36,421 nt of DNA from an uncultured Flavobacteriaceae bacterium (GTDB lineage Bacteria > Bacteroidota > Bacteroidia > Flavobacteriales > Flavobacteriaceae), in the NCBI GenBank assembly GCA_905479435.1, contig CAJQMN010000017.1, forward strand, positions 1 through 36,421. Direction: 5' to 3'. A program made the translations under genes and the position numbers. Under the pieces are notes generated by a model. That model was not told the DNA's origin. It searched no databases and saw only the letters and a program-made list of their open reading frames with translations. Of the stretch, positions 1 through 36,421 are shown in pieces. How positions within the stretch are numbered: position 1 is the stretch's first letter; every line of letters starts with the position of its first letter.

Positions 1-1
1 A

Positions 2-862
2 CGTCATAGAAGATAAATTTAAAGCAATTTGATTTGCCGCTTGAGGGTTTTTGCCCAATAAACCACTAAGCCATATGGCAGCGGTGAAAATAGCTATTTC
101 GAAAAACATTTGCATGGCACTGGGAGCCCCTAAACTAATTATTTTCTTGAGCATAAATTTTTCTAGCACAAAAAATTTAATTTTGGTTACAAATTTCTTA
201 GATCGTTCTTTGTTTGCCAATAACCACCACAAATAACAAACCATAATAAATCTAGATATGAGGGTACCATAGGCTGCACCAACTATACCAAAAGCAGGGA
301 AACCAAATTTCCCAAAAATTAAAATATAATTTAAAATTATATTAATAATGTTAGCTATAATTGTTGCATACATAGGATATTTAGTCATGGATAACCCGTC
401 ACTAAACTGTTTAAATGCTTGGAAAATAATTAAAGGAATTAAAGAAAAAGCCACCAGGTCTAAATAAGGAATTGCTAGGTTCACAACTTCCTTTGGTTGA
501 TTTAAAAAATTACTATGCAGAAGTGACTTTGAAAGAAGTAAGAGTAAAAACATACTAATCCCCAAAATAGAACATAAAAACAAGCCATGTTTAAAAGTTG
601 ACTTCACTTTTATAAAGTTAGAAGCAGCATCTGCTTCTGCTATTAAAGGGGTTATCGCAGTAGAAAAACCAATCCCAATAGACATGGCAATGAACATAAA
701 ACTATTTCCTAATGAGACCGCAGCCAATTCTGCTGTTCCTAATTGGCCAACCATAATATTATCTACAAAACTCACAAAAGTGTGACCTAACATTCCGAGC
801 ATAACTGGAGCAGCAAGTGTCCAATTATACTTGAATTCTTTTGTGTAAATACTTAAATTCAT
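2..862 (-). CDS. MATE family multidrug/Na+ efflux transporter (3' end outside window)
   Basis: This is an inner-membrane antiporter of the MATE (NorM-like) family, which exports organic cations and drugs using Na+ or H+ gradients. From the ATG at 862 an open frame runs without a stop to the window edge, giving 287 codons. The start reads MNLSIYTKEFKYNW, followed by the family's first helix with APVMLGMLG and a VDNIMVGQLG motif. Further on come GIGFSTAITPLIAEA and, near the edge, NPQAANQIALNLSSM, the typical opening of the second six-helix bundle. A full MATE protein is about 440-460 residues, so roughly the last third is missing only because the window ends. It is divergent from tpx, with a promoter-like TACCTTCG about 19 bases upstream of the ATG. 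Substrate cannot be predicted. Confidence 0.9.
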   Translation of the reverse strand, partial: MNLSIYTKEFKYNWTLAAPVMLGMLGHTFVSFVDNIMVGQLGTAELAAVSLGNSFMFIAMSIGIGFSTAITPLIAEADAASNFIKVKSTFKHGLFLCSILGISMFLLLLLSKSLLHSNFLNQPKEVVNLAIPYLDLVAFSLIPLIIFQAFKQFSDGLSMTKYPMYATIIANIINIILNYILIFGKFGFPAFGIVGAAYGTLISRFIMVCYLWWLLANKERSKKFVTKIKFFVLEKFMLKKIISLGAPSAMQMFFEIAIFTAAIWLSGLLGKNPQAANQIALNLSSMT

Positions 863-881
863 AGGCTGTAAAAATAAGTCA

Positions 882-889
882 CGAAGGTA
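882..889 (-). promoter_or_regulatory. Candidate -7 element of the MATE gene promoter
   Basis: Read on the minus strand this is TACCTTCG, one base away from the Bacteroidota -7 consensus TAnnTTTG, ending about 19 bases before the MATE start codon. The only TTG at a useful distance upstream is about 25 bases away, longer than the usual 19-21, so the -33 part is weak. Confidence 0.35.
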
Positions 890-977
890 TTATAATAATT
901 AGTCTAATAATTAACAATATTGAAACAAATTTACTAGCTTTATTCTATTACTTTTACAGTATTAAAAAATATATAAA

Positions 978-1475
978 ATGACAAAAATAACTCTAGGAGG
1001 AACACCTATATCAACTATTGGAAATATTCCTAAAAATGGAACTAAAGCACCTGACTTTCAATTAACAGCAACTGATCTTTCAAAGAAATCATTATCTGAT
1101 TTTGATGGATTTACATTATTATTAAATATATTTCCAAGTGTAGATACAGGGACATGTGCTGCCTCGGTAAGATCTTTTAATACATCTGCAGCTAGTATGG
1201 AAAACACAAAAGTGTTATGTATTTCTAGAGATTTACCTTTCGCACAACAACGATTTTGTGGTGCAGAAGGAATAGAAAACGTAATAATGCTATCTGATTT
1301 TGCCGATGGAAATTTTGGTAAAAACTATGGATTAGAAATTACAGATAGTGCCTTCAAAAATTTACATTCAAGAACAGTGATCGTTATAAATTCTGATGGA
1401 AATATCAGTTATTCTGAACAAGTTTCTGAAATTGGAAATGAGCCTAATTATGATAATGCTCTGGCAGCAATATAA
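978..1475 (+). CDS. tpx: Thiol peroxidase (atypical 2-Cys peroxiredoxin)
   Basis: Tpx reduces H2O2 and organic, especially lipid, hydroperoxides with electrons from thioredoxin. The 165-residue length is normal for the family. The peroxidatic cysteine is Cys60 in the motif PSVDTGTC and the resolving cysteine is Cys94 in QRFCGAEG, the same spacing as E. coli Tpx. The N-terminus (LGGTPISTIGNIPKNG) and the C-terminal PNYDNALAAI segment are also diagnostic. There is no signal peptide, although some Tpx orthologues in other phyla are periplasmic. The ATG at 978 follows an A-rich stretch. It is the first gene of a compact plus-strand run, with dgkA starting 9 bases downstream. A TACTTTTA at 949-956 could be its -7 box, but no well-spaced TTG accompanies it. 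Confidence 0.96.
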   Translation: MTKITLGGTPISTIGNIPKNGTKAPDFQLTATDLSKKSLSDFDGFTLLLNIFPSVDTGTCAASVRSFNTSAASMENTKVLCISRDLPFAQQRFCGAEGIENVIMLSDFADGNFGKNYGLEITDSAFKNLHSRTVIVINSDGNISYSEQVSEIGNEPNYDNALAAI

Positions 1476-1484
1476 ATTATACCT

Positions 1485-1865
1485 GTGAAGAATCCAAAAG
1501 ATAGCTTTATTGTTGAACGAATTAGAAGTATAAAATTTTCACTTCGTGGCATTTGGTTTCTAATTTCCACAGAGAGTAGTATTAAAGCCCAGTTATTTAT
1601 TGTTTTATTAATTTCAATAGCTGGGTTTTATTTTAATATCAATACCATTGAATGGCTTATTCAAACCCTTGCCATTGGTCTAGTTTTAGTTGCAGAATCG
1701 TTAAATACAGGAATAGAAAAATTAGCTGATTTTGTTCATCCAGATTATCATAAAAAAATTGGATTCATTAAAGACGTTTCTGCAGGCTCTTCAGGGATTG
1801 CTGCAATAATTTCTTTAATTATTGCAGGAATTATATACATTCCTAAAATAGCATTACTTTTCTAA
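1485..1865 (+). CDS. dgkA: Diacylglycerol kinase family integral membrane lipid kinase
   Basis: This small membrane kinase phosphorylates diacylglycerol, or in some relatives undecaprenol, returning lipid by-products to phospholipid or carrier-lipid pools. The 126-residue protein has an amphipathic N-terminus and three hydrophobic segments (about residues 35-50, 56-72 and 100-124). The family signature is AESLNTGIEKL at residues 70-80, with catalytic-type Glu71, Asn74 and Glu78, followed by the KDVSAGS segment near residue 97. The start is a GTG at 1485; no ATG lies in frame near it, and this start gives the usual family length. It is nine bases after tpx and 35 bases before ftsK, so all three are probably co-transcribed. 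Sequence alone does not distinguish diacylglycerol from undecaprenol as substrate. Confidence 0.93.
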   Translation: MKNPKDSFIVERIRSIKFSLRGIWFLISTESSIKAQLFIVLLISIAGFYFNINTIEWLIQTLAIGLVLVAESLNTGIEKLADFVHPDYHKKIGFIKDVSAGSSGIAAIISLIIAGIIYIPKIALLF

Positions 1866-1900
1866 GTAAATACTTTATATTTACTTTTTAAATATTCTTT

Positions 1901-4294
1901 ATGGCCAAAAAGACTAAAAATACTACAAAAATAAAATCTCAAGGGTCAAATTCGATTATCAATATTTTTAAAAGTAGGCAAATCCAAACCGTGATTGGTT
2001 CTTTTCTGTTATTCTTTTCTTTGTTTCTTTTAGTTGCATTTATTTCTTTTTTCTTTAGTTGGCAAGAAGACCAAAGTATTATTAATGAATTTTCAAATAA
2101 AACAGTACAAGGAAAAAATTTATTAGGGAAAGTTGGAGCCAATTTGAGTCATTTTTTTATTTATAAGGGTGTTGGTTTAGGCGCTTTTATTCTTCCTTAT
2201 CTTTTATTTTTATCAGGGCTATTTTGGTTGTTTAAAACTAAATTATCCAAGTTAATTGTTTCCTATAATTGGGGGCTTTTATCCATGATGTGGATTTCTA
2301 TTTCATTAGGCTTCTTAAATAAATCAGATACTCTTTTGGCCGGTGTAGTAGGATACGAATTGAATCAATATATTCAATTATTTATTGGAAGAACAGGCTT
2401 AGGCATTAGTTTAATATTTCTATTGCTAACATATTTAATTATTAGATTTAAAATTACGCCTGAGTTGATCATAAATAAATTTAAAACTAATAAAGAAGAA
2501 AATACTGAAGATTATTCTACTCATAATCAAGAAGTTACCCCAGAGGAACCTGAGGCGATAATTGAAGAAAAATCTGAATTTGAATTGTCTGTTGAGAATT
2601 TAAAACCAACAATTGAAAATCATTCAGAAGTATTGACTTCAACTGATGAAATAACTTCAAAGACTAAAGAACCTATTTCTAAAATTGAAGCAAAACAAGA
2701 GGATCTAGTAGAAATTGATATTAAAGAAATTACAGAGGAGGAAAATGTTTCCGAAAATTTATCAAAAAAATTAGTTAAGGATTTTGGAGAGTTTGACCCA
2801 ACACTTGAATTAGGAAATTTTAAATTTCCTACTCTAAATCTATTAAAACAATACAACGAGAGTATATCCATAGACCCCGAGGAATTAGAACTCAATAAAA
2901 ATAAAATTGTTGATACTTTAAAAAATTATAAAATAGGAATAGCCCAAATTAAAGCTACTGTTGGGCCAACAATTACTTTATACGAAATAGTGCCTGAGGC
3001 CGGTATTAGGATTTCAAAAATAAAAAATTTAGAGGATGATATTGCATTATCATTATCAGCCCTAGGAATAAGAATTATTGCTCCAATTCCTGGAAAAGGC
3101 ACTATTGGTATTGAAGTTCCTAATAAAAAGTCTACCATTGTTTCCATGTATTCTGTTATAGCTTCTAAGAAATTTCAAGAATCAAATATGCAGTTACCCA
3201 TTGCACTGGGTAAAACTATTTCAAACGAAACTTTTGTTGTTGATTTAGCAAAAATGCCTCACTTATTAATGGCAGGAGCCACAGGACAGGGAAAGTCTGT
3301 AGGTTTAAATGCTGTCCTTACCTCATTGCTTTACAGAAAACATCCTGCAGAGGTTAAATTTGTATTAGTTGATCCCAAAAAAGTAGAACTAACGCTATTT
3401 AATAAAATTGAACGTCACTACTTGGCAAAACTCCCAGATTCAGATGAAGCAATAATAACAGATACTACAAAGGTTGTAAATACTCTAAATTCTTTGTGTA
3501 TAGAAATGGACAATCGTTATGACTTGCTTAAATCTGCAATGGTCAGAAATATAAAAGAATACAATACTAAATTTAAAGCTAGAAAATTAAATCCTAATGA
3601 TGGACATCAATTCCTTCCCTATATTGTTTTGGTTATCGATGAATTTGCAGATTTAATCATGACAGCTGGAAAAGAAGTAGAAACACCTATAGCTCGATTA
3701 GCCCAATTGGCAAGAGCAATTGGAATACATCTAATTGTTGCAACACAAAGACCTTCAGTTAACGTTATTACTGGTATTATAAAAGCAAACTTTCCTGCTA
3801 GAATTGCATTTAGAGTAACCTCTAAAATAGACTCAAGAACTATTTTGGATGCTGGAGGAGCCGATCAATTAATTGGTCGTGGAGATTTACTCTACACTGC
3901 AGGAAATGAAATAGAAAGAATTCAATGTGCTTTTGTTGATACTCCAGAAGTAGAAAAAATTACCGATTTTATTGGTTCACAAAGAGCATATCCAGATGCA
4001 CACCTTTTACCTGAATATGTGGGTGAGGAAGGTGGCACAAGTCTTGATATAGATATTTCTGATAGAGATAAGCTATTCAAAGATGCGGCTGAAATTATAG
4101 TTATTGCTCAGCAAGGATCAGCATCTTTATTACAAAGAAAATTAAAACTTGGGTACAATAGAGCTGGACGACTAATTGATCAACTCGAGGCAGCTGGTAT
4201 AGTAGGAAACTTCGAGGGAAGTAAAGCTAGACAAGTTTTAATACAAGATTTAGCTGCTCTAGAACAATTATTAGAAAATGAAAAAAACATATAA
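1901..4294 (+). CDS. ftsK: DNA translocase FtsK/SpoIIIE
   Basis: FtsK is the septal DNA pump that clears chromosome termini from the closing septum and activates XerCD at dif. The 797-residue protein has an N-terminal domain with about four transmembrane helices (residues roughly 30-185). An acidic, Glu/Ser/Thr-rich linker follows (about 190-300), then the RecA-like motor. Walker A is GATGQGKS at residues 459-466 and Walker B is VLVIDEFADL with Asp580-Glu581. A C-terminal winged-helix gamma domain (about residues 725-785, with AQQGSASLLQRKLKLGYNRA) would read KOPS-type orienting sequences. The linker is short compared with E. coli FtsK but normal for Bacteroidota. The end of the gene lies 1 base before the preferred lolA start. 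Confidence 0.97.
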   Translation: MAKKTKNTTKIKSQGSNSIINIFKSRQIQTVIGSFLLFFSLFLLVAFISFFFSWQEDQSIINEFSNKTVQGKNLLGKVGANLSHFFIYKGVGLGAFILPYLLFLSGLFWLFKTKLSKLIVSYNWGLLSMMWISISLGFLNKSDTLLAGVVGYELNQYIQLFIGRTGLGISLIFLLLTYLIIRFKITPELIINKFKTNKEENTEDYSTHNQEVTPEEPEAIIEEKSEFELSVENLKPTIENHSEVLTSTDEITSKTKEPISKIEAKQEDLVEIDIKEITEEENVSENLSKKLVKDFGEFDPTLELGNFKFPTLNLLKQYNESISIDPEELELNKNKIVDTLKNYKIGIAQIKATVGPTITLYEIVPEAGIRISKIKNLEDDIALSLSALGIRIIAPIPGKGTIGIEVPNKKSTIVSMYSVIASKKFQESNMQLPIALGKTISNETFVVDLAKMPHLLMAGATGQGKSVGLNAVLTSLLYRKHPAEVKFVLVDPKKVELTLFNKIERHYLAKLPDSDEAIITDTTKVVNTLNSLCIEMDNRYDLLKSAMVRNIKEYNTKFKARKLNPNDGHQFLPYIVLVIDEFADLIMTAGKEVETPIARLAQLARAIGIHLIVATQRPSVNVITGIIKANFPARIAFRVTSKIDSRTILDAGGADQLIGRGDLLYTAGNEIERIQCAFVDTPEVEKITDFIGSQRAYPDAHLLPEYVGEEGGTSLDIDISDRDKLFKDAAEIIVIAQQGSASLLQRKLKLGYNRAGRLIDQLEAAGIVGNFEGSKARQVLIQDLAALEQLLENEKNI

Positions 4295-4295
4295 A

Positions 4296-4952
4296 ATGAA
4301 TAAAATTTGGTTATTTGTTATTACACTCTTAGTAAATACTGCAGCTTTTTCTCAACAGAAAGACGAAGCTAGAATTTTATTAGATGCTGTTTCAACAACA
4401 ATGAAATCATACAATAATATGGCTCTAGACTTCAGTACTTCACTCACAAATGAAGAAGCCGGAATTTATGAAGGTGATGAACTACCCACCGAAGGTTCTA
4501 TTACACTTCAAGGAGAAAAGTATAATTTAAATTATTTAGGAAATACCTTTATGTTTGATGGCCTTAAATTATATGTCATAAACCATGATGAAAAAGAAAT
4601 TATGATTAATGATCAAGACTTAGATGAAGATGATGGCGTAATTTACCCATCAAAATTACTTACTTTTTATAAAGAAGGATACAAGTACAAGATGGGGATA
4701 ATTAAAAGTATTAAAGGGCGAAAAATTCAATTTGTTGATCTTACCCCTATAAATACAGATTCTGAAATTGTAAAAGTTAATTTGGGTATAGATTTGAAAA
4801 CTAACCACATCTATAAATTAATACAGTTTGGTGATAATGGAACGAAAACCATTTTAACCATAAATCAATTTAAAAGCAATCAAAACATCTCTAATGAACT
4901 GTTTCAGTTTGATCAAAACTCATATGAAAAACTTGGTTATTTAATAGACTAG
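4296..4952 (+). CDS. lolA: Outer-membrane lipoprotein carrier protein LolA-like
   Basis: LolA-type proteins are periplasmic chaperones that take lipoproteins released by LolCDE across to the outer membrane. The start chosen is the ATG at 4296, which gives a standard signal peptide (MNKIWLFVITLLVNTAAFSQ) and begins just after the ftsK stop. An in-frame ATG at 4278 would overlap ftsK by 17 bases and add six residues. The mature part begins with KDEARILLDAVSTTMKSYNN and continues with alternating beta segments (GEKYNLNYLGNTFMFDG, LKLYVINHDEKEIMIND) typical of the LolA/LolB half-barrel. Sequence divergence from proteobacterial LolA is large, so assignment is to the family. The stop codon directly abuts the ATG of the LptF/G permease, implying translational coupling. 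Confidence 0.85.
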   Translation: MNKIWLFVITLLVNTAAFSQQKDEARILLDAVSTTMKSYNNMALDFSTSLTNEEAGIYEGDELPTEGSITLQGEKYNLNYLGNTFMFDGLKLYVINHDEKEIMINDQDLDEDDGVIYPSKLLTFYKEGYKYKMGIIKSIKGRKIQFVDLTPINTDSEIVKVNLGIDLKTNHIYKLIQFGDNGTKTILTINQFKSNQNISNELFQFDQNSYEKLGYLID

Positions 4953-6389
4953 ATGAAAATTTTAGATCGATATATTTTAAAATCATTTTTAGTTCCATTT
5001 TTTGCAACTTTTTTAATAATCTTATTTGTACTTGTAATGCAAGCACTTTGGATGGCTTTTGAAAGTATCGCAGGAAAAGGAATTGGGCTTTTTTTTATAT
5101 TTAAATTTCTTTATTATACTGCTTTAGTTGTATCCTCCCAAGCATTGCCAATAGCGGTCTTATTATCCTCTATTATGGCACTAGGAAACATGTCTGAGAA
5201 CTATGAGTTTGCAGCGGCTAAATCTGCAAGTATTTCTTTAATGAGATTAATGAGACCATTGATTATATTAACATTAATAATTAGTGTCTTGAATTTTCTG
5301 TCACTAAACTATGTGTTTCCTTATGCTACTTTGAAACAAAAAAACTTAACAAATAATATTAAAAAGAAAACCCCTGCATTAGCTTTGATTTCAGGAAGTT
5401 TTAATTCAGAAATACCCAATTACCAAATAAAATTTGATGAAAAATATGGTGAAGAAAAAAACTTACTTAAAAAGGTTTTAATCTATGACTTATCATCAAA
5501 AAAGGGTAATAAAAAAATAATAACTGCTGAAAAAGGAAAGATTATTAGTGAAGAGGGAAGTAAATACATGACGCTTGTATTATATGATGGCTATTATCAT
5601 GAAGAACATATTCCTAAAAGAAGGAATATTAATTCAATGAAAAAAATGCCAGCATCAAATGCAACTTTTAAAGAATATACATTTAATATTGATATTTCAA
5701 AGTTTACAGATGACGATTTAGATGACGAAAAATATACGAAAAGTTTTAACATGTTAAGTTTAGGGCAATTAAAAGACACCATTCCAGCAATGAAATTATC
5801 CTATGACGAGTATTTAACCTCTAAATCTAAAAGTATTTATATTAAAATAAATGCAAAAGAACTCTATAAACAAGAGGATTCTCTGAGTTTGATGGAGTTT
5901 AAACCCGAGGTTTTAAATAACTTTAATTTGAGTGGAAAGGTTAGTGTTTTGAATTCGGCTATAAACAATGTGAAAAACTCAAATAAGAATGTAAAAGTAG
6001 ATAAGAAATCTATTCAATGGAAAAGAAAAATCTTAAATCTTTATGATATAGAATTTCACAACAGAATAGCCATTTCCCTCTCTTGCTTAATTTTATTTTT
6101 CATTGGTGCTCCACTAGGTTCAATAATAAGAAAAGGAGGTTTTGGATTACCTATGATCCTTGCTATAATAATTTATGTTATCTATTTTTTTGTAAACACA
6201 TTTGGCAGAAACCTTGCCGAAGAAAGTTCTCTTTCAGCTTTTATAGGTTCATGGGTTTCAAGTATAATTATGGTTCCTTTTGCTTATTTTCTAACAAGAA
6301 GAGCATCAAAAGGAATGGGATTATTTAATATTGATGTATTTTTACATCCTTTAACAAAATTCATAAAAAAGGCTAAACCTTCTGAATAA
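4953..6389 (+). CDS. LptF/LptG (YjgP/YjgQ) family permease
   Basis: This is a membrane subunit of the LPS export ABC complex (LptB2FG), which extracts lipopolysaccharide from the inner membrane. The 478-residue protein opens with MKILDRYILKSFLVPFFATF, the characteristic LptF/G start. Three N-terminal helices (to about residue 120) are followed by a large periplasmic beta-jellyroll region (about 125-360) and three C-terminal helices (about 365-455). These include LFFIGAPLGSIIRKGGFG, a conserved family motif. Its periplasmic segment is Lys/Asp-rich and longer than in proteobacterial homologues. It starts immediately at the lolA stop codon, so the two envelope-transport genes are coupled. Whether it is the F-type or G-type partner cannot be told from this gene alone, and the partner is not in the window. 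Confidence 0.92.
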   Translation: MKILDRYILKSFLVPFFATFLIILFVLVMQALWMAFESIAGKGIGLFFIFKFLYYTALVVSSQALPIAVLLSSIMALGNMSENYEFAAAKSASISLMRLMRPLIILTLIISVLNFLSLNYVFPYATLKQKNLTNNIKKKTPALALISGSFNSEIPNYQIKFDEKYGEEKNLLKKVLIYDLSSKKGNKKIITAEKGKIISEEGSKYMTLVLYDGYYHEEHIPKRRNINSMKKMPASNATFKEYTFNIDISKFTDDDLDDEKYTKSFNMLSLGQLKDTIPAMKLSYDEYLTSKSKSIYIKINAKELYKQEDSLSLMEFKPEVLNNFNLSGKVSVLNSAINNVKNSNKNVKVDKKSIQWKRKILNLYDIEFHNRIAISLSCLILFFIGAPLGSIIRKGGFGLPMILAIIIYVIYFFVNTFGRNLAEESSLSAFIGSWVSSIIMVPFAYFLTRRASKGMGLFNIDVFLHPLTKFIKKAKPSE

Positions 6390-6396
6390 AGAACAA

Positions 6397-7545
6397 ATGA
6401 ATACAACAAATATAAGCTCTGAAAAAATAGAATTGAATACGATTAAAGACGCTATTCAAGACATAAAAAATGGAAAAATCATCATTGTAGTAGACGATGA
6501 AAATAGAGAAAATGAAGGTGATTTCTTAGCCGCTGCAGAAATGGTAACTCCAGAGATGATCAATTTTATGGCCACTCACGGTCGTGGTTTAATTTGTGCG
6601 CCCCTAACTGAATTACGATGTAAAGAATTAGAGTTAGGAATGATGGTATCAAATAATACGGATCCTATGGAAACTGCTTTTACTGTATCTGTTGATTTAC
6701 GTGGAAAAGGTGTAACCACTGGAATTTCTGCTTCAGATAGATCAGCAACTGTAAAAGCACTAATTGATAATGATACAAAATCTTTTGACTTAGCGAGACC
6801 AGGGCATATATTTCCGTTAAAAGCAAAAGAAGGTGGAGTATTAAGAAGAACTGGCCATACTGAAGCTGCTATAGACTTTGCACGTTTAGCAAATCTAAAA
6901 CCTGCTGGATTAATTGTTGAAATAATGAACGAGGATGGTACTATGGCTCGTTTACCCCAATTAATAGATGTTGCTAAAAAATTTGATATAAAAATTGTCT
7001 CTATAGAAGACTTAGTTGCCTATAGAATGGAACACGACTCTTTAATTGAAAAAAAAGAAGACTATACTGTTAAAACTAGGTTTGGAGATTTTCGTTTAAG
7101 AGCTTATCAGCAAACAACAAACAATCAAATTCATATAGCGCTAACCAAAGGGGTTTGGAATACTGATGAGGTAGTTTTAACTAGAGTTAACTCAACCCTA
7201 ATAAATAATGATATTTTAGGCACCCTAACTAATAATGCGGACAAGAAACTCGATCAAATGTTTCAAACCATTAATGAATGTGGCAAAGGCGCTATATTAT
7301 TTATAAATCAGCAAAATCAGTCTCAAAACTTATTGAATCGCTTACACATTCTTAAAGAAAATCAAGCTAACGGTGTCATGAAAGCACCAATGATGGCCAT
7401 GGACAATAAAGATTTTGGAATTGGAGCGCAGATTTTACACGATCTTAACATTAGTAAAATTAAGCTAATGACAAACACACAGCAGACTAAGCGCGTTGGA
7501 ATGATTGGATATGGTCTTGAAATTATAGATTACGTTACTTATTAA
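6397..7545 (+). CDS. ribB: 3,4-dihydroxy-2-butanone 4-phosphate synthase fused to a degenerate GTP cyclohydrolase II domain
   Basis: The N-terminal half (residues about 15-212) is a DHBP synthase that converts ribulose 5-phosphate into the four-carbon precursor of riboflavin. Its motifs are intact: DDENRENEGDF (33-43), HGRGLICAP (61-69), TGISASDRS (108-116), RPGHIFPL (134-141) and RTGHTEAA (151-158). The C-terminal half (about 222-382) aligns with RibA, but the three zinc cysteines are replaced by Leu268, Asn279 and Ala281. The QEGRGIG loop reads QQNQSQN at 305-311, and the DxR motif reads DNK at 336-338. This half therefore probably has no cyclohydrolase activity, and a separate RibA would be needed elsewhere in the genome. 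It follows lptF/G by 7 bases. No FMN riboswitch precedes it. It converges on pepE with only 6 bases between stops. Confidence 0.93.
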   Translation: MNTTNISSEKIELNTIKDAIQDIKNGKIIIVVDDENRENEGDFLAAAEMVTPEMINFMATHGRGLICAPLTELRCKELELGMMVSNNTDPMETAFTVSVDLRGKGVTTGISASDRSATVKALIDNDTKSFDLARPGHIFPLKAKEGGVLRRTGHTEAAIDFARLANLKPAGLIVEIMNEDGTMARLPQLIDVAKKFDIKIVSIEDLVAYRMEHDSLIEKKEDYTVKTRFGDFRLRAYQQTTNNQIHIALTKGVWNTDEVVLTRVNSTLINNDILGTLTNNADKKLDQMFQTINECGKGAILFINQQNQSQNLLNRLHILKENQANGVMKAPMMAMDNKDFGIGAQILHDLNISKIKLMTNTQQTKRVGMIGYGLEIIDYVTY

Positions 7546-7551
7546 AGATAA

Positions 7552-8250
7552 TTATTTTAAAATTGAATTAATCGGGATTTCCATAGGTTTTTTATCCTTT
7601 TCAAACCATTTACCGGGTAAACTTCCTTTTAGGGTAATACTTTCATCTACTACTTCCAACCAACTGCCTTCACGTAAACCTAGAACAGGTGTTTGATTAA
7701 AAAAATGATATTCTTTAATCCTAGTCTCCCTAGTTTCTCCCATATGTTTGGAACCTTTTACTGGTTCTATATAATGAGCATTAATATTAAATGGAATAAT
7801 TCCTAGCGTTAAAAAACTTGGAGGATATACGATAGGCATATCATTTGTGTTCATCATGGAAATTCCGCAAATATTACTTCCAGCACTAGTTCCCAAATAT
7901 GGAGTTCCTGTATTTAAAACCTCAGAAAGAATTGAAAAAAGATTTTGTTTATACAATTGATTAACTAATTCAAAAGTATTACCCCCACCCGTAAAAATAG
8001 CCTCAGCTTTTTCTATGGCTTCGATAGGAGATTCAAACTCATGGATTCCAGTAACATCAATTCCAATTGTATTAAAATAATGAGCAACTTTTAAAGTATA
8101 CTCATCATAAGAGATTCCACTTGGCCTAGCATAAGGAATAAAAACTAGCGAAGAGACACCCTCAAAAAAAGAAGTTAATGTTGGCGATAAATATTCTAAA
8201 AAACCACTACCATGAATTGTAGATGAGCTTGCGACAAGAAGTTTCTTCAT
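7552..8250 (-). CDS. pepE: Dipeptidase E (peptidase family S51)
   Basis: PepE is a cytoplasmic serine peptidase that cleaves Asp-Xaa dipeptides. The 232-residue length fits the family. The nucleophile elbow is GTSAGSNICG (Ser in the SAGS motif) and the preceding loop is FTGGGNTFELVNQLYK, which helps form the oxyanion hole. A conserved His lies in INAHYIEP, and the N-terminus MKKLLVASSSTIHGSGFLEY is typical. There is no signal peptide. It is a single minus-strand gene facing the ribB operon. A good Bacteroidota promoter reads toward it, with a -7 box ending only 7 bases before the ATG and a perfect 16-base palindrome overlapping the -33 region. Ser51-family cyanophycinases are larger and would be the main alternative. 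Confidence 0.93.
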   Translation of the reverse strand: MKKLLVASSSTIHGSGFLEYLSPTLTSFFEGVSSLVFIPYARPSGISYDEYTLKVAHYFNTIGIDVTGIHEFESPIEAIEKAEAIFTGGGNTFELVNQLYKQNLFSILSEVLNTGTPYLGTSAGSNICGISMMNTNDMPIVYPPSFLTLGIIPFNINAHYIEPVKGSKHMGETRETRIKEYHFFNQTPVLGLREGSWLEVVDESITLKGSLPGKWFEKDKKPMEIPINSILK

Positions 8251-8257
8251 AAATTTT

Positions 8258-8290
8258 CAAAAATACATAATGCATTTGTTAATTAACAAA
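8258..8290 (-). promoter_or_regulatory. Promoter of pepE, possibly leaderless
   Basis: On the minus strand TTTG (8290-8287) is followed, after 21 bases, by TATTTTTG (8265-8258), an exact match to the Bacteroidota -7 consensus TAnnTTTG. The -7 box ends 7 bases upstream of the pepE ATG, so the transcript would begin at or within a few bases of the start codon. Confidence 0.5.
8275..8290. repeat. Perfect 16-base palindrome, candidate operator
   Basis: TTTGTTAATTAACAAA is a perfect inverted repeat of 16 bases. Its right-hand end supplies the TTTG of the proposed pepE -33 box, so a dimeric repressor bound here would block the promoter. In AT-rich DNA such palindromes can arise by chance; no second copy was noticed in the window. 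Confidence 0.35.
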
Positions 8291-8361
8291 ATATTATTGG
8301 ATTCTATATGAAAATTTAGAATTCGAATATATATCTTGTAAAATAATAACTTTTAATTAAA

Positions 8362-9189
8362 GTGAATAAGAAATTAATTTTAATAGTATTATTAATCTGT
8401 TCCTCTAAGCTATTCGCTCAGAAAAATAATGTATTTCTGCGTGGAATGGTAAGAGATTCATTAAACTTGATTAAAGATGTTCACGTTATAAATCTAAATA
8501 CTTTAAAAGGAACATATTCTAATGATTATGGACAATATAGGATTACTGTTTCCTTAGGTGACACCTTAGAATTCACTTCTGTACAATTTAAATCTGTCAA
8601 AAAAATTATAACTGACAGAATATTTTTCAGTAAAAAATTAAACCTAATTTTAAAGAATAAGAATTACGTTTTAAATGAAGTAACCGTTAAAAAACATGAT
8701 TTAATTGGAGATTTAAGAATAGATCGAAAAAAAGTTCCTCAAGACACCATAGCGCTCAAGGGCAGGAATTTAAGCAATATTATTGATAATATATCTAAAG
8801 AATCTCGAAAAGGAATTTTAAAAAAACCCACCAAAAAACATAGTAAACTTGCTGAGACAAGTATGAGAAATACAGATCCATCAAGGTCTTTTAATGGAGC
8901 TAATTTGATGGGTATTGTTAATGGTTTATTTAGCTTAATTCCAAAAAAGAAGAAAAATAAATTATCAAAAAAAGAATCAAAAGAGCTTTTGAAAAATAAA
9001 ATATTAACCGATTTTGGAACTAGTTTTTTTGAAGAACTAAATATAAAAAATAGTCAAATTACTTCTTTCTTAGAGTACTGTATGCAATTTAATGTTGAGA
9101 AATTATATGAAGAAAATAAAAGACTTGATCTCATTAAATTATTGGAAGATGAAAGCATTAATTTTTTAATTGAATTAAAACAAAAGTAG
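8362..9189 (+). CDS. Exported CarboxypepD_reg-like domain protein, first of a tandem pair
   Basis: The function is not known. A clear signal peptide (NKKLILIVLLICSSKLFAQ) is followed by a carboxypeptidase-regulatory-like/CNA-B-type beta domain at about residues 22-115 (GMVRDSLNLIKDVHVINLNT, KGTYSNDYGQYRI, GDTLEFTSVQF). This domain is typical of the N-terminal plug region of Bacteroidota SusC-like proteins but here stands without a beta-barrel. A Lys-rich middle (about 155-210) and a C-terminal helical segment with SFLEYC complete the protein. The start is GTG at 8362, chosen because it begins the signal peptide exactly. It shares the beta domain and the C-terminal SFLEYC module with the next gene, so the two arose by duplication. 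Likely periplasmic. Confidence 0.8.
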   Translation: MNKKLILIVLLICSSKLFAQKNNVFLRGMVRDSLNLIKDVHVINLNTLKGTYSNDYGQYRITVSLGDTLEFTSVQFKSVKKIITDRIFFSKKLNLILKNKNYVLNEVTVKKHDLIGDLRIDRKKVPQDTIALKGRNLSNIIDNISKESRKGILKKPTKKHSKLAETSMRNTDPSRSFNGANLMGIVNGLFSLIPKKKKNKLSKKESKELLKNKILTDFGTSFFEELNIKNSQITSFLEYCMQFNVEKLYEENKRLDLIKLLEDESINFLIELKQK

Positions 9190-9247
9190 TTTTAGCAAAA
9201 AAAAAATAAATAAATTGTACTTTTATAGTGTAACAATACTTTCTAAC

Positions 9248-10057
9248 TTGAAGACTGAGATATCTCTTTTTATTTTAATTATTTTTAGCAGCACCCTACT
9301 AGCACAAAAAAATAAATTTTGGCTTTATGGAAAACTTAAAGATTCTAGTAGTGTCGTGAAAAACGCTAATATTATAAATTTAAAAACCAATAAAGGAACC
9401 TTTTCTAATGATTTTGGGGATTATAAAATTGTTGTTTCTGAAGGAGACACATTACAATTCTCATCTGTACAACACAAAACCATATATCGAGTTATTAATA
9501 ATTTCATCTATAGATCTGAAATTTTAGATGTTTTTATGATCAATTCTAGGTATGAATTGGATGAAGTAGTACTTAAAAGAAATGATTTGGATGGTTTTTT
9601 ATCACTAGACTTAAAAAAAACACCCGAAGATAGAAGAGCTGAAGCATTAAAAAACACTATGGATTTATCAAGTGTAAATATGAATATTATTTACGATGGT
9701 GATTATATAGATCAAAGAGTAAGACCACCCATGAATAATGTTGATCCTATAGCTATGTTTGCTGGAGCTGGTGGTGGAGTATCAATACCATTTAAATATT
9801 CAGAGAGGCTTTGGTCATTAAGAAGAGATTTAAAATTTAGAGAAAATTTTCCTAAGATGTTATTAAGTGAATTTGGAGAACCTTTTTTTGAAAATGATCT
9901 CAAAATTCCGAGAGAAAAATATTATAGTTTTTTAGAATATTGTAATCCATTGGGTATAGAAAATCTATTTAAACAAAACAGAAAGATAGAATTGATTAAC
10001 ATGTTAAAAAAAGAGAGTATTACTTATCTACTTCTCATAAATAAAAAAGAAGAATAA
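9248..10057 (+). CDS. Exported CarboxypepD_reg-like domain protein, second of a tandem pair
   Basis: The function is unknown. This is a paralogue of the preceding gene. The signal peptide KTEISLFILIIFSSTLLAQ leads into the same beta domain (GKLKDSSSVVKNANIINLKT, KGTFSNDFGDYKI, GDTLQFSSVQH). The C-terminal module FFENDLKIPREKYYSFLEYC also matches its neighbour. The middle differs: an acidic/Arg-rich stretch and a PPMNNVDPIAMFAGAGGG segment replace the Lys-rich region. No ATG begins the signal peptide. The TTG at 9248 gives a standard-length one, while the TTG at 9215 would add eleven residues. Start-codon choice is therefore uncertain. It lies 58 bases after its paralogue and 17 before the DUF6702-like gene, suggesting one transcript. 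Confidence 0.75.
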   Translation: MKTEISLFILIIFSSTLLAQKNKFWLYGKLKDSSSVVKNANIINLKTNKGTFSNDFGDYKIVVSEGDTLQFSSVQHKTIYRVINNFIYRSEILDVFMINSRYELDEVVLKRNDLDGFLSLDLKKTPEDRRAEALKNTMDLSSVNMNIIYDGDYIDQRVRPPMNNVDPIAMFAGAGGGVSIPFKYSERLWSLRRDLKFRENFPKMLLSEFGEPFFENDLKIPREKYYSFLEYCNPLGIENLFKQNRKIELINMLKKESITYLLLINKKEE

Positions 10058-10074
10058 TTTCAATCCCTTGCTTA

Positions 10075-10572
10075 ATGTTATCTACAAGAAAAATTGCATG
10101 TGTATTTTTACTGTTTTCTCTAGCTTTTACAACTCACAAATACTACCTAAGTTTAACACAAATTGAGTATAACAATAATCAAAAAAGTCTAGAGGTAATT
10201 ATCAATGTATTCATGGATGATATTGAATTGGCCATAAATAAAGAGTATGGTGTAGATCTGAGACTTACAACAAAACAAGAGCTAGAAGATGTTGATGTTT
10301 ATTTTGAGAAATATTTGAGAAAAAATTTAAGTTTTTTAGTTAATAACAAATTAATTGAATATAACTTTATTGGAAAAGAATATGAGGGAGACTTGGTCTA
10401 TTTTTACATCGAATCAACAGCCATAGAAAATCCATTATCCTTGAAAGTAACTAACACTATTCTCTTTGCTTATTTTGATCAACAACAAAATGTTATAAAA
10501 TTTAAGAATGGTTCCAAAAGACAAAGCAAAATTTTATCAAAAGCCACAAATCAAGCTTTGTTAAATTTTTGA
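10075..10572 (+). CDS. DUF6702-like exported protein
   Basis: The biochemical role is unknown. The 165-residue protein has an N-terminal hydrophobic export segment (about residues 7-20). The diagnostic run HKYYLSLTQIEYN (21-33) follows, then IINVFMDDIELAI and NTILFAYFDQQQNVIKF near the C-terminus. I recall this pattern from small flavobacterial proteins now grouped as DUF6702, which commonly sit directly upstream of an M1 metallopeptidase gene, as here. Mostly beta strands are predicted from alternating hydrophobics. Given the constant linkage it may help the exported M1 enzymes fold or localise, which is inference. Membership in DUF6702 rests on memory of the motif, not a search. Confidence 0.75.
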   Translation: MLSTRKIACVFLLFSLAFTTHKYYLSLTQIEYNNNQKSLEVIINVFMDDIELAINKEYGVDLRLTTKQELEDVDVYFEKYLRKNLSFLVNNKLIEYNFIGKEYEGDLVYFYIESTAIENPLSLKVTNTILFAYFDQQQNVIKFKNGSKRQSKILSKATNQALLNF

Positions 10573-10627
10573 CAAAAACCTCAATTTATTTACACTAGTT
10601 TATTAATTTCAACAAAAATTTAATTTT

Positions 10628-12886
10628 ATGAAAAAAATAGTATCTATAACTCTTAGTTTTTTATTTATTATTTCTGCTATTTCAGCTCAAAATTCAGACA
10701 AAAAACAGATAAAAGGGCATACAGACCAAAATAAGTTCAGGCAACTTAAAGATGTATTACCTACACCTAATAATAGAAGAACTGCCTCAGGTGCCCCTGG
10801 CTATGAGTATACTCAACAAAAGGTTGATTATAAAATGGATATTGTTTTAGATGAAAAAACAAATAGAATTTTTGGTAATGAATCAATTACTTACAAAAAT
10901 AATTCTAAAGATTATCTAGAATATCTATGGGTTCAATTAGATCAAAACATGAGGTCTCCTGACTCTAAAACTCCACTAGCAAATTCAGAAAAATTAGGAA
11001 ACACTCCTTACAATGGGCCAAAAACTTTTACAAAAAATAACATTTTAAAACCTGCAGATTTTGGATTCAAAATTGAAGAAGTTAACAATGTAAATGGCAA
11101 CCAGCTCTCTTACACTGTAAATAGGACCATGATGAGAATTAACTTACCACAACCCCTTACTCCCGGTGGAACTTTTCAATTTAATATTAAATGGAATTAT
11201 TTAATTAATAATTCGGTTACAGATGGGGGAAGATCTGGATTTGAATTATTTGATGATGGAAATAAAAATTACACCATTGCCCAATTTTTTCCAAGATTAG
11301 CTGTTTATGATAATGTTGAAGGTTGGCAAAACATGCAATTCTGGGGAAGAAGTGAATGGGCACTAGAATTTGGAGATTATGATGTAAAAATAACTGTTCC
11401 CGCAGATCATATAGTTGATGCAACAGGTGAATTATTAAATGAGAAGAAAGTATTAACAAAAGAACAACTTAAGCGTTTTGAAAAAGCAAGAACTTCATTC
11501 ACAGACCCTGTTTTTATTGTTACTCAAGATGAAGCAGAAATAGCGGAAAAAGAAAGATCTAATAAAACTAAAACTTGGCATTTTAATGCTAAAAATGTTC
11601 GTGATTTTGCATTTGCTTCTTCGAGAAAATATATTTGGGATGCGATGGCTGTAAACATAAATGGTAAAACTGTAATGGCTGTTTCATTGTATCCAAAAGA
11701 AGGAAACCCTCTTTGGGAAGAACACTCTACCAGAGTTGTTGCAAACACCCTAGAGGAATACTCCAAAATGACTTTTGATTATCCATACAGCAAAGCTATC
11801 TCTGTTCATGCAGATAGACAAGGTATGGAATATCCAATGATTTGTTTTAATTATGGGAGACCAAACCCAGATGGTTCATATTCAGAAAGAACTAAGAGAG
11901 GAATGATTGGAGTTATTACCCACGAAGTAGGTCATAATTTTTTTCCAATGATAGTCAATTCAGATGAACGTCAATGGACATGGATGGATGAAGGTATAAA
12001 TTCATTTGTTGAAATTTTAGCAGAATTAGATTACGATCCAAACTTTATTACAGGAAATCTTCCTAAAGATATTGTGGGTTACATGAGTATTAATCAAAAT
12101 AATCTTTCACCAATAATGTCTCAAGGTGATTATGTTAAAAATTTTGGCCCAAATGCATACACAAAACCTGCCGCTGGACTCTATATGCTAAGACAAACGA
12201 TTATGGGTCCAGAGTTATTTGACTATGCCTTTAGAACCTACGCTAAAAGGTGGATGTTTAAACATCCAAGTCCAGCTGATTTTTTTAGAACCATGGAAGA
12301 TGCGTCAGCTATGGATTTAGATTGGTTTTGGAGAGGTTGGTTTTACACAACAGATTACAATGATATTGCTTTAAAAGAAGTTAAAAAGTTCTACTTAACA
12401 GATCAACCTACAGATGAAGCCAAAAAAATGGCAAAAAGATATAGCATGGATCTTGCGGATTATGAGGGGAAACTTGTGTATTTTAAAGAGGAACAAAAAG
12501 GTGCTGTTAATGAGGGATTAATTGCATCAGAAATACCCTTAATAAAAGATCATATAGCTTCAATGTCAGATGAAGAAAAATCATTACTAAAAGAAATTCC
12601 AAATTATTTTTATGAAGTAACTTTTGAAAAACCAGGTGGCTTAGTAATGCCTTTAATTGTTGAGTTAGAATATAATGATGGTACGAAAGAACGTCATAAT
12701 TATCCTGCACAAATTTGGAGATATAACGACAATCAGGTTTCTAAAGTTTTTAAAACCACCAAAGAGATAAAAAAAATCACTATTGATCCAGATCTTGAAA
12801 CCGCTGATATAGACACCTCAAATAATAGTTGGCCTAAAAAAGATAATTCTAAGTTTGATAAATTTAGAAAAAAATTAAAAGGATAA
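10628..12886 (+). CDS. M1 family metallopeptidase (first of a tandem pair)
   Basis: This is a zinc metallopeptidase of the gluzincin/M1 clan, exported to the periplasm or cell surface. The 752-residue protein starts with a signal peptide (KKIVSITLSFLFIISAISAQ). An N-terminal beta-saddle domain follows (about 60-290), then the thermolysin-like catalytic domain. The zinc motif is HEVGH at 432-436, with the third ligand Glu455 after 18 intervening residues (WTWMDEG). In place of the GxMEN exopeptidase motif it reads GMEYP at 399-403, so amino-terminal recognition may differ from classical aminopeptidases. The C-terminus is a beta domain ending in a Lys-rich tail, with no recognisable type IX secretion signal domain. 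Its neighbour at 12926 is a close paralogue. Confidence 0.92.
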   Translation: MKKIVSITLSFLFIISAISAQNSDKKQIKGHTDQNKFRQLKDVLPTPNNRRTASGAPGYEYTQQKVDYKMDIVLDEKTNRIFGNESITYKNNSKDYLEYLWVQLDQNMRSPDSKTPLANSEKLGNTPYNGPKTFTKNNILKPADFGFKIEEVNNVNGNQLSYTVNRTMMRINLPQPLTPGGTFQFNIKWNYLINNSVTDGGRSGFELFDDGNKNYTIAQFFPRLAVYDNVEGWQNMQFWGRSEWALEFGDYDVKITVPADHIVDATGELLNEKKVLTKEQLKRFEKARTSFTDPVFIVTQDEAEIAEKERSNKTKTWHFNAKNVRDFAFASSRKYIWDAMAVNINGKTVMAVSLYPKEGNPLWEEHSTRVVANTLEEYSKMTFDYPYSKAISVHADRQGMEYPMICFNYGRPNPDGSYSERTKRGMIGVITHEVGHNFFPMIVNSDERQWTWMDEGINSFVEILAELDYDPNFITGNLPKDIVGYMSINQNNLSPIMSQGDYVKNFGPNAYTKPAAGLYMLRQTIMGPELFDYAFRTYAKRWMFKHPSPADFFRTMEDASAMDLDWFWRGWFYTTDYNDIALKEVKKFYLTDQPTDEAKKMAKRYSMDLADYEGKLVYFKEEQKGAVNEGLIASEIPLIKDHIASMSDEEKSLLKEIPNYFYEVTFEKPGGLVMPLIVELEYNDGTKERHNYPAQIWRYNDNQVSKVFKTTKEIKKITIDPDLETADIDTSNNSWPKKDNSKFDKFRKKLKG

Positions 12887-12925
12887 TATCTCATTCATAA
12901 ATTTTCACTTTAAAATATTTTGACA

Positions 12926-15067
12926 ATGAATAAATTAAAATGTTTACTACTTTCAATACTGTTTGTTTCTCCAATGATACAAGCACAAGAACGAACAACA
13001 AAAACACAAAAGGGACATATTAACCAAAATAAGTTTAGACAACTTAAAGATGTGCTAGCAACACCAAACAGCCAGAGAACAGCCTCCGGTGCTCCTGGAA
13101 TAAATTACAGCCAACAAAAAGTAGATTATGTAATGAGTATTGTTCTAGACGATGACAATCAAAAAATTACGGGTAACGAAACCATTACTTACCATAATAA
13201 TTCTGATGATACATTAAAATACCTGTGGGTTCAATTAGATCAAAATGTTAGAGCAAAGGATTCAAAAACTCCAGACATTACTCCGAGTAGTAAGATTCCA
13301 GAAAAATTAAACAAACGTTGGTATAATGCCATGTTTAGTAAACCTTTTGATGGTGGATTTAATATCATGAGCGTAAAAAACATTGATGGTAGTGATTTAT
13401 CACATACCATCAATCAAACCATGATGCGTATCAATTTAGAAAAACCTCTAGCATCAGGTGAAAAATTTGAATTTAAGATATCTTGGTGGTATAACATAAA
13501 TAATCACAGAATAAACAGAGGTAGATCAGGGTATGAACATTTTTCAAAAGATGGAAACAACAATTATGTTATTGCTCAGTTTTACCCTAGATTATGTGTT
13601 TATGATAATGTAGAGGGATGGCAAAATGATCAATTTTGGGGTCGAAGTGAATTTGCATTAGAATTTGGTGACTTTACGGTAGATATTACAGTACCATCAG
13701 ATCATATCATGCAAGCTACTGGAATTCTTAAAAACGAAAAAGAAGTACTAAGTAAAAAACAACAGAAACGTTTAGAAGAAGCAAAAAGAACTTATGACAA
13801 ACCTGTGTTAATTCAAACTCAAGAAGAAGCTATATCTGCTGAAAAAAACCGATCAAATAAAACAAAAACCTGGAGATATTATGCTGAAAATGTTCGAGAC
13901 TATGCATTTGCTACTTCAAGAAAATTTATTTGGGATGGAATGGCTGTTGATATCAATGGAAGGTCTGTAATGGCTTATTCTTTATATTCTAAAGAAGCCA
14001 ATCCATTATATGGCGACCACTCTACTCTAGCTACTGCCCAAACTTTAAAAACCTATTCAAAATATACTTTTGACTACCCATACCATAAAGCAGTTTCTGT
14101 TGATGGACAAATGGGAATGGAATATCCACAAATGGCTTTTAATCCAGGGAGACCAGATTTACCAGACGGAGGGTATTCAGATCGAATGAAGTACTTGATG
14201 ATTAAAGTTACTATTCATGAGGTAGGTCATAATTTCTTTCCAATGATTGTAAATTCTGATGAACGTCAATGGACATGGATGGATGAAGGGTTGAATTCAT
14301 ATGTAGAAATGTTAGCTGAATTAGATTACGATCCAAACTTCCCATTAAGAAGAGGACTGCCAAAAAACATCGTACCTTACATGGACGGTGATCAATCTAG
14401 AATTGCACCTATTATGTCTAAAGGTGATAATGTATATAGCTTTGGTAATAATGCATATGGTAAGCCAGCAACTGCACTTTGGATTCTTCGTGAAACCATT
14501 ATGGGACCAGAATTATTTGATCATGCTTTTAAAACTTATTCGCAAAGGTGGATGTTTAAACACCCTACGCCTGCAGACTTCTTCAGATCTATGGAGGATG
14601 CGTCAGCGATGGATTTAGATTGGTTTTGGAGAGGTTGGTTTTATTCAACCGATGTTACTGATATAGGAATAAAAGGTGTTAAAAAATTTATTAAAGAAGA
14701 TGCTGAAAAAGAAGTGAATTTTATTGAAGATACGTCTGAAGGGTTAACCTTTTCCTCAGAAAATGCTAAAAAAGCAAATTCAAACTTCTTTTATGAAATT
14801 ACATTTGACAAGCCTGGAGGATTAGTTATGCCAATTATTGCCGAATATACTTACAAAGATGGAACAAAAGAAAGAAAAGTATATCCTGCTCAAATTTGGA
14901 GGTATAATGATAAAGAAATTACCAAAGTGGTAAAATCAGATAAAGAAATTATAAATATAACCATAGATCCAGACTTAGAGACTGCAGATGTAGATACATC
15001 CAATAACAGTTTCCCAACAAAGCAAGATTCTAAGTTTGATAAGTTCAAAAACAAAATCAAAGGTTAG
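12926..15067 (+). CDS. M1 family metallopeptidase (second of a tandem pair)
   Basis: This close paralogue of the preceding gene has 713 residues from the ATG at 12926; a TTG two codons earlier is a less likely start. The signal peptide is NKLKCLLLSILFVSPMIQAQ. The zinc site is HEVGH at 431-435 with Glu454 as the third ligand, again in the WTWMDEG context, and the exopeptidase motif position reads GMEYP. Compared with its partner it carries an altered loop near residue 110 (SSKIPEKLNKRWYNAMF). It also lacks a segment of roughly forty residues before the C-terminal beta domain, where the first enzyme has an acidic, helix-rich insert. These differences suggest different substrates. A strong hairpin terminator follows 20 bases downstream. 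Confidence 0.92.
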   Translation: MNKLKCLLLSILFVSPMIQAQERTTKTQKGHINQNKFRQLKDVLATPNSQRTASGAPGINYSQQKVDYVMSIVLDDDNQKITGNETITYHNNSDDTLKYLWVQLDQNVRAKDSKTPDITPSSKIPEKLNKRWYNAMFSKPFDGGFNIMSVKNIDGSDLSHTINQTMMRINLEKPLASGEKFEFKISWWYNINNHRINRGRSGYEHFSKDGNNNYVIAQFYPRLCVYDNVEGWQNDQFWGRSEFALEFGDFTVDITVPSDHIMQATGILKNEKEVLSKKQQKRLEEAKRTYDKPVLIQTQEEAISAEKNRSNKTKTWRYYAENVRDYAFATSRKFIWDGMAVDINGRSVMAYSLYSKEANPLYGDHSTLATAQTLKTYSKYTFDYPYHKAVSVDGQMGMEYPQMAFNPGRPDLPDGGYSDRMKYLMIKVTIHEVGHNFFPMIVNSDERQWTWMDEGLNSYVEMLAELDYDPNFPLRRGLPKNIVPYMDGDQSRIAPIMSKGDNVYSFGNNAYGKPATALWILRETIMGPELFDHAFKTYSQRWMFKHPTPADFFRSMEDASAMDLDWFWRGWFYSTDVTDIGIKGVKKFIKEDAEKEVNFIEDTSEGLTFSSENAKKANSNFFYEITFDKPGGLVMPIIAEYTYKDGTKERKVYPAQIWRYNDKEITKVVKSDKEIINITIDPDLETADVDTSNNSFPTKQDSKFDKFKNKIKG

Positions 15068-15087
15068 TATAAAAATTGAATGACAAT

Positions 15088-15120
15088 AAAAAAAACCACG
15101 ATGTACATCGTGGTTTTTTT
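15088..15120. terminator. Bidirectional intrinsic terminator between the M1 peptidase and lgt
   Basis: A perfect 18-base palindrome, CCACGATGTACATCGTGG (15096-15113), is flanked by an A-run on the left (15088-15095) and seven Ts on the right (15114-15120). This gives a stable stem with a U-tract in both orientations. It lies between convergent genes and would end both the M1 block and the cysS-yidD-lgt operon. Confidence 0.92.
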
Positions 15121-15146
15121 GTATACTAATTTAAAACTGATTTTAA

Positions 15147-16001
15147 TTAACTAGTTTTAGTTTTTCGTAACATCAACCATAGGCCAATTAATATTAACGG
15201 GATACTCAATACTTGACCCGTATTTAAACTAAGAATCCAATCTTCTCTACCGTCTACTTGTGCTTCTTTAAAAAATTCAATAAAAAATCGAGCAGACCAT
15301 AAACCTATCATAAAGACACCAAATAAAAACCCTGTCTTTTGCTTTTTATCTGTTTTCCAATAAAACCTCCATAAAACAAAAAATAAGATTAAGTAACATA
15401 AAGCCTCATAAAGTTGTGTCGGGTGTCTAGGCAACATTTCAGCATCAGAGTTTTTAAAAATAACACCAAAATTAGACCCTGTAGGTTTTCCATAAATTTC
15501 TGAATTGAAAAAATTTCCAATTCTAACAAAAGCAGCACCCAAAGCACAAACTATAGACATTCTATCCAAAATAAAAAGTAGTGATTTATTTAGGTGTTTT
15601 CTACTATACCAATACATCGATAAAATAATAGCTATAGCTGCACCATGACTAGCAAAACCAGTATATCCAGTAAATTTCCACCCTTCTACTAAACCAAATA
15701 TAGCTGTCTCTCCTGCTGCGCGTTTAAGAGGTAAAATAATTTCAAGAAGGTTATTTTTATAATAATCCCAAGAGTAAAAAAAGACCTCACCAAATCTCAT
15801 TCCTACAAGCATAGCTATAAAAGTATACATGAAAAGTGTATCTAGTTTTTCTAAATTTATATTCTCATCTATATAAATTTTCTTCATTAAACGAAGCCCT
15901 ATAATAAATGCTGCAACAAACATTAAACTATACCAACGTATAATAAAAAAACCTAAATCTATTCCTAAAGAAGGATCCCAAGTAATTGATAAAAAATTCA
16001 T
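15147..16001 (-). CDS. lgt: Prolipoprotein diacylglyceryl transferase
   Basis: Lgt transfers diacylglyceryl from phosphatidylglycerol to the lipobox cysteine of prelipoproteins, the first step in lipoprotein maturation at the inner membrane. The 284-residue protein has about seven hydrophobic segments. The Lgt signature is GAAFVRIGNFFNSE at residues 155-168, and the conserved His119 lies in GFASHGA, both expected near the active site. The N-terminal IIRWYSLMF and the C-terminal GQVLSIPLILIG helix are also typical. It is the last gene of a cysS-yidD-lgt set, 46 bases after yidD. Several lipoproteins in this window (the PPIases and GldI) are its predicted substrates. Confidence 0.96.
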   Translation of the reverse strand: MNFLSITWDPSLGIDLGFFIIRWYSLMFVAAFIIGLRLMKKIYIDENINLEKLDTLFMYTFIAMLVGMRFGEVFFYSWDYYKNNLLEIILPLKRAAGETAIFGLVEGWKFTGYTGFASHGAAIAIILSMYWYSRKHLNKSLLFILDRMSIVCALGAAFVRIGNFFNSEIYGKPTGSNFGVIFKNSDAEMLPRHPTQLYEALCYLILFFVLWRFYWKTDKKQKTGFLFGVFMIGLWSARFFIEFFKEAQVDGREDWILSLNTGQVLSIPLILIGLWLMLRKTKTS

Positions 16002-16047
16002 ATTTAATTTTATTTATTTATTTCTAACTATTTTAGTTTAGAAATCA

Positions 16048-16290
16048 TTATTTATTTTTTTTATTTGGCACAGGATCATAACCGCTCCCACCCCATGGAT
16101 GACAACTGAAGATTCGCTTTAAAGATAACCAAAGGCCAACGATTACCCCTCTCTTTTTAAGGGCTTCAATTGTATATTGTGAACAACTAGGTTCATATCT
16201 ACAACTAGAGGGTGTATAGGGTGAAATAGCAAGTTGATAAAACCTAACTAATAACACTAATGGATAAATAAGTATACTTCTTAGTTTCAA
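16048..16290 (-). CDS. yidD: Membrane protein insertion efficiency factor YidD
   Basis: YidD is a small membrane-associated protein that assists YidC/Sec-dependent membrane protein insertion. All its family hallmarks are present in 80 residues: an amphipathic N-terminus ([18 protein letters not shown]), then the cysteine-bearing run [21 protein letters not shown], and the C-terminal [13 protein letters not shown]. It lies between cysS and lgt on the same strand, 41 bases after cysS. It is more often found between rnpA and yidC in other phyla, so the placement here is lineage-typical rather than functional evidence. Confidence 0.96.
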
Positions 16291-16331
16291 AAATTAACTT
16301 TTATTTAGTTTTCATTTTATAATTACTAAAA

Positions 16332-17810
16332 TCAACTTATTGAATAGGTTGTTCCTTCTCTCCCATCTTTTAGCTGAATTCCAATGGATAATAATTCGTC
16401 TCTAATTTGATCAGATAAGTCCCAATCCTTATTCTCTCTAGCTTCTTTTCTTAACTTTATTAATAATGTTACAACACCATCAATTTTCCCTGAAGCTTGA
16501 TCTTTTACATCATTAAGTAAACCAAGGACATCAAAAACGAAAGCATTCATTGTGGTCACAAAATCAACAAGATCATTTGAAGTAATTGAAGCATTCCCTT
16601 CTTTAATCTGATTGATGAACTTTACACCTTCAAAAAGGTGTGATATTAATACAGGTGTATTAAAATCATCATTCATAGCAGCATAACACTTTTTTTTCCA
16701 TTGAGAAATGTCTACTGATGAGGATTTTTGTGGAGATAAACTTACTAAACTAGACATCGCCTCCATCAGTTTTAGATATCCTTTTTCTGAGGCCTCCAAA
16801 GCATCACTAGAAAAATCTAAAATACTTCTATAATTAGCTTGCATATTAAAAAAACGAACAACACTAGACGAAAATGCTTTACTTAAAATTTTATTTTCTC
16901 CTGTTAAAATTTCATCTGGCAATATATAATTACCAGTAGATTTTGCCATCTTTTGCCCATTTAATAATAGCATGTTTGTGTGCATCCAATAATTAACTGG
17001 GTCATGGCCAGAACAGGTTTTAGATTGTGCAATTTCACACTCATGATGTGGAAATTTTAAATCCAACCCACCTCCATGGATGTCAAATTTATCACCTAAA
17101 TATTTAGAACTCATCACAGAACATTCTAGATGCCACCCAGGGAAACCCTCAGACCAAGGTGAGGGCCATCGCATAATATGACGTTCATCTGCTTTTTTCC
17201 ATAAAGCAAAATCTTGTGGATTTTTTTTATCAGATTGGCCATCAAGCACTCTAGTGTTGTGAATGGCATCCTCTATTTTTCTACCAGATAAAATTCCGTA
17301 ATGATTGTTTTTATTGTAAGCTATAACATCAAAATATACTGAACCATTAACTTCATATCCTAGACCTTTATCTATAATATCTTTAATCATTTCTATCTGC
17401 TCAACAATATGACCTGTAGCAGTTGGCTCTATACTTGGTGGAAGAAAGTTGTATTTTTTTAATACATCATGAAAATCAACTGTGTAACGCTGAACAACTT
17501 CCATGGGTTCAATTTCTTCTAAACGTGCTTTTTTTGCAATTCTATCTTCACCTTCGTCTGCATCATTTTCCAAATGACCAGCATCAGTGATGTTTCTTAC
17601 ATATCTTACTTTATACCCTAAGTGTAGAAAATAACGAAAAGCAACATCAAAAAACATAAAAGTTCTTAAATTACCGAGATGTGCATTACTGTAAACTGTT
17701 GGACCACAGACGTACATCCCTATATGCCCATCATGAACAGGTTTAAAAGCTTCTTTAGTTTTAGAAAGCGAATTGTATATTTTTAATTGATTCTCTTTGT
17801 AGAGTTTCAT
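16332..17810 (-). CDS. cysS: Cysteinyl-tRNA synthetase
   Basis: CysS charges tRNA-Cys with cysteine (class I synthetase). The 492-residue length is normal. The HIGH-type motif is HLGN at residues 44-47 and the KMSKS-type motif is KMAKS at 287-291. The catalytic zinc that selects cysteine would be held by Cys35 (MYVCGPTVY), Cys230 (HLECSVM), His255 and Glu259 (FPHHECE), matching the E. coli ligand spacing. The C-terminal DALR-like and anticodon-binding helical regions are present. It heads the cysS-yidD-lgt run and is divergent from meaB across about 200 bases. The preceding gene in many flavobacteria is folE, which I do not see here. Confidence 0.97.
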
Positions 17811-17958
17811 ATAAACTATCCTTTTAAGGGCTAAAGATAGGCACTTTATAAAGAATATAGAAATTCAAGCAGTCAAGAAATCAGGTTATGATTTATTTTT
17901 TTACTCAATTGAGTGGTGTTAGAAGTAACAATAAAAATTGCATTTTAAAATTGATGCC

Positions 17959-17992
17959 TTTTGCATTAATTTTATTTATAAATTTACTTTTA
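17959..17992 (+). promoter_or_regulatory. Candidate promoter of meaB
   Basis: TTTTG (17959-17963) is followed after 21 bases by TACTTTTA (17985-17992), which matches TAnnTTTG at seven of eight positions. The ATG of meaB is 16 bases downstream. The rest of the roughly 200-base divergent spacer (17811-18008) holds a 12-base palindrome ACTCAATTGAGT at 17903-17914 and is otherwise featureless AT-rich DNA. Confidence 0.4.
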
Positions 17993-18008
17993 AATTACGT
18001 CATCTATT

Positions 18009-19094
18009 ATGGCTAAAAAAAAATCTTCTAAATCACTTCAAAAAGATGGGCTTTCTAATTTGAAAACAACGAGTATAACTTCAGCTAACATCATTAAATC
18101 AAATAGAAGCAAGAGTCCATCTATAAAAAAATTTGTAACTGAAATTTTAGCGGGAAACATTAGCTATCTCAGTAGAGCCATTACTTTAATAGAAAGCACC
18201 AATAAAAAACATCAAAAAAAAGCAAATACCATATTAGAGCAATGCCTTCCTTTCGCAAATAATTCAGTAAGAATTGGAATCACAGGGGTTCCTGGTGTTG
18301 GGAAAAGTACCTTTATAGAGGTGTTAGGAAAGCATTTAACAGATAATCATAGAAAAGTAGCAGTATTAGCAGTAGACCCAAGTAGTTCAATAAATAAAGG
18401 AAGTATTTTAGGAGATAAAACTAGAATGGAAGAATTGGTCAATGATAAAAATGCATTTATTAGGCCTTCTCCATCTGGATCTTCTTTGGGTGGTGTAGCT
18501 CAAAAAACTAGAGAAAGTATTATTCTTTGTGAAGCTGCTGGCTTTGATACCATTATTATTGAAACGGTGGGTGTTGGACAAAGTGAAACTATGGTTCATT
18601 CTATGGTTGACTTTTTTTTACTCCTTAAGATTGCTGGTGCTGGAGATGAATTGCAAGGGATAAAAAGAGGCATAATTGAAATGGCTGATGCTATAGTTAT
18701 AAATAAATCTGATGGGGAAAATATTAAAAATACACGCATTGCAAAAATAGAATTTAGCAGAGCTCTACATTTATACCCTCCTAAAGAAAATGGCTGGCAA
18801 CCAAAAGTTCTTACTGCTAGTGCACTAGAAAATACTGGTATCGATATTATTTCAAAGATGATAGATCAATATATCCATGTAACAAAAAAACAAGGTTTTT
18901 TCAATGCCAAAAGAGATAATCAGAATACTTTTTGGCTAAAAACAACAATAGAAGAGAGCTTATATCATTCATTTTTTAATGATAAAATTATATCTTCAGA
19001 ATTACGACAAGAAATTGAATTTTTAAAGACTAGCAAAACAACCCCTTTTAATGCCGCTAAAAAATTATTGAAAAAATATCATGGAGAAACTTAA
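18009..19094 (+). CDS. meaB: Methylmalonyl-CoA mutase-associated GTPase MeaB (ArgK family)
   Basis: MeaB is a G3E-family GTPase that protects and loads adenosylcobalamin into methylmalonyl-CoA mutase. Walker A is GVPGVGKST at residues 93-101. The switch region with AVDPSS and KGSILGDKTRM follows, then ETVGVGQSE, and the NKSD guanine-specificity motif lies in VINKSDG. The protein is 361 residues, with a Lys/Ser-rich N-terminal extension of about forty residues before the family core (SRAITLIES). The mutase genes are not adjacent, unlike in many genomes; its downstream partners are membrane glycosyl- and phospho-transferase genes. It overlaps the next gene by 14 bases, indicating translational coupling. 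Confidence 0.93.
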   Translation: MAKKKSSKSLQKDGLSNLKTTSITSANIIKSNRSKSPSIKKFVTEILAGNISYLSRAITLIESTNKKHQKKANTILEQCLPFANNSVRIGITGVPGVGKSTFIEVLGKHLTDNHRKVAVLAVDPSSSINKGSILGDKTRMEELVNDKNAFIRPSPSGSSLGGVAQKTRESIILCEAAGFDTIIIETVGVGQSETMVHSMVDFFLLLKIAGAGDELQGIKRGIIEMADAIVINKSDGENIKNTRIAKIEFSRALHLYPPKENGWQPKVLTASALENTGIDIISKMIDQYIHVTKKQGFFNAKRDNQNTFWLKTTIEESLYHSFFNDKIISSELRQEIEFLKTSKTTPFNAAKKLLKKYHGET

Positions 19095-20775
19095 ACAACA
19101 TAAATTTCTTTTACCTGTAACTATACTTCTATTAAGTATTTTAAATATTATTCAAAGTAGTTTTACTGAGTTATTGCCCGATGAAGCCTATTATTGGGTG
19201 TACAGTCAGGATATGAATTGGGGATTTTTTGACCACCCTCCTTTTGTTGCTGTTTGGGTAACTATCAGTAATTTTTTATTTACAGATGAACTTGGCGTTC
19301 GATTTTTTTCTGCTATATCTTTTAGCTTGATGATCTATTTAGTTTGGTTTACAATTGATCATCCCTCAAAAAACAAATATTCTTGGTTGTTTTTATTGCT
19401 ATTTCTCTCTACTGCTTTGTTGAATGTTTATGGTTTTATTACAACTCCAGACACCCCCTTATTGTTCTTTTTTGCTTTATTCCTTTGGTCGTACAAACTT
19501 TATTTATCCAAAAAAAATACACTTATTTATTTTGTTTTATCTATTGCTATCACTGGGATGATGTACAGTAAATACCAAGGGGTTTTAGTCCTATTTTTCA
19601 TCTTTTTATCCAACTGGAAATTAGTAAAAGATTATAAAATTTGGTTGGTTTGCTTTGCTGCTTTAATTTTATATATGCCTCATATTTATTGGCAATATAT
19701 AAATGATTTTCCTTCAATTAGATATCATTTATATGAGAGAGCTTCTGTAGCTACTTATAAATTTGAATATACCCTTATGCATATTGTAAATGCAATTGCT
19801 ATTTTAGGATTTACATTTATAATTATTTATAAAGCATTTTTTAAAGGGATAAAAAATAACGATATTTTTCATAGAGGCTTAAATTCTATTGTTGTAGGGT
19901 TTTTCTTTTTCTTTTTAGTATCATCATTTAGAGGCCATGTTCAAGCACAATGGATTGCCCCAATTATGCTACCTTTAATTTTAATAACATTTAATTACTT
20001 AATTGAATATAAAAAAAACCTAAAACTTTTTTGCTATTTGGCATTAACCAATATTGCCATTATTTTATTTGCAAGAATTAGTATAGCAAATGAAGGAATT
20101 AGCCCAGTTAAATTAGACTTTCACGGAAATAAGCAATGGACTTTGGAGGTTGAGAGACTCACTAAAAATTCTGAAAAACTATTTGTTAATAGTTTTCAAA
20201 ATGCTTCTATTTATTGGTTTTATACCAAAGAAAAATCACATTATCAAAAGAATTACTTGGGTCGAAAAAACCAATACGGCTATATTACTGGTAATGCTAT
20301 TTTTTCGTCAGATTCAATTGCTTACATCACAAGAATATCAAAAGAGTATTCCGAAATAAAAATGAAAAGCTCAGGAAAAGACTCGATTTTCATCTCTTTC
20401 TTAAAAGATTACAAACCTTTATTTGATCTTGAAATTAACTTTGAAAATTCAACTAACATTGAGTTTAATACGTCAATGATTAAACCTTATACTATTATAA
20501 TTAATAACCCATATACTTTTGATATTAATACAGAAGATATAAAAGTTCAAATTGCTTTTCAAAATAAAAAAGGAAATGAAAAATATAGCATTCCTGTAAA
20601 GATAAATTCTACAACAATTAAAGCACTAAGTGAACAAACTTACTCACTTGAGTTAGAGGGTTCTTTAATAAGAGACATTCAGGAATATCCTATTGTAGGT
20701 ATTGGTATTAAAACTAGCGAGAATATGGATTTAGTAAAAGTAAGCACACTAAACAAATTCAAAATTGTTGATTAA
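19081..20775 (+). CDS. GT39/ArnT-like polyprenyl-phosphate-dependent glycosyltransferase
   Basis: This is an integral membrane glycosyltransferase of the PMT_2 (GT39/GT83-like) superfamily, which transfers sugar from a polyprenyl-phosphate donor to lipid or protein acceptors on the outer face of the inner membrane. The first extracytoplasmic loop has the catalytic-type PDEAYYW (residues 33-39, Asp34/Glu35) and NWGFFDHPPFVA (Asp51). These match ArnT-type enzymes. About ten hydrophobic helices fill residues 10-335. A soluble, beta-rich C-terminal domain of more than 200 residues follows, somewhat larger than typical. It overlaps meaB by 14 bases. Donor and acceptor are unknown; lipid A modification is one possibility, polymer glycosylation another. 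Confidence 0.85.
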   Translation: MEKLKQHKFLLPVTILLLSILNIIQSSFTELLPDEAYYWVYSQDMNWGFFDHPPFVAVWVTISNFLFTDELGVRFFSAISFSLMIYLVWFTIDHPSKNKYSWLFLLLFLSTALLNVYGFITTPDTPLLFFFALFLWSYKLYLSKKNTLIYFVLSIAITGMMYSKYQGVLVLFFIFLSNWKLVKDYKIWLVCFAALILYMPHIYWQYINDFPSIRYHLYERASVATYKFEYTLMHIVNAIAILGFTFIIIYKAFFKGIKNNDIFHRGLNSIVVGFFFFFLVSSFRGHVQAQWIAPIMLPLILITFNYLIEYKKNLKLFCYLALTNIAIILFARISIANEGISPVKLDFHGNKQWTLEVERLTKNSEKLFVNSFQNASIYWFYTKEKSHYQKNYLGRKNQYGYITGNAIFSSDSIAYITRISKEYSEIKMKSSGKDSIFISFLKDYKPLFDLEINFENSTNIEFNTSMIKPYTIIINNPYTFDINTEDIKVQIAFQNKKGNEKYSIPVKINSTTIKALSEQTYSLELEGSLIRDIQEYPIVGIGIKTSENMDLVKVSTLNKFKIVD

Positions 20776-20797
20776 TTAAACCATTTTTTTACATTTG
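20768..20797 (+). promoter_or_regulatory. Promoter of the LTA-synthase-like gene
   Basis: TTG (20768-20770) is followed after 19 bases by TACATTTG (20790-20797), an exact TAnnTTTG. The ATG is 14 bases downstream. The -33 box lies inside the last codons of the upstream glycosyltransferase gene, so this gene can be transcribed independently of meaB. Confidence 0.6.
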
Positions 20798-20811
20798 TCA
20801 ATAAAATTTTT

Positions 20812-22806
20812 ATGATTAGAAAACTTCCAAATTACATTAAATATATATTTATTAATGTTGGGTTTTTATTTATATATCTCTTTATTTTTAGACTTATTTT
20901 CTTTTTTTATGTAGCTAATTTTGATTCAGCTTCACAAAAAGATATCATTACAGCCTTCAGTTATGGTATTCGTTTTGATTTAAAGTTAGCAATTCTTAGT
21001 TACTTTCCGCTTTCTATTCTAATCCTTTCAGCAAACTACTTTTTCTTTCAAAAAAGAATTTTTAGGAAAATTTCTATAATTTATCATAGTATTATTTATG
21101 TAACGCTTACACTATTTTATTTAACTGATATTGGATATTATAGTTATTTATTCACTCGATTAGATGCCACTTCACTTCGCTTTTTATCCAACTTTAAGAT
21201 ATCTGCACAATTATTAATAGAGACATATCCAATTTTTAAAGGAAGTGTTGGATTAATTATTTTATTCCTATTGGTACGTTTTACAGGTCTTAAGTTATTT
21301 GATAAAATGGTATACACTACAGTGCCTTATATCTCTAAAAAGGTAAAAGCAATCTATTTTTTATGTACTTTTTTGTTACTTTCTTTCGGAGTATATGGAA
21401 GTATTACTCATTATCCCTTAAGATGGAGTGAAGCCTTTTTTTCAAAAAATAATACCATAAATCAATTTTCATTAAATCCTGTTTTAAACTTTTTCGATAG
21501 TTTTGCTTTCAGAAATGATGGTGCAGATATTGAAACTACTAAGGCATACTTTCCTGTAATTGCATCCTATTTAAATATTCCAAAAGATTCACTATCATTT
21601 GAAAGAAAAATTACTTTTGACAGTATACATGAAAACAAACCTAATCTTGTTATTGTAATGTTAGAATCTGTTGGGGTCGTTGGTCTAGGAAGTCAAGGAA
21701 ATCTGGCAAAAGCAACTCCTTACATGGATTCAATTATTAATAAAAGTACTTATTTTGAGAATTTTTATGTACATAAGCCAGGAACAGCTGCAAGTGTTTT
21801 TTCAAGCATTACTGGGCTTGCAGATGTTGACAATCAAAAGACTGCATCTAGAAACTTAAGAGCAATAGATCAAAAAATTATATTTGATCAGTTTGAGGGT
21901 TATAAAAAATTATATTTTCTTGGTGGAAGTGCCAATTGGGCAAATATTAGAGGTGTATTTCAATCTAATATAAATGGCTTAAAAATTTATGAGGAAGGAA
22001 GTTACGAGATTGAGGATAGAGCAGATGTTTGGGGAATAGACGATTATGATCTTTTTAAAGAATCTGACAAGGTTTTTAGAGAACTTCACACCTCAAATGA
22101 ACCCTTTGTAGCCTATGTTCAAACAGCTACAAATCATAGACCTTTTTCTGTTCCTGAAAATAAAGAAACATTTCGCCCTTTTACAGAGGAAGATATTGAT
22201 GAAGACACCATAAAAGAATCTGGTTTTATTTCTTTGGCGCAACTAAATGCCTTACGTTATTTAGATTTTAATGTGCATGTGTTTTTAAGGAGAGCAAAAG
22301 CGTCTGGATATTATGAGAATACTGTTTTTGCTTTTTTTGGAGACCATAATACCTCAATGAATAAAACTGAAGCATTTAAAAAAGAATTTGACTTAGGAAT
22401 ACAGGTGCATCATGTCCCTTTATTTATTCACGCCCCAAAATTTTTAAAACCACAAAAAATAAATAATACTACAAAACTAGCAGATTTATTTCCGACACTT
22501 GCGACCATTGCTAAATCAGATTATACTAATTTTACTCTAGGGTCTAATGCATTAGACACATTAAAAACTGATTCTTTTGGTTTTTTATATTTAAAAATTA
22601 ATGGTGAGCCTGGTCTTGGTTTAATTCAAAATGATTTTTATTTCACAAAAACAAACTTCAATAATTCAACAAGCTTATATAAATTATCTGACGACAAGCA
22701 AAAAGATGTAACGGAAAACTACCCAAATATTGCATCTAAAATGGATAGTCTCATCACATCCTATTACCACAGTACAAAATACTTGTACTACAATAATAAA
22801 AAATAA
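20812..22806 (+). CDS. LTA synthase family sulfatase-fold phosphotransferase
   Basis: This protein belongs to the alkaline phosphatase/sulfatase superfamily, close to lipoteichoic acid synthases and phosphoethanolamine/phosphoglycerol transferases. About five transmembrane helices occupy residues 10-205 and an extracytoplasmic catalytic domain occupies about 270-650. Active-site features visible are metal-binding Glu285 (VIVMLESVG), nucleophile Thr325 (KPGTAASVFSSITG), Asp511-His512 (FFGDHNTS) and a conserved His in HHVPLFIHAP. Gram-negative flavobacteria do not make lipoteichoic acid, so the likely job is adding phosphoglycerol or phosphoethanolamine to a glycan or lipid. It converges on the PAP2 gene with 10 bases between stops. 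Confidence 0.88.
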   Translation: MIRKLPNYIKYIFINVGFLFIYLFIFRLIFFFYVANFDSASQKDIITAFSYGIRFDLKLAILSYFPLSILILSANYFFFQKRIFRKISIIYHSIIYVTLTLFYLTDIGYYSYLFTRLDATSLRFLSNFKISAQLLIETYPIFKGSVGLIILFLLVRFTGLKLFDKMVYTTVPYISKKVKAIYFLCTFLLLSFGVYGSITHYPLRWSEAFFSKNNTINQFSLNPVLNFFDSFAFRNDGADIETTKAYFPVIASYLNIPKDSLSFERKITFDSIHENKPNLVIVMLESVGVVGLGSQGNLAKATPYMDSIINKSTYFENFYVHKPGTAASVFSSITGLADVDNQKTASRNLRAIDQKIIFDQFEGYKKLYFLGGSANWANIRGVFQSNINGLKIYEEGSYEIEDRADVWGIDDYDLFKESDKVFRELHTSNEPFVAYVQTATNHRPFSVPENKETFRPFTEEDIDEDTIKESGFISLAQLNALRYLDFNVHVFLRRAKASGYYENTVFAFFGDHNTSMNKTEAFKKEFDLGIQVHHVPLFIHAPKFLKPQKINNTTKLADLFPTLATIAKSDYTNFTLGSNALDTLKTDSFGFLYLKINGEPGLGLIQNDFYFTKTNFNNSTSLYKLSDDKQKDVTENYPNIASKMDSLITSYYHSTKYLYYNNKK

Positions 22807-22816
22807 GATAAGGAAA

Positions 22817-23398
22817 CTAAATTGGAAATTTCTTAGGAAATCTTGATGTCAATTTTAGTTTTTTCTGAAACAGGTAAAATACATATCCAAAAAATAAACC
22901 TGCTATATATCCTGAAGCGATATCTAATGGATAGTGCACTCCTAAATAGATTCGGCTGTAACCAAAAAGCAAAGGAAAAATCAGTAAAAACCATATATGC
23001 CTAAAATAAGACTTTAATAATAGGATTACAAAAAAACTAAAAGTCATTGAAGAAGCTGCATGACCAGAATAAAAACTGTAACTACTAGGTTTGTAATTAA
23101 AATTACGAATTTGTTGAATTACACCTTCAGTATTACAGGGTCTCAAACGTTCAAAAGTATTCTTGATAAAATTTGTGAACTGATCTGAAAAAGTAACCAA
23201 AACTATTAAAAATAAAAGTAGTAAAACACCACTTTTCCAACCAAATTTTTTAAAAATTAAAAACAACAGAAAAGCAAACAATGGAGACCAACTAAATTGA
23301 TTGGTTAAAAAAAACCAAAAGCTATCCCATTGTTCGCTTCCTAAGTTATTAAGAATGATGAGTAATTCTGTGTCAATTTGTAATAGACGTTCTAGCAA
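22817..23398 (-). CDS. PAP2 family membrane phosphatase
   Basis: This is a lipid phosphatase of the PAP2 superfamily, acting on phosphatidic acid, phosphatidylglycerophosphate or undecaprenyl diphosphate at the membrane. All three conserved motifs are intact in 193 residues: KX6RP (Lys79, Arg86-Pro87), SGH (111-113) and SRX5HX3D (Ser148, Arg149, His155, Asp159). Roughly five to six hydrophobic helices surround them. It is the last gene of the minus-strand operon that starts with the DHH phosphoesterase, with a single base between it and the cyclophilin-FKBP gene. Undecaprenyl-diphosphate recycling (PgpB/BcrC-like) would fit the neighbouring glycan-related genes, but the substrate is not determined by sequence. 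Confidence 0.9.
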   Translation of the reverse strand: MLERLLQIDTELLIILNNLGSEQWDSFWFFLTNQFSWSPLFAFLLFLIFKKFGWKSGVLLLLFLIVLVTFSDQFTNFIKNTFERLRPCNTEGVIQQIRNFNYKPSSYSFYSGHAASSMTFSFFVILLLKSYFRHIWFLLIFPLLFGYSRIYLGVHYPLDIASGYIAGLFFGYVFYLFQKKLKLTSRFPKKFPI

Positions 23399-23399
23399 A

Positions 23400-24503
23400 T
23401 TATTTTCCTACTTTTAACAGTTCTAATTCAAATATTAAATCCGCTTTTTTAGGAAAAGGACCATTTCCAGCTTCACCATATCCTAAATAATAAGGGATAA
23501 ATAGTCTAACTTTACCACCTACTCTCATTTTCATTATTGCTTCTTTAACTCCAGGAATTAAGGGACGTTTGTCTAATGTGAATTTAAAAGGAGTGCTTTC
23601 TTTGGTCGATTGAATTAATTTACCATCTGCTAAATACATAGTATAATTGATTGTGGTTTCGACAGAAGAACTAAACCTTTTACCTTTTCCTCTTCTTAGG
23701 GTTAAGATTTGTAGACCTGACTCTTGTTTTTTTGCTTTTTTTACATTCATTTTTTCGTAAAAAACTTTTTGATCCGAAGCAAATTTCTCTAATCTAGCTT
23801 TTTCAACGCTCTCTAATTCTGCAAGACGTTCTTCTTCTTTTTCTACACTTTTTGCAATTCCTTCTTCAAAAACTTTTACAGCATCATATGTTTTTGCAAC
23901 ATCACCTTTTTTTACAATGGTAATTTTTTTAATACTATCAGAGTTAGCAATTGAATCTAGAATATTCAAATCGCTAACAACTTTTCCAAAAACAGAATGA
24001 CATCCTACTCTTGGATTACTACAATCTTTTAATTGGTTTTCATTAGTATAAGCATCCAACCATGGTGTTGGTTTGTAAGTAATAAAAAACTGACTTCCAT
24101 TAGTGTTAAAACCAGAATTTGCCATAGATAAGACTCCTTTACTATCATGTTTCAAATCTGGATTGAACTCATCATAGAATTTATATCCTGGACCTCCTTG
24201 CCCATTCCCCATAGGATCTCCACCTTGAATCATAAAATCTTTAATAACGCGATGAAATGTTAACCCATCATAAAACTTCTTCCCTTTTAATGAATCTGTA
24301 ACTTTTGGGTTCGTACCCTCTGCCAACGTGATAAAGTTTGCGACAGTTAAAGGAACTTTATCAGGGAATAATTGAATAATAATTTTTCCTTTGTTGGTTT
24401 CCATTTCAGCGTAAATACCGTCATTTAATTCACTGTGTTCGTCTTTACATGCCGTAAAAACTATAAAAAACACTAGTATTAATTGTAAAATTCTATTTTT
24501 CAT
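23400..24503 (-). CDS. Cyclophilin-FKBP fusion peptidyl-prolyl isomerase lipoprotein
   Basis: This is an exported two-domain proline isomerase. A short hydrophobic signal ends in FTAC, with Cys19 as the probable lipidation site, immediately followed by Lys-Asp-Glu. A cyclophilin domain (about 29-212) carries the active-site LTFHRVI (Arg85), MIQGGD and NGSQFFI (Gln138). It includes an insertion before HSVFGKV with two cysteines (161 and 168) that could form a disulfide. A charged, probably coiled-coil linker (about 213-260) leads to an FKBP domain (about 262-367) with [12 protein letters not shown] and [12 protein letters not shown]. The lipobox has Phe at -3, which is weak. The KDE after the cysteine resembles the Bacteroidota lipoprotein export signal for the cell surface. 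It lies 7 bases downstream of another FKBP gene. Confidence 0.92.
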
Positions 24504-24510
24504 TTTTTAT

Positions 24511-25209
24511 TTATTTGATATCTAATAATTCAACTTCAAAAATTAAAGCCATGTATGGCTTAATTATTCCTGGTCTAGGGTTTGCACCATACGCTAATTC
24601 TTGTGGAATAAAGAATTTGTATTTTGAGCCAACCGTCATTAACTGTAAGCCCTCAGTCCAGCCTTTTATAACTTGGGTTACACCAAATTCTGATGGGGTA
24701 CCTCTGTCAACAGAACTGTCAAAAACTGTTCCATCAACTGTTGTTCCGTGATAATGTACTTTAACTCTGTCGGTAGTTTTAGGCTTTCTTCCCTTACCTT
24801 CTTTTAATACAACATATTGTAATCCGCTTTCAGTAGTTTTAACCCCTTCTTTTGTTTTGTTAGCCTCTAAAAAAGCTAGACCTTCTTTTTTATAAACTTC
24901 AAATTTAGCGAGTTCTTTTTTCTTATTTTCTTCTTGTTTTTTTTGAAAATACGTTTGTATCGTTTTTTGAATATCTTTTGAATCTAATAATAAATTGGTA
25001 GAATCTAATCCATTTCTTATCGCTTGAATTAAAATTTCTTTATTCACGTCTTCAAAACCATTTTTTAATTGACTGGACATGCTTAAACCCACAGCATAAC
25101 TAACTGAATCTAACTCCGTTTCTAAAGATTTCACTTCTTTAACTTGGTTTTCACATGAAAATAATGTTCCAATAACTAAAACTGCTAAAGTGTTTCTAAT
25201 ACTACTCAT
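24511..25209 (-). CDS. FKBP-type peptidyl-prolyl isomerase lipoprotein (FkpA/Mip-like)
   Basis: This proline isomerase and chaperone of exported proteins has 232 residues. The signal peptide ends in LFSC with Cys19 as the lipidation residue. An FKBP_N dimerisation region follows (about 30-115, with LDSVSYAVGLSMSSQLKNGF and a Lys/Glu-rich helix). The FKBP catalytic domain (about 125-232) has GLQYVVLKEGKG, VHYHGTTVDGTVFDSS, VIKGWTEGLQLM and FIPQELAYG. All the usual drug-pocket residues (Tyr, Asp, Phe, Trp) appear to be present. The residues after Cys19 are Glu-Asn-Gln, unlike the KDE of the next gene, so surface export is less likely. The 2-base gap to gldI and the 7-base gap to the fusion PPIase imply one mRNA. 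Confidence 0.94.
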   Translation of the reverse strand: MSSIRNTLAVLVIGTLFSCENQVKEVKSLETELDSVSYAVGLSMSSQLKNGFEDVNKEILIQAIRNGLDSTNLLLDSKDIQKTIQTYFQKKQEENKKKELAKFEVYKKEGLAFLEANKTKEGVKTTESGLQYVVLKEGKGRKPKTTDRVKVHYHGTTVDGTVFDSSVDRGTPSEFGVTQVIKGWTEGLQLMTVGSKYKFFIPQELAYGANPRPGIIKPYMALIFEVELLDIK

Positions 25210-25211
25210 TT

Positions 25212-25745
25212 TTATTTATTTATGTTTATTAATGTAACTCTACTTATTATCGAGGTATTCATACCTATTTTATTTTCGTCTCCAAGAACTCCGTAGGCAT
25301 TAAAAGAAGGTATAATAAACTTAATACTTTCACCTTCTTTCATTAATTTTATTCCATATTGTAATCCCGGAATAAAATCTTCTTTGTCTACAATATATTC
25401 TTTGACACCTATAAATTCTTTTGAATATAAAACTTGATCACTTAAATCTAAAATATCATAGGTTAATGAAACAACATCCTCTTTAGATGGAGTAATTGTA
25501 TCGGTTTGATTTTTTACGATATAATGGTACCAAAACCCATATGAAGAACGAATATAATCATGTAAACTATCTTTTTTAATATAATTTATAATTTTTATTT
25601 CTTCTACAGTATTAATTTTTTTTAATAACGCTGTTGTAGATTCCATGATATGTCCGCTAGAGGCAGAAATAGGTTTTCTTACCTCTTGTTTTGAACAAGA
25701 AATAACTCCAAAAAAAATGATCAAATAAACAAACCTAAACTTCAT
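25212..25745 (-). CDS. gldI: GldI-like gliding-motility-associated FKBP-type isomerase lipoprotein
   Basis: GldI is an FKBP-family lipoprotein required in Flavobacterium johnsoniae for gliding and its protein secretion machinery. The start at 25745 is chosen because it gives a clean lipoprotein signal (MKFRFVYLIIFFGVISC, Cys17). The frame is open further upstream, but that part lies inside the DHH gene. The FKBP domain (about 85-177) contains IPGLQYGIKLMKEGE and IPSFNAYGV. The N-terminal part (SASSGHIMESTTALLKKIN, IINYIKKDS) matches GldI-type proteins rather than FkpA. It overlaps the DHH phosphoesterase gene by 11 bases. No other gld genes are in the window, so gliding ability of the organism is not proven. 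Confidence 0.85.
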   Translation of the reverse strand: MKFRFVYLIIFFGVISCSKQEVRKPISASSGHIMESTTALLKKINTVEEIKIINYIKKDSLHDYIRSSYGFWYHYIVKNQTDTITPSKEDVVSLTYDILDLSDQVLYSKEFIGVKEYIVDKEDFIPGLQYGIKLMKEGESIKFIIPSFNAYGVLGDENKIGMNTSIISRVTLININK

Positions 25746-26763
25746 ATGACTTAAGTAAACCATCTTTATTTTTTGGTAATAATTTATTGAATTTATTAAT
25801 GGTTTCTTCCATTGAAAGATCTGACTTTCCTCCCGCAGCATTATCATGACCGCCTCCATTAAAATTTTCTCTTGCAAATTTATTTACTGAAAATGTTCCT
25901 TTAGATCTAAAAGATATTTTTATGATTCCCTGTTCTTTGTCTTCTATAAAAATTGCCGCCATTACTATTCCTTTAATTGATAACGCATAATTCACAATAC
26001 CTTCGGTATCTCCTTTCTTAAAATTATTAGCTATTTTTTCCTCTTGTGTAAGCGTTATGTATGCTGTTTTATATACAGATTGAACTTTGAGATTTCTTAG
26101 TGCTTGTCCAAGTAATTGCAACCGTCCAAAAGAACTTGAATCATAAACTTTGCTATGAATTCTATCATTTTCTGCTCCCTTATCTATCAAATCGGCTATA
26201 ACTCTGTGCGTTAGACTCGTAGTTGATCTAAACCTAAATGAACCCGTGTCTGTCATGATACCCGTGTACAAACAGGTAGATATTTCTGAATCAATCAAGT
26301 TTAAGTCCTCCATTTTTTCAATAAAATGATATACCATTTGACAAGTAGAACACATTTCTACATCAGAATACATATAAGTAAATTCATCAGGTTGTTGGTG
26401 ATGATCAATTAACACAAAGTCTTTTTGATAACTTTCTAATGTATTTTGCATATCGTGACCAACTCTATGTAGTGCATTAAAATCTAATAGAAATATAATT
26501 TCGGAGGTGTTTATGGCTCTTTGAGACTGAGAATTTTGCCTATCAAACCTATATGTATTGTCTGAACCAGGGAGCCAATGTAAAAAATCAGGATATTCAT
26601 TAGGTACTATGACCGTTGGGGTATGTCCCTTCTTTTTTAAATAATGACACAAGCCTAATGAAGCTCCCATAGCATCTCCATCGGGGTTTCTGTGCCCAAC
26701 TATAACAACATTTCTAGGTGTTTCTAAAAATGATTTAAGTTCTTCAAATTGTTTCAAAATCAT
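25735..26763 (-). CDS. DHH family phosphoesterase (NrnA-like oligoribonuclease / pAp phosphatase)
   Basis: NrnA-type enzymes degrade short oligoribonucleotides and dephosphorylate pAp in the cytoplasm. The 342-residue protein has the metal-binding DHH motifs: HRNPDGDAMGAS (residues 24-35, Asp28/Asp30), LLDFNALHRVG (Asp94) and LIDHHQQP (DHH at 120-122). The DHHA1 substrate-binding domain ends with FNGGGHDNAAGG. The length and motif layout match NrnA rather than RecJ, which is much longer. It heads a five-gene minus-strand operon with three PPIase lipoproteins and a PAP2 phosphatase. The -7 box TATCTTCG ends only 6 bases before the ATG. Whether the substrate is nano-RNA, pAp or a cyclic dinucleotide product cannot be fixed from sequence. 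Confidence 0.92.
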   Translation of the reverse strand: MILKQFEELKSFLETPRNVVIVGHRNPDGDAMGASLGLCHYLKKKGHTPTVIVPNEYPDFLHWLPGSDNTYRFDRQNSQSQRAINTSEIIFLLDFNALHRVGHDMQNTLESYQKDFVLIDHHQQPDEFTYMYSDVEMCSTCQMVYHFIEKMEDLNLIDSEISTCLYTGIMTDTGSFRFRSTTSLTHRVIADLIDKGAENDRIHSKVYDSSSFGRLQLLGQALRNLKVQSVYKTAYITLTQEEKIANNFKKGDTEGIVNYALSIKGIVMAAIFIEDKEQGIIKISFRSKGTFSVNKFARENFNGGGHDNAAGGKSDLSMEETINKFNKLLPKNKDGLLKSYEV

Positions 26764-26769
26764 AAGTTG

Positions 26770-26777
26770 CGAAGATA
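26770..26777 (-). promoter_or_regulatory. Candidate -7 element of the DHH-PPIase operon
   Basis: On the minus strand this reads TATCTTCG, one mismatch to TAnnTTTG, and ends 6 bases upstream of the DHH gene ATG, so the mRNA would be nearly leaderless. No TTG is found at -33. The corresponding position overlaps the ndk -7 box on the other strand. Confidence 0.4.
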
Positions 26778-26798
26778 CAATTTTATTAAAAAATTATG

Positions 26799-26806
26799 TA
26801 CTTTTG
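26799..26806 (+). promoter_or_regulatory. -7 element of the ndk promoter
   Basis: TACTTTTG matches TAnnTTTG exactly and lies 31 bases upstream of the ndk ATG. The -33 region has no TTG, so activity may rely on the -7 box. It is only 21 bases away from the divergent DHH -7 box. Confidence 0.5.
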
Positions 26807-26837
26807 CCGCGATTTATAAAACATTATACAAAACAAA

Positions 26838-27257
26838 ATGGCAACAAACAGAACATTCACAATGATTAAACCAGACGGTGTCGAAAATGGACATACTGGT
26901 GCAATCTTAGATAAAATTAATTCGGCAGGTTTTAGAATAGTGGCAATGAAAAAAACACAAATGACAAAAAGCGATGCAGAAACATTCTATGCCGTTCACA
27001 ATGAACGTCCTTTTTTTGGTGAGTTAGTTGCATTCATGACAAGAGGTCCTATCGTAGCAGCTATTTTAGAAAAAGAAAATGCTGTTGAAGATTTTAGAAC
27101 TTTAATTGGTGCAACAAACCCAGCAGATGCTGCAGAGGGAACTATAAGAAAATTATATGCAACCTCTATGGGAGAGAATGCTGTTCATGGTTCTGATAGT
27201 AATGAAAATGCTGAGATAGAGGGTAATTTTCATTTTTCTGGAAGGGAAAAATTTTAA
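26838..27257 (+). CDS. ndk: Nucleoside diphosphate kinase
   Basis: Ndk transfers the gamma-phosphate of ATP to other nucleoside diphosphates through a phosphohistidine, balancing NTP and dNTP pools. The 139-residue protein begins [16 protein letters not shown]. The catalytic histidine is His117 in NAVHGSDS, and the nucleotide-binding [16 protein letters not shown] and [15 protein letters not shown] segments are intact. It stands alone on the plus strand, with its own -7 box upstream and a hairpin terminator 18 bases after its stop. The A/T-rich run just after the stop codon belongs to the terminator. Confidence 0.97.
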
Positions 27258-27270
27258 AAATAAAAAATAA

Positions 27271-27300
27271 AAAAACCGAGCTAAATGCTCGGTTTTTTTT
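27271..27300. terminator. Bidirectional intrinsic terminator between ndk and the DUF721 gene
   Basis: CCGAGC (27276-27281) pairs with GCTCGG (27287-27292) around a 5-base loop. It is flanked by an A-run (27271-27275) and eight Ts (27293-27300), so it works in both directions for the two convergent transcripts. Confidence 0.92.
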
Positions 27301-27319
27301 TAATCACAGTTTAATACAA

Positions 27320-27616
27320 TTAGACCAACATCAACTTAGAAATCACTTTATCTCCAATTTCCTCATTAATCATTTTGATGATTTTTTCTTTACCATAGCT
27401 TAACTCTTCTCTTAAAACAGATGACGTTAACCTAATTATTAGTGTGTTTTTTTGTAATTCTACTGAATGCGTATACGAAGTTACTCCTTGTCCCATTAGT
27501 TTATGCCAAGCTTCTTCAACTTTTATCTTTTGCATTCCCTTAGATAAATTATTTTCTTTTATGAAAGATTTCATAAGTTGTTTAAGTGCTAAAGAATCAT
27601 TTTCTCTTTTAGACAT
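27320..27616 (-). CDS. DUF721 / DciA-like protein
   Basis: This 98-residue protein belongs to the DUF721 family, whose larger members include DciA, the ancestral loader of replicative helicase DnaB. Visible family features are KIKVEEAWHKLMGQGVTSYTH, corresponding to the conserved W..lvG..ia.hT pattern, and LTSSVLREELSYGKEKIIKMIN, corresponding to the s.vwa.eL......l...in pattern. It contains only the KH-like domain, as is usual in Bacteroidota. It lies downstream of recF on the same strand with a 53-base gap, a pairing common in this phylum that supports a role in replication. DciA function for this short form is inferred rather than shown. Confidence 0.88.
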   Translation of the reverse strand: MSKRENDSLALKQLMKSFIKENNLSKGMQKIKVEEAWHKLMGQGVTSYTHSVELQKNTLIIRLTSSVLREELSYGKEKIIKMINEEIGDKVISKLMLV

Positions 27617-27669
27617 AGAACTTCAGTTTTAGATAAATTATTGTGAACGTAAATCTTCCTTCTGTAAAA

Positions 27670-28749
27670 CTACATATTATAAATTTGGTATGATTTATTA
27701 CTTTGTTCAAGTATTTTTTTGATTCGTTCTGAATGCGTATCTGTAATAAATATCTGACCAAACTCATCATTATTTACCAATTCAATAATTTGAGAAACTC
27801 GATGCTCATCAAGTTTATCAAAAATATCATCTAAAAGTAGTATGGGAGTCAAATTAGATTGCTTTTTTATAAATTCAAATTGAGCAAATTTCAATGCTAT
27901 TAAATACGATTTCTGTTGTCCTTGAGAACCAAATTTTTTAACAGGGTAATTACCAATTTCAAAACTTAAGTCATCTTTATGTATACCAACAGTAGTATAC
28001 TGTAAGATTTTATCTTTTTCTAAATTTTTATTTAATAAATCTCTATAAGAAGAAATAAGTAATTGACTTTTGTATATTAAGTCTACTTGTTCTTTATCAT
28101 TTGAAATGATTTGATATTTAGAATTAAAAATGGGAATAAAGCTTTCTAAAAAACTTTTTCTTTTATCAAAAATATTGGCCCCGTAAGCAATTAACTGTTC
28201 ATTGTAAACTTCTAAATTAACTGCATCGAAGGTTCTATTTGCAGCAAAATACTTTAATAAGGCATTTCTTTGAGATAGTACTTTATTATAAGCTATAAGG
28301 TCTTTTAAATAAGTTTTATCTTGTTGAGAGATAACGCCATCAATAAACTTTCTTCGAGCATCACTTCCATCGGTAACTAAATCCCTGTCATAAGGAGAAA
28401 TAATTACTAGTGGGATTTGACCTACATGTTCAGAAAATTTATCATAAGCCTTTCCATTTCGCTTCAGAAGTTTCTTTTGTCCTTTTTTTAAACTACAGAT
28501 AATTTTTTCTTTTCTATCGTCTATAGTGTAATCACCTTCAACCATAAAAAAACTCTTAGTATGCTTAATATTTTGAACAGCAACAGGATTAAAATAGCTT
28601 TTTGTGAAAGACAAATAATAAATTGCATCTAAAATGTTAGTTTTACCAATACCATTTTGACCAACAAAACAATTAATTTTTTTTTCAAAATCAAAAGTTT
28701 TAGAATCAAAGTTTTTAAAATTAACTAAAGATAATTTTCGTAGATACAT
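27670..28749 (-). CDS. recF: DNA replication/repair protein RecF
   Basis: RecF is an SMC-like ATPase that, with RecO and RecR, loads RecA on gapped DNA and helps restart stalled forks. The 359-residue length is standard. Walker A is GQNGIGKT at residues 30-37 (Lys36). The ABC signature region is [15 protein letters not shown] and Walker B is [13 protein letters not shown]. The N-terminal [14 protein letters not shown] and the [13 protein letters not shown] arm segment are also typical. It is divergent from the TPR-protein gene across about 110 bases and followed by the DUF721 gene. In many bacteria recF sits beside dnaA-dnaN; here it does not. Confidence 0.97.
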
Positions 28750-28830
28750 AATTAAATTTTAAAGTCAATACGCTTCTGCAAATTATTGAAAAATTACGAT
28801 ATATTGGTTTTTAAATCCAATTAAAAAAAC

Positions 28831-28838
28831 TATTTTTG
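28831..28838 (+). promoter_or_regulatory. -7 element of the TPR protein-ribH promoter
   Basis: TATTTTTG is an exact TAnnTTTG match 23 bases upstream of the TPR-gene ATG. A TTG at 28804-28806 lies 24 bases further upstream, slightly longer than the usual spacing. The A/T-rich leader between this box and the ATG shows no Shine-Dalgarno sequence. Confidence 0.45.
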
Positions 28839-28861
28839 CCGAACAAATTTTTATAAAAAAT

Positions 28862-29629
28862 ATGGCAACATATAAGAAAAAAGGGTACAAACCTAAAGAC
28901 AAGAAAGAGCAAGAAGCTTTAGATATGCAGAGTACAACTGCAGAAGTTTTTAATACGCTAGACGATACTGCTTCAAAATCTGAGCAATGGATTGAAAGAA
29001 ACAGTAAGTCTTTATTTTATAGTTTAGTTGTTGTAATAGTTCTTATCCTTGGTTTTTTAGGATACAATAAACTTATAATTGAACCCAAAGAAGAAGCAGC
29101 CTCAAATGAACTTTCTTTCCCTAGAAAACATTTTAACGAAGCGGATTTAGCAGCAGGCTCTGAAATAGATTCTTTACTTCAACTTGGTTTAGACGGAGCT
29201 GACAATAAATATGGTTTTTTAGATATTTCTTCTCAATACAGTGGAACAAAAGCAGCAAATATTGCTAACTATTACGCAGGTATTTCTTACTTGAAGTTAA
29301 AAGAATATCAGAAGGCAATTGAATATTTAAGTAAATTTTCCTCTAACGATGAAATTCTTGGTCCAACTGCAATTGGAGCTATTGGAGACGCATTTGCTGA
29401 TATTGATCAGACAGAAGATGCCCTAGAGTATTACGAAAAAGCAGCTTACTTTAAAGATAATGAATTTACCACACCTTTATTTTTATTTAAAGCAGGAAGA
29501 ACGGCAATGGATTTAGGTCAATTTGCAAAAGCTGAGAAAATGTTCTCTCAGATAAAAGATGATTACCCTACTTCAGACATTGGTAAAGACATCGATAAAT
29601 ATATTTACAGCGCAAAATACGCTCAATAA
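28862..29629 (+). CDS. Membrane-anchored tetratricopeptide repeat protein (YfgM-like)
   Basis: This is a probable periplasm-facing TPR scaffold. The 255-residue protein has a Lys-rich cytoplasmic N-terminus (residues 1-48), one transmembrane helix (about 51-67, FYSLVVVIVLILGFLGY) and a helical domain with three to four TPR units from about 120 to 250. Repeats visible are KAANIANYYAGISYLKLKEY, QTEDALEYYEKAAYF and QFAKAEKMFSQIKDDYP. Architecture and length resemble E. coli YfgM, an ancillary Sec/chaperone factor, although detailed function in Bacteroidota is not established. It is 5 bases upstream of ribH, so the two are co-transcribed, an arrangement I recall from other flavobacteria. Confidence 0.85.
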   Translation: MATYKKKGYKPKDKKEQEALDMQSTTAEVFNTLDDTASKSEQWIERNSKSLFYSLVVVIVLILGFLGYNKLIIEPKEEAASNELSFPRKHFNEADLAAGSEIDSLLQLGLDGADNKYGFLDISSQYSGTKAANIANYYAGISYLKLKEYQKAIEYLSKFSSNDEILGPTAIGAIGDAFADIDQTEDALEYYEKAAYFKDNEFTTPLFLFKAGRTAMDLGQFAKAEKMFSQIKDDYPTSDIGKDIDKYIYSAKYAQ

Positions 29630-29634
29630 TTTCA

Positions 29635-30108
29635 ATGGCTACAACAAATTTATCACACTACGATAAAACAACAATCCCAAATGCGAATCATCTTCGGTTT
29701 GGGATTGTTGTTTCAGAATGGAATTCAGACATTACTGAAAACCTAAAAAAAGGTGCCATCAAAACCCTTTTAGATTGTGGTGCCAAGCAAGAAAATATTA
29801 TTTCTTGGAATGTTCCGGGTAGCTTTGAATTAGTTTATGGGTGTAAAAGAATGATAAAAACATTACAATTAGATGCCATCATAGCTATAGGAAACGTGAT
29901 TCAGGGAGAAACAAAACATTTTGATTTTGTTTGTAATGGAGTTACGCAAGGGATTGTAGACTTAAATCTAAAACACGACACTCCAATTATTTTTTGCGTT
30001 TTAACTGACAATACGAAACAACAATCTATTGATCGATCTGGAGGTAAGTACGGAAATAAAGGAATAGAATCTGCAATAGCAGCTATTAAAATGGCTTCTT
30101 TAAGTTAG
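29635..30108 (+). CDS. ribH: 6,7-dimethyl-8-ribityllumazine synthase
   Basis: RibH condenses the pyrimidine intermediate with 3,4-dihydroxy-2-butanone 4-phosphate, the product of the RibB domain encoded at 6397, to make the lumazine precursor of riboflavin. The 157-residue protein has VVSEWNSDITENLKKGA at the N-terminal substrate site, NVPGSFELVYGCKRM and GNVIQGETKHFDFV, with the catalytic His95. SGGKYGNKGIESA provides phosphate contacts near the C-terminus. It is 5 bases downstream of the TPR gene. No FMN riboswitch is seen, so regulation is probably not by that route. The oligomer is likely the usual pentamer or icosahedral shell. Confidence 0.97.
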   Translation: MATTNLSHYDKTTIPNANHLRFGIVVSEWNSDITENLKKGAIKTLLDCGAKQENIISWNVPGSFELVYGCKRMIKTLQLDAIIAIGNVIQGETKHFDFVCNGVTQGIVDLNLKHDTPIIFCVLTDNTKQQSIDRSGGKYGNKGIESAIAAIKMASLS

Positions 30109-30135
30109 ATTTAACAAAGGAACTTCACAACTATC

Positions 30136-30166
30136 TTGACCATTATTTTATTATTAAGTAACTTTG
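30136..30166 (+). promoter_or_regulatory. Promoter of the small membrane protein-mutL-rhomboid operon
   Basis: TTG (30136-30138) is followed after 20 bases by TAACTTTG (30159-30166), an exact TAnnTTTG. The ATG is 59 bases downstream. This is among the best-matching Bacteroidota promoters in the window and separates the ribH transcript from the mutL operon. Confidence 0.6.
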
Positions 30167-30225
30167 ACAAGCTACATGCTAAAAACCTAGTATTTGTAGT
30201 TTAATAAAAACTTACAAAGTACTGT

Positions 30226-30549
30226 ATGTCTATTATAAAAAGAAAAAACAAAAAATTTGATTATCAACCCAGATATTACAAAGGTGAGGGTAATCCGTAT
30301 GCTATAAAACACAAATTTGATGAATTTAGAAGTTCAACTGGAAGCAACACGAGTTTAAAAGGTAAAATTAATAATGCTATTAATGACTTAAAAGGAGATC
30401 AAAATATTGTAACAATTGATGATGAAAATTATCAATTAGATAATTCCCATTCAAATTCAAATAAAGTTGTTTTATATATAATCGCTGTTTTAGTACTTAT
30501 TTTTTTATTCATTATAGATTTTGATCTATCTATCTTTAACCAAAAATAA
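30226..30549 (+). CDS. Small single-pass membrane protein upstream of mutL
   Basis: I do not recognise a characterised function. The 107-residue protein has a basic N-terminus (IKRKNKKFDYQPRYYKGEGN), a hydrophilic middle and one C-terminal transmembrane helix at about residues 81-98 (VVLYIIAVLVLIFLFII), followed by a short tail. The FDYQPRYYKGEGNPY stretch looks conserved-type rather than random. I recall homologues in flavobacteria that are labelled riboflavin synthase subunit beta, apparently because of the neighbouring ribH gene; nothing in the sequence supports enzymatic activity. Its stop codon overlaps the mutL ATG by one base (TAATG), so translation of the two is coupled. Confidence 0.8.
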   Translation: MSIIKRKNKKFDYQPRYYKGEGNPYAIKHKFDEFRSSTGSNTSLKGKINNAINDLKGDQNIVTIDDENYQLDNSHSNSNKVVLYIIAVLVLIFLFIIDFDLSIFNQK

Positions 30550-32357
30550 TGTCAGACATTATTCAACTTTTACCTGATCACGTTGCCAATCAAATTGCTG
30601 CCGGAGAAGTAGTTCAAAGACCAGCCTCTGTTGTTAAAGAATTATTAGAAAATTCTATCGATGCTTCGTCTTCGTCAATACAGCTTATTATTAGAGATGC
30701 AGGAAAAACTTTAATACAAGTTATTGATAATGGAAAAGGCATGAGCACAATGGATGCTAAGCTATCATTTGAGCGACATGCAACTTCTAAAATAAGAGTT
30801 GCAGAGGACTTGTTTAAATTACACACCAAAGGGTTTAGAGGAGAGGCTATGGCCTCAATAGCTGCCATTTCCCATGTAGAAATGAAAACAAAGCAAAATT
30901 CTCAAGAAATCGGTACGCACATAAAAATTGAAGGCAGTAAAGTTACGTATCAAGAAATGACTGCAACACCAGTTGGAACTAATATTGCAGTAAAAAATTT
31001 ATTTTATAATATACCTGCTAGAAGAAATTTTTTAAAATCAGACACTATTGAAACCAGACACATTATTGATGAATTTCAACGTGTATCTTTAACTCACCCG
31101 GAAATAGCTTTTAGTCTTTATCACAATGATAACGAAGTATATCTTTTGAAAGCTAGTAATTTAAGAAAAAGAATTGTAGCTATTTTTGGAGCTAAAATGA
31201 ATGAAAAACTAGTACCCGTTTCTGAAGATACAGAAATGATATCAATTGAGGGTTTCATAACAAAACCTATCTTTTCAAAGAAGAAAAGAGGAGAACAATT
31301 TTTTTTTGTAAATAATCGTTATGTAAAAAGCCCTTATTTAAATCATGCCATAGTAGCTGCTTTTGAAGGACTGTTAGAGCATGGCTCACATCCATCTTAT
31401 TTTTTGTATTTGACTGTCCCATCTAAAAGTATTGACATCAACATTCATCCAACAAAAACTGAGGTGAAATTTGATGATGAAAAGGCGGTTTATGCTATTT
31501 TAAGAGCAACAGTGAAACACAGTTTAGGACAATACAATGTTGCTCCCATTCTAGATTTTAATAGAGACGCTACTTTAGATACACCCTATAATTTTACAAA
31601 ACAAGAATCGAAACCTTCTAGTCCAAAAATTACTATAGACCCCTCTTTTAACCCTTTTAGTAATGAAGACACTAATCAAAATAAATCTTCATATCAACAT
31701 GTAAAAGAAAGTTCAAATTGGGAAAGTTTGTATATCACCACAGATGAGGTTGAGCTGCAAGAAAAACTATTTAATGAAGAGCAAACTTACCCATCAAACA
31801 AAACAATTCAAATTCAAAGAAAATATTTATTGAGCTCCATTAAATCTGGTGTTGTTTTAATTCATCAGTCGCTAGCCCATCAACGAGTTCTTTACGAAGA
31901 ATTTTTAAACAGTTCATCACAAGAAGAGGTTCATAGTCAGCAATTATTATTTCCTATCACCATTTCATTTTCATCAACTGAAATAGAAATGATTTACACT
32001 TTAAAATCAGAATTAGAAAATGTAGGTTTTTGTTTTGATGAATTTACAAAAGAGTCAATTACAATTAAAGGGACTCCCATGTCTATCTCTGAAAGTAAGA
32101 TTTCAAAAATTTTAGAGGAACTTTTAGAAAATATTAATGTAGATGTTCCAGATATAAATTTTAAGCCCCTAGAGGTTATGGCATCCACGTTTGCAAAATC
32201 TATAGCTATTAAAACAGGTCACGTTTTATCACAAAAAGAACAAGAAAATCTTGTGAATAGTTTGTTTTCGTGTAAAGAGCCAAGTATTAGCCCGTCTGGT
32301 AAGGCAATATTTAAGACTTTAACCTTACAAGAAATTGATCATCTATTTGCCCGCTAA
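30549..32357 (+). CDS. mutL: DNA mismatch repair protein MutL
   Basis: MutL is the mismatch-repair matchmaker that links MutS recognition to strand removal. The GHKL ATPase half is intact: QIAAGEVVQRPASVVKELLE with ENSIDA, DNGKGM, RHATSKI, TKGFRGEAMASIAAIS and LFYNIPARRNFLK. A transducer domain runs to about residue 335, then a variable linker (about 340-420) and the C-terminal dimerisation domain. At the usual endonuclease motif DQHA(x)2E(x)4E this protein reads HQSLAHQRVLYE (His439 onward), so Asp, His and the first Glu are replaced. The family in Bacteroidota often deviates here, but this copy is further altered. The 602-residue length is normal. It follows the small membrane protein with a one-base overlap and precedes two rhomboid genes by 3 bases. 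Confidence 0.96.
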   Translation: MSDIIQLLPDHVANQIAAGEVVQRPASVVKELLENSIDASSSSIQLIIRDAGKTLIQVIDNGKGMSTMDAKLSFERHATSKIRVAEDLFKLHTKGFRGEAMASIAAISHVEMKTKQNSQEIGTHIKIEGSKVTYQEMTATPVGTNIAVKNLFYNIPARRNFLKSDTIETRHIIDEFQRVSLTHPEIAFSLYHNDNEVYLLKASNLRKRIVAIFGAKMNEKLVPVSEDTEMISIEGFITKPIFSKKKRGEQFFFVNNRYVKSPYLNHAIVAAFEGLLEHGSHPSYFLYLTVPSKSIDINIHPTKTEVKFDDEKAVYAILRATVKHSLGQYNVAPILDFNRDATLDTPYNFTKQESKPSSPKITIDPSFNPFSNEDTNQNKSSYQHVKESSNWESLYITTDEVELQEKLFNEEQTYPSNKTIQIQRKYLLSSIKSGVVLIHQSLAHQRVLYEEFLNSSSQEEVHSQQLLFPITISFSSTEIEMIYTLKSELENVGFCFDEFTKESITIKGTPMSISESKISKILEELLENINVDVPDINFKPLEVMASTFAKSIAIKTGHVLSQKEQENLVNSLFSCKEPSISPSGKAIFKTLTLQEIDHLFAR

Positions 32358-32360
32358 CTT

Positions 32361-33101
32361 ATGAATGGAATTAAACTTACAGAAGGAATAAAACATCTAA
32401 TAATTATTAATGTTATTTTATTTATTGGGCCGCAACTCATAAGTCTAGATCTTACCAATATTCTTGCTTTACATTTCCCAAAGAATGAAAATTTTGGTTT
32501 TTGGCAATATGTTACTCATATGTTTATGCATGGAAGTTTTGCTCATATTCTGTTCAATATGTATGGTCTATGGGCATTTGGTACACCTTTAGAAAAAATG
32601 TGGGGACGTAATAAGTTTTTATTTTTTTACTTCTCAGCAGGAATTGGAGCTGGATTAATTTACTCACTTGTTAATTATTATCAATTTAATAGTTACTTTG
32701 ATGTATTGATTCAGAATGGACTGAATTCAAATAATATTTCAAAAATATTAGATACAGGGGTGTATACCAATTATGCTGATATTATTACTTTATCTCAAGA
32801 AGAATTAAGTAAGTTTTATAGCTTATATCATACACCAGCAGTAGGTGCTTCAGGAGCTGTATATGGCGTTTTAGTTGCTTTTGGTATGTATTTTAAAGAT
32901 GCAAAATTGGCACTAATATTTTTTCCTGTTCCAATCGCAGCAAAATACTTCATTCCATTAATTTTGGTTGGAGATTTATTTTTTGGAATGACCAGATATT
33001 CAATAGGAAATGTAGCTCATTTTGCACATATAGGTGGAGCTATTATTGGTTTTATATTAGCTTATTACTGGAAAAATAATCAATTCAAATATTACAAATA
33101 A
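32361..33101 (+). CDS. Rhomboid family intramembrane serine protease (first of pair)
   Basis: Rhomboids cleave transmembrane helices of membrane proteins within the bilayer. The 246-residue protein has about six helices. The first-loop motif is HMFMHGSFAHILFNMYGLW, the catalytic Ser164 is in GASGAVYG, and His223 is in HFAHIGGAI, forming the Ser-His dyad. An unusual hydrophilic insert of about 45 residues (roughly 110-155) separates helices before the GASG helix, larger than in the second copy. It begins 3 bases after mutL and its stop abuts the start of the second rhomboid. The natural substrates in flavobacteria are unknown. The adjacency to mutL seems to be a lineage habit, not a functional tie. 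Confidence 0.93.
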   Translation: MNGIKLTEGIKHLIIINVILFIGPQLISLDLTNILALHFPKNENFGFWQYVTHMFMHGSFAHILFNMYGLWAFGTPLEKMWGRNKFLFFYFSAGIGAGLIYSLVNYYQFNSYFDVLIQNGLNSNNISKILDTGVYTNYADIITLSQEELSKFYSLYHTPAVGASGAVYGVLVAFGMYFKDAKLALIFFPVPIAAKYFIPLILVGDLFFGMTRYSIGNVAHFAHIGGAIIGFILAYYWKNNQFKYYK

Positions 33102-33950
33102 ATGAGTTTAATTAACGATTTAAAATCAAAATTTATAGCAGCGTCAATTATTCAACAATTAATTTATGTTAATATAGCTGTTTTCATCATCACGTTAATT
33201 TTGAGTTCTTTTAGTGGTTTATATGGAAACAAAACAAACTTTATCTATGAGTGGTTTTCCCTGTCATCATCCTTTGAGGAAATGCTAATAAAGCCATGGT
33301 CATTAGTTAGTTATGGTTTTTTACATCATGGTTTTTTACACATATTGTTTAATTGTTTAGTGTTGCATTTTTTTGGAAGACTTTTCTTAGAGTATTTCTC
33401 TGAAAAACAAGCGTTAAATTTTTATATTTTAGGAACCTTATTTGGTGGTATTGCTTATTTACTGAGCTATAGTTATTTCCCTTTATTTGAAGGAAAAGTT
33501 CACACCATGGTAGGAGCTTCAGCAGGAATAACAGCCATTGTCATTGGAATAGCAACTTATATTCCAAATTATCAACTACAATTGAGGTTTATTGGATATG
33601 TTAAAGTTTGGCAATTGGCTGGAGTTTTTATTGTATTTGATTTAATTTCACTGGCGGGTGGAAATGGTGGAGGTCATATAGCGCATCTAGGTGGTGCATT
33701 GTTTGGTTATATATATGTATCTAAAGCCAGTAATAAACAGATTAATTTTTCCAGTTGGTTTTATGAGCTTTTTTCTAAAAGAAAAAATCCACTTCAAACT
33801 GTTTACAAGTCAACTAAAAGAAAGAATACAAATAAATCAACTGATAATAAACAAGCTAAAATAGATTCAATACTAGATAAGATTAGTAAAACTGGATATG
33901 AAACACTCACAAAAGAAGAAAAAGAATTTTTATTCAAACAAAGCAACTAG
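33102..33950 (+). CDS. Rhomboid family intramembrane serine protease (second of pair)
   Basis: This second rhomboid starts immediately at the stop of the first. The 282-residue protein has the motifs HHGFLHILFNCLVLHFFG, GASAGITAIVIG with catalytic Ser140, and HIAHLGGALFGY with His195. The residue after the catalytic serine is Ala instead of the usual Gly (GxSA), seen in some active family members, so activity is likely but not certain. A soluble cytoplasmic tail of about 70 residues rich in Lys and Asn (NPLQTVYKSTKRKNTNK) ends with SKTGYETLTKEEKEFLF, a motif I recall at the end of many flavobacterial rhomboids. Sequence differences make it a divergent duplicate, not a recent copy. Confidence 0.92.
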   Translation: MSLINDLKSKFIAASIIQQLIYVNIAVFIITLILSSFSGLYGNKTNFIYEWFSLSSSFEEMLIKPWSLVSYGFLHHGFLHILFNCLVLHFFGRLFLEYFSEKQALNFYILGTLFGGIAYLLSYSYFPLFEGKVHTMVGASAGITAIVIGIATYIPNYQLQLRFIGYVKVWQLAGVFIVFDLISLAGGNGGGHIAHLGGALFGYIYVSKASNKQINFSSWFYELFSKRKNPLQTVYKSTKRKNTNKSTDNKQAKIDSILDKISKTGYETLTKEEKEFLFKQSN

Positions 33951-33980
33951 TTGAGTTCTAAAAAGACGGTAAAATAATTG

Positions 33981-34994
33981 ATGGTAAAATATAATTTTTT
34001 AAATAAAATAATAGTATTAGTGAATTCTATTTTGGCAATTTTATTACTATTATCTTATCTCCTACCCTACATCTCTCCAGAAAAAGTTCCAATTTTTACC
34101 ATTATTAGTTTAGCTGTACCAGTACTTTTAGCCTTAAATATTTTTTTTATAATTTATTGGATTATTAAATTAAAAAAATACTTCACCATCTCTTTGATTT
34201 CAATAATCTTAGGTATTGGATACATTAGCAATATCTATAAATTTTCAGAGAAGAAAATTTTTCTAAATGATGATTTAAAAGTAATGAGCTATAATGTTCG
34301 CTTATTCAATCATTACAATTGGAGTACAGACAGCACAATTGTAAAAAAAATATCTTCATTTATTGCTGAAAAAGAACCAGATGTATTGTCAATTCAAGAG
34401 TACTATGATGCAGAAAATCTTCAACTTAAGTATCCCTATCAATTTATAAAAACAAAATCAAATTTTAATAAATTTGGATTAGCTATTTTTTCTAAATTTA
34501 ACATAATAAATTCAGGCTCTCTCGATTTAAAGGAAAGTGCAAATAATATTATTTACACCGATATATTAAAAGATAAAGACACAATAAGAGTTTATAATAT
34601 TCATTTAGAATCTTTAAAAATGAATACAAGTCAGGAAAATTTTGGAATAATAAATTCTGATAAACTTCTAGAACAAATGGAAGCTTCTTTTCAGAAACAA
34701 GCAAAACAAGTTGAACTATTCTTACAACATGAAAAAAAATGGGATGGAAAAAAAATACTTTGTGGAGATTTCAATAATACAGCATTTTCATGGGTTTACA
34801 GAGAGCTCTCAAATGAAAAACAAGATGCTTTTAAAGAAGCAGGTAAAGGTTTAGGCAAAACTTTTAATTATTGGTACCCTTTAAGAATAGATTTTATATT
34901 AACAGATGCTAACTTTGATATTAATAATTTTAAAACATTTAACGTTCCTTATTCGGATCATTATCCAATTTTAGCAAGATTAAATTTAAAGTAG
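33981..34994 (+). CDS. Membrane-anchored endonuclease/exonuclease/phosphatase (EEP) family protein
   Basis: This is a metal-dependent phosphoesterase of the DNase I-like EEP superfamily. The first about 90 residues hold three hydrophobic helices that anchor it to the inner membrane. The catalytic domain follows: VMSYNVRLFNHYNW, VLSIQEYYD (metal-binding Glu), VYNIHLESL, ILCGDFNNTAFSWVY (Asp/Asn) and PYSDHYPILARL (Asp-His). The ATG at 33981 is preferred over the TTG one codon before. EEP proteins can cut DNA, phosphoinositides or sphingolipids. Membrane tethering and the YWYPLRIDFIL segment do not settle which; the catalytic domain would face the periplasm or cytoplasm depending on topology. 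It is 30 bases after the second rhomboid and is probably the last gene of that run. Confidence 0.88.
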   Translation: MVKYNFLNKIIVLVNSILAILLLLSYLLPYISPEKVPIFTIISLAVPVLLALNIFFIIYWIIKLKKYFTISLISIILGIGYISNIYKFSEKKIFLNDDLKVMSYNVRLFNHYNWSTDSTIVKKISSFIAEKEPDVLSIQEYYDAENLQLKYPYQFIKTKSNFNKFGLAIFSKFNIINSGSLDLKESANNIIYTDILKDKDTIRVYNIHLESLKMNTSQENFGIINSDKLLEQMEASFQKQAKQVELFLQHEKKWDGKKILCGDFNNTAFSWVYRELSNEKQDAFKEAGKGLGKTFNYWYPLRIDFILTDANFDINNFKTFNVPYSDHYPILARLNLK

Positions 34995-35025
34995 TAAAAT
35001 TATATCTCATCACATTAGAAAAGTA

Positions 35026-36421
35026 TTATTCCTCTTTGAATACAGTTCTAAGATCTAACATATCTAATGGGTTGATCCCTAAACCTTGAACATTTTTTTG
35101 AGAGAAACGGATTACCTGATCATAATATAATGGAACAATAGGTGCTTGGTCAATTAAAATACTATCCATTTTTTGGTATAGCTTAAATCGTTCAGAGGAA
35201 TTAACTATAGAAATTGATTTTTCATAGAGTGCGTCAAATTCAATATTTTTAAAATGTGTATAGTTAGGTCCATTAGGGGTGAAATTTTTGCTGTAAAATA
35301 ATGATAAATAATTTTCAGCATCAGGATAATCGGCAATCCAACTAGCACGAAAAATAGAGAATTTCCCTGTAGCCTTACCCTGACGCAAGGAAGAAGGAGG
35401 TATTACATCTACCCTAACCTGAATCCCAGTATTTTGAAGTTCTCGCTGAATAAATTCACATAGATCTAAGTAATTACTATTTGTTGTAATGGTAATTGAT
35501 GGGTTAGCAATACCTGTTTGATCTTTGTATGTCTGAATTAACTCACGTGCAATTTCAGGTTTATAGGTATACCCTTTAAGGTTATTAAAGGAAGGTAAAC
35601 CGGATGGAATAAAACCATTAACTGCGGGCGTTCCTATTCCATTCCGTAAATATTTTACCATTTTTTTTCTATCAAAACCATAATTAATTGCTTTTCTGAG
35701 TAGTAAATTATTAGTGGTTTTATCCTGATGATCTAAATATATACCTAAATATTCTGTATTTAAATAAGAACCCGTTTCCATATGAATAGTTTCTTTGTAT
35801 TTAGATTGTAGCATTCCATCTAAGGTGATAATATCATCCTTATAAGAGGCATCAAGGCTTTTTATAAAGTCCAAGTTACCTTGAATAAATTGCAAAAATT
35901 CACTTTGCTTATCTGGTAAAAATGTAATCGCTACTGCCTCTAAATATGGAAGTTGATTACCCTTACTATCTTTTTCAAAATAATTTTGATTTTTTCGGAA
36001 TACAAGTTTGGTGTTTTCTACCCATAATTTAAATTGAAAAGGTCCTGTACCAATAGGATTTGAACGGTATTCGTCACCAAAATATTCAATTGCTTCCCGA
36101 GAAACAACAGAACAATATTTCATTGCCAACAACCCTAAAAATGGAGGAAAGGCTTGTTTTAATTCTATTTGAAAAACCGTATCGCTAATTGCAGAAAAGT
36201 TTTTTACGTTTTGTAGCACCCAAGCACCAGGGGATGCAACATTTTTATCTAAAAGTCTATGAAAACTATAGTCAAAATCAAAAGCAGTAACCAATCGGGT
36301 GGAATCATTACCAAATACATCATGTTTATGAAAATAAACGTCATCTCTAAGTAAAAAAGTATACACTTTCCCATCTTCTGAAATGTCCCAATTCTTTGCA
36401 ATACTGGGTTTTACATGTAAA
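35026..36421 (-). CDS. Peptide-type ABC transporter solute-binding protein (5' end outside window)
   Basis: This is a periplasmic or lipid-anchored binding protein of the SBP_bac_5 family, which delivers oligopeptides, nickel or similar ligands to an ABC importer. The frame is open from the window edge at 36420, so the true start and any signal peptide lie beyond it. A GTG at 36366 is internal, not the start. Recognisable family segments include SEDGKVYTFLLRDDVYFH, FSAISDTVFQIELKQAFPPF, SNPIGTGPFQFKLW, LRKAINYGFDRKKMVKYL and SSERFKLYQKMDSILIDQAP. The C-terminus RTVFKEE is complete. It converges on the EEP gene with 31 bases and no strong hairpin between. No permease or ATPase genes are in the window. 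Confidence 0.9.
   Translation of the reverse strand, partial: LHVKPSIAKNWDISEDGKVYTFLLRDDVYFHKHDVFGNDSTRLVTAFDFDYSFHRLLDKNVASPGAWVLQNVKNFSAISDTVFQIELKQAFPPFLGLLAMKYCSVVSREAIEYFGDEYRSNPIGTGPFQFKLWVENTKLVFRKNQNYFEKDSKGNQLPYLEAVAITFLPDKQSEFLQFIQGNLDFIKSLDASYKDDIITLDGMLQSKYKETIHMETGSYLNTEYLGIYLDHQDKTTNNLLLRKAINYGFDRKKMVKYLRNGIGTPAVNGFIPSGLPSFNNLKGYTYKPEIARELIQTYKDQTGIANPSITITTNSNYLDLCEFIQRELQNTGIQVRVDVIPPSSLRQGKATGKFSIFRASWIADYPDAENYLSLFYSKNFTPNGPNYTHFKNIEFDALYEKSISIVNSSERFKLYQKMDSILIDQAPIVPLYYDQVIRFSQKNVQGLGINPLDMLDLRTVFKEE

Follow-up and report, generated by a model that had tools for sequence, protein, structure and literature searches.

The five exported genes described here are most likely this bacterium's form of an operon, conserved in the Flavobacteriaceae, that unites BamP-type accessory subunits of the BAM complex with a DUF6702 protein and M1 metallopeptidases. 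We put the probability of the whole reading, a BamP-type BAM accessory operon with its DUF6702 and M1 products near BAM, at about 0.6. BamP belongs to the BAM complex of Flavobacterium johnsoniae, in which it was described in 2025 (Liu et al. 2025, PMC12611786; PDB 9n2d chain E), and has the paralogues BamP2 to BamP4. According to that account, F. johnsoniae without any BamP homologue is darobactin-sensitive. The block, genes A to E, lies in a stretch of 36,421 nucleotides (the window) from an uncultured Flavobacteriaceae bacterium and has the following features.

7552..8250, minus strand: pepE, dipeptidase E (S51), the block's divergent neighbour; Pfam Peptidase_S51, 171.9 bits
8251..8361, no strand: pepE/block intergenic region; divergent promoters presumed here, by position alone
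8362..9189, plus strand: gene A (275 aa, GTG start), the distal of the two BamP homologues
8422..8667, plus strand: N-terminal beta-sandwich domain of A, residues 21-102; pLDDT blocks 95-98 to residue 100
8695..8961, plus strand: long low-confidence linker of A, ~residues 112-200; pLDDT blocks 76 dropping to 44-51
8968..9183, plus strand: C-terminal domain of A (SFLEYC module); helices 203-225, 230-243 and 254-274, pLDDT blocks 95-98 from residue 211
9215..10057, plus strand: gene B, BamP homologue, proximal copy
10075..10572, plus strand: gene C, DUF6702 protein (PF20420), signal-like N-terminus, then an invariant His
10628..12886, plus strand: gene D, exported M1 metallopeptidase (PF01433, HExxH-18-E, GMEY)
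12920..15067, plus strand: gene E, second exported M1 metallopeptidase, paralogous to D (PF01433, HExxH-18-E, GMEY)
15089..15120, no strand: hairpin terminator separating E from convergent lgt, 14-pair stem and T run

The initial annotation had delimited this block as five consecutive plus-strand genes with export signals, bounded upstream by pepE and downstream by a terminator, with two pairs of neighbouring paralogues and a lone DUF6702-like gene between them, and all of this held. The open reading frames are separated by gaps of 17-55 bases and have signal-like N-termini, which in A, B, D and E close with ..AQ (judged by eye); the start of gene B is uncertain (TTG at 9215 or TTG at 9248). 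A and B align at 37% over 282 columns and D and E at 60% over 756 columns. Gene C belongs to DUF6702 (144.9 bits, cut-off 24), and pepE scores 278.9 bits against NCBIfam PepE (cut-off 156). From the gene spacing we infer that A to E are co-transcribed as one operon. The hairpin at the downstream end was taken as a terminator because of its 14 pairs. It was assigned to the minus strand by a terminator scan that overall found no excess of sites (2 versus 4.2 in shuffles), and its symmetric sequence could make it a terminator for both strands. A sigma-70 scan also found no overall excess (40 sites versus 48.9 in shuffles), and the TAnnTTTG-type pattern, which is the Bacteroidota promoter consensus, had no match in the five upstream regions.

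By sequence, both A and B are homologous to BamP, in the manner of BamP2-4. Against the NCBIfam BamP model (NF053692), A scored 76 bits over residues 1-267 and B 66.2 bits over residues 13-269. Since both fall below the equivalog cut-off of 230 bits, neither is classed as a BamP equivalog, and at scores so far under it a function like that of BamP2-4 would be assigned by homology alone. The Pfam family CarbopepD_reg_2 was narrowly missed (A 32.1 and B 27.5 bits, cut-off 32.2). The homology to BamP, of the BamP2-4-like kind, extends over the whole of both proteins, C-terminal domain included. The full proteins matched 9n2d_E at 1e-5 (A) and 2.3e-4 (B), and their C-terminal parts alone matched BamP at 0.0051 and 1.7e-4, respectively. 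In profile-profile comparisons, 196 BamPs from outside Flavobacterium, with the window pair among them, matched 40 Flavobacterium BamPs at 99.9%. The C-terminal domains alone, family versus Flavobacterium BamP, gave 98.7% (negative control, 0.3%), and those of the window pair by themselves just 44.5%. The SFLEYC module, which had initially seemed impossible to place in a known family, is thereby identified, at the level of the family match, as BamP's C-terminal domain of three helices. A separate comparison of the window's C-terminal domains with the family profile (98.7%) was discarded because the window sequences are part of that profile.

An AF2 model of A alone, built from 119 sequences, shows an N-terminal domain, a long linker and a three-helix C-terminal domain, which is the three-part layout of BamP; a single-sequence AF2 model (pLDDT 35) was set aside. 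With the retained model as query, Foldseek ranked 9n2d_E first (1.4e-6). Residues 21-102 aligned to 9n2d_E with a VIA Z of 13.0 and to a SusC NTE domain with a Z of 14.0, so the fold of the N-terminal domain alone does not discriminate between BamP and SusC NTE domains. The C-terminal domain is described as poorly resolved in the published BamP structure (PMC12611786), and we claim no match in structure for it. The linker of A would, by homology, be the counterpart of the part of BamP that enters the BamA barrel (PMC12611786). A and B also resemble F. johnsoniae BamP (9n2d chain E) in length, in having a signal sequence before a conserved Gln, and in the C-terminal motif F, F/Y, C (F in 93%, F or Y in 93% and C in 55% of 223 sequences). 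They differ from it in that A is only 21-22% identical to Flavobacterium BamP, the linkers are unlike, and A and B arose by a lineage-specific tandem duplication.

Gene order points the same way. Just one of the 149 family genomes exceeds the BamP cut-off, with a gene directly ahead of DUF6702 and M1. This BamP aligns full-length with 9n2d_E (402 bits), and next to it stand three further copies scoring 87-108 bits. In a locus titled F. johnsoniae strain CI04 the order is PepE, three BamP, DUF6702, M1, and the proximal BamP there is 92% identical to 9n2d_E. A and B, likewise ahead of DUF6702 and M1, lie in the genomic position where close orthologues of the BamP seen by cryo-EM are found. Omp85 proteins gave two matches each in the window's own genome and in its same-genus relative G131.

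D and E belong to the M1 family by profile (PF01433, Peptidase_M1; 52.4 and 49.2 bits, cut-off 27.7) and by the zinc motif HExxH-18-E, present in 155 of 155 M1 sequences (109 from the family and 46 from outside). GAMEN, the motif of M1 aminopeptidases (exopeptidases), was absent from all 155, with GMEY found in 154 and GGMEY in one; given GMEY in its place, we claim no aminopeptidase specificity for the M1 enzymes. In DUF6702, a His follows the signal region in all 101 aligned family sequences. A 'metal sequesterase' of DUF6702 has been described, with metal affinities that come from another member than the block version (PMC12537917). The two are alike in Pfam family and in the His past the signal region, and differ in that the block version mostly lacks a small residue before this His (present in 39 of 101) and has no second conserved His. 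An M1 peptidase is already recorded there as a DUF6702 neighbour (PMC12537917).

We surveyed gene content in loci anchored on DUF6702, for which 21 of the 149 family genomes had no match. The 98 family loci comprise the window and 97 of the 127 other DUF6702-bearing genomes, the remaining 30 not being included. Second DUF6702 loci (L094, L113) and a lone BamP locus (L095) were excluded, flanks are short in three of the loci counted (L041, L071, L105), and BamP pieces shorter than 150 aa (one in L033, one in L021) were not scored as genes. BamP, in one to four genes, and M1 adjoin DUF6702 in 93/98 loci, which come almost all from separate genera. M1 was found in 97 and BamP in 93, the exceptions being four loci with DUF6702 and M1 but no BamP, and one with DUF6702 alone. 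Among the fetched flanks, the window's outer neighbours are retained solely in G131 (LptG, RibAB, Lgt, YidD, CysS) and L093 (LptG, RibAB).

Another explanation is that A and B are BAM plugs, whereas DUF6702 and M1 form an independent, older unit for metal handling or peptide turnover, in front of which BamP genes moved and whose transcription they share. Outside the family, in 60 loci from 59 genomes (a subset of those with a match), M1 lay near DUF6702 in 45/60 and a HupE/UreJ gene in 31/60, with BamP near DUF6702 in 0/60; DUF6702 and M1 thus occur together without BamP, and their basic job need not involve it. These DUF6702-HupE/UreJ-M1 clusters of other Bacteroidia resemble the block in having DUF6702 next to an M1 matched at >800 bits by the block's M1 profile, but a HupE/UreJ permease gene replaces BamP and M1 is divergent in 30/60 loci. 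BamP-like genes also stand alone elsewhere in the genome. Moreover, purified F. johnsoniae BAM contained BamA, D, G, H, M and P, and the account of it (PMC12611786, section 5) names neither M1 nor DUF6702, which argues against stable complex membership. Nonetheless, the association has been retained in the 93 loci despite the loss of flanking order. In addition, HupE is kept in 136/149 family genomes yet is found in 0/98 blocks, which suggests remodelling of the block, not a frozen arrangement. We regard such independence as possible but somewhat unlikely.

The initial annotation had taken the parallel doubling to mean that every small beta protein may work for its own M1, within an envelope peptidase system where DUF6702 is common to both. 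The single envelope block and the paralogue pairs are real, and the predicted co-occurrence of the families was borne out, but the two doublings are not coupled. At least two BamP genes were found in 76/98 loci and a second M1 in 6/98, with equal counts in only 21/98 (Fisher p=0.21 for M1>=2 versus BamP>=2). All six double-M1 loci do have at least two BamP, counting an interrupted gene in G131, and the counts show a weak rank correlation (Spearman 0.21, p=0.047, 92 loci, kinship uncorrected). However, 42/42 Flavobacterium loci, in which BamP presence is by construction because they were located through BamP, combine two to four BamP with one M1. The duplications also differ in age, as in our trees the window's A pairs with B, leaving G131 outside (ultrafast bootstrap 98), while D and E each group with their own G131 orthologue (94 and 100); the G131 block has two intact M1 genes and a single uninterrupted BamP. 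Finally, A and B are homologues of a subunit whose known binding partner is BAM, not known partners of peptidases. A one-to-one pairing is thus highly improbable. Equally remote is a scavenging cassette in which imported peptides or those of the cell wall are broken down by periplasmic M1 and cytoplasmic PepE, with BamP and DUF6702 incidental, for although pepE is the divergent neighbour in 77/98 loci and the M1 zinc motif is retained, pepE lies on the opposite strand, no adjacent pepE was found in 21/98 (some close to contig ends), M1 accompanies DUF6702 and HupE outside the family, and GMEY stands at the expected GAMEN site in all 155 M1 sequences.

In the preferred BAM accessory operon, extrapolating from the F. 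johnsoniae structure, the beta domain of A or B would dock onto POTRA4/5 of BamA, the linker would act as a removable plug, threaded into both the barrel and the lateral seam of BamA, and the three helices of the SFLEYC module would connect POTRA1 of BamA with BamD. BamP paralogues with unlike linkers could then be alternative plugs. With less assurance, the M1 enzymes may be active periplasmic metallopeptidases that attack, at BAM or close to it, substrate peptides that are stalled or in surplus, and DUF6702 may be a small periplasmic helper, perhaps metal-binding. Such a role would be analogous to that of BepA, the M48 peptidase at E. coli BAM (PMC13067283). The likeness lies in the proposed role alone, an exported metallopeptidase acting on BAM-stalled substrates, whereas the block enzymes are M1, not M48, and are tied to BAM by gene linkage alone. 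More speculatively, and on balance rather unlikely, Flavobacteriaceae may possess an operon-encoded quality-control branch of BAM, in which interchangeable BamP plugs shut the BamA seam, and a dedicated M1 metallopeptidase, with the aid of DUF6702, clears substrates stalled upon plug displacement. Its origin may lie in an older pair of DUF6702 and M1, next to which BamP genes replaced the gene for a HupE metal permease.

Among the papers listed by our literature searches, judged by title and start of abstract, none linked BamP with M1 or DUF6702. The text of PMC12611786, its gene map in Extended Data Fig. 3a apart, contains neither 'peptidase' nor 'DUF'; PMC12537917, the only paper found with 'DUF6702', does not contain 'BamP', and PMC12578637 contains neither term. 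That BamP genes share one operon-like block with a metallopeptidase and a protein that may bind metal, in most sampled family genomes, provides two candidates for quality control of the Bacteroidota outer membrane. The M1-DUF6702 pair, so far recorded as neighbours (PMC12537917), gains a possible site of action. If the quality-control branch exists, M1 would be a counterpart of BepA from an unrelated peptidase family.

The block as a whole is best explained as a BamP-type BAM accessory operon carrying DUF6702 and M1 (probability about 0.6), with most of the doubt lying in whether M1 and DUF6702 are tied to BAM. Its two small proteins sharing the SFLEYC motif, A and B, are very probably homologues of BamP, a subunit of the Flavobacterium johnsoniae BAM complex. 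The one strong NCBIfam family common to both was BamP (NF053692), matched over residues 1-267 of A (76 bits) and 13-269 of B (66.2 bits), each below the cut-off of 230. Among solved structures, the BamP chain of the F. johnsoniae complex (9n2d_E) was matched by A at 1e-5 and by B at 2.3e-4; A had an additional weak match to filaggrin (0.08). SFLEYC pairs with LFLMFC of 9n2d_E in a second, weak stretch that is not significant alone. Across 223 aligned BamP-like proteins the motif Phe is conserved in 93%, the residue three positions on is Phe or Tyr in 93%, and Cys then follows in 55%; the Phe column also hardly varies in alignment A1. Compared profile to profile with 40 Flavobacterium BamPs, 196 non-Flavobacterium sequences, including the window pair, gave 99.9% for the whole protein and 98.7% for the C-terminal domain, against 0.3% for a control comparing C-domain with N-domain. 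The window pair alone gave 95.4% for the whole protein and 44.5% for the C-domains. The SFLEYC module, which the initial annotation could not place, finds a family through nearly full-length BamP matches in both proteins and the C-terminal domain profile.

An AF2 model of A (119 sequences; mean pLDDT 81, pTM 0.43) predicts these parts:
Residues 21-102, beta domain
Residues about 112-200, loose linker
Residues 203-225, 230-243 and 254-274, three main C-terminal helices
The modelled protein has the three-part layout of BamP, for which the structure paper (PMC12611786) describes an N-domain on POTRA4/5, a linker into the BamA barrel and a three-helix C-domain between POTRA1 and BamD. Foldseek ranked 9n2d_E first with this model (1.4e-6). 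VIA-align placed it second (Z 13.0), behind a SusC NTE domain (Z 14.0), so the N-domain fold by itself is weak proof of BamP identity.

Gene number and strands, both paralogue pairs, the divergently placed pepE and the hairpin all matched the initial description. Recurrence in this order across the Flavobacteriaceae shows that the pattern is not due to chance. We surveyed 98 family loci, comprising the window and 97 fetched genomes, with gene orders coded as P for a BamP piece, D for DUF6702 and M for M1:
PPDM 47, PPPDM 18, PDM 17, PPPPDM 4, DM 4
PPPDMM 3, PPDMM 2, PPPMDM 1, PPPPPDM 1, D 1
M1 was present at 97 loci, BamP at 93, and a divergent, adjacent pepE at 77. By match-to-match distance, 75 of 109 BamP-BamP junctions overlapped or lay at most 20 bases apart; median distances were 72 from BamP to DUF6702 (92 junctions) and 65 from DUF6702 to M1 (97 junctions). 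Within flanks of up to ~8.5 kb, the window's upstream neighbours LptG and RibAB recurred only in L033 (the block locus of G131, a complete genome of the same genus) and L093, and Lgt, YidD and CysS only in L033; gene order outside the block is therefore not conserved. The window also encodes one protein fusing a cyclophilin and an FKBP domain (23400-24503, minus; Pfam).

BamP-like matches at 1e-10 were found in 147 of 149 family genomes and DUF6702 in 128. The sole match above the BamP cut-off in these genomes (366.9 bits) aligned full length to 9n2d_E (402 bits), and its gene directly precedes DUF6702 and M1, with three more BamP-like genes and a divergent pepE upstream. Querying named genomes separately with the BamP chain of F. 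johnsoniae yielded 42 loci, all Flavobacterium and all ordered pepE, two to four BamP, DUF6702, one M1; F. johnsoniae CI04, a strain other than that of the structure paper, has three BamP genes in this slot. These Flavobacterium matches point to Flavobacteriaceae as the family surveyed. The lone BamP gene that family genomes carry elsewhere may be the counterpart of the fourth F. johnsoniae BamP in that paper. A third BamP homologue of the window's own genome lies outside the DUF6702-M1 block (contig C78, locus L095, 15-788, minus), as does the sister gene from the complete genome of the same genus (L232, 6865-7662; bootstrap 100); this homologue is a possible BamP4 counterpart.

The initial annotation had seen a parallel doubling of small proteins and peptidases and suggested that each small protein may serve one peptidase. 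The families do co-occur, but their copy numbers are scarcely linked: two M1 genes were present at 6 of 98 loci, BamP and M1 numbers were equal at 21, the table of at least two M1 against at least two BamP (6/0 and 70/22) gave p=0.21, and Spearman correlation was 0.21 (p=0.047; 92 loci, kinship ignored). The duplications also appear to differ in age, which argues further against parallel doubling. In IQ-TREE trees of sequence subsets (midpoint-rooted, ultrafast bootstrap), A and B are sisters (98), with the same-genus proximal BamP branching outside, and the window's M1 peptidases D and E each pair with a different G131 M1 (94 and 100, respectively). On this tree, whose deep BamP nodes are weak, the M1 gene duplicated before the lineage separated from G131, and the duplication giving A and B came afterwards. 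FastTree likewise joined A and B (0.975; 223 BamPs, interrupted G131 gene left out). The orthologues of D and E stand in swapped order in G131, where the proximal BamP (L033, 9078-9896, minus) has in-frame stop codons and both M1 genes are intact. Blocks L026, L031 and L046 each combine two M1 subtypes, with one gene of the pair related to D, and in L046 one M1 precedes DUF6702. These pairs are of separate origin, possibly through transfer.

HExxH-18-E is kept in all 155 M1 sequences, with GMEY (154) or GGMEY (1) at the position expected to hold GAMEN. Block DUF6702 has a His after the signal region in 101/101 aligned family sequences, preceded by a small residue in only 39, and no second conserved His among these 101. 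DUF6702 from outside the family differs in having a second His in 59% of 59 sequences at one column. The metal affinities published in PMC12537917 concern a DUF6702 member other than that of the block, so block DUF6702 is a possible metal binder. M1 and DUF6702 are not named in the purified BAM complex of PMC12611786. BepA, the M48 metalloprotease at E. coli BAM, is described as BAM-linked in PMC13067283; a comparable action of M1 on substrates stalled at BAM is a rather unlikely form of a tie to BAM.

In 60 DUF6702 loci from 59 genomes of other families of the class, M1 lay within 3 kb at 45, a HupE/UreJ gene at 31 and a small BamP at none. Weaker full-length BamP-like proteins occur elsewhere in such genomes, reaching 117.6 bits among the matches listed, in which block BamP copies of the window, G127, G131, G242 and G342 score 172-216 bits. 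HupE was found in 0/98 family blocks and somewhere in 136/149 family genomes. A further, divergent DUF6702 is encoded in the window's own genome (contig C24, locus L094, 4388-4894, minus); Ala immediately precedes its His, and a HupE/UreJ gene follows after 12 bases (3800-4375, minus). Outside the family, DUF6702 commonly lies near HupE. On the simplest reading, DUF6702-M1 is the older pair, which BamP joined in the Flavobacteriaceae.
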